Source: Arenimonas terrae
GTDB lineage: Bacteria; Pseudomonadota; Gammaproteobacteria; Xanthomonadales; Xanthomonadaceae
Direction of reading: 5' to 3'
Assembly (NCBI RefSeq): GCF_006265115.1
Contig: NZ_SMDR01000001.1
Span: 868,001 to 932,000 of the forward strand
Length of the DNA: 64,000 nucleotides
Shown: in pieces, positions 1-64,000 of the stretch
Position numbering within the stretch: position 1 is the stretch's first letter
Layout of the letters: each line of letters begins with the position of its first letter
Made by a program: the position numbers and the translations under genes
The notes under the pieces: model-generated
Told to the model about the DNA's origin: nothing
Database searches by the model: none
Seen by the model: only the letters and a program-made list of their open reading frames with translations

Positions 1-1273
1 CGCGGACGCGGCGCGGCGCCTTGGATTCCAGGCGTTCGGACAGCTGCTCGGGCGCCTGCGCCTGGGCCTCGCGCCAGAAGGCCAGGTCGTCGACCACATC
101 GGGCGCGGCGCTGGCGCGCAGCTCGAGGAAATCGAAGGCGGCGCGGAAGCGCGGATGCGACAGCAGGCGGAAGACGCGCTTGCGCACGCGCTGGCTGAAG
201 CGCGGCTGCAGCAGCCAGATCTCCTGCATGGGCAGCGAGAACCGGCGCGGCAGCGCGATGCGCTGCGCCTGGTGCAGCGTGACGCGGTCGGCGGCCCGCT
301 GCTGCGCGACCAGCGGATCGGTGCCGCCTTTCTGCAGCACTGCCAGTTCGCGGCAGTAGGCCGGCCACAGCAGCGCGGCGAACAGGAAGGCCGGCGTCAC
401 CGGCTTGTCCTCGGCGACGCGCGTGTCGGTGTTGCGCAGCGCCTGCAGCAGCATCGCGCGCAGGGCGCCGCTGCGGTTGGTGGCGAGCGCGGTGGCGGTT
501 TCCGGGAACAGGGCCGGCAGCAGGCCGAGCTGCTCGAGCAGCAGGAAACTGCTCTCGGCGTGCCCGGCCAGGAACATCTTCAGGCATTCGTCGAACAGGC
601 GGGCCGGCGGCGCCGCCGACAGCAGGTGCGCCAGCTCGGGGATCGGCGCGGCGGCGTCGGGCGCGATGCTGAAACCGAGCTTGGCGGCGAGCCGCGCCGC
701 GCGCAGCATGCGCACCGGATCCTCGCGGTAGCGCTCGACCGGATCGCCGATCAGGCGCAGCACGCGGTCCTGGCAGTCCTGGTAGCCGCCGACGTAATCG
801 CGCACCGAGAAGTCCTCGATGGCGTAGTACAGGGCATTGGCTGTGAAATCGCGGCGGACCGCGTCATCTTCGATCGTGCCGTAGATGTTGTCGCGCAGCA
901 GGCGGCCACCGTCGTCGGTCTCGCGGTCGCCGGCGTCGTCGCCGCCGTTGGCGCGGAAGGTCGCGACCTCGATGATCTCCTTGCCGTAGACCACGTGCGC
1001 CAGGCGGAAGCGCCGGCCGATCAGGCGGCAGTTGCGGAACAGCGCCTTCACCTGTTCGGGCGTGGCGTCGGTCGCGACGTCGAAGTCCTTGGGATGGCCG
1101 CCGACCAGCAGGTCGCGCACCGCGCCACCGACCAGGTAGCCCTGGAAGCCGCCCTCGCGGAGCCGGTAAAGGACGCGCAGCGCGTTCGGGCTGATGTCCT
1201 TGCGGGAGATGCCGTGCTCGGCGCGCGGCACGACCAGGGGATGGGTGGGAGTGGCGATGCGGATGTCCGTCAT
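1..1273 (-). CDS. pcnB: Poly(A) polymerase I (3' end cut by window edge)
   Basis: Template-independent RNA polymerase that adds poly(A) tails to RNA 3' ends and so marks transcripts for decay; it belongs to the class II nucleotidyltransferase family that includes CCA-adding enzymes. Reading from the ATG at 1273, the nucleotidyltransferase core is visible: LVGGAVRDLL at about residues 47-56, followed by the metal-binding DFDVATDA at 63-70. The family motifs RRDFTANAL and EDPVRMLRAARL follow. The helical C-terminal region is Arg-rich. About 424 codons are inside the window and the stop lies beyond position 1. The gene is read away from the tRNA-Glu gene. A CCA-adding enzyme is the main alternative, but the spacing of the motifs and the basic tail favour PcnB. 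Confidence 0.93.
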   Translation of the reverse strand, partial: MTDIRIATPTHPLVVPRAEHGISRKDISPNALRVLYRLREGGFQGYLVGGAVRDLLVGGHPKDFDVATDATPEQVKALFRNCRLIGRRFRLAHVVYGKEIIEVATFRANGGDDAGDRETDDGGRLLRDNIYGTIEDDAVRRDFTANALYYAIEDFSVRDYVGGYQDCQDRVLRLIGDPVERYREDPVRMLRAARLAAKLGFSIAPDAAAPIPELAHLLSAAPPARLFDECLKMFLAGHAESSFLLLEQLGLLPALFPETATALATNRSGALRAMLLQALRNTDTRVAEDKPVTPAFLFAALLWPAYCRELAVLQKGGTDPLVAQQRAADRVTLHQAQRIALPRRFSLPMQEIWLLQPRFSQRVRKRVFRLLSHPRFRAAFDFLELRASAAPDVVDDLAFWREAQAQAPEQLSERLESKAPRRVR

Positions 1274-1328
1274 GGGAAAGGGCGGCGCGGGGTCCTTGCG
1301 CGGCGGCAGGCGGCGGGCCGGGAATGGC

Positions 1329-1357
1329 TTCCCGGCAGCGGTCAAGCCGGCTATACT
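1329..1357 (+). promoter_or_regulatory. Promoter of tRNA-Glu
   Basis: A good -10 hexamer TATACT lies at 1352-1357, with a weak -35 (TTCCCG, 1329-1334) 17 bp upstream. The mature tRNA begins 29 nt after the -10 element, which fits a short 5' leader removed by RNase P. Confidence 0.55.
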
Positions 1358-1386
1358 AGCGCCCGTCCTGCAGCTTCGCCATCCGC

Positions 1387-1462
1387 GCTCCCTTCGTCTA
1401 GTGGCCTAGGACACGGCCCTCTCAAGGCTGGAACAGGGGTTCGAGTCCCCTAGGGAGCGCCA
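1387..1462 (+). tRNA. tRNA-Glu (anticodon CUC)
   Basis: A 76-nt cloverleaf can be folded by eye. The acceptor arms GCTCCCT (1387-1393) and AGGGAGC (1452-1458) pair perfectly, the T arm contains GGTTCGAGTC, and the anticodon stem CGGCC/GGCTG closes the loop CTCTCAA, so the anticodon is CTC. A discriminator G and an encoded CCA (1460-1462) follow. The general sequence is that of bacterial tRNA-Glu. The CUC isoacceptor, rather than the usual UUC, suits a genome in which GAG is the dominant Glu codon; a UUC isoacceptor presumably exists elsewhere. Confidence 0.97.
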
Positions 1463-1469
1463 CTTTTCC

Positions 1470-1500
1470 GAAGGCCCGGCCATGCCGGGCCTTCTTCGTT
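1470..1500 (+). terminator. Terminator after tRNA-Glu
   Basis: A 10-bp GC-rich stem, AAGGCCCGGC (1471-1480) with GCCGGGCCTT (1484-1493), encloses a 3-nt loop and is followed by a short T-rich tail. It lies 8 nt beyond the tRNA CCA end, as expected for an intrinsic terminator. Confidence 0.8.
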
Positions 1501-1587
1501 TGTGGCGCGGTCCGATCCGCGGCGCTGGGCGCGACCCGGCGCGAGGGCTAGAATCGCCGCCATTCCGAACGCCCTTGAGACCCGGCC

Positions 1588-1911
1588 ATGCCCTTTGTCG
1601 TCATCGAAAACTGCATCCGCTGCAAGTACACCGACTGCGTCGAGGTCTGCCCGGTGGACTGCTTCCACGAAGGCCCGAACTTCCTGGTGATCGACCCCGA
1701 GGAATGCATCGATTGCACCCTGTGCGAGCCGGAATGCCCCGCCAAGGCGATCTATCCCGAAGACGACGTGCCGGCCGGCCAGGAGGGCTTCATCGCTCTC
1801 AACGCCGAACTCTCCAAGGCCTGGCCGGTGATCACCACCCGCAAGGACCCGCTGCCCGACGCGGCGGAGTGGGACGGCAAGGAAGGCAAGCTGGATCAGC
1901 TCGTGCGGTAA
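1588..1911 (+). CDS. fdxA: Seven-iron ferredoxin FdxA
   Basis: Small cytoplasmic electron carrier of 107 aa with one [3Fe-4S] and one [4Fe-4S] cluster. The N-terminal half shows the cluster ligands C9, C17 and C21 plus the extra C12 and C25 typical of the FdxA type; the second motif [12 protein letters not shown] supplies four more cysteines, followed by the [12 protein letters not shown] segment. Length and motifs match proteobacterial FdxA closely. The gene stands alone between the tRNA terminator and its own terminator. A candidate -10 (TAGAAT, 1549-1554) lies 33 nt upstream of the ATG. The physiological redox partner cannot be read from the context. Confidence 0.95.
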
Positions 1912-1962
1912 GGCCCATCGGCAGCGCGCAGATCCCGCCGCCAGCCGTCACGACCGACCCGG

Positions 1963-1990
1963 AAAAAAGGCGCCTCGCGGCGCCTTTTTT
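1963..1990. terminator. Bidirectional terminator between fdxA and bamC
   Basis: A perfect 12-bp inverted repeat with a 4-nt loop (arms 1963-1974 and 1979-1990) has A6 on one outer flank and T6 on the other, so it can terminate transcription from both converging genes. Confidence 0.92.
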
Positions 1991-2011
1991 CATCCCCAGG
2001 GCCCACGAACC

Positions 2012-2560
2012 TCAGCCCAGGCGCGCCTTGAGCAGGGCCAGCAGCTGCGCGGCCGGGCCCGACGCCAGCGGCTGGCCGTCGGTGCCCAGCGCAACGACGC
2101 GGGTCTGCTCGCCCGAAGCTTCGGCGCGGATCAGCATGGTCGTGCCCTGGTAGCTCACTTCGTAGCTGTTGAGCAGCTGGGCGCGCTCGCCGATGGTCAC
2201 ACCCTCGATCTTGCCCAGCGCGAGGCCGAGGCGGCGCCAGGCGCTGTCGACGGTGTCGGCCATGGTGAAGGCATCGATGCCGGCGACGGTGGTCGCAGCC
2301 GGTGCGGCCACGCCCACGGCGGGAACGGCTTCGCCCGGCGAGGCGGCGGTGGGCGCGACGTCAGGCACGGTCATCGCACCGGCGGTCGACGGCACGTCCA
2401 GGCCCGGCGGCACTTCCAGCGGCTGGTTGTAGCGGCTTTCCTGGTACTTGGCGTCCATGCCCAGCTTGGCGCGGGTCCAGGCGCAGCCACCCTGGGACAG
2501 CAGGGCGACGGCGAGGGCGCCGATCAGCAGCGGGCGGTGGGAAAGCGGGGACGCGGTCAT
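2012..2560 (-). CDS. bamC: BamC-like outer-membrane assembly lipoprotein, short form
   Basis: Probable lipoprotein component of the BAM complex that inserts beta-barrel proteins into the outer membrane. The N-terminus carries a hydrophobic signal ending in SQGGC, an acceptable but imperfect lipobox. Next comes a segment like the BamC N-terminal lasso (YQESRYNQPLEVPPGLD), then a Pro/Ala-rich linker, then one C-terminal domain (about residues 98-182) with the pattern AWRRLGLALGKIEGV expected of a BamC helix-grip fold. At 182 aa it is roughly half the E. coli length and keeps only one such domain. It lies directly downstream of dapA, exactly as bamC (nlpB) does in E. coli, which is the strongest argument for the assignment. 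Confidence 0.8.
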   Translation of the reverse strand: MTASPLSHRPLLIGALAVALLSQGGCAWTRAKLGMDAKYQESRYNQPLEVPPGLDVPSTAGAMTVPDVAPTAASPGEAVPAVGVAAPAATTVAGIDAFTMADTVDSAWRRLGLALGKIEGVTIGERAQLLNSYEVSYQGTTMLIRAEASGEQTRVVALGTDGQPLASGPAAQLLALLKARLG

Positions 2561-2635
2561 GGTGATCTCCTGGGTGGCGCCGCGAGAGGGCCGCGGGCGC
2601 GGTGCAATGGGTCGACGGCCGATAGGGTAACCGGC

Positions 2636-3526
2636 TCAGGGGCTTTCGTGTTCGAGGCGCCGGCAAAGCTGGGCCATGGCGTCCGCCTGGCCCTGGTGCG
2701 CCGCCGACAGCGAGGTCAGCGGCAGGCGCAGGCCGTGGCCGATGCCCTGGCGGGCCAGCAGGGCCTTGACCGGGATCGGGTTGGGCTCGACGCCGAGGAA
2801 GTCGTACAGGCCGGACAGGCCGGCGTCCTGCGCCGACGCCGCCTCGCCCTGCCCCGCCGCGACCAGGTCGCAGAGGCGGCGGAAGGTCGCGGGCACCACG
2901 TTCGACGCGACCGAGATCACGCCGCTCGCCCCGCCGCGCAGCGCCCGCACGAAGGTCGGGTCGTCGCCGCTGAGCAGGGCGAAGTCGCTGCCCGCCAGCG
3001 GATAAAGCGCGTTCCAGCGCGCCTCGTCGCCGCGGGCCTCCTTCAGGCCGACGATGCCCGGATGCCGGCACAGGCGGGCGACGGTCTCGGGTTGCAGGTC
3101 GCAGCCGGTGCGGCCGGGCACGTTGTAGAGCACCACCGGCAGGCCGCCCTGTTCGGCGACCGCGGTGTAGTGCGCGACCAGGCCTTCCTGCGTGGGGCGC
3201 ACGTAAGGCGGCGTCACCACCAGGGCGGCGTCGGCGCCGCCGTCGCGGGCGAGCCGCGTCTGGGCGATGGTCTTGGCGGTGTTGGACTGGCCGGTACCGG
3301 CGAGCACCACCAGCCGGTCGCCGGCCTGGGCGACCGCGGCGCGCAGCAGGCGCAGGTACTCGTCGTCGGACAGCGCGGCCGCTTCGCCGGTGGATCCGGC
3401 GACGACGATGCCGCGGGTTCCGCCGCGAAGCTGCAGGTCGATCAGGCGCGCCCAGGCGTCGAGGTCGAGGTCGCCGGCGGCCGTGAACGGCGTGGCCAGG
3501 GCGGTGATGCTGCCGGAAAGGTGCAA
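2636..3526 (-). CDS. dapA: 4-hydroxy-tetrahydrodipicolinate synthase
   Basis: Condenses pyruvate with aspartate semialdehyde, the first committed step of the lysine/diaminopimelate pathway, in the cytoplasm. With the TTG start at 3526 the protein is 296 aa, close to the usual 290-295. The TIM-barrel active-site residues are in place: S45-T46 in AGSTGEAA, Y134 in LYNVPGRTG with R139, and the Schiff-base lysine K162 in GLKEARGD. An upstream in-frame ATG would add about 49 residues with no homology and would run into the divergent gcvR promoter, so I chose TTG, where homology begins. It is transcribed with bamC. Confidence 0.95.
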   Translation of the reverse strand: MHLSGSITALATPFTAAGDLDLDAWARLIDLQLRGGTRGIVVAGSTGEAAALSDDEYLRLLRAAVAQAGDRLVVLAGTGQSNTAKTIAQTRLARDGGADAALVVTPPYVRPTQEGLVAHYTAVAEQGGLPVVLYNVPGRTGCDLQPETVARLCRHPGIVGLKEARGDEARWNALYPLAGSDFALLSGDDPTFVRALRGGASGVISVASNVVPATFRRLCDLVAAGQGEAASAQDAGLSGLYDFLGVEPNPIPVKALLARQGIGHGLRLPLTSLSAAHQGQADAMAQLCRRLEHESP

Positions 3527-3641
3527 AGGAAAGGCCTTGCGGGGACTGGCGCCGATGTTACTTGCGGCCGGAAAGCGGCGGCAAGTATGCTGGCTTCGCC
3601 CCTTCCGCGCCGATTCATCCGCGCCGCCACGGAACACCGAA

Positions 3642-4202
3642 TTGACCGACCCCGCCGCACGCCCGACCGCCAACGAGAACCACCTGCTGATCAGCGCCTA
3701 CACCACGCATCCGCAGTCGCCCCTGCTGGCCGTCACCCGCCGCATTTCCGACAGTGGCTGCAACATGGTGGACGCCCGCCTCTCGACCGTCGGCCGGGAC
3801 GTTTCCGTCACCGCGCTCGCAGTCGGGTCCTGGGACGCCGTCGCCAAGCTCGAGGCCATGCTGACGCGGCTTGAGCGCGAGGAAGGCTACAAGCTGGTCT
3901 GGTACCGCACCGGCCCCAAGGCCCTGCAGTCGAACCTGCTGCCCTACATCGTCGAGGTCGTGGCGGCCGACAAGCCCGGCATCCTGTTCCAGCTGGCCGA
4001 TTTCTTCGACCGCCAGGGCATCACGATCGAAAGCCTGCACAGTTCGCGCTACCGGGCCATGCAGACCGGCGCCGACATGTTCTCGGCCCAGGTGACCATC
4101 GGCATTCCCTCGAACATGCACATCGCCGCGCTGCGCGACGACTTCCTCGAGTTCTGCGACCACCTGAACCTCGATGCCATCATGGACCCGATGAAGTTCT
4201 GA
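3642..4202 (+). CDS. gcvR: Glycine cleavage system transcriptional repressor-like ACT protein
   Basis: Two ACT domains make up the 186-aa protein: residues about 12-85 (LLISAYTTHPQSPLLAVTRR) and about 103-175 (YIVEVVAADKPGILFQLADF). This is the architecture of GcvR, which in E. coli binds glycine and blocks activation of the glycine-cleavage operon by GcvA. The start is TTG at 3642, the first start codon before the ACT homology; dapA on the other strand also uses TTG. It is followed after 7 nt by bcp, and the gcvR-bcp pair beside dapA-bamC matches the E. coli arrangement. The regulatory role is inferred from the family; no gcv genes are in the window. Confidence 0.85.
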   Translation: MTDPAARPTANENHLLISAYTTHPQSPLLAVTRRISDSGCNMVDARLSTVGRDVSVTALAVGSWDAVAKLEAMLTRLEREEGYKLVWYRTGPKALQSNLLPYIVEVVAADKPGILFQLADFFDRQGITIESLHSSRYRAMQTGADMFSAQVTIGIPSNMHIAALRDDFLEFCDHLNLDAIMDPMKF

Positions 4203-4209
4203 CGACGGA

Positions 4210-4683
4210 ATGATCGACACCGGCGACCGCATCCTCGATCTCCCCCTGGCCCTGGGCAGCGGCCGGACCAGCAACCTGTCCGACTACGCCGGCCGCTGGC
4301 TGGTGATGTATTTCTATCCCAAGGACAACACGCCCGGCTGCACCACCGAGGGCATCGAGTTCAACGCCGTCTACCCGAAGATACGCAGGGCGGGCGGCGA
4401 GCTGCTCGGCGTCTCGCGCGACTCGGTGAGGTCGCACGCCAATTTCTGCGCCAAGCACGGCTTCGTGTTCGACCTGGTGTCCGACGCCGACGAAGCCGTG
4501 TGCCGCGCTTTCGGTGTGATCAAGCCCAAAAAGCTCTACGGCCGCGATTACATCGGCATCGAGCGCAGCACCTTCCTGATCGACCCCAAGGGCCGCGTCG
4601 CCGAGTGCTGGCGCGCAGTGAAGGTCGCCGGCCACGCCGAAGAGGTGCTGGCCGCACTGCAGAAGGCCGCCAAGGCAAAGTGA
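4210..4683 (+). CDS. bcp: Thioredoxin-dependent peroxiredoxin (Bcp/PrxQ)
   Basis: Reduces hydroperoxides using thioredoxin. The 157-aa protein has the AhpC/TSA fold with the peroxidatic cysteine C44 in PKDNTPGCTTE. E. coli Bcp has a resolving cysteine five residues later; here that position is Ile, so resolution would use another cysteine (one occurs in NFCAKHGF) or an external thiol. It is very likely co-transcribed with gcvR, from which it is separated by 7 nt. Confidence 0.93.
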   Translation: MIDTGDRILDLPLALGSGRTSNLSDYAGRWLVMYFYPKDNTPGCTTEGIEFNAVYPKIRRAGGELLGVSRDSVRSHANFCAKHGFVFDLVSDADEAVCRAFGVIKPKKLYGRDYIGIERSTFLIDPKGRVAECWRAVKVAGHAEEVLAALQKAAKAK

Positions 4684-4704
4684 CCCACCCTCGCGCAAAC
4701 CCGG

Positions 4705-4735
4705 ACCGCCGTCTCGCCCCGCGAGCCACGGCGGT
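4705..4735. other. Stem-loop downstream of bcp
   Basis: The arms ACCGCCGT (4705-4712) and ACGGCGGT (4728-4735) enclose an inner stem CTCGC/GCGAG with a CCC loop. There is no T-tract, so this is either a Rho-assisted or inefficient terminator of gcvR-bcp, or a structure in the phoH leader. The rest of 4684-4845 shows nothing recognisable. Confidence 0.45.
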
Positions 4736-4845
4736 TCGCTGCTGTGCGTTCCATGGAAGACCGATCCCCGCGGGCACCGGACGTGCTTTCGCGGTAACAC
4801 AGGGATGTGAGCCTGTTGTCCGTGTCCAACCTAGCCGAGAAGCCC

Positions 4846-6243
4846 ATGACTAGAAGCAAGCGGATCTACGTACTGGACACCAACGTGCTGATGCACGACC
4901 CGACCGCGCTGTTCAAGTTCGAAGAGCACGACGTCTTCATCCCGATGATGGTCCTGGAGGAGCTGGACAACGGCAAGAAGGGCCACAGCGAAGCCAGCCG
5001 CAATGCCCGCCAGGTCAGCCGCTTCCTCAACGAGATCATCGAGGCGCACGGCAGCCAGAAGCTCGAGCAGGGCGTGAAGCTCGAGCAGCCCAAGGGGCTG
5101 CAGCTGCGTTCGCAGGAAAGCGTCGGCCGCCTGCTTTTCCAGCTCAAGCCGGTCGAGAACGGCAAGAAGTTCGGCAAGGTGCTGCCGGACAACCTGATCC
5201 TGTCGTCCATCCTGCAGCTGATCGAAGACAATCCGGGCGTGCCCGTGGTGCTGGTGTCCAAGGACATCAACCTGCGCATCAAGGCCTCGATCGCCGGCGT
5301 CAAGGCCGAGGACTACGAAAACGACCGCGCGATCGACGACTTCAACCTGCTGTTCACCGGCGCCAACGAGCTGCCGGCGGACTTCTGGGAGCGCCACGAG
5401 GGCAGCCTGCGCAGCTGGACGGAAAAAGGCCGCACCTTCTACGAAGTGCGCCGCACCGAGGACGACGGCTGGTACCCGAACCAGTTCCTGTACATGCCCG
5501 GCGACGACGAAGTGGAGATGAAGGTCGCCAAGCTCGACGACCAGCGCGCCGTGCTGCAGATCGTCGACGACTTCCGCAGCCCGCAGCACCAGGTCTGGGG
5601 CATCAACGCCCGCAACCGCGAGCAGAACTTCGCCTTCAACGCGCTGATGGACCCGGAGATCGACTTCGTCACCCTGCTCGGCACCGCCGGCACTGGCAAG
5701 ACCCTGCTGGCCCTGGCCGCCGGCCTGACCCAGACCATGGACATCCAGCGCTACCGCGAGATCATCATGACCCGCGCGACGGTGAGCGTCGGCGAGGACA
5801 TCGGCTTCCTGCCGGGCACCGAAGAGGAGAAGATGACGCCATGGATGGGCGCGCTCACCGACAACCTGGAAGTGCTGACGCACACCGAGGACCACGGCAG
5901 CTGGGGCCGCGGCGCCACCAACGAGCTGCTGGCCTCGCGCATCAAGATCCGCTCGATGAACTTCATGCGCGGCCGCACCTTCCTCAACCGCTGGGTGATC
6001 GTCGACGAGGCGCAGAACCTCACGCCCAAGCAGATGAAGACCCTGATCACGCGCGCCGGCCCGGGCACCAAGATCATCTGCATGGGCAACGTCGAGCAGA
6101 TCGACACGCCCTACCTCACCGAAACCACCTCGGGCCTGACCTACGCGGTGGACCGGTTCAAGAACTGGGCGCATTCGGCGCACATCACGCTGCGCCGCGG
6201 CGAACGTTCGCGCCTGGCGGACTACGCTTCGGAAGTGCTGTGA
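4846..6243 (+). CDS. PIN-PhoH fusion protein (PhoH2-type ATPase/nuclease)
   Basis: Fusion of an N-terminal PIN endoribonuclease domain (starts YVLDTNVLMHD, ends near residue 150) and a C-terminal PhoH ATPase domain; such proteins are described as RNA helicase/RNases. Walker A GTAGTGKT is at about residues 279-286 and Walker B VIVDEAQN near 384-391. The PIN acidic residues (D in LDTNVL, E in VLEELDN, D in SKDINLRIKA) are present, so it looks catalytically competent. I chose the ATG at 4846 (465 aa), where homology begins; an in-frame GTG at 4807 would add 13 residues. Despite the name, nothing upstream resembles a Pho box. Confidence 0.92.
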   Translation: MTRSKRIYVLDTNVLMHDPTALFKFEEHDVFIPMMVLEELDNGKKGHSEASRNARQVSRFLNEIIEAHGSQKLEQGVKLEQPKGLQLRSQESVGRLLFQLKPVENGKKFGKVLPDNLILSSILQLIEDNPGVPVVLVSKDINLRIKASIAGVKAEDYENDRAIDDFNLLFTGANELPADFWERHEGSLRSWTEKGRTFYEVRRTEDDGWYPNQFLYMPGDDEVEMKVAKLDDQRAVLQIVDDFRSPQHQVWGINARNREQNFAFNALMDPEIDFVTLLGTAGTGKTLLALAAGLTQTMDIQRYREIIMTRATVSVGEDIGFLPGTEEEKMTPWMGALTDNLEVLTHTEDHGSWGRGATNELLASRIKIRSMNFMRGRTFLNRWVIVDEAQNLTPKQMKTLITRAGPGTKIICMGNVEQIDTPYLTETTSGLTYAVDRFKNWAHSAHITLRRGERSRLADYASEVL

Positions 6244-6247
6244 GGCC

Positions 6248-6924
6248 ATGACCGAGCGGCTGGCGACGTGGGTCTGGGTCGGGGCGTCGGCCCTGGCCTG
6301 CGTCGCCGGCATGGTGAACGTGGTGGGTTACCTGGGTTTCGAGCACCAGGCCATCACCCACCTCACCGGCACCACGTCCCTGCTCGGCGCGGCGCTGGCG
6401 CGCGGCGACGCCACCGCGGCATGGCAGCTGGCGGCGATGATCGCCGCCTTCGTCGGCGGCGCCCTGCTCAGCGGCCTGCTGGTGCAGGACAGCGTGCTGC
6501 GCCTGGGGCGGCGCTACGGCGTCGCCCTGGCCTTCGAAGCCGCGCTGCTGGCGGCGGCGGTCACCCTGTTCGAACGCGGCAGTTTCGCCGGGCCGCTGCT
6601 GGCGGCCGTGGCCATCGGGCTGCAGAACGCCATGGCGACCACCTACAGCGGCGCGATCGTGCGCACCTCGCACGTCAGCGGCATGTTCACCGACCTCGGA
6701 ATCACCCTGGGCCACGCGCTGCGCGGCCTGCCCGTGGCGCGGCGGCGGCTGTGGCTGTGCCTGGTGATCATCGCCAGCTTCCTGGCCGGCGGCGTTGCCG
6801 GCGCGCTGCTGTTCGGCGTGGTCCAGTACCGCGCGCTGTACCTGCCGGCCCTGCTCACGGGCGCGACCGGCCTGACCTACGCGATCTATCGCCACCGGCA
6901 GATCGCCGCGGGTAGGATCGCGCC

Positions 6925-6928
<4 letters not shown>
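6248..6928 (+). CDS. DUF1275 (YoaK-type) membrane protein
   Basis: An integral membrane protein of 226 aa with about six hydrophobic helices. The N-terminal helix [12 protein letters not shown] is followed by [10 protein letters not shown], and the conserved [28 protein letters not shown] signature sits in the middle. These are the hallmarks of the DUF1275 family, whose function is not established. It begins 5 nt after phoH and its stop overlaps the thiD start by 4 nt (ATGA), so phoH-DUF1275-thiD may be one transcript. Transport of a small molecule is possible but unsupported. Confidence 0.88.
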
Positions 6929-7743
<815 letters not shown>

Positions 7744-7804
7744 ACTGGCGGCCCCAGGGTCGGCTGGGCTAGCATCGGCGGCAAATCCACGCGGAGCCAC
7801 CCCG

Positions 7805-8563
7805 ATGCGCAGCGGCAACCCGGCCCTAAACGACAACACCTTCCTCGACATCGGCAGCGGCGAGCTGGTCTCGCGCGCACCGGGCGAGGTGATGACCCTG
7901 GGCGGCACGGTCAACAAGACCGGCTTCATGCTGCTCCTGCTGGTGGCCACGGCCGCCTACACCTGGAGCCTGTACACCCCCGAGAACCCGGGCGCGGTGA
8001 TGCCCTGGCTGCTGGTGGGTGGCATCGGCGGCTTCATCGTCGCCCTGGTCACCGTGTTCAAGAAGACCTGGTCCCCGGTCACGGCGCCGCTTTACGCCGC
8101 GCTGGAGGGCCTGTTCGTCGGCGCCGTGTCGGCGATGTTCGAGGCGAAGTTCCCCGGCATCGTGATGCAGGCCGTGATGCTGACCATGGGCGTGCTGGCG
8201 GCCCTGCTGATGGCCTACAAGAGCGGCCTGATCAAGGCCACGGAGAACTTCAAGCTCGGCGTGGTCGCCGCCACCGGCGGCATCTTCCTGCTGTACCTGG
8301 TGAACATGGGCATGCGCCTGTTCGGCTTCGAGGGTTTCGGTTTCATCCACGAGTCCGGCGCGATGGGCATCGCCTTCAGCGTGTTCGTGGTGATCATCGC
8401 CGCCCTGAACCTGGTGCTGGACTTCGACTTCATCGAGTCCGGCGCCGAAGCCGGCGCGCCCAAGTACATGGAGTGGTACGGCGCCTTCGGCCTGGTGGTC
8501 ACCCTGGTGTGGCTGTACCTGGAAATCCTGCGCCTGCTGGCCAAGCTGCAGTCGCGCGACTGA
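7805..8563 (+). CDS. Bax inhibitor-1/YccA-like membrane protein
   Basis: A 252-aa protein with seven predicted transmembrane helices, beginning at about residue 37 (TGFMLLLLVATAAYTW). It shows the subgroup features NPALNDNTF near the N-terminus, the loop ALEGLFVGAVSAMFE, and LNLVLDFDFIESGA before the last helix. The family includes BI-1/YccA/YetJ proteins, several of which are pH-sensitive calcium leak channels; the acidic pair in the LDFDFIE region fits the residues used there. The function here is inferred only. It is followed by its own terminator. Confidence 0.85.
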   Translation: MRSGNPALNDNTFLDIGSGELVSRAPGEVMTLGGTVNKTGFMLLLLVATAAYTWSLYTPENPGAVMPWLLVGGIGGFIVALVTVFKKTWSPVTAPLYAALEGLFVGAVSAMFEAKFPGIVMQAVMLTMGVLAALLMAYKSGLIKATENFKLGVVAATGGIFLLYLVNMGMRLFGFEGFGFIHESGAMGIAFSVFVVIIAALNLVLDFDFIESGAEAGAPKYMEWYGAFGLVVTLVWLYLEILRLLAKLQSRD

Positions 8564-8587
8564 GGCGATGCGGCCACGGACACCCGC

Positions 8588-8620
8588 AAGGAGCCGGTGC
8601 GAGCCGGCTCCTTCTTTTTT
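8588..8620 (+). terminator. Terminator of the Bax1-like gene
   Basis: A 10-bp stem AAGGAGCCGG/CCGGCTCCTT (8588-8597 and 8604-8613) with a 6-nt loop is followed by CTTTTTT, a classical intrinsic terminator. Confidence 0.9.
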
Positions 8621-8686
8621 GCCGCCAGCCAGGACCCGCTCCCGCGCCCTGACCGGACGGCAGCCCCTGCAGGGACGGACCGGCGC

Positions 8687-9316
8687 ATGGGCATAGGCCG
8701 TCGCGAATTCCTGAAGGCCTTCGGCGCGACCATCGCCGCGTACGCGGCCGGGCCGCTGCAGCCGGTCGTGCTCGGCGGCGAGTGCTACATCAACCGCTCC
8801 CTGGGCCTGGCCTTCCGGCAGCCGCCGGGCTGGAACTACGTGTTGCTCAAGCAGTTCCCGTTGCTCCGGAACGAGCAGGTGCTCGAAGACAACGAGATAT
8901 CGCGGATGCTGCTCTCCGGCGCCGACCCCTACGTGGTGATGGACCGGCGCGACCCCGGCAGTCCCGGGCCGCTCGCGGCCTCGATGACCGCCTACGTCGA
9001 GGAGTTCGCCTTCGAACCGGGCGAATCGCTGTCGCAGGTGCCGACCCTGGCGGCACGCGCCCTGGCGCTGGCGGTCAGGGAGCACGAGCTGCTGGAGCAG
9101 AGCGCCGTGTTCCGGCTTTCCGGCACCGAGTCCATCGAATACTTCGCCCGGTTCCGCTTCGAGACGCCGGACGTCTCGGTCCTGGCGCGGCACCGCAGCC
9201 TCGTGGGCGTCAAGGGCGGGGCCATCTTCACCTTCAACTTCTTCGACTATCCCGAGCAGGGCATCGACGGCCAGGCCGATTTCGACGCCATCCGGGCATC
9301 GATCACCTATGCCTGA
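8687..9316 (+). CDS. Tat-exported protein of unknown function
   Basis: I do not recognise a family for the body of this 209-aa protein. The N-terminus MGIGRREFLKAFGATIAAYA is a twin-arginine signal (RREFLK followed by a hydrophobic stretch), so export of a folded protein is likely. The mature part contains SLGLAFRQPPGWNYV near residue 45, a pattern seen in proteins with a PsbP-like or surface-domain beta fold, and ends in a segment with FFDYPEQ. The gene is isolated by terminators on both sides. Start: the ATG at 8687 directly precedes the Tat motif; a longer in-frame form from 8597 would overlap the preceding terminator. Confidence 0.65.
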   Translation: MGIGRREFLKAFGATIAAYAAGPLQPVVLGGECYINRSLGLAFRQPPGWNYVLLKQFPLLRNEQVLEDNEISRMLLSGADPYVVMDRRDPGSPGPLAASMTAYVEEFAFEPGESLSQVPTLAARALALAVREHELLEQSAVFRLSGTESIEYFARFRFETPDVSVLARHRSLVGVKGGAIFTFNFFDYPEQGIDGQADFDAIRASITYA

Positions 9317-9354
9317 GCCGCGGAACCGGAGTGGGCATTCGCCGGCAGCATGAA

Positions 9355-9378
9355 AAAGGGCGCCCGAGGACGCCCTTT
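9355..9378. terminator. Hairpin between convergent genes
   Basis: An 8-bp stem AAAGGGCG (9355-9362) with CGCCCTTT (9371-9378) is flanked by A-rich sequence on the left. It lies between the converging Tat-protein and isocitrate dehydrogenase genes and most likely terminates the latter. Confidence 0.65.
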
Positions 9379-9401
9379 CCGCATCGCTCCGGCGCCCGGA
9401 T

Positions 9402-10412
9402 TCACCCCGCGGCGCGCGCCGCGATCGCCTGGGCGAAGCTCTGCGTGGTGCCGGTGCCGCCCAGGTCGGGCGTGAGATTGTCCTTCGCCTGCATCGTGTC
9501 GACGATCGCCTTGCGCAGGCGGCCGGCCTCCTCGACCTTGCCCAGGTGCTCGAGCATCTGCACCGCGCCAAGCAGCAGGGCGACCGGGTTGGCGATGCCC
9601 TTGCCGGCGATGTCGGGAGCCGAACCGTGCACCGCCTCGAAGATCGCGGCCTCGGTGCCGATGTTCGCGCCCGGGGCCAGGCCCAGGCCGCCGACCAGGC
9701 CGGCGCAGAGGTCGGAGATGATGTCGCCGAACAGGTTGGTGGTGACGATGACGTCGAACTGCTCGGGCTTCATCACCAGCTGCATGCAGGTGTTGTCCAC
9801 GATCATCTCGTTGCACTGGATGTCGGGGTATTCCGCGGCCACCTGGCGCGCGACCTTCAGGAACAGGCCCGAGGTCGACTTGAGGATGTTGGCCTTGTGC
9901 ACCACCGTAACCTTCTTGCGGCCGACGCGGCGCGCCAGGTCGAAGGCGTAGCGCACGATGCGCTCGGAGCCGCGGCGCGTGACCTTCTGGGTGAGCGTGG
10001 CGGTTTCGCCGTCGGCGGTGAGGTTCTGGCCCTCGCCGATGTAGGCGCCTTCGGTGTTCTCGCGCACCGTGATCAGGTCGATGTTCTCGTAGCGCGACTT
10101 GGTGTTCGGGAAACTGATCGCCGGGCGCACGTTCGCGTACAGGTCGAAGCGCTTGCGCAGCTCGACGTTGATCGAGCTGAATCCCTCGCCGACCGGCGTG
10201 GTCAGCGGCGACTTCAGCGCCACGCGGTGGCGGTGGATGGCCTCGAGCGTGGCGGCCGGCAGCAGTTCTCCCTGCTTCTCGTAGGCGGCCAGGCCGGCCT
10301 CGACGAAGTCGTACTGCAGGCCGAGCTTGAGCGCGTCGAGCACCTGCAGGGTGGCGTCCATGATTTCCGGGCCGATGCCGTCGCCACGGATCACCGCGAT
10401 GGTCTGGGTCAT
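9402..10412 (-). CDS. Isocitrate dehydrogenase, NAD-type (isopropylmalate dehydrogenase family)
   Basis: Oxidatively decarboxylates isocitrate to 2-oxoglutarate. The 336-aa protein has the family N-terminus IAVIRGDGIGPEIM, the phosphate/isocitrate loop VRENTEGAYIGEGQ, the metal-binding NLFGDIISDL, and the nucleotide-binding HGSAPDIAGKGIANP. The short single-domain form with IRENTEG-like sequence is the NAD-linked type common in Xanthomonads; NADP-IDH from E. coli is longer. I took the ATG at 10412 (MTQTIAVIRG), not the upstream ATG at 10430. Homoisocitrate or isopropylmalate dehydrogenase are alternatives, less likely because no leu/lys cluster is adjacent. Confidence 0.88.
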   Translation of the reverse strand: MTQTIAVIRGDGIGPEIMDATLQVLDALKLGLQYDFVEAGLAAYEKQGELLPAATLEAIHRHRVALKSPLTTPVGEGFSSINVELRKRFDLYANVRPAISFPNTKSRYENIDLITVRENTEGAYIGEGQNLTADGETATLTQKVTRRGSERIVRYAFDLARRVGRKKVTVVHKANILKSTSGLFLKVARQVAAEYPDIQCNEMIVDNTCMQLVMKPEQFDVIVTTNLFGDIISDLCAGLVGGLGLAPGANIGTEAAIFEAVHGSAPDIAGKGIANPVALLLGAVQMLEHLGKVEEAGRLRKAIVDTMQAKDNLTPDLGGTGTTQSFAQAIAARAAG

Positions 10413-10532
10413 AAGTGCTTGTTCTTCCAAGAGGTTACGGGCAGCCGGCTGGCTCCCGAAGGCGCGGCATTATGCCAGATGCGCCCCACCCCCTGCCCAC
10501 TGGACCTTGGTCGCCCCCGGCACCCGCTCACG

Positions 10533-10600
10533 AAATCCGGGGTCAGAGTCCATTTATCTGGCGCCGGCGCGCCAGATAAATGGACTCTGACCCCGGATTT
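10533..10600. repeat. 68-bp perfect palindromic repeat (REP-like)
   Basis: Arms of 32 bp (10533-10564 and 10569-10600) are perfectly complementary around a 4-nt loop CGGC. The arm contains GGGGTCAGAGTCCATTT, a sequence I recognise from repeats widely scattered in proteobacterial genomes, often beside REP-associated tyrosine transposases. It lies between the ahpD-like stop (10609) and the upstream region of the isocitrate dehydrogenase gene, so it may also terminate the former transcript. Nothing else is evident in 10413-10608. Confidence 0.9.
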
Positions 10601-10608
10601 GATGCCGC

Positions 10609-11001
10609 TCAGTGTTCATGCGGGGGCTGGGCCGGGGCGTGGATGCCCTGGCCCTCGAGCTGGTCGAGGAAATCGACGCCGCGGCGCAGGTGCGGGATCA
10701 CGATCGAGCCGCCCACCACCAGGGCCACGCTGAAGGCCTCGAAGAACTCGTCGCGGTTCACGCCGGCTTCCTTGCACTGGGCGATGTGGTAGCTGATGCA
10801 GTCGTCGCAGCGCAGCACCATCGAGGCGACCAGGCCCAGCAGCTCCTTGGTCTTGAGGTCGAGCGCGCCGGCCTTGTAGGTCTGGGTGTCGAGCGCGAAG
10901 AAGCGCCGCACCACCTGGTTGTCCTGGCCCAGGATGCGCTCGTTCATGCGCTGCCGGAACTCGGTGAATTCCTTGACGCGGTCGTTCTCGGTCTTGCTCA
11001 C
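10609..11001 (-). CDS. Carboxymuconolactone decarboxylase/AhpD-like protein
   Basis: A 130-aa protein of the all-alpha AhpD/CMD superfamily. The redox motif is C65-D-D-C68 with H72 (VLRCDDCISYH), the CxxC...H arrangement used by AhpD-like alkylhydroperoxidases rather than true decarboxylases. The start is a GTG at 11001 that overlaps the stop of the upstream glutaredoxin gene by 4 nt (GTGA). This translational coupling to a dithiol glutaredoxin suggests, but does not prove, that Grx is its reductant. Confidence 0.87.
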   Translation of the reverse strand: MSKTENDRVKEFTEFRQRMNERILGQDNQVVRRFFALDTQTYKAGALDLKTKELLGLVASMVLRCDDCISYHIAQCKEAGVNRDEFFEAFSVALVVGGSIVIPHLRRGVDFLDQLEGQGIHAPAQPPHEH

Positions 11002-11258
11002 GGATTCGCCTCCAGCAGGGGTTTCAGGCCGCCGGCGCGGTCCAGCGCCACCAGGTCGTCGTAGCCGCCGACGTGGCGGTCGCCGATGAAGATCTGCGGC
11101 ACCGAGCTGCGCTGGGTGCGCGCCATCATCTCGGTGCGGCGCGCGGGATCGGTGTCCACGCGCACCTCGGTCCAGGCCGCGCCACGCGACTTGAGGAAAT
11201 TCTTGGCCGCGACGCAGTAGGGGCAGATCGCGGTGGTGTACATCAGGACGTCGGACAC
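10998..11258 (-). CDS. grxC: Glutaredoxin 3
   Basis: An 86-aa dithiol glutaredoxin that uses glutathione to reduce disulfides. The active site is C12-P-Y-C15 in TAICPYCVAAK, with the conserved SVPQIFIGDRHVGGYDDL that forms the cis-Pro loop and GSH-binding surface. The GTG start at 11258 gives the standard GrxC length; a longer reading from 11315 adds non-homologous residues. Confidence 0.94.
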   Translation of the reverse strand: MSDVLMYTTAICPYCVAAKNFLKSRGAAWTEVRVDTDPARRTEMMARTQRSSVPQIFIGDRHVGGYDDLVALDRAGGLKPLLEANP

Positions 11259-11423
11259 GGGCCTTCTCCGGGTGAGGTGGCAAGTTTGGGGGCCACGCCC
11301 CGGCATTTCCAGCACGGCCCTGCAACGCAGCGGAATGCGGCGGCGCCCAGCGTGTTTACGACGGATTCACCCCCGGGCTTGGGCCGAGCCGCTATTCTGA
11401 GCCGTCCCCTGCCCGGAGCCGCC

Positions 11424-13028
11424 GTGCGCATCCTGCTTCCCGTCGCCGCCCTCAGCCTCGCCCTGGGCCTGGCCTGCAGCGCCCGCGCCCAGACCACCGG
11501 GCTGCCGGACATCGGCTCGTCCGCGGCCGAGGTGATCGACCCGCGCATGGAGGCCAACTACGGCGCCTACATGCTGTACGAGCTGCGGCGCATGGGTCTG
11601 GTGCTGGACGACCCGCTGGTCGACTCCTGGCTGCAGACCATGGGCTATCGCCTGGCGGCGTCGAGCGACACTCCGCGCCAGTCCTTCACCTTCTTCATGC
11701 TGCGCGATCGCCAGATCAACGCCTTTGCCACCCTGGGCGGCTATGTCGGCATGAATGCCGGCCTGGTGCTGACCGCCGAAACCGAAGCCGAAGTCGCCGG
11801 CGTGATGTCGCACGAGATCGCCCACGTCAGCCAGCGCCACGTGCTGCGTGCGGTAGAGCGCGCGCAGAAGGACCAGATTCCGATCCTGCTGGCGATGGTC
11901 GGCGCGATCGCCGCCTCGCAGGCGGCCAGCAACGCCAGCAGCAGCGGCGACGACTCCGGCTCCAACGGCACCGCCGCCGCCATCGCCGGCGCGATGGCGC
12001 TGATGCAGCAGCGGCAGATCGACTACACCCGTTCGAACGAATCCGAAGCCGACCGGGTCGGCATCCAGACGCTCGCCCGCGCCGGGTACGAACCCGGCGG
12101 CATGGCCGATTTCTTCGAGCGCATGCAACGGGCCACCCGCGCCAACAGCGGCGGCTACCAGCTGCCCGAATACCTGCGCAGCCATCCGGTCACGACCACG
12201 CGCATCAGCGAGACCCGCCAGCGCGCCCAGCAGCTGGCCGCGGCGGGGACCGGCCGGGCACCGACGCCGCGCGGCCTCGCCAATCCACTGCTGCCCGGTG
12301 ACTTCAGCCTGGGCGACAGCCGCGCGCTCGGCGCCAGCGACCAGTTCGGCTGGGCGCGGGAGCGCCTGCGGGTGCTCAGCGCGCCGGACCCGGCCGCGGC
12401 GCTGCGCGAGTACCGCGCCCTGGCCAGGGCGCCCGGCGCCCGCGGCGGCGACCCCCGGACCTATGGCCTGGCCCTGGCCCAGCTGCGCGCCGGCTACCCC
12501 GCCGAGGCCGAAGAGACCCTGCGCGACCTCCTCAGTCGCCACCCCGGCGACCTGTGGCTGGAACTTGCCCAGGCCGAAGCCGCCTCGGTGGCCGGCAAGC
12601 GCGAGCTTTCACGCCAGCGTTTCGACGCACTGCTGCAGAAGCACCCGGAGAACCGCGCCGTGCGCCTGACCTATGCCGAGGCCCTGGCCGACACGGCCAC
12701 CCCGGACGCCGGCCGCCGCGCCCAGGAAGTGCTGCGACCGCTGCTGTCCGACAGCGCCGTGGACCCGCTGTTCCAACGCAGCTTCGCCCGCGCCAGCGAA
12801 CTGGCCGGCGACCTGATCCGGGCCGGCGAAGCCTATGCCGAGGCGGCCTTCCTCAACGGCCGGGCGGTGGACGCGCTCAACCAGCTCGACGCCCTCAAGC
12901 AGCGCGACGACCTGGACTATTACCAGCGCGCCCGGATCGAGGCGCGCATGGCCGCGATCACGCCCATCGTGCTGGAAATGCGCCGTCAGGGCATCGAAGC
13001 CCACGAACAGCGCCCCGACAGCCGGTGA
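11424..13028 (+). CDS. bepA: Periplasmic M48 metalloprotease with TPR domain (BepA-like)
   Basis: A periplasmic zinc protease/chaperone that in E. coli promotes LptD and beta-barrel assembly and degrades misassembled ones. The start is GTG at 11424 (534 aa). It has a signal peptide ending AARAQ-like near residue 23, the catalytic HEIAH at 130-134 with the downstream ligand in NESEADRVG, and a C-terminal half of TPR-like helices (for example AEAEETLRDLLSRHPGDLWL). Length and order match BepA (YfgC). A candidate -10 TATTCT overlaps 11391-11396. An Ala/Ser-rich insert (about residues 165-185) follows the active site, in the region that forms the regulatory lid. Confidence 0.87.
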   Translation: MRILLPVAALSLALGLACSARAQTTGLPDIGSSAAEVIDPRMEANYGAYMLYELRRMGLVLDDPLVDSWLQTMGYRLAASSDTPRQSFTFFMLRDRQINAFATLGGYVGMNAGLVLTAETEAEVAGVMSHEIAHVSQRHVLRAVERAQKDQIPILLAMVGAIAASQAASNASSSGDDSGSNGTAAAIAGAMALMQQRQIDYTRSNESEADRVGIQTLARAGYEPGGMADFFERMQRATRANSGGYQLPEYLRSHPVTTTRISETRQRAQQLAAAGTGRAPTPRGLANPLLPGDFSLGDSRALGASDQFGWARERLRVLSAPDPAAALREYRALARAPGARGGDPRTYGLALAQLRAGYPAEAEETLRDLLSRHPGDLWLELAQAEAASVAGKRELSRQRFDALLQKHPENRAVRLTYAEALADTATPDAGRRAQEVLRPLLSDSAVDPLFQRSFARASELAGDLIRAGEAYAEAAFLNGRAVDALNQLDALKQRDDLDYYQRARIEARMAAITPIVLEMRRQGIEAHEQRPDSR

Positions 13029-13052
13029 CCCGGACGGGCCCGGCCCGGGCTG

Positions 13053-13070
13053 CTGTCACCACCCGGTCAC
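13053..13070 (+). promoter_or_regulatory. Pho box upstream of phoB
   Basis: Two direct 7-bp half-sites, CTGTCAC (13053-13059) and CGGTCAC (13064-13070), are separated by 4 bp, which matches the PhoB consensus CTGTCAT-n4-CTGTCAC. A possible -10 (TATCTA, 13079-13084) lies about one helical turn downstream, as expected where the Pho box replaces the -35. PhoB autoactivation of phoBR is the natural reading. Confidence 0.85.
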
Positions 13071-13120
13071 AAAAGTTTTATCTACTTGCGCGCAGGCCCC
13101 TCCGGTGACACGTTAAACCT

Positions 13121-13813
13121 GTGCAGAAACGCATTCTGATCGTCGACGACGAACCCGCCATCCGCGAAATGGTGGCCTACGCCCTGCGCAAGGGCGAATA
13201 CGAACCCGTGCACGCGGGCGACGCCCGCGAGGCCCAGACGGCCATCGCCGAACGGGTGCCCGACCTGATCCTGCTGGACTGGATGCTGCCCGGCGCCAGC
13301 GGCCTGGAGCTGGCCCGGCGCTGGCGCAAGGACGAGCTGACCCGCGACGTGCCGATCATCATGCTTACTGCCCGGGGCGAGGAGAACGACCGGGTCAGCG
13401 GCCTGGAGTCGGGCGTGGACGATTACGTGGTCAAGCCCTTCTCGGCCCGCGAGCTGCTGGCCCGCATCCGCGCCGTGATGCGGCGCTCGCGCGAGGACGA
13501 AGATGACGGTTCCGTGACCGTCGGCGGCCTGCGCATCGACGGCGCCGCCCACCGCGTGTTCGCCGGCGACCAGTCGGTGCACGTGGGTCCGACCGAATAC
13601 CGGCTGCTGCATTTCTTCATGACCCACGCCGACCGCGTCTACACCCGCACCCAGTTGCTCGACCACGTCTGGGGCGGCAACGTCTACGTCGAGGAGCGCA
13701 CGGTGGACGTGCACATCCGCCGCCTGCGCAAGGCGCTCGAACCCTTCCGCCTGGACGACATGGTGCAGACCGTGCGCGGCTCCGGCTACCGGTTCTCGGC
13801 GGCGATGAGCTGA
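13121..13813 (+). CDS. phoB: Phosphate-regulon response regulator PhoB
   Basis: An OmpR/PhoB-type regulator that, when phosphorylated under phosphate limitation, binds Pho boxes. The 230-aa protein has a receiver domain with the phosphoacceptor D53 in LILLDWMLPG, the acidic pair in IVDDEPAIREM, and K in VVKPFSARELLAR. A winged-helix domain follows, with the recognition segment NVYVEERTVDVHIRRLRKAL. The start is GTG at 13121. It is followed by phoR after 19 nt. Confidence 0.96.
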   Translation: MQKRILIVDDEPAIREMVAYALRKGEYEPVHAGDAREAQTAIAERVPDLILLDWMLPGASGLELARRWRKDELTRDVPIIMLTARGEENDRVSGLESGVDDYVVKPFSARELLARIRAVMRRSREDEDDGSVTVGGLRIDGAAHRVFAGDQSVHVGPTEYRLLHFFMTHADRVYTRTQLLDHVWGGNVYVEERTVDVHIRRLRKALEPFRLDDMVQTVRGSGYRFSAAMS

Positions 13814-13832
13814 GGATGGGAAGCCGCCGGAC

Positions 13833-15158
13833 ATGAGCGTCTCGATGCTGCTGCGGCTGGCCTGGCGCCAGTCCCTGATCCGGCTGCTGTTGTTCTATGC
13901 GCTGGCGCTGGGCATCGGCCTGGTCCTGGACGAACCCTGGTGGGCGCTGGGCATCGCCACCGCCGTGCTGGCCGCGCGCGCCTACTGGCGCCTGTACCGG
14001 GTGCTGCGCTTCCTGGACTGGCGCAAGCAGCTGCGCACCGTCGACGGCCAGGGGCTGTGGGCGGCGCTGGAGACGCTGATCCATCGCCGGCAGACCGAGA
14101 ACCGCACCCGCAGCCGCCGCCTGGTGCGCCTGCTTCGCGCCTATCGCCAGGCCGCCACGGCCATGCCTGACGGCGCCCTGGTGATCCACCGGCGCGACGG
14201 CCGCCTGGTCTGGTTCAACAAGACCGCGCGGCACCTGGTGGGCCTCAGGTATCCGCAAAGCCTGACCGAGCCCTTGGCCGACTTCTTTCCCGAACAGCCG
14301 CGCGTGCGCGAGTGGCTGGCCAGCGGCCAGACCGACGAACCGCTGACCGACGTCGCCAGCCCGGCCGACCCGATGGTGCGCATCAGCCTGCGTCTGATCC
14401 CCTACTCGCCCACCCAGTGGCTGGTGGTCGTGCGCGACGTCACCAAGCTGATGCGCCTGGAACAGGTGCGCCGCGACTTCGTCGCCAACGTCTCGCACGA
14501 ACTGCGCACGCCGCTGACCGTGGTGCACGGCTACCTGGACATGATCGAGCCGGAGGAACATCCCGACCTGGCGGTGATGGTCGAGGAAATGCGCCGGCAA
14601 TCGCAGCGCATGACCCAGCTGGTGGAGGATCTGCTGACCCTGTCGCGGCTCGAGGCGCAGGAACACCTGCCGGAGGAACCGCTGGGCATGGCCTCCATGC
14701 TGGTGACCCTGCGCCGGGAGGCCGAGGCCCTGAGCCAGGGCCGGCACCAGATCGTCGTCGAAGACCTGGCCGGCTGCGACCTGACCGGCTCGGTGAAGGA
14801 GCTGCACAGCGCCTTCTCGAACCTGGTCAGCAACGCCGTGCGCTACACGCCCACCGACGGCCGCATCACGATCCGATTCAGCCGCACCGCCGACGCCGGC
14901 GCACGCCTGGCGGTGATCGACAGCGGCTACGGCATCCCGGCCCAGCACCTGCCGCGCATCACCGAGCGCTTCTACCGGGTCTCGACCAGCCGCTCGCGCG
15001 AGTCCGGCGGCACCGGCCTCGGCCTGTCCATCGTCAAGCACGTGCTGAGCCTGCACCAGGGTCGGCTCGAGATCGAAAGCGAGGTCGGCCGCGGCAGCAC
15101 CTTCGCCTGCGTGTTCGGTCCGGCGCGGGTCCGGGCGCGCAGCGCAGCCGAGGCCTGA
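13833..15158 (+). CDS. phoR: Phosphate-regulon sensor histidine kinase PhoR
   Basis: Inner-membrane kinase/phosphatase partner of PhoB, 441 aa. Two N-terminal hydrophobic segments (about residues 15-55) have almost no periplasmic loop, typical of PhoR. A PAS-like region follows (ATAMPDGALVIHRRDG). The DHp helix carries the phosphorylated H222 in NVSHELRTPLTVVHGYLD, and the HATPase has the N box NLVSNAVRYTP and the G boxes DSGYGIP and GGTGLGLSIVKH. All are intact. No PstSCAB-PhoU genes, which normally feed the signal, are in the window. Confidence 0.96.
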   Translation: MSVSMLLRLAWRQSLIRLLLFYALALGIGLVLDEPWWALGIATAVLAARAYWRLYRVLRFLDWRKQLRTVDGQGLWAALETLIHRRQTENRTRSRRLVRLLRAYRQAATAMPDGALVIHRRDGRLVWFNKTARHLVGLRYPQSLTEPLADFFPEQPRVREWLASGQTDEPLTDVASPADPMVRISLRLIPYSPTQWLVVVRDVTKLMRLEQVRRDFVANVSHELRTPLTVVHGYLDMIEPEEHPDLAVMVEEMRRQSQRMTQLVEDLLTLSRLEAQEHLPEEPLGMASMLVTLRREAEALSQGRHQIVVEDLAGCDLTGSVKELHSAFSNLVSNAVRYTPTDGRITIRFSRTADAGARLAVIDSGYGIPAQHLPRITERFYRVSTSRSRESGGTGLGLSIVKHVLSLHQGRLEIESEVGRGSTFACVFGPARVRARSAAEA

Positions 15159-15224
15159 GGTCGGCATACACTATCCCCCACGGCGCGGGCTCCGCCTGCC
15201 GCCCTTTCCCGAACCGCACGGACC

Positions 15225-17303
15225 ATGAGCCCCGACAGCCCCGAAACGCCCGACCTGCTGGCCCCCGAGCTCTATCTCAACCGCGAGCTGTCGCAGCTGG
15301 AGTTCAATTTCCGCGTGCTGGCCCAGGCCCAGGACCCGTCGGTGCCGCTGCTCGAGCGGCTCAAGTACCTGTGCATCAGCTGCACCAACCTCGACGAGTT
15401 CTTCGAGATTCGCGCCGCCACGGTGCGCACCGCCCAGCAGTTCGGCGGCCCGCTGCCGCCCGACGGCATCCCGCCGACGCGCGCGCTGGAGCTGATCCAC
15501 GACAAGGCCGCGGCCCTGGTCGAAGCGCAGTACCGCTACTGGAACGACACCCTGCGCCCGGAGCTCAACGCCGCCGGCATCCGCATCCTGGCCCACCAGA
15601 GCTGGAACGCGAAGCAGAAACGCTGGCTGCACAAGTATTTCCAGGACGAGCTGCTGCCGGTGCTCTCGCCGCTGGGCCTGGACCCGGTGCACCCGTTCCC
15701 GCGCATCCTCAACAAGTCGCTCAACGTGGTGGTGGTGCTGGAAGGCAAGGACGCGTTCGGCCGCAACGGCGGCATGGCGATCGTACGCGCGCCACGCTCC
15801 CTGCCGCGCATCATCCAGCTGCCGCCGGAAGTGTCGGGCGGCCAGCACGACTTCGTGCTGCTCTCGGCCGTGCTCACCGCCTTCGTGGACGACCTGTTCA
15901 CAGGCATGAAGGTCAAGGGTGCCTACCAGTTCCGCGTCACCCGCAATTCCGAGCTGTTCGTGGACGAGGAGGAAGTGGAGAACCTCGCCAGCGCGCTGAA
16001 GGACGAGCTGGCCAGCCGGGGCTTCCGGCCGGCGGTGCGGCTGGAGATCGCCGAACACTGCCCCAACCCGATCGTGAAGATCCTGCTGCAGAACTTCGGC
16101 CTGACCGAAAACGCCGTGTACCGGATCAACGGCCCGGTGAACCTCAACCGCGTCACCCAGGTCTACGACCTGGCGGACCGCCCGGAGCTGAAGTTCCCGG
16201 CCTTCAAGCCGCGCGCCGCCGGCCTGGACGACGAGGCGCCGTTCGCGTCCCTGCGCCGGGGCGACCTGCTGCTGCACCATCCCTACCAGAGCTTCCAGTC
16301 GGTGCTCGACCTGCTGCAGCACGCGGCCAACGACCCCGACGTCCTGGCGATCAAGCAGACGCTCTACCGCACCGGCAAGGACAGCAAGATCATCGACCAC
16401 CTGATCACCGCCGCGCGCAACGGCAAGGACGTGACCGTGGTGGTCGAGCTGCGCGCGCGTTTCGACGAGGAAGCCAACATCCGCCTCGCCGACCAGCTAC
16501 AGGAGGCCGGCGTACAGGTGATGTACGGCGTGGTTGGCTACAAGACCCACGCCAAGATGATGCTGATCGTGCGCCGCGAGGGAAAGAAGCTGCAGCGCTA
16601 TGTGCACCTGGGCACCGGCAATTACCACGCCGGAACCGCCCGCGCCTACACCGACATCGGCCTGATGACCGCCGATCCGGACATCGCCGCCGACGTGCAC
16701 GACATCTTCCAGCAGCTCTCGGGCCTGGCGCCGACCATCAAGTTGCGCCGCCTGCTGCAGTCACCCTTCACGCTGCACAAGGGCCTGCTGAAGAAGATCG
16801 AACGCGAGGCCAAGAATGCCCGCGCCGGCAAGGGTGGCCACATCATCGCCAAGATGAACGCGCTCAACGAGCCGACGGTGATCCGTGCGCTGTACGAAGC
16901 CTCGCGTGCCGGCGTGAAGATCGAACTGATCGTGCGCGGCGCCTGCTGCCTGCGGCCGGGCGTGCCGGGCGTGTCGGACAACATCACGGTGCGTTCGGTG
17001 ATCGGGCGTTTCCTGGAGCACAGCCGCGTGTACTGGTTCCGAAACGGCGGCGAGCCGGAGATCTACTGCTCGAGCGCCGACTGGATGGAGCGCAACCTGA
17101 TGCGCCGGGTCGAGACCTGCTTCCCCATCCTCGACCCGAAGCTGGCCGAACGCGTGTACGACGAGGAACTGGCCAACTACCTGGCCGACAACCTCAATGC
17201 CTGGGAGCTGCGCCAGGACGGCAGCTATGGACGGGCCTCGCCGCGCGATGGCGAGATGCCTTATTCTGCGCAGGGCGCGCTCCTCGCCAAACTCTGCGGA
17301 TGA
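15225..17303 (+). CDS. ppk1: Polyphosphate kinase 1
   Basis: Polymerises the gamma phosphate of ATP into inorganic polyphosphate. At 692 aa it has standard length, with the N-terminal LNRELSQLEFNFRVL motif, the FPRILNKSLNV region, and the two PLD-like C-terminal domains. The autophosphorylated histidine is H442 in YKTHAKMML. The substrate-binding GTGNYH and the second PLD motif (RSVIGRFLEHSR with RNGGEPEIY) are present. It follows phoR by 66 nt and precedes ppx by 4 nt, so it may be expressed with the phosphate regulon. Confidence 0.97.
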   Translation: MSPDSPETPDLLAPELYLNRELSQLEFNFRVLAQAQDPSVPLLERLKYLCISCTNLDEFFEIRAATVRTAQQFGGPLPPDGIPPTRALELIHDKAAALVEAQYRYWNDTLRPELNAAGIRILAHQSWNAKQKRWLHKYFQDELLPVLSPLGLDPVHPFPRILNKSLNVVVVLEGKDAFGRNGGMAIVRAPRSLPRIIQLPPEVSGGQHDFVLLSAVLTAFVDDLFTGMKVKGAYQFRVTRNSELFVDEEEVENLASALKDELASRGFRPAVRLEIAEHCPNPIVKILLQNFGLTENAVYRINGPVNLNRVTQVYDLADRPELKFPAFKPRAAGLDDEAPFASLRRGDLLLHHPYQSFQSVLDLLQHAANDPDVLAIKQTLYRTGKDSKIIDHLITAARNGKDVTVVVELRARFDEEANIRLADQLQEAGVQVMYGVVGYKTHAKMMLIVRREGKKLQRYVHLGTGNYHAGTARAYTDIGLMTADPDIAADVHDIFQQLSGLAPTIKLRRLLQSPFTLHKGLLKKIEREAKNARAGKGGHIIAKMNALNEPTVIRALYEASRAGVKIELIVRGACCLRPGVPGVSDNITVRSVIGRFLEHSRVYWFRNGGEPEIYCSSADWMERNLMRRVETCFPILDPKLAERVYDEELANYLADNLNAWELRQDGSYGRASPRDGEMPYSAQGALLAKLCG

Positions 17304-17307
17304 TCCG

Positions 17308-18831
17308 ATGCCGACCGAAGCCGAGCAGCCGCTGAAGGACGGAGACCTGCTGGCGGCGGTCGACCTGGGCTCGAACAGCTTCCACATGGTCGTGGCCCGC
17401 TACCTGCTGGGCCAGCTGCGCATCGTCGACCGCATCAAGGAAACCGTGCGCCTGGCCGAGGGCCTGGACGGCAATGGCGGCCTCGATCCATCGGTGATGC
17501 CGCGGGCGCTGGAATGCCTGTCGCGCTTCGGCGAACGCCTGCGCACGATCCCGCCGCACCGCGTGCGCGCCATCGCCACCAACACCGCGCGCGCCCTGCG
17601 CCATCCGCAGCAGTTCCTGATGCCGGCGGAAACCGCGCTCGGGCACGGCATCGACGTGGTCGCCGGCCGCGAGGAAGCGCGCCTGATCTATCTGGGCGTG
17701 GCGCACGGCAACCCGCCGCCCGAGGGCAAACGCCGGCTGGTGATGGACATCGGCGGCGGCTCCACCGAATTCATCATCGGCGAGGGCCTGGAGCCGATCG
17801 AGCGCGAAAGCCTGCAGATGGGCAGCATCGCCACCACCCGGCGCTTCTTCGCCGACGGCAAGCTCTCGCGCAAGCGCTGGAAGGAAGCGCGCACCGAGAT
17901 CACGGCCGAACTGCAGCAGTTCGCCCTCGCCTACCGCAGCCACGGCTGGCACGAATCCATGGGGGCCTCCGGAACCATCAAGGCCATCTGCGACATCTCG
18001 GTGGCGATGAAGCTGACGAAGGTCTCGATCACGGCCGCCAGCCTCGAGGCCATCCGTGAAAAGCTGCTCGAGTTCGACCGGCTGGAGGACATCCGCCTGC
18101 CGGGCCTTTCGGCCGAGCGACGGCCGATCATCGCCGGCGGCCTGCTGGTGCTGGACGCCGCTTTCGCCGAGCTGGGCATCGAGCGCATGTACGTGAGCGA
18201 CTACGCGCTGCGCGAGGGCGTGCTGTACGACCTGATCGGCCGCGCCAGCGAGTCCGATCCGCGCGAAGGCTCGATACGCGCATTGTGCGACCGTTACGCC
18301 GTCGACCTGGAGCAGGCCGAGCGGGTCGAGGCCACCGCGCTGTCGCTGTTCGACCAGGTGCAGCCGGCCCTGGGGCTGGAAGCCGACGACCGCCGCCTGC
18401 TGTCATGGGCCGCACGCATCCACGAGCTGGGCCTGGCGATCGCCCACAGCCAGTACCACCAGCATGGCGCCTACGTGGTCGAACATTCCGACATCGCCGG
18501 CTTCTCGCGCACCGAGCAGCAGATCCTGGCTGCGCTGGTGCGCAACCAGCGCCGCGGCGTGCACCTGCCCAGCCTCGAGAAGCTGCCGGACCGCCTGGTC
18601 GCCAACGCCCTGCGCTGCGCGCTGCTGCTGCGGCTTTCGGTGCTGCTGCACCGCAGCCACGACCGCGAACCACTGCCCGCGCTGAGCATCGAGCTCAACG
18701 GCGGCAACGCCGCCACCCTGTCGCTGCCCAAACGCTGGCTCGACGCGCATCCGCTCACCCGCGCCGACCTCGACACCGAGATCGAGTACCTGCGCGACAT
18801 CGACCGCAAGCTGGTGGTCAAGGCCGTCTAA
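17308..18831 (+). CDS. ppx: Exopolyphosphatase (Ppx/GppA family)
   Basis: Hydrolyses terminal phosphates from polyphosphate. The 507-aa protein shows the actin-like fold motifs AAVDLGSNSFHMVVAR at the N-terminus and VMDIGGGSTEFIIGEG near residue 150, with a C-terminal HD-like helical region (WAARIHELGLAIAHSQYHQHGAYV). GppA (pppGpp hydrolase) is a close relative, but the length and the ppk1-ppx pairing favour Ppx. Its ATG is 4 nt after the ppk1 stop. Confidence 0.93.
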   Translation: MPTEAEQPLKDGDLLAAVDLGSNSFHMVVARYLLGQLRIVDRIKETVRLAEGLDGNGGLDPSVMPRALECLSRFGERLRTIPPHRVRAIATNTARALRHPQQFLMPAETALGHGIDVVAGREEARLIYLGVAHGNPPPEGKRRLVMDIGGGSTEFIIGEGLEPIERESLQMGSIATTRRFFADGKLSRKRWKEARTEITAELQQFALAYRSHGWHESMGASGTIKAICDISVAMKLTKVSITAASLEAIREKLLEFDRLEDIRLPGLSAERRPIIAGGLLVLDAAFAELGIERMYVSDYALREGVLYDLIGRASESDPREGSIRALCDRYAVDLEQAERVEATALSLFDQVQPALGLEADDRRLLSWAARIHELGLAIAHSQYHQHGAYVVEHSDIAGFSRTEQQILAALVRNQRRGVHLPSLEKLPDRLVANALRCALLLRLSVLLHRSHDREPLPALSIELNGGNAATLSLPKRWLDAHPLTRADLDTEIEYLRDIDRKLVVKAV

Positions 18832-18883
18832 CGGATTTTCCTTCCTGGCGAATCAACGGCCTGCGCGGGCAAGGCAGAAAAGA

Positions 18884-18910
18884 AAAGGCCGCCCGGGAAG
18901 GGCGGCCTTT
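18884..18910. terminator. Bidirectional terminator between ppx and the TonB receptor
   Basis: A perfect 11-bp stem (18884-18894 with 18900-18910) and a 5-nt loop, with AAA and TTT at its outer ends, lies between two converging genes. Confidence 0.87.
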
Positions 18911-18929
18911 CTGCTCCGGACCGGCGGGG

Positions 18930-21209
18930 TCAGAAGCGCGCGGTGAACTCCAGGCCCCACAGGCGCGGCTCGTTGAGGAAGCCGGTGAGGTTGTTGAAGT
19001 CGATCGCGCCGACCACCACTTCCTCGTCGGTGATGTTGCGGCCGTACAGCGCGACCTCGTAGTCGCCGTTGTTCCAGTTGTAGCCGGTGCGCACACCGCC
19101 CTCCAGCAGCGACTTGCCGGTGAAGGACACCGACTCGTACAGGAAGAAGTTCACTTCGCTGCGGTAGGCCCAGTCGGTGAAGACGAAGAACTCGCCGTTG
19201 CCGACCGGCACGCCCCAGCGGGCGGTGAAGTTGTAGACGTTGCGCGGCGCCTGCGGCAGCGAGTTGCCGTCGATCAGCACGGCCGCCGGGTTGCTCGGGT
19301 CCACCGGGTCGAGCACCGTGCAGAAGTTCACCGCGCACGGGATCACGCTCAGGTCCGGGTCGTTGATCTCGGTGTCGTTGTAGCTGGCGCCGAAGGTCAC
19401 GAGCAGGTTGTCGGTGAGGTAGGCCTCGAGGTCGAGTTCGAAGCCGCGGCCCTTGGTCTCCTCGGCGTTCACCAGGCGGGCGATGTTGGCGTTGCCGCCG
19501 ACGGCGGTGAGCTGCTGATCGTCCACGGTGTAATCGAACACCGAGAAGCCCAGGCGCACGCGGTTGTCGAGCAGGTCGGCCTTGATGCCCGCCTCGACCG
19601 ACAGCACGGTCTCGGTCTCGGCCACCGTCACCAGCTCGTCGGCCGGCAGCGTGGCGTCGGCGAACATCAGGCGGCCCTGCACGCTGGGCGCGCGGAAGCC
19701 GGTGGCGACGCGGCCGTAGACGTTGATGTCGTCGTTCACCGCGAAGGTGACGCTGAAGTCGCCGCTGACATTGGTGTCTTCCGGGCTGACCGAGATCGGC
19801 GCGATCGGCGGGCCGAACGGACCGGTGACGCGCTCGGCGACGAAGTCCTTCTGGTCGTCGGTGTAGCGCAGGCCACCGCGCAGGGTCAGGCGGTCGGTGG
19901 CGGCGAATTCGCCGGACACGAACACGGCCCAGGCGGTGTTGTCCTGGCGCTGCACGGCATAACCGTTCTGGGCGCCGCCGAAACCGTCGTAGGAGAAGCT
20001 GTCGACGTCGATGGACTCGTCGAACCAGAACAGGCCGGCCTGCCAGTCGAAGCGCCCCCACTCGTTGGACTCGAGGCGGAACTCCTGGGTGATCTGGCGG
20101 TGCTCTGGCAGGCCATCGGCCGACTCGGCCGGGAACAGCGCCTCGCCCGGCTCGTTGGGCGGGAAGTTGGCATAGACGTTGCCGCCGTCGATGTCGCCGC
20201 GGCTGTAGGTTTCCACGCTCTCGTAGCCGGTGATCGAGTACAGGCTCACACGGCCCAGGTCCCAGCGCATGCGCAGGTTGGCGCCGAACTGGTCCAGGTC
20301 CTGTTCGTTGCGGCCGTCGATGCTGACCTTGTCGCGGTCGTAGCCCGGCTGGATGTCGTTGGTGCCCGGCACGATGATGCTGGAACGGAACAGGCGCGCG
20401 GTGCCGTCGAGCGTGCGCATGTGCACGTTGGCCAGGGCCTCGAAGGTGTCGCTGCCGTCGAACAGGAACTGCAGGCGCGCGGCCGACTCCTCGTAACCCT
20501 CGAGATCGTCGCCGGGGCCGTTGGCGGTGTTGTCGACGTAGTCGTCGCGACGCTGGTGCAGCACGGACAGGCGCGCGGCGACGCCCTCGCCCAGGCCGCC
20601 GGTGACGGCGCCCTCGACGTTGACGCTGTCGTAGCTGCCGTAGGAAACCTGGCCGTAGCCGCCGAACTCATGCTCCGGGCGGGCCGATTCGAACTTCAGC
20701 ACGCCGGCCGGCGAGTTGCGGCCGAACAGGGTGCCCTGCGGGCCGCGGGCCATTTCGATCTGGTCGAGGTCGAAGACTGGGAAGCCCTTGAGGATCGGGT
20801 TTTCCTGCACCACGCCGTCGTAGACCAGGGACACCGGCTGCGAGGCGTTGAGGTCGAAGTCGGTGTTGCCCAGGCCGCGGATGTAGAAGCGCGGGAAGGC
20901 GCGGCCGAACGAGGACTCGATCTGCAGGCTCGGCAGGCGCGAGGACAGGAAGCGCACGTCTTCGCCGCCGGAGCCGATGATGTCGAGCTTCTCGCCACCG
21001 AGGCTGGTGATCGACAGCGGCACGTCCTGGATGTTCTCGACCCGGCGCTGCGCGGTGACCTCGATCACGTCCAGCTGGGCGGTTTCGGAGTCGGCGGCTT
21101 CGGCGGCGGTGTCCTGGGCCTGGGCCTGGGCGGACAGCACGAGGGCGATGGCGAGCGGCAGCAGGCCGCGGCTGGGCCGGGCATGCCGGGCAGTGGCGAT
21201 CTTGGGCAT
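18930..21209 (-). CDS. TonB-dependent outer-membrane receptor
   Basis: A 22-strand beta-barrel transporter of 759 aa. A signal peptide ends in AQAQAQ near residue 32. A TonB-box-like segment (LDVIEVTAQR) leads into the plug domain (VPLSITSLGGEKLDI, FYIRGLGN, GPQGTLFGRNSPAGVLKF). The barrel contains the long family signature VATGFRAPSVQGRLMF and ends in the terminal Phe of LEFTARF, required for BAM recognition. I took the ATG at 21209 (MPKIATARH); a second one lies 24 nt upstream. The substrate cannot be read from the sequence. No siderophore, cobalamin or sugar genes adjoin it, and the neighbouring Pho boxes are on the opposite strand. Confidence 0.9.
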   Translation of the reverse strand: MPKIATARHARPSRGLLPLAIALVLSAQAQAQDTAAEAADSETAQLDVIEVTAQRRVENIQDVPLSITSLGGEKLDIIGSGGEDVRFLSSRLPSLQIESSFGRAFPRFYIRGLGNTDFDLNASQPVSLVYDGVVQENPILKGFPVFDLDQIEMARGPQGTLFGRNSPAGVLKFESARPEHEFGGYGQVSYGSYDSVNVEGAVTGGLGEGVAARLSVLHQRRDDYVDNTANGPGDDLEGYEESAARLQFLFDGSDTFEALANVHMRTLDGTARLFRSSIIVPGTNDIQPGYDRDKVSIDGRNEQDLDQFGANLRMRWDLGRVSLYSITGYESVETYSRGDIDGGNVYANFPPNEPGEALFPAESADGLPEHRQITQEFRLESNEWGRFDWQAGLFWFDESIDVDSFSYDGFGGAQNGYAVQRQDNTAWAVFVSGEFAATDRLTLRGGLRYTDDQKDFVAERVTGPFGPPIAPISVSPEDTNVSGDFSVTFAVNDDINVYGRVATGFRAPSVQGRLMFADATLPADELVTVAETETVLSVEAGIKADLLDNRVRLGFSVFDYTVDDQQLTAVGGNANIARLVNAEETKGRGFELDLEAYLTDNLLVTFGASYNDTEINDPDLSVIPCAVNFCTVLDPVDPSNPAAVLIDGNSLPQAPRNVYNFTARWGVPVGNGEFFVFTDWAYRSEVNFFLYESVSFTGKSLLEGGVRTGYNWNNGDYEVALYGRNITDEEVVVGAIDFNNLTGFLNEPRLWGLEFTARF

Positions 21210-21400
21210 GGTGGGGTTCCTGGGGCAACGCATGAGGGGGCCGCCCGGATCAACGGGGCGACAGAAAGGAAAACGATCAGCACCCGCGCTGGATGCGCCA
21301 GGCTCCCCTGCCTGATGGGTGTTACCGGCTCATGACTCCCGAAGCGCGCCCATGGTAACCATACGTCGGCGTCCAGTGAAGCGCGGCTGGCGGGCGCGGG

Positions 21401-21429
21401 GCGTCACGCCGGCGTCATGGTCCGGTCAC
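21401..21429 (+). promoter_or_regulatory. Tandem Pho box with three half-sites upstream of glycosyltransferase
   Basis: Three direct 7-bp half-sites occur at exact 11-bp spacing: GCGTCAC (21401-21407), GCGTCAT (21412-21418) and CGGTCAC (21423-21429). The last is identical to the second half-site of the phoB Pho box at 13064. The array ends 34 nt before the glycosyltransferase ATG, in the correct orientation. No strong -10 is visible after it. Confidence 0.72.
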
Positions 21430-21463
21430 GTCCCTGGCATGGGGCCCGGCCAAGCTGGCGGCC

Positions 21464-22606
21464 ATGAATACCGGCTACCGCTTCGAACTGGTCACCGAAA
21501 CCTACCCGCCCGACGTCAACGGCGTCGCGCTGACCGTGCAGGCCCTGGAAACCGGCCTTCGCCGGCTCGGCCATGGCGTCGGCCTGGTCCGCCCGCAGCG
21601 CGAGGAAGACAGCGGCCGGTCCGACCCGGACCTGATGCTGGTCGAAGGCGCCCCGATTCCGCGCTATCCCGGCCTGCGCTTCGGCCTGCCGGCGGGCCGA
21701 CGCCTCTCCGCCCGCTGGGCCGCGCACCGGCCGGACGCGGTCTATATCGCCACCGAAGGCCCGCTGGGCTGGTCGGCGCTGCGCGCCTGCCGCCGCCTCG
21801 GCATCCCGGTCGCGACCGGCTTCCATACCCGCTTCGACGACTACGTGGGCCGCTACGGCGCCGCTTTCCTCAGCCCCTGGGTGTTCTCCTGGCTGCGCCG
21901 TTTCCACAACCGCGCAGACGCCACCCTGGTGCCCACCCGCGAACTGCAGGACACGCTGGCCCAGCAGGGCTTCCGCCACGTGCTGCGGCTGGGCCGGGCG
22001 GTCGACACCCGCGCCTTCCACCCCGGTTTCCGCGATCCGGCGCTGCGCGCGGAGTGGAATGCGGTCGACGGCGCACCGGTGGTCATCCATGTCGGCCGCA
22101 TCGCGCCGGAAAAGAACCTGCCCCTGGCCGTGCGCGCCTACCGCGCGCTGCAGAGGCAGCGGCCGGATGCACGCTTCGTCTGGGTCGGCGACGGCCCGGC
22201 ACGCGCCGAGCTGCAGGCCGCCAACCCCGACTTCATTTTCGCCGGCATCCAGCGCGGCGACGCGCTGGCCCGACACTTCGCCAGCGCCGACGTGTTCTGC
22301 TTCCCCAGCCTGTCCGAGACCTTCGGCAACGTCACGCTGGAAGCGATGGCCAGCGGCATCGCCACGGTCGCCTTCGACTACGGCGCCGCCCGCGAGCACC
22401 TGTGCAACGGGGTGCATGGCGCGACCGTCGTGCTGGGCGACGAGGCCGGCTTCGAGCGCGCCTTCGTCGCCACCTGCCTGCGGGCCGACCTGGAATCGGC
22501 CGGCGCCGCCGCGCGCCAGGCCATCCTGCACCTGCATCCGGACCGGGTCGCGGAGGATTTCGCCAGCCTGCTGGCCGGGCTCGCGCGGCGGCAGGAGGCG
22601 GCGTGA
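21464..22606 (+). CDS. GT4-family glycosyltransferase, probable lipid glycosyltransferase
   Basis: A 380-aa GT-B enzyme of family 4. The N-terminal domain starts FELVTETYPPDVNGVALTVQ, as in SqdX/MgtA-type lipid glycosyltransferases. The C-terminal nucleotide-sugar domain has VIHVGRIAPEKNLPLAV and the E-x7-E motif in SLSETFGNVTLEAMASG. It overlaps the PAP2 phosphatase gene by 4 nt and lies behind a tandem Pho box. Known enzymes of this type make phosphorus-free glycolipids from diacylglycerol when phosphate is scarce; that role is an inference here. The sugar donor and acceptor are unknown, and a mannosyltransferase acting on a phosphoinositide-like lipid is an alternative. Confidence 0.82.
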   Translation: MNTGYRFELVTETYPPDVNGVALTVQALETGLRRLGHGVGLVRPQREEDSGRSDPDLMLVEGAPIPRYPGLRFGLPAGRRLSARWAAHRPDAVYIATEGPLGWSALRACRRLGIPVATGFHTRFDDYVGRYGAAFLSPWVFSWLRRFHNRADATLVPTRELQDTLAQQGFRHVLRLGRAVDTRAFHPGFRDPALRAEWNAVDGAPVVIHVGRIAPEKNLPLAVRAYRALQRQRPDARFVWVGDGPARAELQAANPDFIFAGIQRGDALARHFASADVFCFPSLSETFGNVTLEAMASGIATVAFDYGAAREHLCNGVHGATVVLGDEAGFERAFVATCLRADLESAGAAARQAILHLHPDRVAEDFASLLAGLARRQEAA

Positions 22607-23145
22607 ACGCCCGCACCCGCCGGCTCGTGATCCGCGAGCACGGCTGGTGCCTGGCTGCCAACCGCTGGGGCGCGCGCGCCGCGGTCCGCGGCTATTTCCG
22701 CATGGTCAGCCGGCTCGGCGACGGTGCGTTCTGGTACGCGCTGATGGCCGCGCTGGTCCTGTTCGACGGCTGGCGCGGGCTCAGCGCGTCGGCGCATCTG
22801 GCCGCCACGGGGGTGATCGCGCTCATCCTCTACCGCAAGCTCAAGCGCTGGACGAAGCGGCCGCGGCCATTCGCCGCCGACGGGCGCATCCAGCCCTGGA
22901 TCGCGCCGCTGGACGAGTTCAGTTTCCCGTCGGGCCACACGCTGCATGCGGTGTCGTTCACGGTGGTGGCGCTGGCGCACTATCCGGCCTTGGCCTGGGT
23001 GCTGGTGCCGTTCACGGCTTCGGTCGCGGTGTCGCGGGTGGTGCTGGGCCTGCACTATCCGTCCGACGTGCTGGCCGCCACCGGCATCGGCTGCGCACTC
23101 GCCTCGCTCTCGCTCTGGCTGGTTCCCGGCGTCACCTATTTCTGA
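22603..23145 (+). CDS. PAP2-family lipid phosphatase
   Basis: A 180-aa membrane phosphatase with all three PAP2 motifs: K79-x6-R86-P87, P109-S110-G111-H112, and S144-R145-x5-H151-x3-D155, whose two histidines and arginine form the catalytic site. Hydrophobic helices flank the motifs. The start is GTG at 22603, overlapping the glycosyltransferase stop (GTGA), so the two are translationally coupled. Dephosphorylating phosphatidate to diacylglycerol would supply the acceptor for the partner enzyme; undecaprenyl-diphosphate phosphatase activity is the main alternative. Confidence 0.88.
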   Translation: MNARTRRLVIREHGWCLAANRWGARAAVRGYFRMVSRLGDGAFWYALMAALVLFDGWRGLSASAHLAATGVIALILYRKLKRWTKRPRPFAADGRIQPWIAPLDEFSFPSGHTLHAVSFTVVALAHYPALAWVLVPFTASVAVSRVVLGLHYPSDVLAATGIGCALASLSLWLVPGVTYF

Positions 23146-23205
23146 CTCCGCTTGCTTGCGCAAGTAGATCAAGGGCTCGTTGTCGGTTGATCCGGCGTGC
23201 GCCGT

Positions 23206-23314
23206 CCCGCACACATGGGGGTCCCCGCCCGCTCAGTCACAGCGGCTTCCTGCCCAGTGATTCGCGGCCGCTACGGCATCCTGCCTTCGCTTCGGGGACC
23301 CCCATGTGTGCGGG
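23206..23314. repeat. Inverted repeat with 22-bp perfect arms
   Basis: The arms 23206-23227 and 23293-23314 are exact reverse complements (CCCGCACACATGGGGGTCCC plus two more bases). They flank a 65-nt interior that contains the palindrome GCGGCCGC. The element sits in the 507-bp gene-free gap (23146-23652) between two convergent genes. The gap also contains the palindrome CTTGCGCAAG just after the PAP2 stop and a small CGTGCC/GGCACG hairpin near 23356. It may be a MITE/REP-type element or a double-sided terminator; no ORF is evident inside. Confidence 0.85.
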
Positions 23315-23464
23315 CCGTCGCCACGAATCGGTGTCGCGAGCCGTTGGGATAAGCGCGTGCCCTCAGAAGGCACGAAGGCTCGCGGTCGAAAGAACCGGTT
23401 TCGCCGAAAGGCCAGGGCGCCCGATGCGGCCCCCTAGATCGCTATTCCGGCCCGGATGGCCCGG

Positions 23465-23576
23465 AGGCCGCCGCACGAGGGTCATTTCCCGGGGCATCGA
23501 AAACATGGACGTTTTCGATGAGCCCCCATGGATGGGTTCACGGCGTCCCCGGGAAATGACCCTCGTGCGGCGGCCT
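23465..23576. repeat. Nested palindrome with 30-bp perfect arms
   Basis: The arms 23465-23494 and 23547-23576 are perfect 30-bp reverse complements. Between them lie a 10-bp hairpin, CATCGAAAAC/GTTTTCGATG (23495-23504 and 23511-23520, loop ATGGAC), and a smaller CCCA/TGGG hairpin. The whole 112 bp can fold into a three-way branched structure in either strand. It is unlike the 22-bp element 150 bp away in sequence. The structure suggests a mobile or structured intergenic repeat. Confidence 0.88.
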
Positions 23577-23652
23577 GTCGCCAGGAACGATCCCGGCACC
23601 GAAACCATCATCAAAACACCAGCCCTTCTTGCGGATGCAAGTGCGGAGGGAG

Positions 23653-24252
23653 CTAGGGCAGCGGGCGGAGCCAGAAGGTGAGGGGTTTTTCGGAAGGGGC
23701 GGGTTCGTCGAGTTCCTGCCAGGCCAGGCGCACCGTCAGGCCGGGCTGGCGCACGTAGCCGCGCTTGGTCCAGAAGGTTTCGTTGCCGCGATGACCGGGA
23801 GGTCGCCGCAGATCCGCCGGATCGCGGTCCACCGCGCAGAAACCGGTCCAGGCGAACCGGCTGAGCGAACGCGCATGCGCCTCGCGCTCGTCGAAGAAGC
23901 GGTGGCCCAACCCCCGTCCGCGGTAGTCCGGCAAGAGCACCGACTCGCCGAAATAGAAGACGTCGTCGACACGCCGGCCGGCGTCGAGGAATGGGCGCTG
24001 GAACTCGGGGGTGTCGTCGGCCAGCGGCAGGCCGGTGGAGGCACCGACCACCCGGTCGCCGTCGAAGGCCAGCACGAACACGCTGTCGGGAGAACGCGCG
24101 TAGGCGCGCAGATAGTCCTGCTCGTAGGCGAAGTCGCCGGCGTAGAGATAGGGCCAGTCGCGGAAGACCGCGATGCGCAGCGCCGCCACCGCGTCGAGCC
24201 AGGGCCCGATGTCGGGCCCCGGCACGCGCCGCACGGTCAACGGAGCGCTCAC
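23653..24252 (-). CDS. GNAT-family N-acetyltransferase
   Basis: A 199-aa protein with the GNAT acetyl-CoA-binding signature in LLPDYRGRGLGHRFFDEREAHA (Q/R-x-x-G-x-G/A loop) and the preceding strand VVGASTGLPL. The N-terminal half (RIAVFRDWPYLYAGDFAYEQDYL) and the late FWTKRGYV segment are those of a widespread uncharacterised GNAT subgroup. The start is GTG at 24252, overlapping the stop of the DUF885 gene upstream (GTGA). The substrate is unknown. Confidence 0.85.
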   Translation of the reverse strand: MSAPLTVRRVPGPDIGPWLDAVAALRIAVFRDWPYLYAGDFAYEQDYLRAYARSPDSVFVLAFDGDRVVGASTGLPLADDTPEFQRPFLDAGRRVDDVFYFGESVLLPDYRGRGLGHRFFDEREAHARSLSRFAWTGFCAVDRDPADLRRPPGHRGNETFWTKRGYVRQPGLTVRLAWQELDEPAPSEKPLTFWLRPLP

Positions 24253-26069
24253 TTTCCGGCCTGCTCCCCGATCCAGCCGTCCACGCGCCGCTCCAGCAGC
24301 GCCAGCGGCAGGTCGCCGCCGGTGAGCACAAGGTCGTGGAAGGCCTTGATGTCGAACTTCGGGCCGAGCGCGGCCTTGGCCTTCTCGCGCAGCTCGAGGA
24401 TCTTGTTCATGCCGACCTTGTAGGCCAGCGCCTGGCCGGGCATCACCAGGTAGCGCTCGATCTCGGCGACGACGTCGGTTTCCGGCATGCCGGTCTTCTC
24501 GAGCATGTAGGCGATGGCCTGCTCGCGGGTCCAGCGCTTGTCGTGCATGCCGGTGTCCACCACCAGGCGCACGGCGCGGAACATCTCCGCCTGCAGGCGG
24601 CCGAGGTTGTCCAGCGGCTGGTCCTGGAAACCGATCTCCCAGGCCAGGCGTTCGGTGTACAGCGCCCAGCCTTCCGAGAAGGCGGTGAAAGGCAGGATCT
24701 TGCGGAAGGTCGGGACGCCGGTCAGCTCCTGCTGGATCGTGGTCTGGAAGTGGTGGCCCGGGATCGCCTCGTGGTACGCCAGCGTGCGCATGCCGAAGCG
24801 CGCGACCTCGGCGGTGTTGCGCAGGTTGATGTAGAAGACGCCCGGGCGCGAACCGTCGAAGGCCGGCGGGTTGTAGTAGGCGCCCGGCGCGGTCTTCTCG
24901 CGGAATTCCGGCACGCGCTCGACCTTCACGCCCTGCTTGGGCCGCACGTTGAACTGGTCGCCGATGCCGGCATCGATCTCCTCGATGATGGCGGTGAAGT
25001 CGGCGATGATCGCCTTGCGCCCCTCGTCGTTGTCGGGATAGAGCTGGTCGGGGCGCTGGGCGATCTGCTTCACGCGCTCGCCGACGGTGCCCTCCTCCAG
25101 GCCTTCGGCGACCAGGATGGCGTTCATCTCGGCCTCGATGCGCGCCACCTCGTCCAGGCCCAGCTGGTGGATCTGCGCCGGCGTCATGTCGGTGCTGGTG
25201 TGCTGGCGCGCCGACCAGGCGTAGAAGGCGGCGCCGTCGGGCAGGTTCCAGACACCATGGTTGCCCGTGGTCTTGGGCAGCAGGGTGTCGTAGTAGGCGA
25301 TGAACTGCCCGTAGGCGGGGTACACCTCGCCACTGATCGCGGTTTCGACCTGGGCCAGCAGCGACTCGCGCTCGCCGTCGGCCAGGGTGCCGGCCGGCAG
25401 CTTGTCGAGCTTCTCGACGAAGGACGTGTAAAGAATGTTCTCCTGGGCCGGCGCGCCGGTGAAGGCGCGCATCTCGGCCAACACCTTCTCGACCACGAAG
25501 GTGGGCGGCAGGATTCCGGCCTTCTCGCGCGCGTGCAGGCCTTCCAGCACCTGGCCGACCATCACCGGCGTCTTGCGCAGGCGGGCGATGTAGTTTTCGG
25601 CCTCGCCCGTCGAAGCCACCGAATGCTGGGTGGCCAGGAAGGTCGGGAAGTTGCTCTGGATGCCGAACAGCTGGTTGAGCGGGTAGTTGTGCAGCGAGAA
25701 CTTCTCGCCGTCCTGCTGGATCGCCAGGAAATATTCCAGGATGTCGTAGGACAGCTGTCGGCCCTCGTCCAGCGCCGCGCGGTCGTAGTCGCGCAGGGTC
25801 GCCAGGTCGTCGCGCAGCTTGGCCTGCATCTCGCGTTCGCGAGCCAGCGAGCGGTCGGTCAGGTCGTCGCCGTACCAGTCCATCCACGGCGGCAGCATGC
25901 GCAGCGAGCTGAGCATCTCGGGGTCGTCGACCGCGTACTCGATGAAGACCCGTTCGAAGAACCAGTCGATCTTCAGCGGCCTGGCGTGCATCGTGTGCAG
26001 CACCAGGCCGGTGGTCAGCAGCAGGGCCGCGAACAGCAGCCAGCCGGCAAGGCGGAACAGAGTCTTCAT
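24249..26069 (-). CDS. DUF885 family putative metallopeptidase
   Basis: A 606-aa exported or membrane-anchored protein with an N-terminal hydrophobic segment (LFRLAGWLLFAALLLTTGL). The DUF885 signature Y-HEAIPGHHFQ starts at H433; its H-E-x4-H arrangement resembles the zinc site of gluzincin peptidases. Nearby GVFYINLRNTAEVARF and FTAFSEGWALYTERLAWE are also conserved in the family. The family is poorly characterised. The protein probably acts in the periplasm on peptides; a lipoprotein cysteine is not seen. It is coupled to the downstream acetyltransferase. Confidence 0.85.
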   Translation of the reverse strand: MKTLFRLAGWLLFAALLLTTGLVLHTMHARPLKIDWFFERVFIEYAVDDPEMLSSLRMLPPWMDWYGDDLTDRSLAREREMQAKLRDDLATLRDYDRAALDEGRQLSYDILEYFLAIQQDGEKFSLHNYPLNQLFGIQSNFPTFLATQHSVASTGEAENYIARLRKTPVMVGQVLEGLHAREKAGILPPTFVVEKVLAEMRAFTGAPAQENILYTSFVEKLDKLPAGTLADGERESLLAQVETAISGEVYPAYGQFIAYYDTLLPKTTGNHGVWNLPDGAAFYAWSARQHTSTDMTPAQIHQLGLDEVARIEAEMNAILVAEGLEEGTVGERVKQIAQRPDQLYPDNDEGRKAIIADFTAIIEEIDAGIGDQFNVRPKQGVKVERVPEFREKTAPGAYYNPPAFDGSRPGVFYINLRNTAEVARFGMRTLAYHEAIPGHHFQTTIQQELTGVPTFRKILPFTAFSEGWALYTERLAWEIGFQDQPLDNLGRLQAEMFRAVRLVVDTGMHDKRWTREQAIAYMLEKTGMPETDVVAEIERYLVMPGQALAYKVGMNKILELREKAKAALGPKFDIKAFHDLVLTGGDLPLALLERRVDGWIGEQAGK

Positions 26070-26155
26070 GCAAGGGCTCCCTGGGAAGCCCGGAACATAC
26101 CAGAGCCCGGGCGTCCGGCCACCCTGCCCCGGGCCATGAGCGATAGACTGCGCGC

Positions 26156-27016
26156 ATGAACTACCGCCACGGATTCCACGCCGGCAACCACGCGGACGTG
26201 CTCAAGCACCTGGTCCTGGTCGCCCTGCTCGACGCGTTCAAGCGCAAGGACAGCCCCTTCTTCGTGCTCGACAGCCACGCCGGGCGGGGCCAGTACGACC
26301 TGGAAGGCAGCCAGGCCAGCCGCACCGGCGAGGCCAAGGGCGGGTTCCTGCGCCTGCCGCCCGCGGGTCCCGGCACGCCCCCGGCCCTGGCCCGCTACCT
26401 CGACGCCGTGGCCGAGACCCGGGTGCTGGCGCCCAGCACCTACCCGGGCTCGCCCCTGCTGGTGGCCCACGCCCTGCGCGACGGCGACCGCGCCGCCGCC
26501 TGCGAACTGCAGCCTGAAGAGGCTGCGGCCCTGAAGGCCGTGCTCGCCGGCGACCCGAAGGTGCATGTGCACCAGCGCGACGGCTACGCCGCGCTCAAGG
26601 CCCTGCTGCCGCCGAAGGACGGCGCCACCCGCTTCGCCCGCGGCCTGGTGCTGATCGACCCGCCCTACGAAGCCCAGGAGGGCGAATACCCGCTGATCCT
26701 GGCCGCGCTCGCCGATGCCCTGCAGCGCTTTCCGCAGGCCTGTTTCGCGGTCTGGTATCCGATCAAGCAGCGCGCGAGCCTGCACCCCTTCTTCCGCAAG
26801 CTGGCCGGCCTGCCGGCGAAGTCGGCGCTGGCGATCGAACTGCTGGTCCGCCCCGACGACTCGCCGCTGCGCATGAACGGCAGCGGCATGCTGCTGGTCA
26901 ACCCGCCGTGGCAGATCGAGAAGGCCATCGAGCCCGCGCTCAAACCCCTCGCCCAGGCCATGGGCGAACCCGGCGCCTCCTGGCGCCTCACCTGGTTGAA
27001 GCAAGAGAAGGCCTGA
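26156..27016 (+). CDS. rlmJ: 23S rRNA (adenine-2030-N6)-methyltransferase
   Basis: SAM-dependent methylation of A2030 in 23S rRNA. The 286-aa protein starts MNYRHGFHAGNHADVLKH, the RlmJ N-terminus, with the SAM-binding DSHAGRGQYDL at 39-49 and the catalytic N6-methylase motif DPPYE at 168-172. A -10-like TAGACT lies within 15 nt of the ATG, so the leader is very short or absent. Its 5' end faces the DUF885 gene. Confidence 0.94.
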   Translation: MNYRHGFHAGNHADVLKHLVLVALLDAFKRKDSPFFVLDSHAGRGQYDLEGSQASRTGEAKGGFLRLPPAGPGTPPALARYLDAVAETRVLAPSTYPGSPLLVAHALRDGDRAAACELQPEEAAALKAVLAGDPKVHVHQRDGYAALKALLPPKDGATRFARGLVLIDPPYEAQEGEYPLILAALADALQRFPQACFAVWYPIKQRASLHPFFRKLAGLPAKSALAIELLVRPDDSPLRMNGSGMLLVNPPWQIEKAIEPALKPLAQAMGEPGASWRLTWLKQEKA

Positions 27017-27020
27017 GACC

Positions 27021-28043
27021 ATGAGCCAGCCCCCGAAGCGTGCCCGTTACCACCAGCGCGGCCCGGTGCCGCAGGACGTCATCGCGGCCGAAACCTTCGA
27101 ACTGCCGCCGCTGCCGCTGCCGGCCGGGGTGGCGCGGGTGGCGGTGCTGGCCGCGCCGATCAACCCTTCCGACGTGCTCACCCTGACCGGCGAATACGGG
27201 CTGCTGCCGCCGCTGCCCGCGGTGGGCGGCAACGAGGGCGTGGGCCGCGTGCTCGACGTGGCCGCCGACGTCACCGGGCTGGCGCCGGGCACCCTCGTGC
27301 TGCTGCCGGTCGGCTGCGGCAGCTGGAGCACGCACCTGGACCTGCCGGCGAAGTCGCTGGTGCCCCTGCCCGACGGCGTCGACCCGGTGCAGGTGTCCAT
27401 GCTCACGGTGAACCCGCCGACCGCCCTGCTGATGCTGCGCGACTTCGTCGACCTGCAGCCCGGCGACTGGGTGATCCAGAACGCCGCCAACTCGGCGGTG
27501 GGCGGTTACCTGGTGCAGCTGGCCAAGCTGCGCGGCATCAACACGATCAATGTCGTGCGCCGCGCCTCGGCCATCGACGCGGTCGTGGCCGCCGGCGCCG
27601 AGCACGTGATCGTGGACGCCGAGGACCTGCCCAAGCGCGTGCGCGAGAAGGTCGGCGACGTGCCGATCCGGCTGGGCATCGACTGCGTCGGCGGCGTGTC
27701 CACCGAAAACCTGGCGCGCTGCCTGGCCGAGGGCGGCACCGTGGTCAACTACGGCGCGATGAGCGGCGAGCGCTGCATGATCTCGCCGCGCTACTTCGTC
27801 TTCCGCGACATCACCCTGCGCGGCTTCTGGCTGTCGCAGTGGTTCAAGAAGGCCAGCGCCGAGCAGCGCCGCGCGGTGTTCGCCGAGATCGGCGGCCTGA
27901 TCGCCGAGGGCAAACTGTCGGCGCGCATCCAGGCCACGTATTCGATCGACCACATCAAGGACGCCGTGGCCGCGGCCGCCAGCGGCGCCCGCGACGGCAA
28001 GATCGTGGTCGAGCCGAACGGGCCGCCGCGCGCGGCGATCTGA
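27021..28043 (+). CDS. MDR-family 2-enoyl thioester reductase-like oxidoreductase
   Basis: A 340-aa medium-chain dehydrogenase/reductase without structural zinc cysteines, close to mitochondrial trans-2-enoyl-CoA reductase (MECR/ETR). The substrate domain has APINPSDVLTLTGEYG and VGGNEGVGRVL. The NADPH-binding Rossmann part has NAANSAVGGYLVQLAKLRGI followed by VVRR, the Arg pair typical of NADPH use. It begins 4 nt after rlmJ. Reduction of a 2-enoyl thioester is likely; a general quinone reductase is the alternative. Confidence 0.85.
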   Translation: MSQPPKRARYHQRGPVPQDVIAAETFELPPLPLPAGVARVAVLAAPINPSDVLTLTGEYGLLPPLPAVGGNEGVGRVLDVAADVTGLAPGTLVLLPVGCGSWSTHLDLPAKSLVPLPDGVDPVQVSMLTVNPPTALLMLRDFVDLQPGDWVIQNAANSAVGGYLVQLAKLRGINTINVVRRASAIDAVVAAGAEHVIVDAEDLPKRVREKVGDVPIRLGIDCVGGVSTENLARCLAEGGTVVNYGAMSGERCMISPRYFVFRDITLRGFWLSQWFKKASAEQRRAVFAEIGGLIAEGKLSARIQATYSIDHIKDAVAAAASGARDGKIVVEPNGPPRAAI

Positions 28044-28044
28044 C

Positions 28045-28533
28045 TCAGCCGACCCGGGTCTCGCGCACGCGCCCCGGGAAATGCCGCTCGAAGAAGGCGG
28101 CAGCCGCCGCGCGCGTCGGCGGATCGGCCGGCCGGGGCACGAGCTTGCGCACGCTGCCGTCCGCGAGCAGCAGCCGGTAGTAGTGCCTCTCGCCGCCGGC
28201 GCCCGGCCAGGGATGGATTTCGCGCTCGACCGTCTCGATGGAGGCCAGGTCGAACATCGCCTCGTTCAACAGATTGGCGCTCTTGCCGGGGCGCGATGCT
28301 TCGAGCCGGCAGACCAGCCGCCCCTGGTCCACGGCCAGCATCGGACGCTGGCCCAACTTCCACCAGACCGCTCCGGTGGCCAGCGCCATGACCGCGCCAA
28401 CGCCAATCAGCGGCCAGGCCCACACCGCCCCGGACCACAGGGCCAGCAGGGCGACTGCCGCACCGCAGCAGGCGAATCCGAGCAGCATCGAGCGGAAGGC
28501 CGGCGGCCAGGGCACGGCGTCGAGGGCGGTCAT
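28045..28533 (-). CDS. Two-helix membrane protein of unknown function
   Basis: A 162-aa protein with two adjacent transmembrane helices (about residues 16-56) and a cytoplasmic C-terminal part containing a short beta-rich region (RHYYRLLLADGSVRKLVPRP). The shape resembles PH-like or DUF2244-type small membrane proteins, but I do not recognise a defined family. Its stop is 1 nt from the convergent oxidoreductase stop. It starts at the ATG at 28533. Confidence 0.6.
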   Translation of the reverse strand: MTALDAVPWPPAFRSMLLGFACCGAAVALLALWSGAVWAWPLIGVGAVMALATGAVWWKLGQRPMLAVDQGRLVCRLEASRPGKSANLLNEAMFDLASIETVEREIHPWPGAGGERHYYRLLLADGSVRKLVPRPADPPTRAAAAAFFERHFPGRVRETRVG

Positions 28534-28613
28534 GGCGGGCCTCCGGAAACGACGGCGACGTGCCGACCGCAAAACGGTAAGGTGGTGGCGACCTTCCGGG
28601 CAAGGGGACGGCA

Positions 28614-29255
28614 ATGAAACCGCATTTCGTGCTGGTGGATTTCGAGAACGTGCAGCCCAAGTCGCTGGCCTCGCTGCAGGGCGGGCAGCATCAGGTGCGG
28701 GTGTTCCTGGGCGCCAGCCAGACCAAGATCTCGCTCGAGCTCGCGCAGTCGCTGCAGGCCTTCGGACCAGACGCCAAGTACGTGCAGGTCTCGGGCAACG
28801 GCAGCAATGCGCTCGACTTCCACATCGCCTTCTACATCGGCCGCCTGTCCGCGCAGCATCCGGGCGCGACCTTCACCATCATCTCGAAAGACACCGGCTT
28901 CGACCCCTTGATCAGACACCTGGCCGGCAAGGGCATCGCCTGCCGGCGCAGCGCCAGCATCGGCGACGCCGGCAAGGCCGTGCCGCCGGTGAAGGCGCCG
29001 TCGGTGCCCAAACGCACCGCCGCGCGCGAGGCCGTCAGGCAGGCGCCGCCCGACCCGCGGCTGGCGGTGGTGGTCGAGAACCTGGGGAACATGAAGTCGA
29101 ACCGTCCGCGCACGGTCAAGACGCTAGGCGCCAGCGTGCGCAGCTGGTTCAAGCCGGCGCTGGACGACGCGGCCCTCGCTGCCCTGCTCGAGCAGCTGGC
29201 CAAGGCCGGCAGGATCAAGGTCGACGGCAGCAAGGTCAGCTACGCCCTGGGCTGA
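28614..29255 (+). CDS. PIN-like (PIN7/NYN-type) domain protein
   Basis: A 213-aa protein. The N-terminal ~115 residues form a PIN-like nuclease fold: HFVLVDFENVQPK carries the first acidic pair, GNALDFHIAFYIG-like sequence the middle acidic residue, and IISKDTGFDPLIRHL the last. A basic linker follows, then a C-terminal ~60-residue helical domain (NRPRTVKTLGASVRSWF) that could bind nucleic acid. Such proteins are predicted RNases of unknown target; there is no antitoxin-like partner, so a toxin role is not supported. Confidence 0.78.
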   Translation: MKPHFVLVDFENVQPKSLASLQGGQHQVRVFLGASQTKISLELAQSLQAFGPDAKYVQVSGNGSNALDFHIAFYIGRLSAQHPGATFTIISKDTGFDPLIRHLAGKGIACRRSASIGDAGKAVPPVKAPSVPKRTAAREAVRQAPPDPRLAVVVENLGNMKSNRPRTVKTLGASVRSWFKPALDDAALAALLEQLAKAGRIKVDGSKVSYALG

Positions 29256-29310
29256 TCGGCAGCGGCGCGCATGGCGGCGCGCACGCGGCACCCCGGCCCC
29301 GAATCGCGGA

Positions 29311-31554
29311 TCAGGGCCGGACCGGGATCTCCAGGCGGCTGCCCGGATGCCACAGGATCTCCAGCGGCTCACCGGCATCGGCAACGGTTTCCTCGGCAAC
29401 CGGCTTGCCGCTGCCCAGGTTCACCTGCGCCCCGGGGGACTTGACCACGCCCAGCACCGCCACCAGGCGGCTGCCCGGGGCCAGCTGCCGGCCCGCGAGC
29501 CGGCGCGCCGGCACGTCCCAACGGTAACGCTTTCCGGGCGTCAGCAGCTTGCGTCGCGAGGGGTCCTGCAGCTGGCTGGCACGCGCCATCACGTAGGACA
29601 GCTGCAGGTAGCGGCCGTCGGCGAGCTGCTCGTAAAGGCTCAGGCTGAGGTCGAAGTCGCGCTTGTTGGTGCTGAAGTCCAGGTGCGCGGAGAAGAGCCC
29701 GCTGAACTCGGTGGCCGCAGCCATCGGTTCGGTGGCCAGCACGATCGCGTTGGCCGCGTCGAGCGTGGGCGACAGGATGAGGGACGAAAACTCGCGATCG
29801 GCGTCGCTGCGGTCGGCCAGGTCCACGCGCAGCGGGATCGCCGACGCGGCGCGATCGCGCACCGTCACCAGCCCGTAGCGGCCGTCGTCGCGCGCGGCGC
29901 CGAAGTGGAAGATCCGGCGTTCGGGACCCATCGCTTCCAGCGTCGGCGCATGGCGCCAGGTGTCGGCGCCCATCACCTGGTAGTTCACCCGGTCCTTGAG
30001 CAGCGCCGGGCGTTGCGCGCCCTTGAACTGGTGGTCGTACCAGGCGTAACGCAGGGCGCGCATGTCCATCGCCGCCGAGGGGTCCAGCGCATATCCCAGC
30101 AGCTCCGGTCCCGATCGGAACTGGCCGCTGAGGTGATCGTACGGACCGACCACCAGGGTGTGGTCGGCGCGCGGGTTGTACCGGGTGTGCTGCTGGAAGT
30201 AGTGCACGGCGCTGAGCAGGCAGCCGTCGTAATAACCGGTGGTGGTCAGCACCGGGATATCAATGCGCGCGAACTCCCGGCCCTGTGGCGTCATCGCCTG
30301 CCAGTAGGCGTCGTAGGTGGGGTGCTGCATCCAGCGGTCGAACAGCGGATTGGCCTGGCCGTCGATCTTCGGCAGGTCACGGTAGGCGCGGCCCGAGCGA
30401 TAGGCCTCGCGATCCAGGGCCTGCCAGCGCGCATGGTCGTTGTTGACCTCGTGGTCCATCGTGTCGTTGCGGGTGACGTGCGGGATCCAGCGATAGACGA
30501 AGCTCTGGAAGATCCCGCCCTCCATCGGCACGTCATTGCCCGGCATCACCGGCACCGACGGCATGATGGCGCGCAGCGCCGGATGGCCGATCTTCGCCGC
30601 CGCCCACTGGGTGTAGCCCTCGTAACTGCCGCCGTACATGCCGACGCGGCCGTCGCTCCAGGCCTGGCGGCTGATCCAGTCGATCACCGCGACCGCGGCA
30701 CTGCCCTCCGCCTCGTAGGGCACGATCGGATCGGGACTGCCCAGCTTGCCGCGCGAGAAGGCGGCGACACCGGCGTAACCGCGGGCGGCGCTGTAGCGCA
30801 GGTCGTCGAGCTTGCCGTCCCGGTCCGCATAGATGCTGAAGTTCATCAGCGTGGGCAGCGCCGCGGCGGCCTTGCGCGGACGCACCACCAGGGCCACGAC
30901 CTGGCTTCCGTCCGGCACGGCGACCCTCACCTCTTCCTGCACGTACCGGCGCGCGTCGTCCGCCGCCAGCGCCGACGGCACCCGCGGCAGCAGCAGGGCG
31001 TAGGCCCGGTGCACCTGGTAGGCGCGGACCAGGGCGACGGCCTGCGCCTGCGTCAGTTCGCGCTGGCCGCGGCTGGTGTCGAGCTGCCTGCGCAGCTCGG
31101 CCTCGAATCCCGGAAGGTAGGCTCCGAAGGAAAAACGGGCCTCGCCGGCGGTCAGGTCGTCGAGCCCGCCGTAAACCGACCCGAACGCCTGCTCGAAGGC
31201 GGCGTCGATCGCCTTCCCCGCCGCGGCATCGCGCTGCGCCGCCAGCACGATCTCGTACTGCACGAAGCCGGATGCCGAAGGCAGCCCTTTGGCCGCCTGG
31301 TACGCGCGCCACGCGCGCAGGCTGTCGAGCGCCTCCGGGTGGCGGCCGGCGACCATCTGCAGCCGGAACCGGTCGTTGAGATAGGCGCCGCGATCTTCGC
31401 CCTCGCGCTGGGCCGCCAGTGCCGCCTCGGCCAGGACCGGCATGGCGCGGTCCATGGCCTTGTCATCGTCCAGCGCCGCCGCCGGCAGCGCGGGAATGGC
31501 GGCACGCGCCAATGAGGAAACGAACAGGAGCGACAGCAGCAGGAACCTGGGCAT
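29311..31554 (-). CDS. CocE/NonD-family X-Pro dipeptidyl-peptidase-like hydrolase
   Basis: A secreted serine hydrolase of 747 aa (ATG at 31554, signal peptide ending near LARA). About 190 residues of unfamiliar helical sequence come first. The alpha/beta-hydrolase domain follows, with the nucleophile in GMYGGSYEGYTQW, the acid in TTGYYDGCLL and the histidine in GPYDHLSG. The C-terminal jelly-roll domain (PC-Rich-like, ending WHPGSRLEIPVRP) is typical of the CocE/X-Pro family. It probably cleaves peptides or esters in the periplasm. The N-terminal extension is longer than in most family members. Confidence 0.85.
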   Translation of the reverse strand: MPRFLLLSLLFVSSLARAAIPALPAAALDDDKAMDRAMPVLAEAALAAQREGEDRGAYLNDRFRLQMVAGRHPEALDSLRAWRAYQAAKGLPSASGFVQYEIVLAAQRDAAAGKAIDAAFEQAFGSVYGGLDDLTAGEARFSFGAYLPGFEAELRRQLDTSRGQRELTQAQAVALVRAYQVHRAYALLLPRVPSALAADDARRYVQEEVRVAVPDGSQVVALVVRPRKAAAALPTLMNFSIYADRDGKLDDLRYSAARGYAGVAAFSRGKLGSPDPIVPYEAEGSAAVAVIDWISRQAWSDGRVGMYGGSYEGYTQWAAAKIGHPALRAIMPSVPVMPGNDVPMEGGIFQSFVYRWIPHVTRNDTMDHEVNNDHARWQALDREAYRSGRAYRDLPKIDGQANPLFDRWMQHPTYDAYWQAMTPQGREFARIDIPVLTTTGYYDGCLLSAVHYFQQHTRYNPRADHTLVVGPYDHLSGQFRSGPELLGYALDPSAAMDMRALRYAWYDHQFKGAQRPALLKDRVNYQVMGADTWRHAPTLEAMGPERRIFHFGAARDDGRYGLVTVRDRAASAIPLRVDLADRSDADREFSSLILSPTLDAANAIVLATEPMAAATEFSGLFSAHLDFSTNKRDFDLSLSLYEQLADGRYLQLSYVMARASQLQDPSRRKLLTPGKRYRWDVPARRLAGRQLAPGSRLVAVLGVVKSPGAQVNLGSGKPVAEETVADAGEPLEILWHPGSRLEIPVRP

Positions 31555-31613
31555 GGTGTCCACCGGAGGGAAGCCGTGCCCGAGTCTAGGGGAGCGCCCG
31601 CGCGCCTGTCAGC

Positions 31614-32830
31614 CTACTCGTAGCGAAGCGCCTCGATCGGATCCAGGCCGGCCGCCTTGGAGGCCGGCATGATGCCGAACACCACGCCGACCAGGGCCGA
31701 GAACCCCGCTGCCGCGAACACCACCCACATCGGCACCGAGGCCGGGGGGAAGTTCGGGATCAGGGCAGCGACGCCCAGCCCGGTAAGCCACCCCAGCACG
31801 ATGCCGATCAGGCCGCCGAGCAGGGCCAGCAGGCCGGCCTCGGCCAGGAACTGCACCAGGATGTCGCGCCGCGTCGCGCCCAGCGCCTTGAGGATGCCGA
31901 TCTCGCGCGTCCGCTCCGTCACCGACACCAGCATGATGTTCATGATGCCGATGCCGCCGACCAGCAGCGAGATGCCGACCACGCCGCCGAGCACCGCCGT
32001 CGTCATCGCCGCCAGCTCCTCGAAGCTCTTGAGCGCCGATTCCGCGGTCTGGATCCGGAAGTCGTCGTCCTGGTCGGGCTTGAGCTTGTGCGACTGGCGG
32101 ATCGCCCGCTTCACGCGCTCGCGCAGCGCATCCACGTCGGCCAGGTCGGTGGCGGTGAACGAAATCGACATGCGCGGCCGGTTGCTGCTGCCGGTCATGG
32201 CGCGGCCGACCTCGAACGGGATCACGACGTAGTTGTCCTGGCTCAGGCCGAAGATCTCGCCGCGCTTCTCCATCACGCCCACGACCTTGAACCAGTCGCT
32301 GCCGATGCGGATGAACTGGCCGACGGGATCCTCGGGCAGCTCCAGGTCCTCGAGCACCTTCGGGCCGATCACCACGACCTTGCGCCGGCTCTGGTCGTCG
32401 CTGGCGACCAGGAAGCGGCCGATCTCCGGGTACAGGCCCTGCACCGCAGTGAACTCCGACGAGGTCGCCAGGACCTGCGCCGCGGCGGTGCGGCCACGCA
32501 CGGAGATGCCGATCACCGGCACCGCCATCGTCGGGACGACCTTCTCGATGCCCGGCACGCGGTGGCGCAGCGTGTCCACGTCCTGGAAGGTGAGGAAGTT
32601 CTCGCGGCCCAGAACGGCCTCGTTGAACGGCGTGTGCGCCTGCAGGGTCAACGTGCTGCCGCCGATGTCGGCGAACTGCTCGGTGACGAAGGCGGAAAAA
32701 CCCTGGATCAACGACACCACGGCGATGACCGAGGCGGTGCCGATCAGGATGCCGAGCGTGGTCAGGAAGCTGCGCATGCGGTGCGCCAGCAGGCTGGTCA
32801 GGGCGGCGCGGAAGGCCTCGAGGTAGGCGG

Positions 32831-32834
<4 letters not shown>
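31614..32834 (-). CDS. MacB-like ABC transporter permease (FtsX fold)
   Basis: A 406-aa permease with one N-terminal transmembrane helix ([21 protein letters not shown]), a large MacB periplasmic core domain (about residues 45-270), then three helices ending in the FtsX signature [22 protein letters not shown] and the C-terminal [16 protein letters not shown]. This is the topology of type VII (mechanotransmission) exporters. It is separate from its ATPase, whose gene overlaps by 4 nt, so the unit is a split MacB. The substrate is unknown. Confidence 0.92.
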
Positions 32835-33525
<691 letters not shown>

Positions 33526-33526
<1 letters not shown>

Positions 33527-34749
33527 TATTCGGTGGCCTCGTCGCCCGACGCACCGGACTCGCCGTCCGCGGCCTTGGGCTTGTCGGCCACGACGCGCTC
33601 GCTGACGCGGTCGCCCTCGACCAGGCCACGGAGCAGCTTGGCCGGGCCCGTGATGACGCGATCGCCGATCTTCAGGCCACCGGTGATTTCTTCCCAGCGG
33701 TCGTCCGACTGCCCGACCTGGACGACGATGCGGCGCGCGGCGCCGTCGCGGTCCACCCAGACGAAGCGCTCGGTCTTCTTGTCCTCGTTCTCCTCGGTGC
33801 CCACGGCTTCCACCGGCACCGCCAGGCGGCGCTCGCCGTCGCCGAGGAAGATGTCGGCGCGGGCGCTCATGCCCGAACGCAGCGCCACGCCTTCCGGCGC
33901 CTCCATCAGCACCACCACTTCGTAGGTGCGCGCCTGGTTCTCCAGCGTCGGCGCCAGCGCGATGCGCTGCACCTTGCCCTTGAGCGCGGTCTCCGGAAAC
34001 GCCGTGGCGTAGACGTCCACCGACTGGCCGATGGTGACGCGGGCGATGTCGGCCTCGTCCACCTTCAGCTCGGCCTGGATCGCCGACGTGTCGGCGATCT
34101 TCATCAGGCTGGCGCCGGCCAGGGCGTTGGTCGACGGGATCGCGGTCTCGCCGACCTTGATCGGCAGGTCCACGATGGTGCCGGCGATCGGCGCGCGGAT
34201 GTCGGTCTTGCCCAGCTGCTCGCGGGCTTCGCCCAGGATGGCGTCGGCGCGGCGCAGCGCCTCCTCGCTGCTCTGCAGCTCCACCCGGGCCAGGTCGCGG
34301 GCGTTGCGCAGGTCGTCGAACTCGCTCTGGCCGATCATCTTCCGCTCGATCAGCTGCGCGCCGCGCGCCAGCCGCTTCTCGGCCAGCGCCAGCGACAGCC
34401 GCTGGCGGTCGATGCTGATCGCGCTCTGGCGCCGGCTCGCCTCTTCGCGGTCGATGGCGTTGCGGTAGGTCTCCGGGTCCAGGGTCAGCAGCAGCTGGCC
34501 CTGGACCACGGTGTCGCCTTCCTTGACCAGGATCTCCCGCACCTTGGCCACCAGCTCGGAGGTCAGGTTGACCTCGTTGAGGTAGGCCAGCACGCCGGAC
34601 GCGAGGATGGTCGGCCGGATCTCCTGCTCGGCGGCGGCGACGATGTCCACTTCCTTGCTGGATTCGCCGCGGGTGGCCTTGATCAGCAGGGGCAGGCCGA
34701 TGACGGCGGCGATCAGCACGCCGGCGAGGATCTTCTTGTTGGGCTTCAT
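33526..34749 (-). CDS. MacA/HlyD-like periplasmic adaptor
   Basis: A 407-aa membrane-fusion protein with an N-terminal anchor ([19 protein letters not shown]), then a lipoyl half-motif, an alpha-hairpin (about residues 95-175, coiled coil), the second lipoyl half ([15 protein letters not shown]), a beta-barrel and a membrane-proximal domain. The C-terminal tail is Lys/Asp/Glu-rich. Together with the ATPase and permease it forms a MacAB-like efflux unit. No TolC-type outer-membrane gene is adjacent, so a distant one is presumably shared. Confidence 0.92.
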
Positions 34750-34774
34750 GCGGGGTTCCGGAGGCGGGTCGGGT

Positions 34775-35455
34775 TCAGATCAGGGCAAACAGGGCCATGA
34801 CACCGTAGATCACCAGGCTGGGCAGCATCACCACGAACAGGGCCGAACCCCAGCCGGTGCGGAACCAGGTCTTCCAGCCCAGCGCGGCCAGGAACCAGAC
34901 CCAGAGGTTGAGCAGACTGAAGCTGCGGGCCAGCAGGGACCAGTCGTGGTCCATCGGCAGCTGCACGAACAGCGGGTCGAGGTTGAGCAGCTGCATCGAC
35001 TCGTAGGACGACTGGTTGCTGCTGGTGTAGATGCCGACGATCGAGACCACGGCCGCCAGCACCATCGGCATGGTCGACCACGCGGTCAGGGCCAGGCCGT
35101 GGCGGAACGAGACCGGATTGCCGGCGACCTTGCCGGCCAGCATGTAGTACAGCGCGAAGATCGAGTAGATGACGAGCATCATCAGGGGCGTGGTGACCGC
35201 CGTGATGTAGCCCAGGGTGCGCGCGCCGGGCATGAAGTTCTTGGCCTGCTCGATCTCGGCCGCGCTCATGTCGCCGGCGGCCGCGGCCAGCTGGTGGTTC
35301 GCGAACCAGTCCGGGTCGACATTGAAGAAGTACAGGCAGGCCGACAGCGCGCTGAGCACGGTCACGATCAGGGCCGGCACCAGGAAAGTGGGCTTCTCGC
35401 GGAGTTCGGCGAAGACCTTGGCGGGCTCCAGGAAGATGTTGATCAGCTGGGACAT
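34775..35455 (-). CDS. Yip1-family membrane protein
   Basis: A 226-aa protein with five hydrophobic helices. It has the bacterial YIP1 hallmark near the N-terminus (NIFLEPAKVFAELREKPTFLVPALIV: 'P..vf..l.e.p.f..p') and later HGLALTAWSTMPMVLAAVVSI. It starts at the ATG at 35455 and ends 25 nt before the adaptor gene, so it probably leads the exporter operon. The family function in bacteria is unknown; the placement hints at a role in membrane trafficking of the exporter or its substrate. Confidence 0.85.
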   Translation of the reverse strand: MSQLINIFLEPAKVFAELREKPTFLVPALIVTVLSALSACLYFFNVDPDWFANHQLAAAAGDMSAAEIEQAKNFMPGARTLGYITAVTTPLMMLVIYSIFALYYMLAGKVAGNPVSFRHGLALTAWSTMPMVLAAVVSIVGIYTSSNQSSYESMQLLNLDPLFVQLPMDHDWSLLARSFSLLNLWVWFLAALGWKTWFRTGWGSALFVVMLPSLVIYGVMALFALI

Positions 35456-35639
35456 TGGATTTCCTCTGCGGGTGATGGCCGACTCCCCGGTCGGCCAAGG
35501 GAGGATAGGGTCCGGGCGTGCCCCCGAGGGGCGATGTGACGAAACGCGTTCCCCATCCGACGAAGACCCAGACGGGGCGACGAAGCAAAACGTGACCGCC
35601 GGCCGGTAGGCTAGACTCAGGCCACGGACGGGGAGCCCG

Positions 35640-36419
35640 ATGGAACTGACGACCTGCCGCGCCTGCGGCGCCCAAAACACCGGCAACTACTGCCCCGACT
35701 GCGGCCAGCCGCGGCCCCGCCCCGACGACTTCAGCCTGCGCCGTATGCTGGGCGAGGCCTGGGCCGAGGTCAGCGACACCGACTCCCGGCTCTGGCGCAG
35801 CCTGCGCGGCCTGGCCGTCCCCGGCTTGCTCACCCGCGCCTGGCTCGACCACGAATGGTCGCGCTACCTGCCGCCGCTGCGGCTCTACCTGATCGCCAGC
35901 GGCGTGTATTTCCTGCTCGCCTGGGACGTCGGCTTCCAGCTCAATGCCGAAATGCTGCGGGCCGCACCCGCTGGCGCGGTTCCGCCGCAGCTGCTGGAGG
36001 TCTACAGCGATCCGGCCACCATGGACCTGGCCAGCAACCTGACGGCCCTGCTGAAGTTCCTGTTCGTGATCCCGATGGGCTTCTGGCTGGCCCTGCTGCA
36101 CTGGGGCAACCGCCGGCCGGCCGGGGAACACATGGTGTTCGCGCTGCACTACACCACGCTGGACTTCGCCCTGTTCTCCCTGCTGGCGCCGGTGGTCGCG
36201 CTGTCGCCGGGCAGCCTGCAGGTCGTGGTCTTTTCGGTGAGCACCCAGCTGGCCCTGCTGCCGTTGGCGCTGTGGCTGATCCTGGCGGTGCGACGCGTCT
36301 ACGGCCGCTCCTGGCCCTCGAGCGTGCTGCGCGGCCTCGCCATACTGGCCATGGACCTGGTGCTGAGCCTGGTGTCCGGCCAGATCGCCCTGGCCATCGC
36401 CGTTTCGACGAGGTACTGA
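35640..36419 (+). CDS. DUF3667 zinc-ribbon membrane protein
   Basis: A 259-aa protein. An N-terminal zinc ribbon with C6-x2-C9 and C18-x2-C21 (CRACGAQN...YCPDCGQP) is followed by a short cytoplasmic stretch and five transmembrane helices. The ribbon plus the LRRMLGEAWAEV and YLPPLRLYLIASGVYFLL segments match DUF3667, a family of unknown function. Its promoter must share the 184-bp divergent region with the Yip1 gene. It is followed after 5 nt by the deacetylase gene. Confidence 0.85.
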   Translation: MELTTCRACGAQNTGNYCPDCGQPRPRPDDFSLRRMLGEAWAEVSDTDSRLWRSLRGLAVPGLLTRAWLDHEWSRYLPPLRLYLIASGVYFLLAWDVGFQLNAEMLRAAPAGAVPPQLLEVYSDPATMDLASNLTALLKFLFVIPMGFWLALLHWGNRRPAGEHMVFALHYTTLDFALFSLLAPVVALSPGSLQVVVFSVSTQLALLPLALWLILAVRRVYGRSWPSSVLRGLAILAMDLVLSLVSGQIALAIAVSTRY

Positions 36420-36424
36420 TCCCG

Positions 36425-37399
36425 ATGCGACTCCTGTTCTCCTGCCTGCTGTGGCTGGGGTCCGCCCTGCCCGCCGTCGCGCTGTCGCCGGTCGAACCCG
36501 ACCGCCGCATCGCCATCACCATCGACGACCTGCCCTGGGCCAGTCTCGGCGACCACCAGCCGCACGCACCGCCGGCCGCCATGCTCGAACACCACGCGCA
36601 GCTGCTGCGTGGCCTGCGCGAGGCCGGCGCTCCCGTGGTCGGTTTCGTCAATGAGGCCAAGCTCGAGGTCGACGGCCGGCTGGCGCCGGAGCGCCTTCAG
36701 ATGCTGCGCGACTGGCTCCAGACCGGCGCCGAACTGGGCAACCACACCTTCGGCCACACCGACCTGCATGCCGCCGGACTGGCGGCCTACCAGGCCGACA
36801 TCCTCAAGGGCGAACGCCGGCTGCGGCCCCTGCTGGCGGAAAGCGGCGCGAAGCCGGAGTGGTTCCGCCATCCCTACCTGCGCGCCGGGCGCAGCCCCGG
36901 GGACAAGGCCGCGCTGGCCGGCTTCCTGGCCGCGCACGGCTACCGCATCGCACCGGTGACGGTCGACAACAGCGACTGGATCTGGGCCCGCGCCTACCGC
37001 AACGTGCTCGACCGCGGCGGCGACGAGCAGGTGCTCAAGCGCCTGCGCGCCGAATACGTGCCCTACATGCTGGACAAGGTCGACTACTACGAGCGCTTCT
37101 CGATCGCCCTGCTCGGCTACGCCCTGCCCCAGACCTGGCTGATGCACGCCAACGAGATCAACGCCGCGACCTACCCGGCCCTGGTCGCCGGCGTGCGGGC
37201 CCGCGGCTATCGCACCGTATCGCTGGCCGAGGCGATGCGGGACCCCGCCTATGCGCGCGACGATGCCTATACCGGCGCCTGGGGCCCGAGTTGGCTGCAC
37301 CGCTGGGCGATCGGCGAAAACCGGCCGCGCGAGTTCTTCGCCGGCGAGCCGGCGACGCCGCCGTGGGTGCTGGACCTGGCCGGCGTCGAGGGCGAGTGA
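36425..37399 (+). CDS. Secreted polysaccharide deacetylase-family protein
   Basis: A 324-aa NodB-fold hydrolase with a signal peptide (LFSCLLWLGSALPAVA). Motif 1 is ITIDDLPW with the catalytic and metal-binding aspartates, motif 2 is GNHTFGHTDLH with the two histidine ligands, and motif 3 is WFRHPYLRAG. The pair DD in place of the usual FDDG, and the C-terminal LMHANEINAATYPALV, are typical of the subgroup annotated as predicted xylanase/chitin deacetylase. The substrate is an acetylated sugar polymer or a related amide; it cannot be narrowed. Confidence 0.86.
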   Translation: MRLLFSCLLWLGSALPAVALSPVEPDRRIAITIDDLPWASLGDHQPHAPPAAMLEHHAQLLRGLREAGAPVVGFVNEAKLEVDGRLAPERLQMLRDWLQTGAELGNHTFGHTDLHAAGLAAYQADILKGERRLRPLLAESGAKPEWFRHPYLRAGRSPGDKAALAGFLAAHGYRIAPVTVDNSDWIWARAYRNVLDRGGDEQVLKRLRAEYVPYMLDKVDYYERFSIALLGYALPQTWLMHANEINAATYPALVAGVRARGYRTVSLAEAMRDPAYARDDAYTGAWGPSWLHRWAIGENRPREFFAGEPATPPWVLDLAGVEGE

Positions 37400-37414
37400 G
37401 CCCGCGGACCCGCT

Positions 37415-38047
37415 TCAGAGTTCGATGATGCCGCGCTTGATCGCGATGGTGACCGCATGGGTGCGGTCGCGCGCGCCAAGCTTGGCCAGGATGTTCTTCA
37501 TGTGCGCCTTGACCGTTTCCTCGGAGATGCCGAGGTCGGTGGCCACCAGCTTGTTGGCGTTGCCGGCGGCGACGCTCTGCAGCACTTCGAGCTCGCGCGC
37601 GGACAGCGATTCGTCCGACAGGTGTTCGGCGATGCCGGCGGCGATCTCCGGCGGCACTCGTCGGGCGCCGCCGTGCACGTCGCGGATGGTGTCGAGCAGC
37701 TCGCGCCGCAGCAGGCTCTTGAGCAGGTAGCCGGAGGCGCCGGCCGAAAGCGCGCGCACCACCTGCACGTCGCCGCGGTAGGTGGTGAGCACGATGATGC
37801 GGGCCTGCGGCCAGCGCGCGCGGATCGCCGCGATGGCCTCGATGCCGTCCACGCCGGGCATGCGCAGGTCCATCAGCACCACGTCGGGTCGCAACGTTTC
37901 GTAGGCCTCGACGGCTTCGCGGCCGTCGCTGGCCTCGCCGGCGAGCACCATGTCGGTCTGGCCGGCGATCACGGCGGCGATGCCCTCGCGCATCAGGGGA
38001 TGGTCGTCGACGATCAGGACGCGGATGGAAGAATCGGTGGAAGTCAT
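37415..38047 (-). CDS. NarL/LuxR-type response regulator
   Basis: A 210-aa regulator with a receiver domain (acidic pair D14-D15, phosphoacceptor D60 in VVLMDLRMPG, K in YLLKSLLRREL) and a C-terminal LuxR HTH (LSARELEVLQSVAAGNANKLVATDLGISEETVKAHMKNIL). It appears intact. Its partner kinase should be encoded just upstream on the same strand, but only the kinase C-terminus remains there, so this regulator may be orphaned. Targets are unknown. Confidence 0.92.
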   Translation of the reverse strand: MTSTDSSIRVLIVDDHPLMREGIAAVIAGQTDMVLAGEASDGREAVEAYETLRPDVVLMDLRMPGVDGIEAIAAIRARWPQARIIVLTTYRGDVQVVRALSAGASGYLLKSLLRRELLDTIRDVHGGARRVPPEIAAGIAEHLSDESLSARELEVLQSVAAGNANKLVATDLGISEETVKAHMKNILAKLGARDRTHAVTIAIKRGIIEL

Positions 38048-38055
38048 GGAGGTCC

Positions 38056-38238
38056 TCAGCCTTTCCAGCGGCGCCAGAAATCGGCCAGCAGCGAAGGGAA
38101 ACGTTCGTCGCAATAGGCCAGGGAGGCGGGCAGCTGCACCGCCACCCGGGTGCCGCCGCCCTCGGGCGACAGCACTTCGAGGGTGGCGCCGATGCGCGCC
38201 GCGCGTTCGCGCATGCCGGGCAGGCCCCAGTGGCGGCG
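38056..38238 (-). pseudogene. C-terminal remnant of a sensor histidine kinase
   Basis: Reading leftwards from about 38,238, the minus strand encodes a kinase tail: HWGLPGMRERAARIGATLEV is the conserved end of the HATPase domain of NarX/UhpB-like (HisKA_3) kinases, followed by GGGTRVAVQLP and a C-terminal WRRWKG before the TGA at 38056. Upstream of the HWGL motif the homology stops abruptly and the frame has no kinase-like sequence or plausible start. The kinase's dimerisation domain, the rest of the ATPase domain and any sensor are missing. It ends 9 nt before the response-regulator start, the normal place for a partner kinase. Confidence 0.82.
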
Positions 38239-38246
38239 CCGCGACC

Positions 38247-39410
38247 GTGTTGGCGGAGAACATGCACGGCGCCGACGGCCTGCTCTTCCACGACGGCCTG
38301 CTGTGGCTGGTCGCGAACCAGGCCTACGTGATCCTGGGCGTGGACGAAGCCGGCCGCATCCGCGTGCGCGCCGGCGAGCTGCAGGGCGTGGACGCCGAGG
38401 GCCGCCCGCGCAGCCTGGTCTTCCCGGCCAGCACGGCCGTGCAGGACGGCTGGATGCTGGCGACCAACCTGTCGCTGCCGCTCACGCCGGCCGCGGGTGA
38501 CGAATGGGAAGAATCGGTGCGCGCCTGGAACGTGGTGCGCTTCCGCCTGCCCGACGCGCCGCCCGCGTCGACCATCGCCGCGCCCACGCAGTACCTGCAG
38601 GTCGGCGCGCACCGCTACGCCTACCGCGAACTCGGACCGCGCGGCGGCATGCCGCTGGTGCTGTTCAACCGCCTGCGCGGCACGCTCGACGACTGGGACC
38701 CGGCCTTCGTGGACCGCCTGGCCGCGGACCGCCACGTGATCCTGTTCGACCACGTCGGCCTGTCGCGCTCGACCGGGCCGCTGGCCGCCGACTATCCCGG
38801 CTTCGCCGACGGCGCCGCGCAGTTCATCCGGGCGCTGGGCCATGCACAGGTCGATGGCCTCGGATATTCCTTCGGCGGCCCGGTGCTGATGCAGATGACG
38901 CTCGCGCATCCGACCCTGGTGCGGCGGCTGGTGATCGCCGGCTCCACGCCGGGTTTCGTGCCGGGCGACGCGCCGCGCAACGGCCCGGTGCCCGAGAAAG
39001 TGTGGCAGACGGCGTTCAAGCCGGTGAACAGCGACGAGGATTTCCTGTACCTGTTCTTCAGCCCGAGCGAGACCAGCCAGGCCGCCGGCCGGGCCTATCG
39101 GGAACGGCTGAAGGCGCGGCCCGACGCCTTCGCGGTGCCGGTATCCGAAGCCGGCTGGAAATCGCAGATCGCCGCGGCCCAGGGCATCGGCACGCCGGAA
39201 ACCACCCTGCTGCACCGGCTGGGCAGGATCCGCCAGCCGGTGCTGGTGGCCAACGGCAACAACGACATCATGACGCCGACCTACGGCAGCTACGCGATGT
39301 TCCAGGCCCTGCCCGATGCGCGGCTGATCCTCTATCCGGACTCCGGCCACGGCTTCCTGTTCCAGTATCCGGAAGCCTTCGCGGACGAGGTTCTGGATTT
39401 CCTGCGCTGA
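38247..39410 (+). CDS. 5'-truncated SMP-30-like propeller fused to alpha/beta hydrolase
   Basis: An open frame of about 387 codons from a GTG at 38247; another possible start is the ATG at 38271. The first ~105 residues look like the last blades of an SMP-30/gluconolactonase beta-propeller (HGADGLLFHDGLLWLVANQ). They are followed without a stop by a complete alpha/beta hydrolase (from QYLQVGAHRYAYRELG). The hydrolase triad is visible: nucleophile in GLGYSFGGPV, Asp in NGNNDIMTP, His in PDSGHGFLFQ. No ribosome binding site precedes either start, and the propeller lacks most of its blades, so the 5' end has probably been lost at the breakpoint near 38,235. Whether it is expressed is uncertain. 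Confidence 0.7.
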   Translation: MLAENMHGADGLLFHDGLLWLVANQAYVILGVDEAGRIRVRAGELQGVDAEGRPRSLVFPASTAVQDGWMLATNLSLPLTPAAGDEWEESVRAWNVVRFRLPDAPPASTIAAPTQYLQVGAHRYAYRELGPRGGMPLVLFNRLRGTLDDWDPAFVDRLAADRHVILFDHVGLSRSTGPLAADYPGFADGAAQFIRALGHAQVDGLGYSFGGPVLMQMTLAHPTLVRRLVIAGSTPGFVPGDAPRNGPVPEKVWQTAFKPVNSDEDFLYLFFSPSETSQAAGRAYRERLKARPDAFAVPVSEAGWKSQIAAAQGIGTPETTLLHRLGRIRQPVLVANGNNDIMTPTYGSYAMFQALPDARLILYPDSGHGFLFQYPEAFADEVLDFLR

Positions 39411-39493
39411 GTGCCGGCACCGGCGACCGCGCCGTTCACGCTTTCGTACGGCGCGTTTGGGAACATCGCCCGCCTGCCTCCCGGAGTTCCACC

Positions 39494-40387
39494 ATGAACC
39501 GACGCCGCCAGACCGCCGACGATTTCCACCCGGAAGTAATGCGCCTGTTCGACCAGTACGTGCACGGGCTGATCGACCGCCGCGGGTTCCTCAAGGGCGC
39601 GGCGGCTTTCGCCGGAAGCACCGGCGCCGTCGGCCTTCTGGCGGCGCTGACGCCCAATTTCGCCGCCGCGCAGCAGATCGCGCCCGAGGATGCGCGGCTG
39701 AAAACCGAATCGCTGACCTTCCCCTCGCCCAAGGGTTACGGCGAAGGCCGCGGCTACCTGGCGCGGCCCGCCGGCGCCGCGGGAAAGCTGCCGGCCGTGC
39801 TGGTCGTGCACGAAAACCGCGGCCTGAACCCCCACATCGAGGACGTGACGCGGCGGCTGGCCCTGGAGGGCTATCTGGCCTTCGCGCCCGATGCGCTGTT
39901 CCCGCTCGGCGGTTATCCCGGCAACGAGGACAGCGCGCGCGCGAAGTTCCAGGAGCTCGACCAGGCCAAGACCCGCGAGGACATGATTGCCGCCGCCAAC
40001 TGGCTGCAGGCGCATGCCGAAAGCAGCGGCCGACTCGGCGTGATCGGCTTCTGCTACGGCGGCGCGATCGCCAACTTCCTCGCCACCCGGCTGACCGGTC
40101 TGTCGGCGGCGGCGCCGTTCTACGGCAGCGGTCCGGCGCTCGAGGATGTCGGCCGGATCCAGGCCGAGCTGCTGGTGGTGCTGGCGGACAACGACGAGCG
40201 CGTGAACGCCGGTTGGCCGGCCTACGAAGCGGCGCTGAAGCAGGCCGGCGTCACCTACACCCTGGTCCGGCCGCCCGGCACCCAGCACGGCTTCAACAAC
40301 GACACCACGCCGCGCTTCGACGAGGCCGGAGCGAAACAGGCCTGGGACGCGGCCCTGGCGCTGTTCGAACGCCGACTCAAGGGCTAA
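39494..40387 (+). CDS. Dienelactone hydrolase-family protein with Tat-like signal
   Basis: A 297-aa alpha/beta hydrolase using a cysteine nucleophile: C187 in GVIGFCYGGAIAN, with Asp in VLADNDERV and His in GTQHGFNND. The N-terminal region carries RRGFLKGAAAFAG at 29-41, a twin-arginine-like signal set back from the start as is usual for this subgroup, so the protein is probably periplasmic. True dienelactone hydrolases are cytoplasmic; no aromatic degradation genes adjoin, so the substrate is open. Confidence 0.87.
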   Translation: MNRRRQTADDFHPEVMRLFDQYVHGLIDRRGFLKGAAAFAGSTGAVGLLAALTPNFAAAQQIAPEDARLKTESLTFPSPKGYGEGRGYLARPAGAAGKLPAVLVVHENRGLNPHIEDVTRRLALEGYLAFAPDALFPLGGYPGNEDSARAKFQELDQAKTREDMIAAANWLQAHAESSGRLGVIGFCYGGAIANFLATRLTGLSAAAPFYGSGPALEDVGRIQAELLVVLADNDERVNAGWPAYEAALKQAGVTYTLVRPPGTQHGFNNDTTPRFDEAGAKQAWDAALALFERRLKG

Positions 40388-40480
40388 GTCGTTGAATTCA
40401 AAGGGCGCGGGCGGGAAACGCCGGAAATATCGGTTCCCGTCGTTGCGTTTCTGACAACGATAGATGTACGCGAACACTGA

Positions 40481-40509
40481 TTGATGCTGTTTTTGTAGGC
40501 TCCCATACT
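40481..40509 (+). promoter_or_regulatory. Sigma-70-like promoter of doxX-pirin
   Basis: TTGATG (40481-40486) and CATACT (40504-40509) are separated by 17 bp in a locally AT-rich stretch, which stands out in this GC-rich window. It lies 72 nt upstream of the doxX ATG. The rest of 40388-40580 shows nothing else recognisable. Confidence 0.6.
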
Positions 40510-40580
40510 TCGCGCCACGACAGACGCCCCGCAGGAACGGCAATCCCGCCGACCCGGTCCGCCTGCCAAAGGAGCCCGTC

Positions 40581-40982
40581 ATGAACAACCTTTCCAACCT
40601 CGTCGGCCGGTTCGGCCTGTCCGCCATCTTCGTGCTGTCCGGTGTCGCCAAGCTGGGCGCCGGCTACGAAGGCACCCAGGGCTACATGGAAGCCATGGGC
40701 GTGTCCGGCGGCCTGCTGCCGGTGGTGATTGCGGCCGAGATCCTCGGCGGCCTGGCCGTCGCGGCAGGCTTCCTCACCCGCTGGGCCGCGCTGGGCCTGG
40801 CCGTGTTCTCGGTGCTGAGCGCCTTCCTGTTCCACTTCCAGTTGGCCGACCAGATGCAGTTCATCAACTTCTTCAAGAACATCGCCATCGCCGGTGGTTT
40901 CCTGGTGCTCGCCGCGCACGGCGCCGGCCGGTTCAGCATCGACGGCCTGATCGCCGCGCGCCGCGCGAAGGGTGGTGCGTGA
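40581..40982 (+). CDS. DoxX-family membrane protein
   Basis: A 133-aa protein with four transmembrane helices. It has the DoxX pattern at the start (GRFGLSAIFVLSGVAKLG), then AEILGGLAVAAGFLTRWAALGLAVFSVLSAFLFH and FFKNIAIAGGFLVLAAHGAG. Members are linked to thiol/oxidative-stress responses or quinone-related roles but have no general assigned reaction. The stop overlaps the pirin start (TGATG), so the two are co-translated, a common pairing. Confidence 0.9.
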   Translation: MNNLSNLVGRFGLSAIFVLSGVAKLGAGYEGTQGYMEAMGVSGGLLPVVIAAEILGGLAVAAGFLTRWAALGLAVFSVLSAFLFHFQLADQMQFINFFKNIAIAGGFLVLAAHGAGRFSIDGLIAARRAKGGA

Positions 40983-41689
40983 TGATCGCCCTGCGACCTG
41001 CCCATGAGCGTGGCCACGCCAACCACGGTTGGCTGGACTCCTGGCACAGCTTCTCGTTCGCCGAATACCGCGACGACCGGCACGTGCACTGGGGCCCGCT
41101 GCGGGTGATCAACGAAGACCGCGTGGCCGCGGGCCAGGGTTTCGGCACGCACAGCCACCGCGACATGGAGATCATCAGCTACGTGCTCGACGGGTCCCTG
41201 GGCCACAAGGATTCGATGGGCAATGCCGAAACCATCGTGCCGGGCGAAGTGCAGCGCCTGAGCGCCGGCACCGGCATCACCCATTCGGAGTTCAACTACA
41301 GCACCACGGGCACCACGCACTTCCTGCAGATCTGGATCATCCCCAGGTTCATGGGCGTGAAGCCGGCGTACGCGCAGAAGACCTTCACGGATGAAGAAAA
41401 GCGTGGCCGCCTGCGCCTGGTGGTCAGCCCGGACGGCGCCGAGGGTTCGGTCTCGATCAACCAGGACGCGCGCATGTACGCCGGCCTGTTCACCGGCACC
41501 GAACGCGCCGAACTGGCGCTGGCGCCGGGCCGCCTGGGTTACGTGCACCTGGTGCGCGGCGAGCTGGTGGTCAACGGCCAGCGCCTGGCCGGCGGCGATG
41601 CGCTCAAGCTCAAGGACGAGCCGCGCATCACCATCGAACTGGGCCGCGACGCCGAAGTGCTGGTGTTCGACCTGCCGCCGATGGATTGA
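40982..41689 (+). CDS. Pirin-family cupin protein
   Basis: A 235-aa bicupin. The N-terminal metal site is intact: two histidines (H57 and H59) in GTHSHRDMEI, then His and Glu in GTGITHSEFNYS. Bacterial pirins such as YhhW act as quercetin 2,3-dioxygenases or redox-sensitive partners of other proteins. I prefer the ATG at 40982; a GTG codon immediately precedes it. It is coupled to doxX. Confidence 0.9.
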   Translation: MIALRPAHERGHANHGWLDSWHSFSFAEYRDDRHVHWGPLRVINEDRVAAGQGFGTHSHRDMEIISYVLDGSLGHKDSMGNAETIVPGEVQRLSAGTGITHSEFNYSTTGTTHFLQIWIIPRFMGVKPAYAQKTFTDEEKRGRLRLVVSPDGAEGSVSINQDARMYAGLFTGTERAELALAPGRLGYVHLVRGELVVNGQRLAGGDALKLKDEPRITIELGRDAEVLVFDLPPMD

Positions 41690-41775
41690 AGCGGCATCCA
41701 CGGCCGGCCGGGAATTCCCGGCCGGCCATCCGGCGGACTGGTTCCGCCGCGCGCTTGGGGCCATCATCGCGGCCC

Positions 41776-42405
41776 ATGGCCTATTCCCTCGCGATCTTCG
41801 ACTTCGACGGCACGCTCGCCGACAGCTTTCCCTTTTTCCTGCAGGCCCAGCAGCGGCTGGCCGACAAACACGGCTTCGCGCGCATCCAGCCCGACGAGGT
41901 GGAGGCCCTGCGCCGGCGCCCGGTCTCGGACCTGATCCGGAACAGCGGCCTGCCGCTGTGGAAGCTGCCGCGCATCGCCAGCGACTTCCGCACGATGATG
42001 CGCGACCACGCGGCGCCCATTCCCCTGTTCGACGGCGTGGACACGATGCTCGGCGCCCTGGCCGCCCGCGGCGTGCGCCTCGGCCTGGTCACTTCCAACG
42101 CCCGCGACAATGCCGAACGCATCCTGGGCGCGGAGAATTTCCGCCGCTTCGACGATGTCGACTGCGGCATGTCGATCCTGGGCAAACGCCCGCGCATCCG
42201 CGCGATGCTGCGCCGGGCCGGCGTCGGGCCGGCGCAGGCGATCTACATCGGCGACCAGGACAGCGACGGCGAGGCGGCGCGCGGCGAAGGCGTGGCCTTC
42301 GGCGCGGTGGCCTGGGGCTATGCGGCGCCGGACATCCTGCGGGCGGCCGGCGCGAGCCACGAATTCGCGCGGATGGACGACATCACCACCCTGCTGGCGC
42401 CCTGA
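41776..42405 (+). CDS. HAD-superfamily phosphatase (Gph-like)
   Basis: A 209-aa HAD hydrolase with motif I IFDFDGTLADS (nucleophile D9, acid D11), motif II in LGLVTSNARDN, motif III lysine in LGKRPRIRAML, and motif IV IYIGDQDSDGEAA. The cap and sequence resemble phosphoglycolate phosphatase-like proteins. The substrate is not determined by the sequence. I use the ATG at 41776, which directly precedes motif I; a longer frame from 41686 adds unrelated residues. Confidence 0.87.
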   Translation: MAYSLAIFDFDGTLADSFPFFLQAQQRLADKHGFARIQPDEVEALRRRPVSDLIRNSGLPLWKLPRIASDFRTMMRDHAAPIPLFDGVDTMLGALAARGVRLGLVTSNARDNAERILGAENFRRFDDVDCGMSILGKRPRIRAMLRRAGVGPAQAIYIGDQDSDGEAARGEGVAFGAVAWGYAAPDILRAAGASHEFARMDDITTLLAP

Positions 42406-42406
42406 C

Positions 42407-42802
42407 TCAGCCGCGCTGGGTCTGGATGTCGGCGCCGTCGCGCATCGTCTTGGTGACGGGCGTGTTGGCCACGATCTCGAGCAGGCGCGTCCACTGCGCC
42501 TCGTCCAGGGCCGCGTCGCTGCGCAGGGTGCGCTGCACCGTCGCGTGGCCGGCCTCGTCCTTGCGCAGCACCAGGTCCACGGTCAGCGTGCCCAGCTCCC
42601 AGCCTTTCTTCTGCGCGTACATGCGCAGGGTGATCGCGGTGCAGGCCGCCAGCGAGGCCAGGTAGTAGTCGTACGGCGCCGGTCCGGCGCCGGTCCCGCC
42701 GGCCCGCTCCGGTTCGTCCGCGACCAGAGCGAAGCCCGCCGTGGTGATGTCGTGCACGTAGTTGGTGCCGGTGGAAACGATGCTGGCGCGGGCGACGGCC
42801 AT
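42407..42802 (-). CDS. OsmC-family protein lacking the second cysteine
   Basis: A 131-aa OsmC/YhfA-type fold protein. The first conserved cysteine is C54 in YYLASLAACTAITLRMYA. The second redox cysteine, normally in a CPVHKTL-like motif, is replaced by Thr in NTPVTKTMRDG. OsmC and Ohr proteins need both cysteines for hydroperoxide reduction, so this one may not be a peroxidase. It converges on the HAD gene with only 1 nt between stops. Confidence 0.83.
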   Translation of the reverse strand: MAVARASIVSTGTNYVHDITTAGFALVADEPERAGGTGAGPAPYDYYLASLAACTAITLRMYAQKKGWELGTLTVDLVLRKDEAGHATVQRTLRSDAALDEAQWTRLLEIVANTPVTKTMRDGADIQTQRG

Positions 42803-42932
42803 GGGGAACTCCGGGCAGGTGGGCAGGCCCTACTCTGCCACCGCGGCCGCGGCGCCGCCGAGCCCCGGAAGGGCGATGCGGGCCCGCGGTACGCTGGGCA
42901 TAATCGGGCGAGCCCTCTCCCGGAGTTGCCGC

Positions 42933-44507
42933 ATGATCCCTCGCCGACCGCGCCTGCTGGCGCTGCCGCTCCTTCTGGTCGCCGGTGTTTCGCTGGCGGC
43001 GCCTCCGGCCGTCGCGCCCGTCGTCGAGGCCACGCGCCAGGCCTTCGACGTGCCCGGCATCGCGGTGGCGATCGTCAAGGACGGCGAGGTGGTGTTCGCG
43101 GAAGGCTTCGGGCTGCGCGAGATCGGCAAGCCGGAAAAAGTGACGGCCGACACCCGCTTCGCCATCGCCTCGATCACCAAGGCCTTCACCAGCGCCTCGC
43201 TGTCGATCCTGGCCGACGAGGGCAAGCTCAAGCTCGACGACCGGGTGATCGACCACCTGCCCGACTTCCAGATGGCCGACCCCTACGTGACGCGCGAGAT
43301 GCGCATCCGCGACCTGCTCACCCACCGCAGCGGCCTGGCCCTGGGCGCCGGCGACCTGCTGTTCTGGCCGGCGACCACGCATTCCACCGAACAGATCGTC
43401 CGCCGCCTGCGCCATGTGCCGCTGGCCACCAGCTTCCGCGCCGACTACGCCTACGACAACGTGCTGTACGCGGTGGCGCAGCGGGTGATCGAAAAGGTGT
43501 CCGGCCGTTCCTACGGCGACTTCGTGCGCGAACGCATCTTCGTCCCGGTCGGCATGGCCGACACCGTGATCAATGCCGACCACCTGCCCGGCGGCGCGGA
43601 CGTCGCCACCGGCCACGCCAAATCGGACTTCAGCCGCCTGGGCCCGGTGCCGCCGATGACCTGGAGCAACAACCAGGCGGCGGGCGGAATCTATTCGACG
43701 GTGAACGACCTGACCAAGTGGATGCGGGTGCAGCTCGACGGCGGCCTGCTCGGCAAGAATGCCGACGGCAGCGAACGCCGCCTGTTCAGCGCCGAACGCG
43801 CGCGCGGCATGTGGCAGCTGGTGACGCCGATCCACCCCCCGGCCCAGCCCTCGGTGCCGCAGCTGGCGCCGTCGCTGCCGCAGTTCGCCGGCTACGGCGA
43901 GGGCTGGTCGATCACCGAATACCGCGGCCAGCGCCTGGTCTGGCACACCGGCGGCTGGCCGGGCATGGTGTCGCGGCTCACGCTGGTGCCGCAGCACGGC
44001 CTCGGCGTGATCGTTCTGACCAACCAGGAAATCGGCGCCGCCTTCAACGCGGTGACGATGGAGGTGCTCGACCACTACCTGCAGGCGCCGGACACCGACT
44101 GGGTGGCCGCCTACGCCGCCGGCGTGGCGAAAGCACAGACGGGTGCGGACGCGAAGTGGGCAGCGCACCAGGCCGCCCGCGATGCCCGCAGCCGGCCGTC
44201 ACTGCCGACCGCCGCCTACGCGGCGACCTATGCCGATCCCTGGTACGGCAACGTGACAGTGGAACAGGAGGGCCGCGGCCTGGTGATGCGCTTCGCGCAC
44301 ACGCCGCAGCTGGTCGGCGACCTCGAGCACTGGCAGCACGACACCTTCCTGGTGCGCTGGCGCGACCGCGCGCTCAACGCCGACGCCTTCGCGACCTTCG
44401 ACCTGACGCCGGACGGCAAGGTGCGCGAACTGCGCATGGAGGCCGTGTCCTCGCTGACCGACTTCAGCTTCGACTTCCATCACCTGAGGCTGGCGCCGGC
44501 CCCCTGA
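42933..44507 (+). CDS. Serine hydrolase of the beta-lactamase (class C/PBP4) family
   Basis: A secreted 524-aa protein with a signal peptide (LLALPLLLVAGVSLA). The SxxK motif is S80-I-T-K83, the YxN motif is Y174-D-N176, and the third motif is HTGGWPG (in place of KTG), the set used by class C-like esterases and peptidases. After residue ~370 there is a C-terminal DUF3471-like domain (TYADPWYGNVTVEQEG). It is probably a peptidase or esterase rather than a resistance enzyme. A candidate -10 CATAAT (42899-42904) precedes it. Its 3' end overlaps the convergent protease gene by 28 bp. Confidence 0.87.
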   Translation: MIPRRPRLLALPLLLVAGVSLAAPPAVAPVVEATRQAFDVPGIAVAIVKDGEVVFAEGFGLREIGKPEKVTADTRFAIASITKAFTSASLSILADEGKLKLDDRVIDHLPDFQMADPYVTREMRIRDLLTHRSGLALGAGDLLFWPATTHSTEQIVRRLRHVPLATSFRADYAYDNVLYAVAQRVIEKVSGRSYGDFVRERIFVPVGMADTVINADHLPGGADVATGHAKSDFSRLGPVPPMTWSNNQAAGGIYSTVNDLTKWMRVQLDGGLLGKNADGSERRLFSAERARGMWQLVTPIHPPAQPSVPQLAPSLPQFAGYGEGWSITEYRGQRLVWHTGGWPGMVSRLTLVPQHGLGVIVLTNQEIGAAFNAVTMEVLDHYLQAPDTDWVAAYAAGVAKAQTGADAKWAAHQAARDARSRPSLPTAAYAATYADPWYGNVTVEQEGRGLVMRFAHTPQLVGDLEHWQHDTFLVRWRDRALNADAFATFDLTPDGKVRELRMEAVSSLTDFSFDFHHLRLAPAP

Positions 44508-45499
44508 GCGGCCACCGCCTCGGACGCCGCGGCGCGCGGTTCCAGGATCATCTGCCCGCGCGAATAGTCGAACACGACGTTGTGCCGGCTCAGGAAGCGC
44601 GAACCTAGGCGACCGTTCTGCCCGGTGTCGATCACCTCGTCGCCCAGCGCGTATTCGGCCGGCGTGGTGATCGCCGGGCCTTCGCCCAGTCCGATGTCCA
44701 CGGAACTGCCGGTGCGGTAGCTGGCCAGCCCGCCGACGAAGCAGGCGTTGCGCGACGGCCCCTGCGCCGGCGCGACGATGTCGGCATGCGTTTTCGGGAA
44801 CAGGCTCAGGTCGATGTTGGCGCCGCTGTCCACGTGCAGGCGCGCCTGGTAGCGGCGGCCGTCGGGGGCGGCGACGTCGGCCTGCACGTAAGGCTGGCGG
44901 CTACTGATTTCGGCCGGCACGATCCGGCCCGCACCCTCGTAGCGGTAGGTCTCCGGATCGTGCAGCACGACCTGGCCCCGGTCGTAATTTATCTCGACCA
45001 CGTAGCGCGAGAACAGCTCGTGGCCGACCACGCCCTGGAACGGCGGCTCGGGGATCTCCTCGCTGCACTTGAGCGAAGCGACCGGAATCGCCAGCACGGT
45101 CTGGCCCGGCAGGGTCAACGGGCCGAAGTCGATGTCCACCGAGGGCTGCACCGCCGCGGTGATGGCCGCCAGCCCTTCGCCGATGCGCTCCATCGCATGC
45201 ATGTCCAGGCCAAGGCCACGGGTGCGCGGCCCCTCCAGCACGGCGAGCATCGAGGCACCCGTGTCGAGCACGAAATCCACCGGCGCGGCGCCGTTGACGC
45301 TGGCCTGGACGATCACCCAGCCACGGTCCTCGCGGAACGGCAGGGTCAGCGGCAGCGCCTGTTCCAGCACCGCGTCCGTGCCCTCGTTGGCGAAGTAGAG
45401 CCGGGCCATGCGGATCTGGTCGCAGCCCGACAGCAGCAGGGCCAGGCCGTTCGCGACGGCGGCACGGTGCGGGCGGTTGAAGGTGCGGATGGTCTTCAT
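44480..45499 (-). CDS. Retropepsin-like aspartic protease lipoprotein
   Basis: A 339-aa protein with a lipobox LLLSGC (C26) after a hydrophobic segment. Two aspartic-protease half-sites occur in one chain: D79-T-G81 in FVLDTGASM and D224-S-G226 in HVDSGANID. Each half also has the hydrophobic-Gly element (GVVGHELFSRY; RLGSRFLSRHNVVFDY). The gene thus encodes an internally paired clan AA protease, unlike single-domain retropepsins that dimerise. It is expected to be anchored in the outer or inner membrane. It diverges from an HTH regulator that may control it. Confidence 0.83.
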   Translation of the reverse strand: MKTIRTFNRPHRAAVANGLALLLSGCDQIRMARLYFANEGTDAVLEQALPLTLPFREDRGWVIVQASVNGAAPVDFVLDTGASMLAVLEGPRTRGLGLDMHAMERIGEGLAAITAAVQPSVDIDFGPLTLPGQTVLAIPVASLKCSEEIPEPPFQGVVGHELFSRYVVEINYDRGQVVLHDPETYRYEGAGRIVPAEISSRQPYVQADVAAPDGRRYQARLHVDSGANIDLSLFPKTHADIVAPAQGPSRNACFVGGLASYRTGSSVDIGLGEGPAITTPAEYALGDEVIDTGQNGRLGSRFLSRHNVVFDYSRGQMILEPRAAASEAVAAQGAGASLR

Positions 45500-45522
45500 G
45501 GCGCTTGCCCTTGGTGGTTGTT

Positions 45523-45561
45523 GTGTTGAAAACTAGGCTTGTTTTTAAACACAGGCAAGCC
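45523..45561. promoter_or_regulatory. AT-rich dyad operator between protease and HTH genes
   Basis: Two interlaced inverted repeats lie in the 67-bp divergent gap: GTGTTGAAAAC (45523-45533) against GTTTTTAAACAC (45541-45552), and GGCTTG (45536-45541) against CAAGCC (45556-45561). The gap is far more AT-rich than its surroundings. A divergently placed regulator gene makes an autoregulatory operator likely. Confidence 0.55.
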
Positions 45562-45566
45562 AACTC

Positions 45567-46199
45567 ATGGCACCCTCCCGAAAGTCTCCCCCCGCCCCGG
45601 TCCGCGCCCGTCGACACCAGGTGGTGCGCGGCGCGGAGCAGATCACCCTGCTCGCCAGCCCGGTGCGCCAGGATCTGGTGGACACGCTGGAGGCCCTCGG
45701 CGGCGAAGCGGACGTCGCGGCGGTCGCCACCCAGCTGGGCCGTCCGGCCGACGGGCTGTACTACCACTTCGACCTGCTGGCGAAGGCCGGCCTGCTGCAG
45801 CGCGTGGACACCGACGGTGCGCGCCGCTACCGCATCGGCCAGGGCCGCGGCGCCCCGCTCAAGCTCGACTACGGCAGCGACGCCGAGAGCCGCGAAGCGG
45901 TCGGACGGGTCGTGGACAAGCTGCTGCAGGCGGCGCGCCGCGATTTCCACGCCGCCCTGGACGAGCCCGGCACGGTGAAGGAAGGCCCGGAGCGCGAGCT
46001 CTGGGCCGGACGCAACAAGGGCTGGGTCCATGCGCGCGACCTGGCCGAGGCCAACCGCCTTCTGACGCGCCTGCAGCAGCTTCTGCAGGGGCCGCGCCGC
46101 GTGGGCCGCGACCGGCTGGTCAGCCTGTCCTTCGTGCTGGCGCCGCTGCCGGCGGCGGCGGGGCGGCGCACGTCGCGGGCCAAGGAACGCGCGCGCTGA
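45567..46199 (+). CDS. ArsR-like winged-helix transcriptional regulator
   Basis: A 210-aa protein whose residues about 20-95 form a winged helix: ITLLASPVRQDLVDTLEALGG, then VATQLGRPADGLYYHFDLLAKAGLLQRV as the recognition helices. The arrangement matches ArsR/GntR-like regulators that sense by dimerisation, but no metal-binding cysteines are seen. A helical C-terminal part and a basic tail follow. It is likely to act on the divergent protease gene and on itself. Confidence 0.75.
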   Translation: MAPSRKSPPAPVRARRHQVVRGAEQITLLASPVRQDLVDTLEALGGEADVAAVATQLGRPADGLYYHFDLLAKAGLLQRVDTDGARRYRIGQGRGAPLKLDYGSDAESREAVGRVVDKLLQAARRDFHAALDEPGTVKEGPERELWAGRNKGWVHARDLAEANRLLTRLQQLLQGPRRVGRDRLVSLSFVLAPLPAAAGRRTSRAKERAR

Positions 46200-46285
46200 C
46201 GCGGGGTCCGCGCTCGGATCGCGCAGGCGCCCGGCCTCGCGCGGACAACCCACGGCGGCGTCTTCCCGCCGGCCGGCGGAGTGGC

Positions 46286-47041
46286 TCAGGCGCCGACGCG
46301 GAAATCCACGTCAACCACTTCTTCGAGCACGGTTTCCCCGGCGATGTTGGTCATCACGACCATCACCTGCTCCACGCGCGACGCCTCGCCCAGCGCGAAC
46401 CAGCGCTTGACGGTGCCCTGGCCGTTCAATCCGTCGTCACTCGGCTCGTAGGAAGCGCGTGAGGTGGTCACCGGCACGACCCACACGCTCAAACCCTTTT
46501 CGCCCGTGATGTCGAAGGCGACTTCGGCCACGACCTGCTGCCCGACCCGGAGCACCGAACCGGACGGCGGATCGAAGTCCACGGAGAGCAGCCGCGATCC
46601 CAGCCCGTCGCCGCGCAGGCGCTCGCGTTCGGGATCGGGCAGGAATTCGTAGTCCACGGCCACGGGGTTTTCGGCCAGGGTGCGCTGCTGCACGTCGCGT
46701 ACCAGGACGGTGATCGCGTCGATGCGGCCGGCTTCGTCGAGCGCGACGTAGCGCCTGAGGCTGCCGGTGCCCGGCTGCATCGCGGCATTCGAGGGTTCGT
46801 AGGACGAGTCCGGATGGTCGGCTTTCGCCCAGACGAACAGTCGGGCGCGAGGCCGCGAGTAGCGGTAGTGGATCGTCGCGACCACGCGCTCGCCGGCCGT
46901 CAACACGGCGCCCGTGGGTGGGGTGAACTCCACGCCGAGGATCTCCAGGTCGGTGCTGCCGTCGTTGTTCGCCCGCGCGCGCACAACCAGCCATGCGGCC
47001 ACCCCGATGGTCACGGCGGCCGCCAGAAGGATCGAGCCCAT
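46286..47041 (-). CDS. Membrane-anchored protein with a duplicated ~100-residue domain
   Basis: I do not recognise the family. The 251-aa protein has an N-terminal transmembrane helix (residues 3-21) followed by two copies of one beta-rich unit: residues 32-133 and 151-248. Both open with LxxVxFxPPxGxVL, continue with a strand ending VVA, share an SSYEPS/ASYEPS element followed by a G-x-G-x-x-x-R-x-x-A-L segment, and close with VAVDYEF or VVDVDFRV. This is a clear internal duplication, with the units probably in the periplasm. The start is the ATG at 47041, preceded by AGGGG; in-frame ATGs at 47068 and 47095 are possible. Confidence 0.7.
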   Translation of the reverse strand: MGSILLAAAVTIGVAAWLVVRARANNDGSTDLEILGVEFTPPTGAVLTAGERVVATIHYRYSRPRARLFVWAKADHPDSSYEPSNAAMQPGTGSLRRYVALDEAGRIDAITVLVRDVQQRTLAENPVAVDYEFLPDPERERLRGDGLGSRLLSVDFDPPSGSVLRVGQQVVAEVAFDITGEKGLSVWVVPVTTSRASYEPSDDGLNGQGTVKRWFALGEASRVEQVMVVMTNIAGETVLEEVVDVDFRVGA

Positions 47042-47130
47042 GATTTGCCCCTGCGGAAAACCGGCCATGCTGGCGATGTCGGCGGATGAAGGCAAGGCGC
47101 CAGCGCCAGGACGGAAAGCCGGCCCTTGTA

Positions 47131-47152
47131 ATTAATTATTGAATCAATTAAT
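47131..47152. promoter_or_regulatory. AT-rich operator/promoter of the TetR-ABC exporter operon
   Basis: A 22-bp run made almost wholly of A and T contains the inverted repeats ATTAATT (47131-47137)/AATTAAT (47146-47152) and ATTGA (47138-47142)/TCAAT (47144-47148). It ends at the GTG/ATG starts of the TetR gene. Such dyads are typical TetR operators; repression of its own operon is the expected mode. Confidence 0.65.
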
Positions 47153-47161
47153 GTGCGCGCC

Positions 47162-47836
47162 ATGCCCAACCGCCCCACCCGTAGCGACTCCCCCCGCAAG
47201 CCGCGCCTGCCCGGCCGTCCGGCCGCCGGCCGGCACGACCACCGCGAAGCCCTGATCGACGCCGCGCGCGACTACTTCGCCGCGCACGGCTACGCGGCCA
47301 GCAGCCTGCGCCAGATCGCCCTCGTGGCGAAGGTGACCCCGGCGCTGAGCCACTACTACTTCAAGGACAAGGCCGGCCTGCTCGAGGCCGTGGTCGAACA
47401 CCGGGTCGCACCACTGGTGCAGTCGCTCGGCGCGGCGGTGGCGGCCGCGGGGCCCGATCCGGCGGCGGCGCTGCGCGCCTTCGTGCTGGCCTACACGCGC
47501 ACCGCGGCCAGCAACCCCTGGCTGCCGCAGCTGATCGTGCGCGAAGTGCTGAGCAACGAGGGCGCGCTGCGTGCCACGTTCCCGGAACGATTCGCCGGCG
47601 GCATGGCGGCGATGCTGCGCGGCCTGGTCGCCGCCGGCCAGGCCCGCGGCGATTTCCGCGCCGACCTGGACCCGCGCGAGATCGTCATGTCGGTCGTCTC
47701 GCTGTGCATCTTTCCCTTCGTCGCCGCGCCCCTGGTCAACCTGACGCTTGGCATCGGGACCGGCCCGGACCGCGCCGAAGCGCTCGCCTCCCATCACCTC
47801 GCCGTGCTCCTGGCCGGCATCGCGAAGACCCCATGA
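47162..47836 (+). CDS. TetR-family regulator (CecR-like)
   Basis: A 224-aa repressor. The N-terminal HTH is EALIDAARDYFAAHGYAASSLRQIALVAKVTPALSHYYFKDKAGLL, with the Y-x-H-Y-Y-F-x-x-K recognition end. A C-terminal ligand domain follows (CerR/CecR-like C-terminal region). Its stop overlaps the adaptor start (ATGA). The gene order TetR-HlyD-ABC ATPase-permease mirrors E. coli cecR-ybhG-ybhF-ybhS. The start is either the ATG at 47162 or an in-frame GTG at 47153, close enough to the operator that the mRNA leader must be very short. Confidence 0.88.
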   Translation: MPNRPTRSDSPRKPRLPGRPAAGRHDHREALIDAARDYFAAHGYAASSLRQIALVAKVTPALSHYYFKDKAGLLEAVVEHRVAPLVQSLGAAVAAAGPDPAAALRAFVLAYTRTAASNPWLPQLIVREVLSNEGALRATFPERFAGGMAAMLRGLVAAGQARGDFRADLDPREIVMSVVSLCIFPFVAAPLVNLTLGIGTGPDRAEALASHHLAVLLAGIAKTP

Positions 47837-48786
47837 AGACCCTGCTGCCGATCGTCATCGCCGCCCTGCTGATGTCCGCATGCACGCCCGGACCGGAACA
47901 CGCGTTGGGCACGCTGGAACGCGACCGCATCACCCTGCCCGCACCGGTGTCCGAACGCATCGCCGAAATCGCCGTGCGCGAGGGCCAGACGGTCGCCACC
48001 GGCGATACGCTGCTGGTGCTCGAACCCGAGCGCACCGGCGCACGCCTGGATGCCGCACGCGCCGAAGCCGCAAGACTGCGTGCCGCCCGCGACGAAGCGC
48101 AGGCCGGCCCGCGCAGCGAATCGATCGCCGAGGCCCGCGCCCGAGTGCGCGGCGCCGAAGGCGTGGCACTGAACGCGCGCCGCGATTTCGAGCGGGTGCG
48201 CCAGGTGGTCGAACGCCGGGTGCTGCCCGCCGCCGACCTGGACCGCGCCCGCGCCAACCTCGCCGCCGCCGATGCCGACGCCCAGGCCGCACGCGAAGCC
48301 CTGGCCCTGCTCGAACACGGCACCCGCGGCGAGCAGATCGTGCAGGCCGAAGCCGCACTGGCGGCCGCCGAGGCGAACGTGACGGCGCTGCAGGTGGACC
48401 TGGCGCGCACCCGCATCACCGCGCCGCGCGCCGGCCAGGTCGACAGCCTGCCCTTCGAGGTCGGGGACCAGGTGCCGGTCGGCACGCCGCTGGCGGTGCT
48501 GCTGGTCGGGGACAAACCCTATGCCCGCGTGTATGTGCCGCAGCCCTTGCGCGCGTCGGTGCGCGTGGGCACGGCCGCGACGGTGCACCTGCAGGGCACC
48601 GACGCGAGCTATCCCGGCCACGTGCGCGCGATCCGAAGCGAGCCCAGCTTCACGCCCTACTACGCGCTCGCCGGCGAGGACGCCTCGCGCCTGTCGTGGC
48701 TGGCCGAGATCGAGCTCGACGCCGGGGCCGACAGCCTGCCGGTCGGCATCCCGGTGCGCGCCGAGTTCGCGGCCCCGCAGCCATGA
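47833..48786 (+). CDS. YbhG-like membrane-fusion lipoprotein of ABC exporter
   Basis: A 317-aa HlyD-type adaptor with a lipoprotein signal (LLPIVIAALLMSAC). It has a first lipoyl half (APVSERIAEIAVREGQTV), a long Ala/Arg/Glu-rich coiled-coil hairpin (about residues 65-190), and a second lipoyl half (TRITAPRAGQVDSLPFEVGDQV). It links the inner-membrane ABC unit to an outer-membrane channel that is not encoded here. It overlaps both neighbours by 4 nt. Confidence 0.9.
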   Translation: MKTLLPIVIAALLMSACTPGPEHALGTLERDRITLPAPVSERIAEIAVREGQTVATGDTLLVLEPERTGARLDAARAEAARLRAARDEAQAGPRSESIAEARARVRGAEGVALNARRDFERVRQVVERRVLPAADLDRARANLAAADADAQAAREALALLEHGTRGEQIVQAEAALAAAEANVTALQVDLARTRITAPRAGQVDSLPFEVGDQVPVGTPLAVLLVGDKPYARVYVPQPLRASVRVGTAATVHLQGTDASYPGHVRAIRSEPSFTPYYALAGEDASRLSWLAEIELDAGADSLPVGIPVRAEFAAPQP

Positions 48787-49727
48787 ACGACATCGTCATC
48801 CGCACCCGCGGCCTGACCCGGCGCTTCGGCGCGCTGGTGGCGGTGAACGGCGTGGACCTGGCGGTGCCGCGCGGCAACGTCTATGGCTTCCTGGGACCGA
48901 ACGGTTCCGGCAAGTCCACCACCATCCGCATGTTGTGCGGCCTGCTCACGCCCAGCGCCGGCGAGATCGAGGTGCTGGGGCTGTCGATCCCGCGGCAGGC
49001 CGAGGCGCTCAAGCGCCGCATCGGCTACATGACGCAGAAGTTCTCGCTGTTCGAGGACCTGAGCGTGCGCGAGAACCTCGAGTTCATGGCCACCGTGCAG
49101 GACCTGCCGCGGCACGAGGTGAAGACCCGCGTGGACGAACTGCTGGCGGACTATCGCCTCGCCGACCGTCAGAAGCAGCTGGCGGGGACGATGAGCGGTG
49201 GCCAGAAACAGCGCCTCGCCCTGGCCTGCGCCGTCGTGCACCGGCCCGAGCTGCTGTTCCTGGACGAGCCCACCAGCGCGGTGGACCCGGAGTCGCGGCG
49301 CGACTTCTGGGAAAAGCTCTTCGAGCTCGCCGATGCCGGCACCACCCTGCTGGTGTCGACGCACTACATGGACGAAGCCGAGCGCTGCCACCGGCTGGCC
49401 ATCCTGGATCAGGGCGCGCTGGTCGCCGACGGCACCCCCGCCCAGCTCGCCGCCGAGCTGGACGGCCGCACGCTGTTGGCGATGAGCGCACAGCCGCGCC
49501 GGGCCGCCGCCCTGCTCGCGGGTTTCGCCGGCATCGCCAGCGTCGCCCAGGTCGGCAACCAGCTGCGCGTGCTGACCGGGCCGGGCTTCGCGCACCTGGA
49601 CGAGCTGCGAGCAGCGCTGCAGGCCCAGGACCCGGCGGCGTCGGTGCACCAGGTGGCGCCCAGCCTCGAGGATGTCTTCGTCGCCGCGACGCACGGCCGA
49701 CGGGCCGCCCGCGGAGAGGCCGCATGA
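48783..49727 (+). CDS. ABC-2 exporter ATP-binding protein
   Basis: A 314-aa ATPase with Walker A GPNGSGKST, a Q-loop in GYMTQKFSLFEDLSV, signature MSGGQKQRLALACAV, Walker B LLFLDEPTSAVDPESR and the H-loop VSTHYMDEAERC. The C-terminal ~75 residues are a regulatory extension (ALLAGFAGIASVAQVGNQL). E. coli YbhF carries two ATPase domains; this one has a single domain and presumably dimerises. It is coupled to its neighbours by ATGA overlaps. Confidence 0.94.
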   Translation: MNDIVIRTRGLTRRFGALVAVNGVDLAVPRGNVYGFLGPNGSGKSTTIRMLCGLLTPSAGEIEVLGLSIPRQAEALKRRIGYMTQKFSLFEDLSVRENLEFMATVQDLPRHEVKTRVDELLADYRLADRQKQLAGTMSGGQKQRLALACAVVHRPELLFLDEPTSAVDPESRRDFWEKLFELADAGTTLLVSTHYMDEAERCHRLAILDQGALVADGTPAQLAAELDGRTLLAMSAQPRRAAALLAGFAGIASVAQVGNQLRVLTGPGFAHLDELRAALQAQDPAASVHQVAPSLEDVFVAATHGRRAARGEAA

Positions 49728-50803
49728 GCCTGCGCCGCCTGCTCGCGATCATGGTCAAGGAGCTGCGCCAGCTGCGCCGCGACCGCATCACCCTGGGCAT
49801 GATCGTCGGCATCCCGGTACTGCAGCTGCTGCTGTTCGGCTACGCCATCAACATGGACGTGCGCGGGCTGCCGGCGGCGGTGGCGGACGAGGCGCAGACG
49901 GCCGGCTCGCGCGCCCTGGTCCAGGACCTGCTGGCCACCGGCGTCATCGCGCCGGCGGCGCAGGCGCGATCGCCGGCCGACCTGATGGACCTGTTGCGCT
50001 CGGGACGCATCAGCGTCGGCGTCGCCATTCCGCGGGACTACGAGCGGCGGCGCATCGAGGGCCGCGAATCGGTGCAGATCCTGGTGGACGGCAGCGACAC
50101 CGTGGTGCAGGCCAGCGCCCGCCAGCTGGCGCAGATCCCGCTCGACGGCCGGGTAAGCGTCGCGCAGCTGGTCAACGTGGTCAGCTTCTACAATCCCGAG
50201 CGGCGCTCGGCGGTGAACATCGTGCCGGGCCTGATCGGGGTCATCCTGACGCTGACGATGGTGCTGTTCACCGCCGTGGCCATCGTGCGCGAACGCGAAC
50301 GCGGCAACATGGAGCTGCTGATCACCACCCCCGTCAGCAGCGCCGAGCTGATGATCGGCAAGGTGCTGCCCTACGTCGGCATCGGCCTGGTGCAGACCAC
50401 GGTGGTGCTGCTGCTTGGCGTGGGCATCTTCCAGGTGCCGATCCGCGGCGCCCTGGTGTCGGTGTACGTCGCGGCCCTGCTGCTGATCGCCGCCAACCTC
50501 AGCCTGGGCCTGCTGATCTCGACCCGCGCCAAATCCCAGTTCCAGGCGATGCAGATGACCTTCTTCGTCTTCCTGCCCTCGATCCTGCTATCGGGCTTCA
50601 TGTTCCCGTTCGCGGGCATGCCGGTGGCGGCGCAGTGGATCGCCCAGGTGCTGCCGCTGACCCATTTCATGCGCCTGATCCGCGGCGTGATGCTGCGCGG
50701 CGCCGACCTGGGCGACCTGCTGCCCTCGGTGCTGGCCCTGTGCGCGTTCACGGCGGTGATGATGTCCGTGGCGATCCTGAAGTTCCGCAAGCGCCTGGAC
50801 TGA
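49724..50803 (+). CDS. ABC-2 type permease (YbhS/YbhR-like)
   Basis: A 359-aa permease with one N-terminal transmembrane helix, a periplasmic domain of about 135 residues (AVADEAQTAGSRALVQDLL), then five helices. It shows the ABC-2 signature ERERGNMELLITTPVSSAELMIGK and LLSGFMFPFAGMP. E. coli has two permease genes at this position; here there is one, so a homodimer is implied. Drug or membrane-active compound export is the family role; the substrate is unknown. Confidence 0.93.
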   Translation: MSLRRLLAIMVKELRQLRRDRITLGMIVGIPVLQLLLFGYAINMDVRGLPAAVADEAQTAGSRALVQDLLATGVIAPAAQARSPADLMDLLRSGRISVGVAIPRDYERRRIEGRESVQILVDGSDTVVQASARQLAQIPLDGRVSVAQLVNVVSFYNPERRSAVNIVPGLIGVILTLTMVLFTAVAIVRERERGNMELLITTPVSSAELMIGKVLPYVGIGLVQTTVVLLLGVGIFQVPIRGALVSVYVAALLLIAANLSLGLLISTRAKSQFQAMQMTFFVFLPSILLSGFMFPFAGMPVAAQWIAQVLPLTHFMRLIRGVMLRGADLGDLLPSVLALCAFTAVMMSVAILKFRKRLD

Positions 50804-50808
50804 GGCGG

Positions 50809-50837
50809 CTGCAAGCGCGCCCCGGAGCGGCGATAAT
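50809..50837 (+). promoter_or_regulatory. Promoter of map
   Basis: CTGCAA (50809-50814) and GATAAT (50832-50837) are spaced by 17 bp. The -10 ends 6 nt before the ATG at 50844, so transcription would start at or near the initiation codon, implying a leaderless or near-leaderless mRNA. Confidence 0.55.
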
Positions 50838-50843
50838 CCCGCC

Positions 50844-51647
50844 ATGGACTACCCGCTCAAGACCCCCGCCGAACTCGATGCCATGCGCGTCGCCGGCCGC
50901 CTGGCCGCCGAGGTGCTGCAGGTGGTGGCCCCGCACGTGAGACCGGGCGTGACCACGGCCGAGCTCGACCGCATCTGCCACGACCACATCGTCAACGTGC
51001 AGGGCGCCATTCCGGCCAACATCGGCTACGGCGGCGACGCCACGCGCGTGCCCTTTCCGGCCACGGTCTGCACCTCGGTCAACAACGTGGTCTGCCACGG
51101 CTTCCCGAGCGGGCAGAAGGTCCTCAAGCAGGGCGACATCGTCAACATCGACGTCACCGTGATCAAGGATGGATGGCACGGCGACACCAGCCGGATGTAT
51201 TTCGTCGGCACGCCCTCGGTGCTGGCGCGACGCCTGGTCGAAACCACCCGCGAGGCGATGTTCGCCGGCATCCGCGCCGTGCGGCCGGGCGCGACCCTGG
51301 GCGATATCGGCCACGCCATCCAGCAGGTGGCCGAGGCGCAGCGTTTTTCGGTGGTGCGCGACTACTGCGGCCACGGCATCGGCCGCATCTACCACGACGC
51401 GCCGCAGATCCTGCATTACGGCCGCCCGGGCGAAGGCGACATGCTGGTGCCCGGCATGACCTTCACCATCGAGCCCATGGTCAACGCCGGCTCCCGGGAA
51501 ACGCGGCTGCTGCCCGACGGCTGGACCGCGGTGACGCGCGACCGTTCGCTGTCGGCGCAGTGGGAGCACACCGTCGCGGTCACCGAGACCGGCGTCGAAG
51601 TGCTGACGCGGGTCCCCGGCGACGACAACGGCCGCTGGCTGGACTGA
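50844..51647 (+). CDS. map: Methionine aminopeptidase, type I
   Basis: Removes the initiator methionine from nascent proteins. The 267-aa pita-bread enzyme has metal ligands D103 (NIDVTVIKDG), D114 (WHGDTSRMY), His in YCGHGIGRIYH, Glu in FTIEPMV and Glu in WEHTVAV, and the substrate His in VCHGFPSG. It has no N-terminal zinc-finger extension. It is not next to rpsB, its frequent neighbour, so it may be a second copy. Confidence 0.96.
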   Translation: MDYPLKTPAELDAMRVAGRLAAEVLQVVAPHVRPGVTTAELDRICHDHIVNVQGAIPANIGYGGDATRVPFPATVCTSVNNVVCHGFPSGQKVLKQGDIVNIDVTVIKDGWHGDTSRMYFVGTPSVLARRLVETTREAMFAGIRAVRPGATLGDIGHAIQQVAEAQRFSVVRDYCGHGIGRIYHDAPQILHYGRPGEGDMLVPGMTFTIEPMVNAGSRETRLLPDGWTAVTRDRSLSAQWEHTVAVTETGVEVLTRVPGDDNGRWLD

Positions 51648-51656
51648 CCCGGCCCC

Positions 51657-52694
51657 TCAGGCCGCGACCGGATCCGCGTCCGGCACCGCCGCCAGCTTGC
51701 GCGGCGCATCCTCGACCACCGGCAGTTCGACCGCGCGGCCGTCGCACAATTCGGCCTGCAGCGGGCAGGTCTTCATCATGTAGTCGGCGTCGAAGGTGAG
51801 CCGCTCGACGAGGAAGTCGACGAAAGCGCGCACCTTCGGCGATGGCACCCGGCCGCGGGTGAACACCGCGTTGAAGTCGATTTCCGGGCCGACCCAGCCG
51901 GCCAGCACGCGCACCGCGCGTCCGCTCTCGACGAAGGGCTTGATGCTGACATCGGTGGAGATCAGCAGCCCCTCGCCGCACAGCATGGCGCCCTGCAGCG
52001 GCGCGGGATCGTTGGCGACGAAGATCGGCGACACCAGATAGTCCTGGGTCTGGGAATGGCCGGCGTTCGCCGCGACCAGGGGCCAGTAGTAGCGGTTGCC
52101 GTGACGGTGCTTGGAGAAGGCCAGCACGCGGTGGTGCTGCAGGTCGTCCGGATGCAGCGGTTCGCCATGGCGCTGGATGTATTCGGGGCTGGCATAGACC
52201 TGGGTGCGGAAGCTCTCGAGCCGGCGCGCGACCAGCGAAGAGTCCGGCAGCGAACCGACGCGCAGCGCGACATCCACTTCCGACGAGATCAGGTCGAGCT
52301 TGTCGTTGCTCAGGTGCAGGTCCACGCGCACCTCGGGATAACGCTGGTGGAATTCGCTCAGCAGCGGCGCGATCCACAGGATGCCGATCGAATACGGCGC
52401 GGTGACCCGCAGCCAGCCGCGCGGCCCGCCCTGCAGCTGGCCCACCGCGCTTTCCGCCTCTTCCAGCTCGCGGGCGATGCGCGCGCTGTGGTCGTGATAG
52501 ACGGCGCCGGCCTCGGTGAGGCCGAGCTTGCGCGTGGTGCGGTTGAGCAGCTGCGCGCCCAGGCGCTCCTCGAGCTCCTGCACCTTGCGGCTGACCGTGG
52601 TCTTGGGCAGGCCGAGAGACTTGGCGGCGGCGGTGAAACTGCCCTGCTCCACCACCTTGGCAAAGATCAGGGTGTCGTTGAGATCGCGCGACAT
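51657..52694 (-). CDS. LysR-family regulator of the adjacent RND operon
   Basis: A 345-aa LTTR. The N-terminal HTH is ANDTLIFAKVVEQGSFT-like, with AAAKSLGLPKTTVSRKVQELEERLG as the recognition region. The type 2 periplasmic-binding-protein-like effector domain follows (GWLRVTAPYSIGILWIAPLL). The C-terminal ~40 residues extend beyond the usual LTTR length (Asp/Ala-rich). It is divergent from the efflux operon, the standard layout for an LTTR and its target. The inducer is unknown. Confidence 0.9.
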   Translation of the reverse strand: MSRDLNDTLIFAKVVEQGSFTAAAKSLGLPKTTVSRKVQELEERLGAQLLNRTTRKLGLTEAGAVYHDHSARIARELEEAESAVGQLQGGPRGWLRVTAPYSIGILWIAPLLSEFHQRYPEVRVDLHLSNDKLDLISSEVDVALRVGSLPDSSLVARRLESFRTQVYASPEYIQRHGEPLHPDDLQHHRVLAFSKHRHGNRYYWPLVAANAGHSQTQDYLVSPIFVANDPAPLQGAMLCGEGLLISTDVSIKPFVESGRAVRVLAGWVGPEIDFNAVFTRGRVPSPKVRAFVDFLVERLTFDADYMMKTCPLQAELCDGRAVELPVVEDAPRKLAAVPDADPVAA

Positions 52695-52930
52695 GGGGAG
52701 CCTCTCCTAGGACGGTGGACGGGCGATTGGCCCGATGGCGGGACAATTATTCCCTCTTTTGCCGGCTTATCAAGTGCCGGATGCAGGCATAGATTGCACG
52801 CCCTGAGCCCAGGCTTCCTGCGTATCCCCTCCCCTTGCGGAGGCTTGGGCTCCCCATTCCGATTACCTGCCGCCATGACCACTGTCCCGATTTACCCAGA
52901 TAATGGGCCATACCGTCCCGCCAACGGGAC
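52695..52930. promoter_or_regulatory. Divergent control region with GGGAC-type dyads and leader hairpin
   Basis: The 180-bp gap and the first codons of the next gene hold repeated elements. GGGACAATTATTCCC (52740-52754) is an imperfect dyad. CCGGC/GCCGG (52762-52766 and 52776-52780) and GAGCCCA/TGGGCTC (52805-52811 and 52846-52852) form hairpins. GTCCCG/CGGGAC (52915-52930, loop CCAA) is a perfect dyad inside the annotated reading frame. The GGGACAAT word occurs at both ends (52740 and 52926). These fit a multi-site LysR operator. Confidence 0.55.
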
Positions 52931-53624
52931 AATCCAGAAGCCGGTGCTCGTCCTGGGCGCCGAGGGCGAGGTTGGCCAGGCCATGGTCACCACGCTGCTG
53001 GAGACCGGCTATCCGGTGATCGCGGTCGCGCGGGAACGCCGCGAACTCGAGGCACTCACCCGCCCGGCCGGAAACGGCCCGGAGCTGGTGCGCGTGCCGG
53101 GCAGCACCGATACCGAAACCGCCGGCGCCGCCCTGGCCAATGCCGTGCGCCTGCTGCGCCGGCCGCCGGGTGCCGTGGTCGCGATGGTCGGCGGCTCCTT
53201 CACCCCGGGTCGCCTGCTCGACCACCCCGCCGACCGCCTGCGCGAGAAGTTCGACGAAGACCTGTTCCCGCACCTGATCGCCGCGCGGCACCTGCTGCCG
53301 CTGCTGGGCGAGTCCGGCGCGCGCGGCACCTACCTGCTGATCGGCGGCCCCGCCGCCGAAGCGCCCTGGGCAGGTTATGGCCACCTGTCGGTGTCCTCGG
53401 CCGCCCTGCGCATGCTTGCCCGTGCGCTGCGCGAGGAAACCCTCGGCGGCCCGGTCCGCGTGCAGCAGCTCGCCGTCTGCGCCCCGCTGCGCACCACCGA
53501 AAACCGCCAGCACGCCTGCCCGGACTGGCCCGCTCCCGATGAGCTCGGCCGCCGCGTGGTGGACCTGCTCGCCCAATCCGGCCACGAGCCGGTCGTGCGT
53601 TTCGACCGCCGCCGCCGCACCTGA
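52875..53624 (+). CDS. SDR-like NAD(P)-binding protein, first gene of RND operon
   Basis: A 249-aa Rossmann protein. The nucleotide-binding motif is VLVLGAEGEVGQAMV; a Ser in the middle (HLSVSSAALRMLARAL) replaces the YxxxK catalytic pair, which I cannot find. It may therefore be a binding protein rather than an active dehydrogenase. The 22 residues before the Rossmann strand overlap an operator-like dyad, so the true start may be downstream, such as the GTG at 52944. It precedes the efflux genes by 34 nt. Confidence 0.72.
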   Translation: MTTVPIYPDNGPYRPANGTIQKPVLVLGAEGEVGQAMVTTLLETGYPVIAVARERRELEALTRPAGNGPELVRVPGSTDTETAGAALANAVRLLRRPPGAVVAMVGGSFTPGRLLDHPADRLREKFDEDLFPHLIAARHLLPLLGESGARGTYLLIGGPAAEAPWAGYGHLSVSSAALRMLARALREETLGGPVRVQQLAVCAPLRTTENRQHACPDWPAPDELGRRVVDLLAQSGHEPVVRFDRRRRT

Positions 53625-53658
53625 TCCCGCTTCCCCACTTACTTCACGAGGCAACGCC

Positions 53659-54840
53659 ATGAACCGCCATCCCCTCACCCAGCTCGCCCGCGCCGCCACC
53701 TTCGCGCTCACCCTCGCCGTGCTGGCCGCCTGCGGCACGCAGGCCCAGGAGCACGGGGCCATTCCCGCGGCCCAGGTCAGCACCGCCCCCGTGATCTCGA
53801 AGGAGGTCGCGCACTGGGACGAGTTCACCGGCCGCGTCGCCGCGGTGGAAACCGTCGAGCTGCGCCCGCGCGTCGGCGGCTACATCGAGCGCGTGAACTA
53901 CCAGGAAGGCCAGGAAGTGAAGAAGGGCCAGGTCCTGTTCACCATCGACGCCCGCACCTACCGCGCCGAACTCGACCGCGCCGAAGCCGAACTCGACCGC
54001 ACGCGCAGCCGCGCTGCCCTGGCCAAGAGCGAACTGGCCCGCGCGAAGAAGCTCGCCGACGTGCGCGCGATCTCCACCGAGGAATTCGAACAGCGCCGTG
54101 CCGCCACCGCCCAGGCCGAGTCCGACGTGCACGCCGCACAGGCCCAGGTCGCCGTCGCGCGCCTGAACCTGGAATTCACCCAGGTGCGCGCGCCGATCGA
54201 CGGCCTCGCCGGCCGCGCCCTGGTCACCACCGGCAACCTGGCCTCGCCGGACGCGACGGTGCTGACCACGGTGGTCTCGCTCAACCCGGTGCACGTGTAC
54301 TTCGAAGGCGACGAGCAGACCTATCTGCGCTACAACCAGATGGCCCGCGACGGCGGCCGCCCGAGCTCGCGCGATTCGCGCAACCCGGTGCGCGTCGGCC
54401 TGGCCAGCGAGGAAGGTTATCCGCACACCGGCGTGGTCGACTTCCTGGACAACCAGGTCGACCCGGGCACCGGCACCATCCGCGCCCGCGCCGTGCTCGA
54501 CAACAGCGACCGCGTCTTCACCCCGGGCCTGTTCGCCCGCGTGCAGCTGATCGGCAGCCAGCCGCAGAAGGCCCTGCTGATCGACGACAAGGCCGTGCTG
54601 ACCGACCAGGACCGCAAGTTCGTTTACGTGGTCGGGCCGGAGAACACCGCCCAGCGCAAGGATGTGGTGCTCGGCCGCATGGTCGACGGCCTGCGCGTGG
54701 TCGAGTCGGGGCTGGCCGCCGGCGACCAGGTGGTCGTGACCGGCGTGCAGAAGATCTTCTTCCCCGGCATGCCGCTGGACGCCAAGCCGCTGGAAGCGGC
54801 CCCGGCCGCGACCGCCGACGCCGTGGCCAGCGTCGACTGA
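53659..54840 (+). CDS. RND efflux periplasmic adaptor
   Basis: A 393-aa AcrA-like membrane-fusion lipoprotein (lipobox LAVLAAC). It has the lipoyl motif VELRPRVGGYIERVNYQEGQEVKKGQVLF, an alpha-hairpin at about 98-160, a second lipoyl half (TQVRAPIDGLAGRALVT), a beta-barrel (FLDNQVDPGTGTIRARAVL) and a membrane-proximal domain. The sequence is that of the MexE/BpeE/TtgD-like group, whose operons are commonly run by LysR regulators. It forms a tripartite pump with the permease and channel encoded downstream. Confidence 0.94.
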   Translation: MNRHPLTQLARAATFALTLAVLAACGTQAQEHGAIPAAQVSTAPVISKEVAHWDEFTGRVAAVETVELRPRVGGYIERVNYQEGQEVKKGQVLFTIDARTYRAELDRAEAELDRTRSRAALAKSELARAKKLADVRAISTEEFEQRRAATAQAESDVHAAQAQVAVARLNLEFTQVRAPIDGLAGRALVTTGNLASPDATVLTTVVSLNPVHVYFEGDEQTYLRYNQMARDGGRPSSRDSRNPVRVGLASEEGYPHTGVVDFLDNQVDPGTGTIRARAVLDNSDRVFTPGLFARVQLIGSQPQKALLIDDKAVLTDQDRKFVYVVGPENTAQRKDVVLGRMVDGLRVVESGLAAGDQVVVTGVQKIFFPGMPLDAKPLEAAPAATADAVASVD

Positions 54841-54862
54841 CGGCCACACCCAGTTTGACTGC

Positions 54863-54986
54863 CGTGCGCGGGCGCGCACGCTGCGCCTCCCCTCGCAGCG
54901 TCCGCCCCGCGCGCCGGCACCCGCAACCCCATTCCACGGCGCGCAGGACGCGCGCCGTCCGCCTCATCGCGCGGCGTCCGCGCCGC
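54863..54986 (+). other. Cluster of GC-rich hairpins between adaptor and permease genes
   Basis: The 159-bp gap inside the operon holds consecutive stems: CGTGCGC/GCGCACG (54863-54869 and 54874-54880), an overlapping alternative CGCTGCG/CGCAGCG (54879-54885 and 54894-54900), ACGGCGCGC/GCGCGCCGT (54936-54944 and 54950-54958), and GCGGCG/CGCCGC (54971-54976 and 54981-54986). The last ends 3 nt before the GGAG ribosome binding site of the permease. No T-tract follows, so they are not ordinary terminators; attenuation, mRNA processing or stoichiometry control is possible. Confidence 0.6.
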
Positions 54987-54999
54987 AACGGAGTCATCC

Positions 55000-57900
55000 A
55001 TGGACTTTTCCCGCTTCTTCATCGACCGGCCGATCTTCGCGGCGGTGCTGTCGATCGTGATCTTCGCCGCCGGCCTGATCGCCCTGCCGCAGCTGCCGAT
55101 CGGTGAATACCCCGAAGTCGTGCCGCCCTCGGTGGTGGTGCGCACGGTCTACCCGGGCGCCAACCCCAAGGTGATCGCCGAAACGGTCGCCACGCCGCTC
55201 GAGGAGGCGATCAACGGCGTCGAGGACATGATGTACGTCAAGTCGGTCGCCGGCTCCGACGGCGTCATGCAGATGACCGTGACCTTCCGCCCCGGCACCG
55301 ACGCCGACGAGGCCGCTGTGCGCGTGCAGAACCGGGTCAGCCAGGCGCTGGCGCGCCTGCCCGAGGACGTGCGCCGCCAGGGCGTGACCACGCAGAAGCA
55401 GTCGCCGGTCTTCCTGATGGTGGTGCACCTGGTGTCCACCGACGGCAAGTACGACTCGCTCTACCTGCGCAACTACATGCGCCTGCACGTGAAGGACGAA
55501 CTGGCCCGCATCCCGGGCGTGGGCGACGCCCAGGCCTTCGGCGGCGGCGACTACGCCATGCGCCTCTGGCTCGACCCCGACAAGATTGCCGCCCGCGGCA
55601 TGACCGCCGGCGACGTGCTGCGCGCCGTGCGCGAGCAGAACGTGCAGGTCTCGGCCGGCCAGCTCGGCGCCGAACCGATGCCCAACGGCAGCGACTTCCT
55701 GCTGCCGATCAATGCCAAGGGCCGCCTGCAGAGCGTCGAGGAGTTCGGCGACATCGTGCTCAAGGCCGGCGCCGACGGCGAGATCGTCCAGCTCTCCGAC
55801 GTCGCCCGCATCGAGCTGGCCGCCGGCGACTACACCCTGCGCTCGCGCCTGGACGGCATGAACGCCTCCGCCATCGGCATCTTCCAGGCCCCCGGCGCCA
55901 ACGCGCTGGAGATCCGCGACGCGGTGATCGCGAAGATGGACGAGATCTCCACGCGCCTGCCGCCGGGCGTCGAGATCAAGTCCATCTACGACACCACCAT
56001 CTTCGTCCGCGACTCCATCAATGCGGTGGTCACCACCCTGCTCGAGGCCACCCTGCTGGTGGTGCTGGTCGTCATCTTGTTCCTGCAGACCTGGCGCGCC
56101 TCGATCATCCCGCTGATCGCCGTGCCGGTGTCGGTGGTCGGCACCTTCGCGGTGCTCTACGTGCTCGGCTTCTCGATCAATACCCTGACCCTGTTCGGGC
56201 TCGTGCTCGCCATCGGCATCGTCGTGGACGACGCGATCGTCGTGGTCGAGAACGTCGAACGCAACATCAGCGAGGGCCTCTCCCCGCTGGCCGCGGCGCA
56301 CCAGGCCATGAAGGAGGTGTCCGGCCCGATCATCGCCATCGCCCTGGTGCTGTGCGCGGTGTTCGTGCCGATGGCCTTCCTGGACGGCGTCACCGGCCAG
56401 TTCTACAAGCAGTTCGCGGTGACCATCGCCATCTCCACGGTGATTTCGGCGATCAACTCGCTGACCCTGTCGCCGGCCCTGGCCGCCAAGCTGCTCAAGC
56501 CGCACGGCGCCGCGCCGGACGCCCCGACCCGCCTGATCGACCGCCTGTTCGGCTGGCTGTTCCGCCCCTTCAACCGCTTCTTCGGCAAGAACTCCGAACG
56601 CTACGAACATGCGGTGAAGAAGACGCTCGGCCGCCGCGGCGCCGTGTTCGCGGTCTACGCCGCCCTGCTGGTCGGCACCCTGACGGTATTCTCGGCGGTG
56701 CCGCGCGGCTTCATCCCGGTGCAGGACAAGCTGTACCTGATCGCCGGCGTGAAGATGCCGGAAGGCGCCTCGATCGAACGCACCGACCGGGCGCTGCAGA
56801 AGATCGCCGAACTCGCGAAGTCCGTCGAGGGCGTCGAGAGCGAGGTCGCGTTCCCGGGCCTGAATCCGCTGCAGTTCACCAACACCCCGAACAGCGGCGT
56901 GGCCTTCTTCACGCTCAAGCCCTTCGACCAGCGCGAGCGCAGCGCCGCCGAGATCACGGCCGAGCTCAACCAGAAGATCGCCGGCATCGAGGAAGGTTTC
57001 GCCTTCGCCTTCATGCCGCCGCCGATCCAGGGCCTGGGCAACGGTTCGGGCTACTCGCTGTTCATCGAGGACCGGGCCGGCCTGGGCTACGGCGAACTGC
57101 AGAACGCGGTGAACGCCTTCACCGGCGCGGTGTCGCAGACGCCGGGCATGGGCTACCCGATCAGCAGCTACCAGGCCAACGTGCCGCAGCTCGATGCCGA
57201 GGTCGACCGCGTCAAGGCCAAGGCCCAGGGCGTGCCGCTGACCGAGCTGTTCGACACCCTGCAGACCTATCTGGGTTCGGCCTACGTCAACGACTTCAAC
57301 ATGTTCGGCCGCACCTGGCAGGTCATCGCCCAGGCCGATGCGCCGTTCCGCGACGACGTCGAGGACATCTCGAACCTCCGCACCCGCAACGACCGCGGCG
57401 AAATGGTGCCGATCGGCAGCGTGGTGACGATCAAGCAGACCTACGGTCCGGACCCGGTGATCCGCTTCAACGGCTACCCGGCGGCCGACCTGCTGGGCGA
57501 GGCCGATCCGCGCCTGTTCTCGTCGGCCCAGGCCATGGCCAAGGTGGACGAACTGGCCGCGCAGACGCTGCCGACCGGCATGGGTTACGCCTGGAGCGAC
57601 CTGAGCTTCCAGGAGGCGACCCAGGGCGATGCGGCGATGGTGGTGTTCCCGCTGGCGGTGCTGCTGGCCTTCCTGGTGCTGGCCGCGCTGTACGAAAGCT
57701 GGACCCTGCCGCTGGCCGTGATCCTGATCGTGCCCATGACCCTGCTGTCGGCGCTGTTCGGCGTCTGGCTGAGCGGCGGCGACAACAACGTGTTCGTGCA
57801 GGTCGGCCTGGTCGTGCTGATGGGCCTGGCGTGCAAGAACGCGATCCTGATCGTCGAGTTCGCCCGTGAGCTCGAGCTGCAGGGCAAGGGCATCGTGGAA

Positions 57901-58182
57901 GCCGCGCTGGAAGCATGCCGCCTGCGCCTGCGTCCGATCGTGATGACGTCGATCGCCTTCATCGCCGGCACCGTGCCGCTGGTGTTCGCCACCGGCGCCG
58001 GCGCCGAGGTCCGCTCGGTCACCGGCATCACGGTGTTCGCCGGCATGCTCGGCGTGACCCTGTTCGGCCTGTTCCTGACGCCGGTCTTCTACGTCGCGCT
58101 GCGCAAGCTGGTGCACCGCCCGCTGGTCTCGCATGCCCCCGCGCATGCGGACGCCCACGCGCCGGCTCAGCCCGCGGCCTGA
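55000..58182 (+). CDS. RND efflux inner-membrane permease (HAE1 family)
   Basis: A 1060-aa AcrB-type proton/drug antiporter with 12 transmembrane helices and two large periplasmic loops. The N-terminus DFSRFFIDRPIFAAVLSIVIF is the HAE1 signature. The proton-relay aspartates D410-D411 sit in GIVVDDAIVVVENVERNI, and the second half contains the relay lysine region GLACKNAILIVEFARELE. Length and motifs are complete. It is the core of the operon controlled by the divergent LysR; the MexF-like group usually handles chloramphenicol, quinolones or plant phenolics, but the substrate here is unknown. Confidence 0.96.
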   Translation: MDFSRFFIDRPIFAAVLSIVIFAAGLIALPQLPIGEYPEVVPPSVVVRTVYPGANPKVIAETVATPLEEAINGVEDMMYVKSVAGSDGVMQMTVTFRPGTDADEAAVRVQNRVSQALARLPEDVRRQGVTTQKQSPVFLMVVHLVSTDGKYDSLYLRNYMRLHVKDELARIPGVGDAQAFGGGDYAMRLWLDPDKIAARGMTAGDVLRAVREQNVQVSAGQLGAEPMPNGSDFLLPINAKGRLQSVEEFGDIVLKAGADGEIVQLSDVARIELAAGDYTLRSRLDGMNASAIGIFQAPGANALEIRDAVIAKMDEISTRLPPGVEIKSIYDTTIFVRDSINAVVTTLLEATLLVVLVVILFLQTWRASIIPLIAVPVSVVGTFAVLYVLGFSINTLTLFGLVLAIGIVVDDAIVVVENVERNISEGLSPLAAAHQAMKEVSGPIIAIALVLCAVFVPMAFLDGVTGQFYKQFAVTIAISTVISAINSLTLSPALAAKLLKPHGAAPDAPTRLIDRLFGWLFRPFNRFFGKNSERYEHAVKKTLGRRGAVFAVYAALLVGTLTVFSAVPRGFIPVQDKLYLIAGVKMPEGASIERTDRALQKIAELAKSVEGVESEVAFPGLNPLQFTNTPNSGVAFFTLKPFDQRERSAAEITAELNQKIAGIEEGFAFAFMPPPIQGLGNGSGYSLFIEDRAGLGYGELQNAVNAFTGAVSQTPGMGYPISSYQANVPQLDAEVDRVKAKAQGVPLTELFDTLQTYLGSAYVNDFNMFGRTWQVIAQADAPFRDDVEDISNLRTRNDRGEMVPIGSVVTIKQTYGPDPVIRFNGYPAADLLGEADPRLFSSAQAMAKVDELAAQTLPTGMGYAWSDLSFQEATQGDAAMVVFPLAVLLAFLVLAALYESWTLPLAVILIVPMTLLSALFGVWLSGGDNNVFVQVGLVVLMGLACKNAILIVEFARELELQGKGIVEAALEACRLRLRPIVMTSIAFIAGTVPLVFATGAGAEVRSVTGITVFAGMLGVTLFGLFLTPVFYVALRKLVHRPLVSHAPAHADAHAPAQPAA

Positions 58183-58206
58183 TTCTCCCTTTCCTTCGAG
58201 GTTCCC

Positions 58207-58944
58207 ATGAATACTTCCACTCCCCGCGTCGCCCTGGTCACCGGCGCCACCCGCGGCATCGGCCTGGAGACCGTGCGCCAGCTGGCCGAAGCCGGCGTGC
58301 ATACGCTGCTGGCCGGCCGCGACCGCAGCAAGGCGGTGGCCGCCGCGCTCGAACTGCAGTCGCGCGGCCTGCCGGTCGAGGCGATCGCCCTGGACGTCAC
58401 CGATGCCGGCAGCATCACCCTGGCCGTGGCCGAGGTCGCGCGGCGCTACGGCCGGCTCGACATCCTGGTCAACAACGCCGGCATCCTGCTCGACGACCCG
58501 GCCAAGAAGGTGTCCGGCCAGTCGCTCGCGACCTGGCGCAGCACCTTCGACACCAACGTGTTCGGCCTCATCGCCGTGACCCAGGCCTTCCTGCCGCTGC
58601 TGCAGCGCTCGCCGGCCGGCCGCATCGTCAACGTGTCCAGCCTGCTGGGTTCGATGGCCCTGCACTCGGATCCAAGTTCGCCGATCTACGACTTCAAGGT
58701 CCCCGCCTACAACGTCTCCAAGAGCGCGGTGAACGCCTGGACGGTGCAGCTGGCCTGGGAACTGCGCGATACCCCGATCAAGGTGAACACGCTGCACCCG
58801 GGCTACGTGCGTACCGACATGAACGCCGGCGCCGGCGACATCGACGCCGCCGAAGGCGCACGCACCAGCGTGCGCCTGTCGCTGCTCGACCCCTCAGGCC
58901 CGACCGGTGGCTACTTCTACCTGGACCAGGCCCTGCCCTGGTGA
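58207..58944 (+). CDS. Short-chain dehydrogenase/reductase within the efflux operon
   Basis: A 245-aa classical SDR. The cofactor motif is VTGATRGIGLETVRQ, NNAG occurs in ILVNNAGILLDDPAKK, and the active site has Ser in VNVSSLLGSM and Y-N-V-S-K in PAYNVSKSAVN; all are intact. It resembles plant-type carbonyl reductases (the QGRR-like ILLDDPAKKVS loop). Its position between pump permease and channel suggests it modifies the compound being exported, such as a carbonyl-containing or electrophilic toxin. Confidence 0.92.
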   Translation: MNTSTPRVALVTGATRGIGLETVRQLAEAGVHTLLAGRDRSKAVAAALELQSRGLPVEAIALDVTDAGSITLAVAEVARRYGRLDILVNNAGILLDDPAKKVSGQSLATWRSTFDTNVFGLIAVTQAFLPLLQRSPAGRIVNVSSLLGSMALHSDPSSPIYDFKVPAYNVSKSAVNAWTVQLAWELRDTPIKVNTLHPGYVRTDMNAGAGDIDAAEGARTSVRLSLLDPSGPTGGYFYLDQALPW

Positions 58945-58957
58945 TCCGGAGATTCCC

Positions 58958-60412
58958 ATGAGCGCTTCCTTCCGATTGTCCTCCCTGGCCCTGGCCCTGC
59001 TGCTCGCCGGCTGCACGGTCGGTCCCGACCACGTGCGGCCGCAGTTCACGACCAGCGACCAGTTCCTGCGCAGCGAAACCACGATCACCACGTCGCCCTC
59101 GGCCAGCGCCGCGTCCGAAGCCGCCTTCTGGCAGCGTTTCGACGACCCGCTGTTGACCGGACTGGTCGAGGACGCGCTGCGCGCCAACCACGACCTGCGC
59201 ATCGGTCTGGCCCGCCTCGACCAGGCGCGGGCGCTGTCGCGGCAGTCGCGCTTCGACCTGTTCCCGACCGTGACCGCCGAAGCCGGCGCCAGCGAAAGCC
59301 GCGCGAGCGCCGACCAGGCACCCGGGGTCTCGCGCGCCGACCGCGACACCGAAAGCCGCGACGCCGCCGCACTGCTGTCCTGGGAACTGGACCTGTTCGG
59401 CCGCGTCCGCCGCGGCGTGCAGGCGCAGCGCGCCGACAGCGATGCCGTCGCCGCCGACCTCGCGGCGCTGCAGGTGTCGGTGGTCGCCGAACTGAGCCAG
59501 GCCTATTTCGACCTGCGTGGCCGCCAGGCCCAGCTCGCGGTCGCACGCGGCAACGCCGACAACCAGCGCGGTTCGCTGGACCTGGTTGCGGTGCGCCTGG
59601 AGGCCGGGCGCGGCACCGAGCTCGATACCGCCCGTGCCGGCGCCCAGCTCGAGTCGACGCTGTCTCGCATCCCGGCGCTGGAAGCCGAGGTCGCCGCGCA
59701 TATGCACCGCATCGCCGTGCTGACCGGGCGCACACCGGACGCGCTGGTCGCCCAGCTCGAAGCGCCGCAGGCGCTGCCCGTGCTGCTCGACCCGATCGCC
59801 GCGGGCGCACCGGCCGACCTGCTGCGCCGCCGCCCCGACATCGCCGCGGCGGAACACCGGCTGGAGGCGGCGACCGCGCGCATCGGCGTCGCCACCGCCG
59901 ACCTGTTCCCGCGCTTCACGCTCGGCGGCCTGATCGGCAGCCAGGCGAGCGGCGGCGGCGACCTGTTCGGACGCGACAGCGAAACCCGCCTGGTCGCGCT
60001 CGGCGTCGACTGGTCCTTCCTCGACGTCGGCCGCGTGCGCGCACGCCTGGCCGCCGCCGAGGCCGGCGCCGACGAGCACCTGGCCCGCTACCAGCAGACC
60101 GTGCTGCGCGCGCTCGAGGAAACCGAAACCGCATTGGTGCGCTACCAGAATGCGCGCACCGAACGTGTGCACCTGGAAGCGGCGGCGAACGCCAGCGCCC
60201 GCGGCGCCGAGCTGGCCCGGCTGCGTTTCGAAGGCGGCCTGATCGACTTCCTGCAGGTGCTCGACGCCGAGCGCACGCGCCTGGAAGCCGAGGACCAGCT
60301 GGCGCAGAGCCAGGCCCGCACCGCGACCGCGCTGGTGGCGGTCTACCGCGCACTGGCCGGCGGCTGGCCGGAGCAGGCGCCCGAACGCGAGCACATCGCC
60401 GCCGCGGACTGA
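58958..60412 (+). CDS. RND outer-membrane channel lipoprotein (OprM/NodT family)
   Basis: A 484-aa TolC-like protein with a lipobox LLLAGC (C19). It shows the NodT family features VGPDHVRPQF, AFWQRFDDPLLTGLVEDALRANHDL, and two internal repeats of coiled-coil hairpin and strands (LLRRRPDIAAAEHRLEAATARIGVATADLFP). The C-terminal repeat ends with FEGGLIDFLQVLDAERTRLEAEDQL. It completes the tripartite pump and is the last gene of the operon, followed by a terminator. Confidence 0.94.
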   Translation: MSASFRLSSLALALLLAGCTVGPDHVRPQFTTSDQFLRSETTITTSPSASAASEAAFWQRFDDPLLTGLVEDALRANHDLRIGLARLDQARALSRQSRFDLFPTVTAEAGASESRASADQAPGVSRADRDTESRDAAALLSWELDLFGRVRRGVQAQRADSDAVAADLAALQVSVVAELSQAYFDLRGRQAQLAVARGNADNQRGSLDLVAVRLEAGRGTELDTARAGAQLESTLSRIPALEAEVAAHMHRIAVLTGRTPDALVAQLEAPQALPVLLDPIAAGAPADLLRRRPDIAAAEHRLEAATARIGVATADLFPRFTLGGLIGSQASGGGDLFGRDSETRLVALGVDWSFLDVGRVRARLAAAEAGADEHLARYQQTVLRALEETETALVRYQNARTERVHLEAAANASARGAELARLRFEGGLIDFLQVLDAERTRLEAEDQLAQSQARTATALVAVYRALAGGWPEQAPEREHIAAAD

Positions 60413-60420
60413 GGACCGGA

Positions 60421-60481
60421 CCGCATCCGGCGCCGCCCGGCGGAACCTCGTCGGCCGGCCGCGGCCCGGATGCGGTTTTTT
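60421..60481 (+). terminator. Terminator of the RND operon
   Basis: A 10-bp stem CCGCATCCGG (60421-60430)/CCGGATGCGG (60466-60475), extended by an A-T pair, has a 35-nt GC-rich apical region and is followed by T6 (60476-60481). The T-run touches the stop codon of the convergent cyclase gene. Confidence 0.85.
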
Positions 60482-62253
60482 CAGAAGGTGTGCGCCGGAC
60501 CGGCGCGCAGGTGGTACATGCGCAGGCTGCCGTAGCCTTTGGCCGCCGGCACCAGGCCGACGTAGTCGCAGTCGAAACCGTCGGGGTCCAGGGCCAGGCG
60601 CGCGGCGAACTGTTCGGTGACGTAGACTTCGCCGGCCGGCGTCACCGGCTCGATGCGCGCCGTGCGGCTGACGTGCGCGCCGAAATAGTTGGTCAGGCCC
60701 AGCACCGGGTCCACCGCCTCGTAGACGGGCCCGAAATGCCCGCCCAGGCGCAGCGCCAGCGACTCCGGCAAGCCGCACTGCGCCAGGTCGATCGCGGCCA
60801 TCGCCGCCTGCAGCTTCAGCGCGCAGCGCGCGGCCAGCGCCGGATCGGCCAGCACGACGAACAGGCCGTCGCCCCAGGTATTGCGGTACAGCACCTGCCC
60901 GCCGTACTGCGCGAGCACGCCGGCGAACGCGCCCAACACGTGCGTGACGAAGGCGGTGACCTGGGTTTCGCTGAGCCGGCTGAACCCCTGGATGTCACCG
61001 AACAGCATGGCCTTGAGTTCGCGCTGCCCCGGTGCGGGCGCGGCGGTGACGCGCACCGGCGCGGGCGCGGCGCCGGGATCCGGCGTGATCACCTCCAGCG
61101 CCCGCCCGGATTCACGCCACAGCCGGACGTCGAAGCCGGTGCCGGCGACCCCGGCGCTCTCCTGCCCGTCCCACACCGCGACCTGCCGTACCGGCGCGTC
61201 GAGGAAGCGGGCGCGCAGGCTGGCCAGACCCATCGCCAGGAACGAGCCATAGGCGAAGATCCATTCGTGGCCCAGCTGGCGGTCATCGGTGGCGAAACTC
61301 AGCGAAGTCGCACGCGCCAGGCAGGCGTGGAAGCGCTCGACCCAGGCCGGGCCAGCCGGCGCCACCGACACCGCCACGAACTCCTCGCGCTCGAACGGCA
61401 GCACCACGTGCAGCTCGGCGCCGCGCGCGAGCAGCGCCTCGGCGAACAGGATGTCGGCGCCGCAGGCGAGCGCGCCGTAGCCGAAACCCACGCGCTGCCG
61501 CGCCAGCACCTCGGCGATCTGGGCGGCCACCGCCGCCTCGCGTTCCGCCGGAAAGCGGCCGACGGCGCCTTCCGCGGCAATCATGTGGCCGGTGTAGTGG
61601 ATCACCGTCGGCGGCGCCAGCTCATGCAGCAGGTCGTCGGCGATGCCGCGCGCGGCGCAGACCCGGCGCAGCTGGCGGCGCGTCGCGGCGCGGGCCGCGA
61701 GGTCGCCCCCCGCGGCCGCCGCGCGCGCCAGCGCATCGCAGGCGCGCGCGGTGTCGCCCTGCACCAGGGCGGCCTCGGCTTCCGACGCGGCGCGGTAATA
61801 CGGTTCGTCGGCGCCCTTGGCGCAAAGGGCGTGCACCTCGCGCGCCAGGCGTTCCGCCGCCGGCGACTGCCCCGCGAGCAGGCGAAGGCTGGCGGCGTTT
61901 ACTGCCGGGTAATAACCGCCGCCGCGCAGGTGCGCCGCTTCGTACAGGTCGGCGGCGCGCGCCAGCAGCCCTTCGCGCTCATGCGCCGGCGCGGCCAGCG
62001 CGCGGTCCTTGGCGATGCGCGCCGCGAGCGCGGCGACTTCGGTTTCCTGCGACCGCGCCAGGCCCAGCCGGGCGAACTCGCTTTCCGCACGCGCCGTGGC
62101 GCCGGCCTTGGCCAGGTTGAGCACCGCGCGGTGCGCCAGCCACAGGTCCTCGGGATGTTCGGCCAGGCCCTGCAGGGCGGTGTCGTAGGCCAGCAGCAGT
62201 TCGCCGCGCGCTTCGTGGCCGCGGACGCGCGCCAGCCAGTCCGCGGCGCTCAT
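60481..62253 (-). CDS. TRAFs-binding-like / SLOG-like / class III nucleotidyl cyclase protein
   Basis: A 590-aa soluble protein of three parts. Residues 1-205 are helical repeats with the look of a MAP3K TRAFs-binding (DUF4071-type) region, including a YEAAHLRGGGYYPAVNAASL segment. Residues about 214-360 resemble a SLOG/Rossmann nucleotide-binding fold (HYTGHMIA, GALACGADILFAEALL, LHVVLPFEREEF). Residues about 412-585 form a class III cyclase homology domain: metal ligands D420 in LFGDIQGFS and D462 in NTWGDGLFV, and the catalytic Arg R533. The usual Asn of the V-N-x-x-A-R motif is Ser529, so activity needs proof. ATP versus GTP use cannot be decided. It starts 5 nt after the TIR gene stop, as the second gene of one operon. 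Confidence 0.82.
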   Translation of the reverse strand: MSAADWLARVRGHEARGELLLAYDTALQGLAEHPEDLWLAHRAVLNLAKAGATARAESEFARLGLARSQETEVAALAARIAKDRALAAPAHEREGLLARAADLYEAAHLRGGGYYPAVNAASLRLLAGQSPAAERLAREVHALCAKGADEPYYRAASEAEAALVQGDTARACDALARAAAAGGDLAARAATRRQLRRVCAARGIADDLLHELAPPTVIHYTGHMIAAEGAVGRFPAEREAAVAAQIAEVLARQRVGFGYGALACGADILFAEALLARGAELHVVLPFEREEFVAVSVAPAGPAWVERFHACLARATSLSFATDDRQLGHEWIFAYGSFLAMGLASLRARFLDAPVRQVAVWDGQESAGVAGTGFDVRLWRESGRALEVITPDPGAAPAPVRVTAAPAPGQRELKAMLFGDIQGFSRLSETQVTAFVTHVLGAFAGVLAQYGGQVLYRNTWGDGLFVVLADPALAARCALKLQAAMAAIDLAQCGLPESLALRLGGHFGPVYEAVDPVLGLTNYFGAHVSRTARIEPVTPAGEVYVTEQFAARLALDPDGFDCDYVGLVPAAKGYGSLRMYHLRAGPAHTF

Positions 62254-62258
62254 CGGGC

Positions 62259-63356
62259 TCAGTCTTTCCGACCGTCGCAGCGCATGCGCAGGATCGACCC
62301 GTCCTCGACTGCGCCGTTGGCGAACACCAGCTTCATCATGCTGTCGTCGACGATCTCGAAGCGGGCGGTATTGTCGGCGGCCACGGGCTCGTCGACCGGC
62401 TGCATCTCGAAACCGCCGGCGACCGGCACGATACGCGAAGGAACGTCCCAGGGCGCCGCCTGCGGGTGGTCGACGCGGGTCAGCACGGTGTCGGCGCCGG
62501 TGCGGATCACCTCGTAGACGATGGTCAGGCCGTTGTAGGGCTGGCACCAGGTGCCGGTGAAGAAGGCGACGTCGCTGCGCGACGGGCCGGCGGGGACCGG
62601 CGCGACCTGCGTGACCGCGGGTGCGGGGGCGGGCGCCGGAGGCGCGGAACGGGCGGCCGCGGCCGCGGCTTCCGTTGCGGCCTCGACGTTTTCGATGGCG
62701 TCCGCAGGCAGCGGCGCCTCTTGGGCGGAAATCGCCGCCTCGGCAAGCTCCGCCGACGATGGCTCGGCGGCGGCGGGCACCGAGCGCTGCTCCGCCTCGG
62801 GTGCCTGCGCCGGTGCCGGTGCGCGTGCGAACCACAGTGCGGCCGCAGCGCCCAGCGCCGCAACGGCGACCAGGGCAAGACCGATGCTCACGCCGTGGCG
62901 CGCACCGGCGCGGGGCGTCGCGAGCGGCGGCGCAACCGATCGCACCGGCGCCGACCCCGGCGCCCCCATCGCCTTGATCGCGGCGACCAGGGGCAGCAGG
63001 TGCTGCTCCATCGGCGATTTCCAGGCATCGACCCACTGCGCCGACGAGATGTAGAACTCGAGCGCGCCCGAAGGCGTCACCTCGCGGATGCGCACCGGCA
63101 GCACGGGCTTGGTCTTGCTCACCGCGCGCTCGACTTCCTTGCGCACGAACTGCGATTCGTTGGACTGGTCCGACAGCACCAGCACCAGGGCGCGGGCCTC
63201 GCCGATGGCGTCGATGATCGCTTCGCCGTATTCGACGCCGGGACCGACGTCGCGCGGCGCGACCCAGCAGCGGATGCCCTGCTCTTCCAGATACCCGACG
63301 ATGCGGAACGCCACGTCGCGATCGGCGCTGGCGTAACTGACGAAAACATCCGCCAT
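62259..63356 (-). CDS. Membrane-anchored TIR-domain protein
   Basis: A 365-aa protein. Residues 1-128 form a TIR domain (DVFVSYASADRDVAFRIV, CWVAPRDVGPGVEYGEAI, ALVLVLSDQSNESQFVRKEVERA). The catalytic Glu of NADase TIRs would fall in the V41-A46 segment, where E42 and E45 are candidates; alignment with SARM1 places a Gly at that exact position. Residues 156-177 are one transmembrane helix preceded by Arg/His, which puts the TIR in the cytoplasm. Then come an Ala/Pro/Glu-rich linker (178-260) and a C-terminal beta-rich domain (261-365) in the periplasm with two cysteines (C271 and one near the end). It is the first gene of the operon with the cyclase protein. Confidence 0.87.
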   Translation of the reverse strand: MADVFVSYASADRDVAFRIVGYLEEQGIRCWVAPRDVGPGVEYGEAIIDAIGEARALVLVLSDQSNESQFVRKEVERAVSKTKPVLPVRIREVTPSGALEFYISSAQWVDAWKSPMEQHLLPLVAAIKAMGAPGSAPVRSVAPPLATPRAGARHGVSIGLALVAVAALGAAAALWFARAPAPAQAPEAEQRSVPAAAEPSSAELAEAAISAQEAPLPADAIENVEAATEAAAAAARSAPPAPAPAPAVTQVAPVPAGPSRSDVAFFTGTWCQPYNGLTIVYEVIRTGADTVLTRVDHPQAAPWDVPSRIVPVAGGFEMQPVDEPVAADNTARFEIVDDSMMKLVFANGAVEDGSILRMRCDGRKD

Positions 63357-63479
63357 CGGTGATCCCGGAGGTGAGCTCCGGGGCAGTCTATGCAGGCGGC
63401 GCGGTGGCCGCCAGCCTGCGGGCCGGCCCGCGCCCCCGCACCGGGGGAGTCGGTACGCAGACGCGGGCCGGTCGCGGGG

Positions 63480-63716
63480 TCAGCCGACGCGCAACATCCT
63501 GTCGCCGCGGCCTTCGGTGTAGGAACTGGCCCGGGCGTAGCCGCTGCTGCGGCCGTAGCCGGTGCCGAAATCGCGGGCGCGGTAGCGCGGGGCGTTGTGG
63601 GCCGGGGCGTCCGGCGCCACCACGTTCACGACCGGGGCCGCGATGGCGCGGGCCGCATTCACCGCCGGAACCGGGCGGCTCGGGAAGAGGCGGTAGAAGT
63701 CAGTCAGGGTCTTCAT
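63480..63716 (-). CDS. Small protein of unknown function
   Basis: A 78-aa frame with no family I can name. The N-terminus (LTDFYRLFPSRPVP) is followed by an Ala/Val/Pro-rich middle and a Gly/Ser/Arg/Tyr-rich tail; no membrane helix or signal is convincing. Support comes from its position: a 93-nt AT-richer upstream region contains GGTGT/ACACC inverted elements (about 63734-63760) and separates it from the next gene. It may be a stress-type small protein; it could also be non-coding. Confidence 0.45.
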   Translation of the reverse strand: MKTLTDFYRLFPSRPVPAVNAARAIAAPVVNVVAPDAPAHNAPRYRARDFGTGYGRSSGYARASSYTEGRGDRMLRVG

Positions 63717-63809
63717 GGCGTAGGCCTTGTGAGTTGGTGTGCTGGTAATCTACAACACCTAAGAAGGTCCGCCATGGGCCGGAAGTCACGATCCGCGAAA
63801 TTATTCAAT

Positions 63810-64000
63810 TCAATGACTTATGGCACCCTCTTCGGGCCCGCCCAAGGTCTCGGCCAGGCCGCTGCGGGCCAGGAAGGCCTCGAAATCGGTGATCGTGAGC
63901 ATCTCCCGCACCGCCGCAGCCTTGTCCGGCGAGCGCTCGTAATAGGCCCGGGCGATGCGGTAACCCATCCAGTAGCCCAGGTCCGCGGGCCGGTCCTGCC
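63810..64000 (-). CDS. C-terminus of a probable DUF2268/GldB-like protein (5' part outside window)
   Basis: The last 62 codons of a gene entering from the right edge: DLGYWMGYRIARAYYERS, then DKAAAVREMLTITDFEAFLARSG and a stop at 63810-63812. The G-Y-W-x-G-Y-R-I-A-x-x-Y-Y pattern is what I know from the C-terminal end of DUF2268 putative zinc proteases and GldB-like lipoproteins. Only this tail is visible, so the HExxH motif that would confirm it lies outside the window. Confidence 0.55.
   Translation of the reverse strand, partial: QDRPADLGYWMGYRIARAYYERSPDKAAAVREMLTITDFEAFLARSGLAETLGGPEEGAISH

What the first reader, a model, noticed from the sequence alone, without database searches (positions are those of the whole stretch)
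60481..63356. Two-gene TIR + TRAFs-binding/SLOG/cyclase signalling module
A membrane-anchored TIR protein with a periplasmic sensor-like domain is followed after 5 nt by a single protein that combines a TRAFs-binding-like helical region, a SLOG-like nucleotide-binding fold and a nucleotidyl cyclase domain. TIR enzymes make NAD-derived signals, and SLOG domains bind such signals in known defence systems (for example ThsB-ThsA of Thoeris). Here the putative reader is fused to a second nucleotide-messenger synthase and the TIR is wired to the periplasm. I know of no characterised system with this layout. A stress- or phage-responsive relay from periplasm to TIR signal to cyclic nucleotide is a hypothesis.
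Basis: partly seen in the sequence, partly recalled or inferred. Interest (0 to 1): 0.8.

Follow-up and report, generated by a model that had tools for sequence, protein, structure and literature searches.

The report
Membrane TIR enzyme paired with SLOG-cyclase
Two adjacent bacterial genes encode a membrane-anchored TIR protein (a predicted NAD-cutting enzyme) and a partner that joins a helical sensor, a nucleotide-binding SLOG domain and a cyclic-nucleotide synthase; similar pairs recur in distant bacteria, which suggests an unstudied relay from one nucleotide signal to another.

Summary
62259-63356(-) encodes a 365-aa TIR protein (TIR_2, 8e-23) with one predicted membrane segment. Five bases on, 60481-62253(-) encodes a 590-aa protein: TPR-S (PF20308), a middle domain, a class III cyclase domain. 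The middle domain, modelled alone (pLDDT 94), best matches SLOG-superfamily structures (DprA, ShosA, LOG, TRPM2), at moderate scores.

The linkage is not a quirk of this genome. In 81 relatives' loci, TIR genes are 26 of 146 immediate neighbours but 4 of 250 genes five or more away. Six TIR-less loci instead hold nSTAND1 proteins with an N-terminal DUF4062-like domain; DUF4062 is reported as a TIR-like NADase. On a quick tree, starred branches force at least 9 changes of TIR linkage. Glu74 of the TIR is kept in 43 of 43 linked TIRs; cyclase metal, Arg and Lys residues in 61 of 61.

Best reading: a membrane TIR NADase makes an NAD-derived signal that TPR-S/SLOG reads to switch the cyclase. The relay is inference. 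36 of 81 loci show neither partner (17 of these on short stretches), known defence genes are not clearly enriched nearby, and the cyclase product is unknown. It resembles a Thoeris-like TIR-SLOG pair with a cyclase as output: a new variant of a known kind.

The parts
62259..63356 (-). TIR protein gene, 365 aa (incl. stop): TIR domain, one membrane segment, Ala/Pro-rich linker, C-terminal domain
63015..63347 (-). TIR domain (residues 4-114), with conserved Glu74 (codon 63135-63137)
   Evidence: PF13676 8.3e-23, PF01582 1.3e-5, ThsB_TIR 1.5e-4; the Glu74 column is E in 43 of 43 linked TIRs; its catalytic role is recalled from TIR NADases
62835..62891 (-). predicted membrane segment, residues 156-174 (mean hydropathy 2.37)
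62262..62573 (-). C-terminal, probably periplasmic domain (about residues 262-365), no Pfam name; Cys271 and Cys360 invariant in 5 of 5 sequences (window and 4 relatives)
   Evidence: fold not predicted
62254..62258 (-). 5-nt gap between the two genes
60481..62253 (-). TPR-S - SLOG - class III cyclase protein gene, 590 aa (incl. stop)
   Evidence: AF2 pLDDT 94.2, pTM 0.92
61633..62253 (-). TPR-S all-helical region (residues 1-207; PF20308 stretch 28-123 = 61885-62172)
   Evidence: Y104, N119, A121 invariant in 61 of 61
61048..61632 (-). SLOG-fold domain (residues 208-402); G222, G265, D267, E272 invariant in 61 of 61
60484..61047 (-). class III cyclase homology domain (residues 403-590); metal Asp420 and Asp462, Arg533, Lys572; Asn458 at the base-selecting position
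   Evidence: residue roles mapped from recalled motifs

Best explanation
A two-gene signalling relay. A stimulus acting on the extracytoplasmic domain (or the membrane) activates the cytoplasmic TIR domain, which cleaves NAD+ and makes an ADP-ribose-type signal. The TPR-S and SLOG domains of the partner bind that signal, and the binding switches the fused class III cyclase, which makes a cyclic mononucleotide for a downstream receptor encoded elsewhere. Shown here: domain identities, SLOG-like fold of the model, conserved catalytic residues in both enzymes, recurrent linkage with TIR, and in some TIR-less loci a DUF4062-like domain in its stead. Inferred: that the TIR is an active NADase, that its product is the ligand of SLOG/TPR-S, the direction TIR to cyclase, and that the cyclase is active. 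The stimulus and the receptor are unknown.
For: Domains. TIR enriched at the immediate neighbour position, 26/146 vs 4/250, odds ratio 13; 17 of the 26 on the same strand. In Lysobacteraceae 4 of the 5 genomes with the near full-length gene have a TIR match within about 2 kb of it, while 72 of 148 genomes have any TIR_2 match. Six TIR-less loci hold nSTAND1 proteins with a DUF4062-like N-terminus, 4 of them the adjacent gene; one further neighbour, in L089, has TIR and an above-cut-off DUF4062 in one protein. DUF4062 is reported as a TIR-like NADase (PMC13174449, abstract and passages seen). Starred branches of a quick tree force at least 9 changes of TIR linkage and 4 of DUF4062 linkage, so pairing changed repeatedly. 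Both gene orders occur: TIR first in the window, L014 and L016; cyclase first in L031 and L042. TIR Glu74 column E in 43/43. D420, D462, R533, K572 61/61. SLOG of the YpsA-like clade includes cADPR sensors (PMC9503650 passage). TPR-S was predicted to sense NAD-derived signals (Burroughs & Aravind 2020, recalled; not held).
Against: Linkage is not obligatory: 36 of 81 loci show neither a TIR ORF nor a DUF4062-like protein, 17 of them with under 4 kb on one side; neighbours checked there include ordinary genes such as SecA, CobW and a TonB receptor. TIR linkage is scarcely clustered on the tree (15 changes; 103 of 500 shuffles as low), which fits fast turnover but also a noisy label. The cyclase transition-state Asn is kept in 9 of 61 (Ser/Thr in 46) and the base-selecting position is Asn in 57 of 61, window included, so activity or substrate may be unusual. 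SLOG Foldseek scores against PDB are moderate (best E 1.5e-3, none at 0.001 or less; TM 0.37-0.46 for the best). Pfam's DUF4062 match is under its cut-off in four of the six loci and absent at E 0.01 in the other two. No cNMP-receptor gene was seen in the pair; the own genome's nine cNMP-binding matches lie outside the window. TIR-membrane-TPR proteins are common in their own right (general knowledge).
Confidence: 0.5

Rival explanations
1. Reverse flow: the TPR-S-SLOG-cyclase protein is the sensor and the membrane TIR is the effector that depletes NAD+ and stops growth, as in Pycsar where a cyclic nucleotide activates a TIR effector.
For: TIR effectors activated by cyclic nucleotides are known (Pycsar, recalled). 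A weak PADLOC hit of the cyclase to PycC, E 0.011. TPR-S and SLOG could sense something else, such as a phage-derived nucleotide.
Against: The TIR protein has no cyclic-nucleotide-binding domain by Pfam, PADLOC or NCBIfam. Its extra domain probably lies across the membrane. 32 of 43 linked TIR proteins carry a predicted membrane segment, in many followed by TPR or WD40 parts (mostly by eye; TPR by Pfam in L036), which look like inputs rather than cNMP receptors.
Confidence: 0.2
2. Signal eraser or buffer: the SLOG domain hydrolyses or sequesters the TIR product, and the cyclase domain only binds nucleotides as a regulatory pseudo-enzyme.
For: Some SLOG enzymes cleave N-glycosidic bonds of adenine nucleotides (PMC9503650 passage). 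Inactive cNMP cyclase domains occur in other conflict systems (PMC7159879 passage). The transition-state Asn is lost in 52 of 61 and the base position is Asn in 57 of 61.
Against: Both metal Asp, the Arg and the Lys are invariant in 61 of 61, which a pseudo-enzyme would not need. Absence of that Asn is known in the cyclase Rv1900c and others (PMC4886424 passage).
Confidence: 0.13
3. Physical scaffold: TPR-S binds the TIR domain itself and the pair works as one membrane complex; no diffusible NAD-derived signal passes between them.
For: Tight operon with 5-nt spacing; TPR regions commonly bind proteins (established knowledge).
Against: Partners vary widely (TIRs in many settings, DUF4062-like proteins) while several SLOG residues stay invariant, which fits a shared small molecule better than a shared surface.
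Confidence: 0.12
4. Loose association of two common signalling genes with no shared pathway; the cyclase protein is an orphan housekeeping regulator.
For: 36 of 81 loci lack both partner types, with ordinary neighbours in those checked. TIR linkage is scarcely clustered on the tree.
Against: Position-specific enrichment; 4 of 5 in one family where 72 of 148 genomes have any TIR_2; same-strand, tightly spaced pairs in both orders.
Confidence: 0.05

Closest known systems
Thoeris type I (ThsB TIR + ThsA SIR2-SLOG)
   Same: Adjacent TIR enzyme and SLOG-containing partner; SIR2-SLOG ThsA is activated by cADPR isomers (PMC11204291 abstract start in a listing; PMC9503650 passage)
   Different: No SIR2 effector; the SLOG is fused to TPR-S and a class III cyclase. 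The TIR is membrane-anchored. No ThsA family hit for the partner.
TPR-S systems of Burroughs & Aravind 2020 (J Bacteriol; recalled, not held)
   Same: TPR-S domain, predicted there to recognise NAD+-derived signals (recalled)
   Different: I could not check whether this TPR-S-SLOG-cyclase architecture or its TIR/DUF4062 partners are in that paper.
Pycsar (PycC cyclase + PycTIR or PycTM; system layout recalled)
   Same: Cyclase and TIR in one small operon
   Different: Cyclase weak to PycC (E 0.011); TIR has no cyclic-nucleotide-binding domain; domain layout suggests the opposite flow.
SLOG-SLATT (DUF4231) membrane effectors
   Same: N-terminal domain related by sequence (E 5e-9 to 2e-5 in a local set); some lie near the cyclase gene (L043, L101) or a TIR match (L009 in G120)
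   Different: Output there is a 2TM domain, here a cyclase.
Swarozyc / DUF4062 NADases (PMC13174449, abstract and passages seen)
   Same: DUF4062-like N-termini on nSTAND1 proteins stand near the cyclase gene in 6 TIR-less loci
   Different: The window has TIR, not DUF4062; that paper's main text has no mention of SLOG or cyclase.

Membership tests
Thoeris type I | TIR (ThsB) gene | tested here: met
   PF13676 8.3e-23, ThsB_TIR 1.5e-4 over its cut-off; PADLOC ThsB models only at E 0.011 or weaker
Thoeris type I | SLOG reader in the partner | tested here: met
   by fold of the model; ligand binding not tested
Thoeris type I | SIR2 effector domain in the partner / ThsA family | tested here: not met
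   no such hit in Pfam, PADLOC or NCBIfam
Thoeris type I | anti-phage activity | not testable with these tools
   needs an experiment
Pycsar | PycC-type cyclase | tested here: inconclusive
   PADLOC PycC E 0.011, 12.9 bits
Pycsar | effector with cyclic-nucleotide-binding domain | tested here: not met
   no such domain in P0001
TPR-S proteins (PF20308) | Pfam model above its gathering score | tested here: met
   40 bits vs 27.6
SLOG superfamily | Rossmannoid fold matching DprA/LOG/TRPM SLOG | tested here: met
   DprA, ShosA, LOG, TRPM2 at prob 0.96-0.99, E 1.5e-3 to 1e-2, none at 0.001 or less; DprA-like E 1.1e-6, TMq 0.61
SLOG superfamily | match to a curated SLOG sequence model | tested here: not met
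   no Pfam hit for the window domain at E 1; no SLOG model among the hits of 61 members
Class III nucleotidyl cyclase | two metal Asp, Arg, Lys | tested here: met
   61 of 61; fold match
Class III nucleotidyl cyclase | canonical base-selecting and transition-state Asn residues | tested here: not met
   N458 in place of Lys/Glu (57 of 61), S529 in place of Asn (Asn in 9 of 61); loss of that Asn is tolerated in some established cyclases
TIR NADase | catalytic Glu | tested here: met
   Glu74; E in 43 of 43 linked TIRs
TIR NADase | NAD+ cleavage | not testable with these tools
   needs an enzyme assay

The most novel reading that the evidence does not exclude
A bacterial second-messenger cascade in which an extracytoplasmic stimulus is turned first into an NAD-derived signal by a membrane TIR (or DUF4062-like) NADase and then, through a TPR-S/SLOG reader, into a cyclic mononucleotide: one nucleotide messenger switching the synthesis of another, used for general signalling rather than, or as well as, phage defence.
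Probability: 0.4. Interest if true: 0.85.

Novelty: new variant of a known kind. Interest (0 to 1): 0.62.

Why it matters
TIR-made NAD signals are known for triggering destructive effectors. A TIR whose reader controls a cyclase would show that the same chemistry can be an amplifying signalling step from the cell surface, and would link the NAD-signal and cyclic-nucleotide networks. The pair is small, its relatives are spread over several phyla, and it makes direct predictions that can be tested with two purified proteins.

Tried and rejected
Sequence profiles for the SLOG domain: Pfam gave nothing for the window domain and only scattered chance-level hits for the 61 members scanned, and a profile search of PDB sequences gave one chance-level receiver-domain hit, E 1.7; the fold comparison carried the case. 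A whole-model fold search listed only cyclase structures in its first 50 rows, so the middle domain was modelled alone.

Defence-island reading: 100 genes sampled from 203 non-TIR genes of 100-700 aa within two positions of the cyclase gene, and 100 sampled from 210 at five or more positions, were scanned with PADLOC at 1e-15. Near: 33 models matched (25 shown; mad3 in 3 genes, subtilase in 2, the rest shown in 1 each, many of them PD-T4-6 models). Far: 8 models (mad3 in 2 genes, the rest in 1 each). The tables count genes per model, so the number of genes hit is not known exactly. I read this as no clear enrichment, not as proof of none: TIR genes and the 24 neighbours over 700 aa, nSTAND1 proteins among them, were left out.

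Mobile-element reading: no phage record matches; 10 plasmid records match, none over 80% of the query. In Arenimonas daejeonensis (L017) many flanking genes match those of the window, but in A. oryziterrae (L014) hardly any do, and of six genomes of the window's genus shown in the search only the window's own has the full-length gene. So the pair is patchy; inheritance in place is shown for one relative only.

Full report
What is there. On the minus strand, 62259-63356 encodes a 365-aa protein with an N-terminal TIR domain (PF13676, E 8.3e-23, residues 4-114), a single hydrophobic segment at 156-174, an Ala/Pro-rich linker and a C-terminal domain without a Pfam name. Five bases after its stop, 60481-62253 encodes a 590-aa protein. 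It has a TPR-S domain (PF20308, 40 bits against a cut-off of 27.6), an unlabelled middle region, and a class III cyclase domain (PF00211, E 8.7e-9).

Is the middle domain SLOG? AlphaFold2 on an alignment of 61 sequences gave pLDDT 94.2 and pTM 0.92 for the whole protein. The middle region alone (residues 208-402) gave pLDDT 94.2. Its best PDB matches are DprA, ShosA, LOG (one with AMP) and TRPM2, at Foldseek probability 0.96-0.99 with E 1.5e-3 to 1e-2; none reaches E 0.001, and molybdenum-cofactor carrier proteins (0.85-0.87) stand among them. Among viral models the best are DprA-like (E 1.1e-6, TM 0.61), with proteins named 'YspA cpYpsA-related SLOG' lower in the list. By established classification DprA, LOG and the TRPM domain belong to the SLOG superfamily. 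TM-scores of the best PDB matches are moderate (0.37-0.46), so it is a divergent branch. A profile of this domain also finds the N-terminal domains of three DUF4231/SLATT-type proteins in the fetched loci (L101, L043, L009) at E 5e-9 to 2e-5 in a local set; in L043 Pfam's SLOG family YAcAr also touches that stretch, far below its cut-off. G222 ends the first strand, G265 and D267 follow the second strand and E272 lies in the next helix; all four are invariant in 61 of 61, the region where Rossmann-type ligands usually sit.

Are the enzymes plausible? Asp420, Asp462, Arg533 and Lys572 of the cyclase are invariant in 61 of 61. The position that selects the base (Lys or Glu in typical enzymes; mapped from recalled motifs) is Asn in 57 of 61. 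The transition-state Asn is kept in 9 of 61 and is Ser or Thr in 46. A paper notes that the cyclase Rv1900c lacks that Asn too and that other established cyclases do so (PMC4886424, passage seen). So activity is plausible but the product cannot be named. The TIR glutamate column (Glu74) is E in 43 of 43 TIR domains found within three genes of a relative.

Is the pairing real? Near full-length relatives are rare within the family: a search of 149 Lysobacteraceae genomes gave 12 with a match, of which 5 cover most of the protein (the window's own included) and the others match one domain or a short stretch. In four of these five a TIR match lies within about 2 kb; in the fifth (G040) the TIR matches are on another contig. 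For comparison 72 of 148 genomes of the family have any TIR_2 match. The window genome has one TIR_2 match, this one. A scan of a collection with one genome for each of 84,980 species gave 222 stretches that encode a relative (tblastn E at most 1e-3); the best 80 were kept. These plus one locus make 81. Using a TIR profile grown from the window's domain, TIR genes were 26 of 146 immediate neighbours, 14 of 127 at offset two, 3 of 109 at offset three, 2 of 100 at offset four and 4 of 250 at five or more (Fisher p 7e-9, odds ratio 13). By gene calls the nearest TIR was within three genes in 38 of 81; counting ORFs, 39 of 81 have a TIR ORF and 42 none (L005's was lost by the gene caller). Of the 26 adjacent ones 17 are on the same strand. 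Of 45 loci with at least 4 kb on both sides, 21 had a TIR within three genes. Gene calls came from a simple base-composition script, so offsets are approximate, and the loci are not all independent.

A second NADase-type partner. Six TIR-less loci hold large proteins with a shared N-terminus: in L025, L034, L060 and L067 they are the adjacent gene, in L056 and L071 several genes away. All six carry nSTAND1, followed by WD40 (L025, L034, L067), TPR (L060) or an FGE-sulfatase domain (L056, L071). The N-termini of the four adjacent ones match DUF4062, each just below the Pfam cut-off (19.7-22.6 against 24.7 bits). For L056 and L071 Pfam gives no DUF4062 match at E 0.01 and the assignment rests on the local profile alone. 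A neighbour in L089 has TIR and an above-cut-off DUF4062 in one protein. A 2026 preprint reports DUF4062 as a TIR-like NADase (PMC13174449, abstract and passages seen). So the replacement is suggestive, not proven.

The tree. On a quick tree of the cyclase protein, starred branches force at least 9 changes for TIR linkage and 4 for the DUF4062-like partner (10 of 61 rows unlabelled because their stretches are short). TIR linkage is scarcely clustered: 15 changes, against 16.9 on average for shuffled labels, with 103 of 500 shuffles as low. I read this as fast partner turnover around a conserved cyclase protein; a noisy label would look similar.

Membrane theme. 32 of 43 linked TIR proteins have a predicted membrane segment, in most of them after an N-terminal TIR, with C-terminal parts that look like TPR, WD40 or others (by eye, whose output was cut; TPR by Pfam in L036). 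In three Nitrospina-type loci (L047, L053, L058) the order is cyclase, a protein with a phosphonate-binding periplasmic domain, and a TIR fused to a PAP2 membrane domain. In the window's own subtype two Cys of the C-terminal domain are invariant in 5 of 5 sequences, which fits a periplasmic disulfide. Sensing by these parts is inference.

Against the simple story. 36 of 81 loci have neither partner type; 17 of these have under 4 kb on one side, but in others the neighbours checked are ordinary (SecA, CobW, a TonB receptor, a cation efflux protein). PADLOC models were not clearly more frequent near the gene than far from it, with limits told under Tried and rejected. A plasmid copy in Caballeronia has an altered SLOG (partial profile match) and an upstream partner that looks like a lipoprotein by eye and has no Pfam name, in place of a TIR. 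The direction of flow is not given by the sequences; the Pycsar-like reverse is a live rival, weakened by the lack of a cyclic-nucleotide-binding domain in the TIR protein.

Novelty. Seven paper searches with combinations of TPR-S, TRAFs-binding, SLOG, TIR, Thoeris and cyclase listed no paper whose title or abstract start describes this architecture. I saw listings only, and passages of PMC8195603, PMC7159879, PMC13174449, PMC9503650 and PMC4886424; PMC7159879 notes cNMP cyclases and the TIR-SLOG fold as alternative signal generators in other conflict systems. The two papers most likely to mention it (Burroughs and Aravind 2020; Burroughs et al. 2015) are not held. From memory, the 2020 paper proposed that TPR-S senses NAD-derived signals, so part of the idea is prior art. 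I file it as a new variant of a known kind: TIR plus SLOG reader, with a cyclase as output.

Noticed in passing
L017 8980-11760 (Arenimonas daejeonensis, NZ_CP042453.1): The same pair in a matching neighbourhood, but both genes and some neighbours are split over several frames; sequencing errors look likelier than decay. Described only.
   Followed up: partly
L047 9956-14643, L053 729-5406, L058 711-5347: Nitrospina-type operon: TPR-S-SLOG-cyclase, a protein with a phosphonate-binding periplasmic domain, then a TIR fused to a PAP2 membrane domain.
   Followed up: partly
L036 958-9868, L041 2481-9569: Several TIR genes in a row (four in L036, three in L041), divergent from the cyclase gene; the one scanned in L036 has TIR and TPR.
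   Followed up: no
L009 1099-3180 and G120:C126:9347-9706: A SLOG-DUF4231-like protein with a TIR match beginning 133 nt after its end in a Lysobacteraceae genome: another TIR plus SLOG pair, with a membrane output.
   Followed up: partly
L101 3797-6951 (Caballeronia plasmid pSBC2-4): A TPR-S-SLOG-cyclase relative with an altered SLOG, overlapping by 4 nt with a gene for a lipoprotein-like protein (by eye) without a Pfam name.
   Followed up: partly
G000:C5:138762-140214: A cNMP-binding match close to a weak class III cyclase match in the window's own genome, reminiscent of the Xanthomonas XC_0250/XC_0249 cyclic GMP pair (PMC3770947, abstract start in a listing).
   Followed up: no
L023 9907-12263 and L024 5516-9113: Two similar copies of cyclase plus TIR in one Nevskiaceae MAG, with the TIR downstream.
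   Followed up: no
L089 3494-4993: One protein beside the cyclase gene holds both TIR and DUF4062 (27.3 bits, cut-off 24.7).
   Followed up: partly
L056 1597-4470, L071 1889-4756: nSTAND1 proteins with an FGE-sulfatase C-terminus and a DUF4062-like N-terminus (local profile only), several genes from the cyclase gene.
   Followed up: partly
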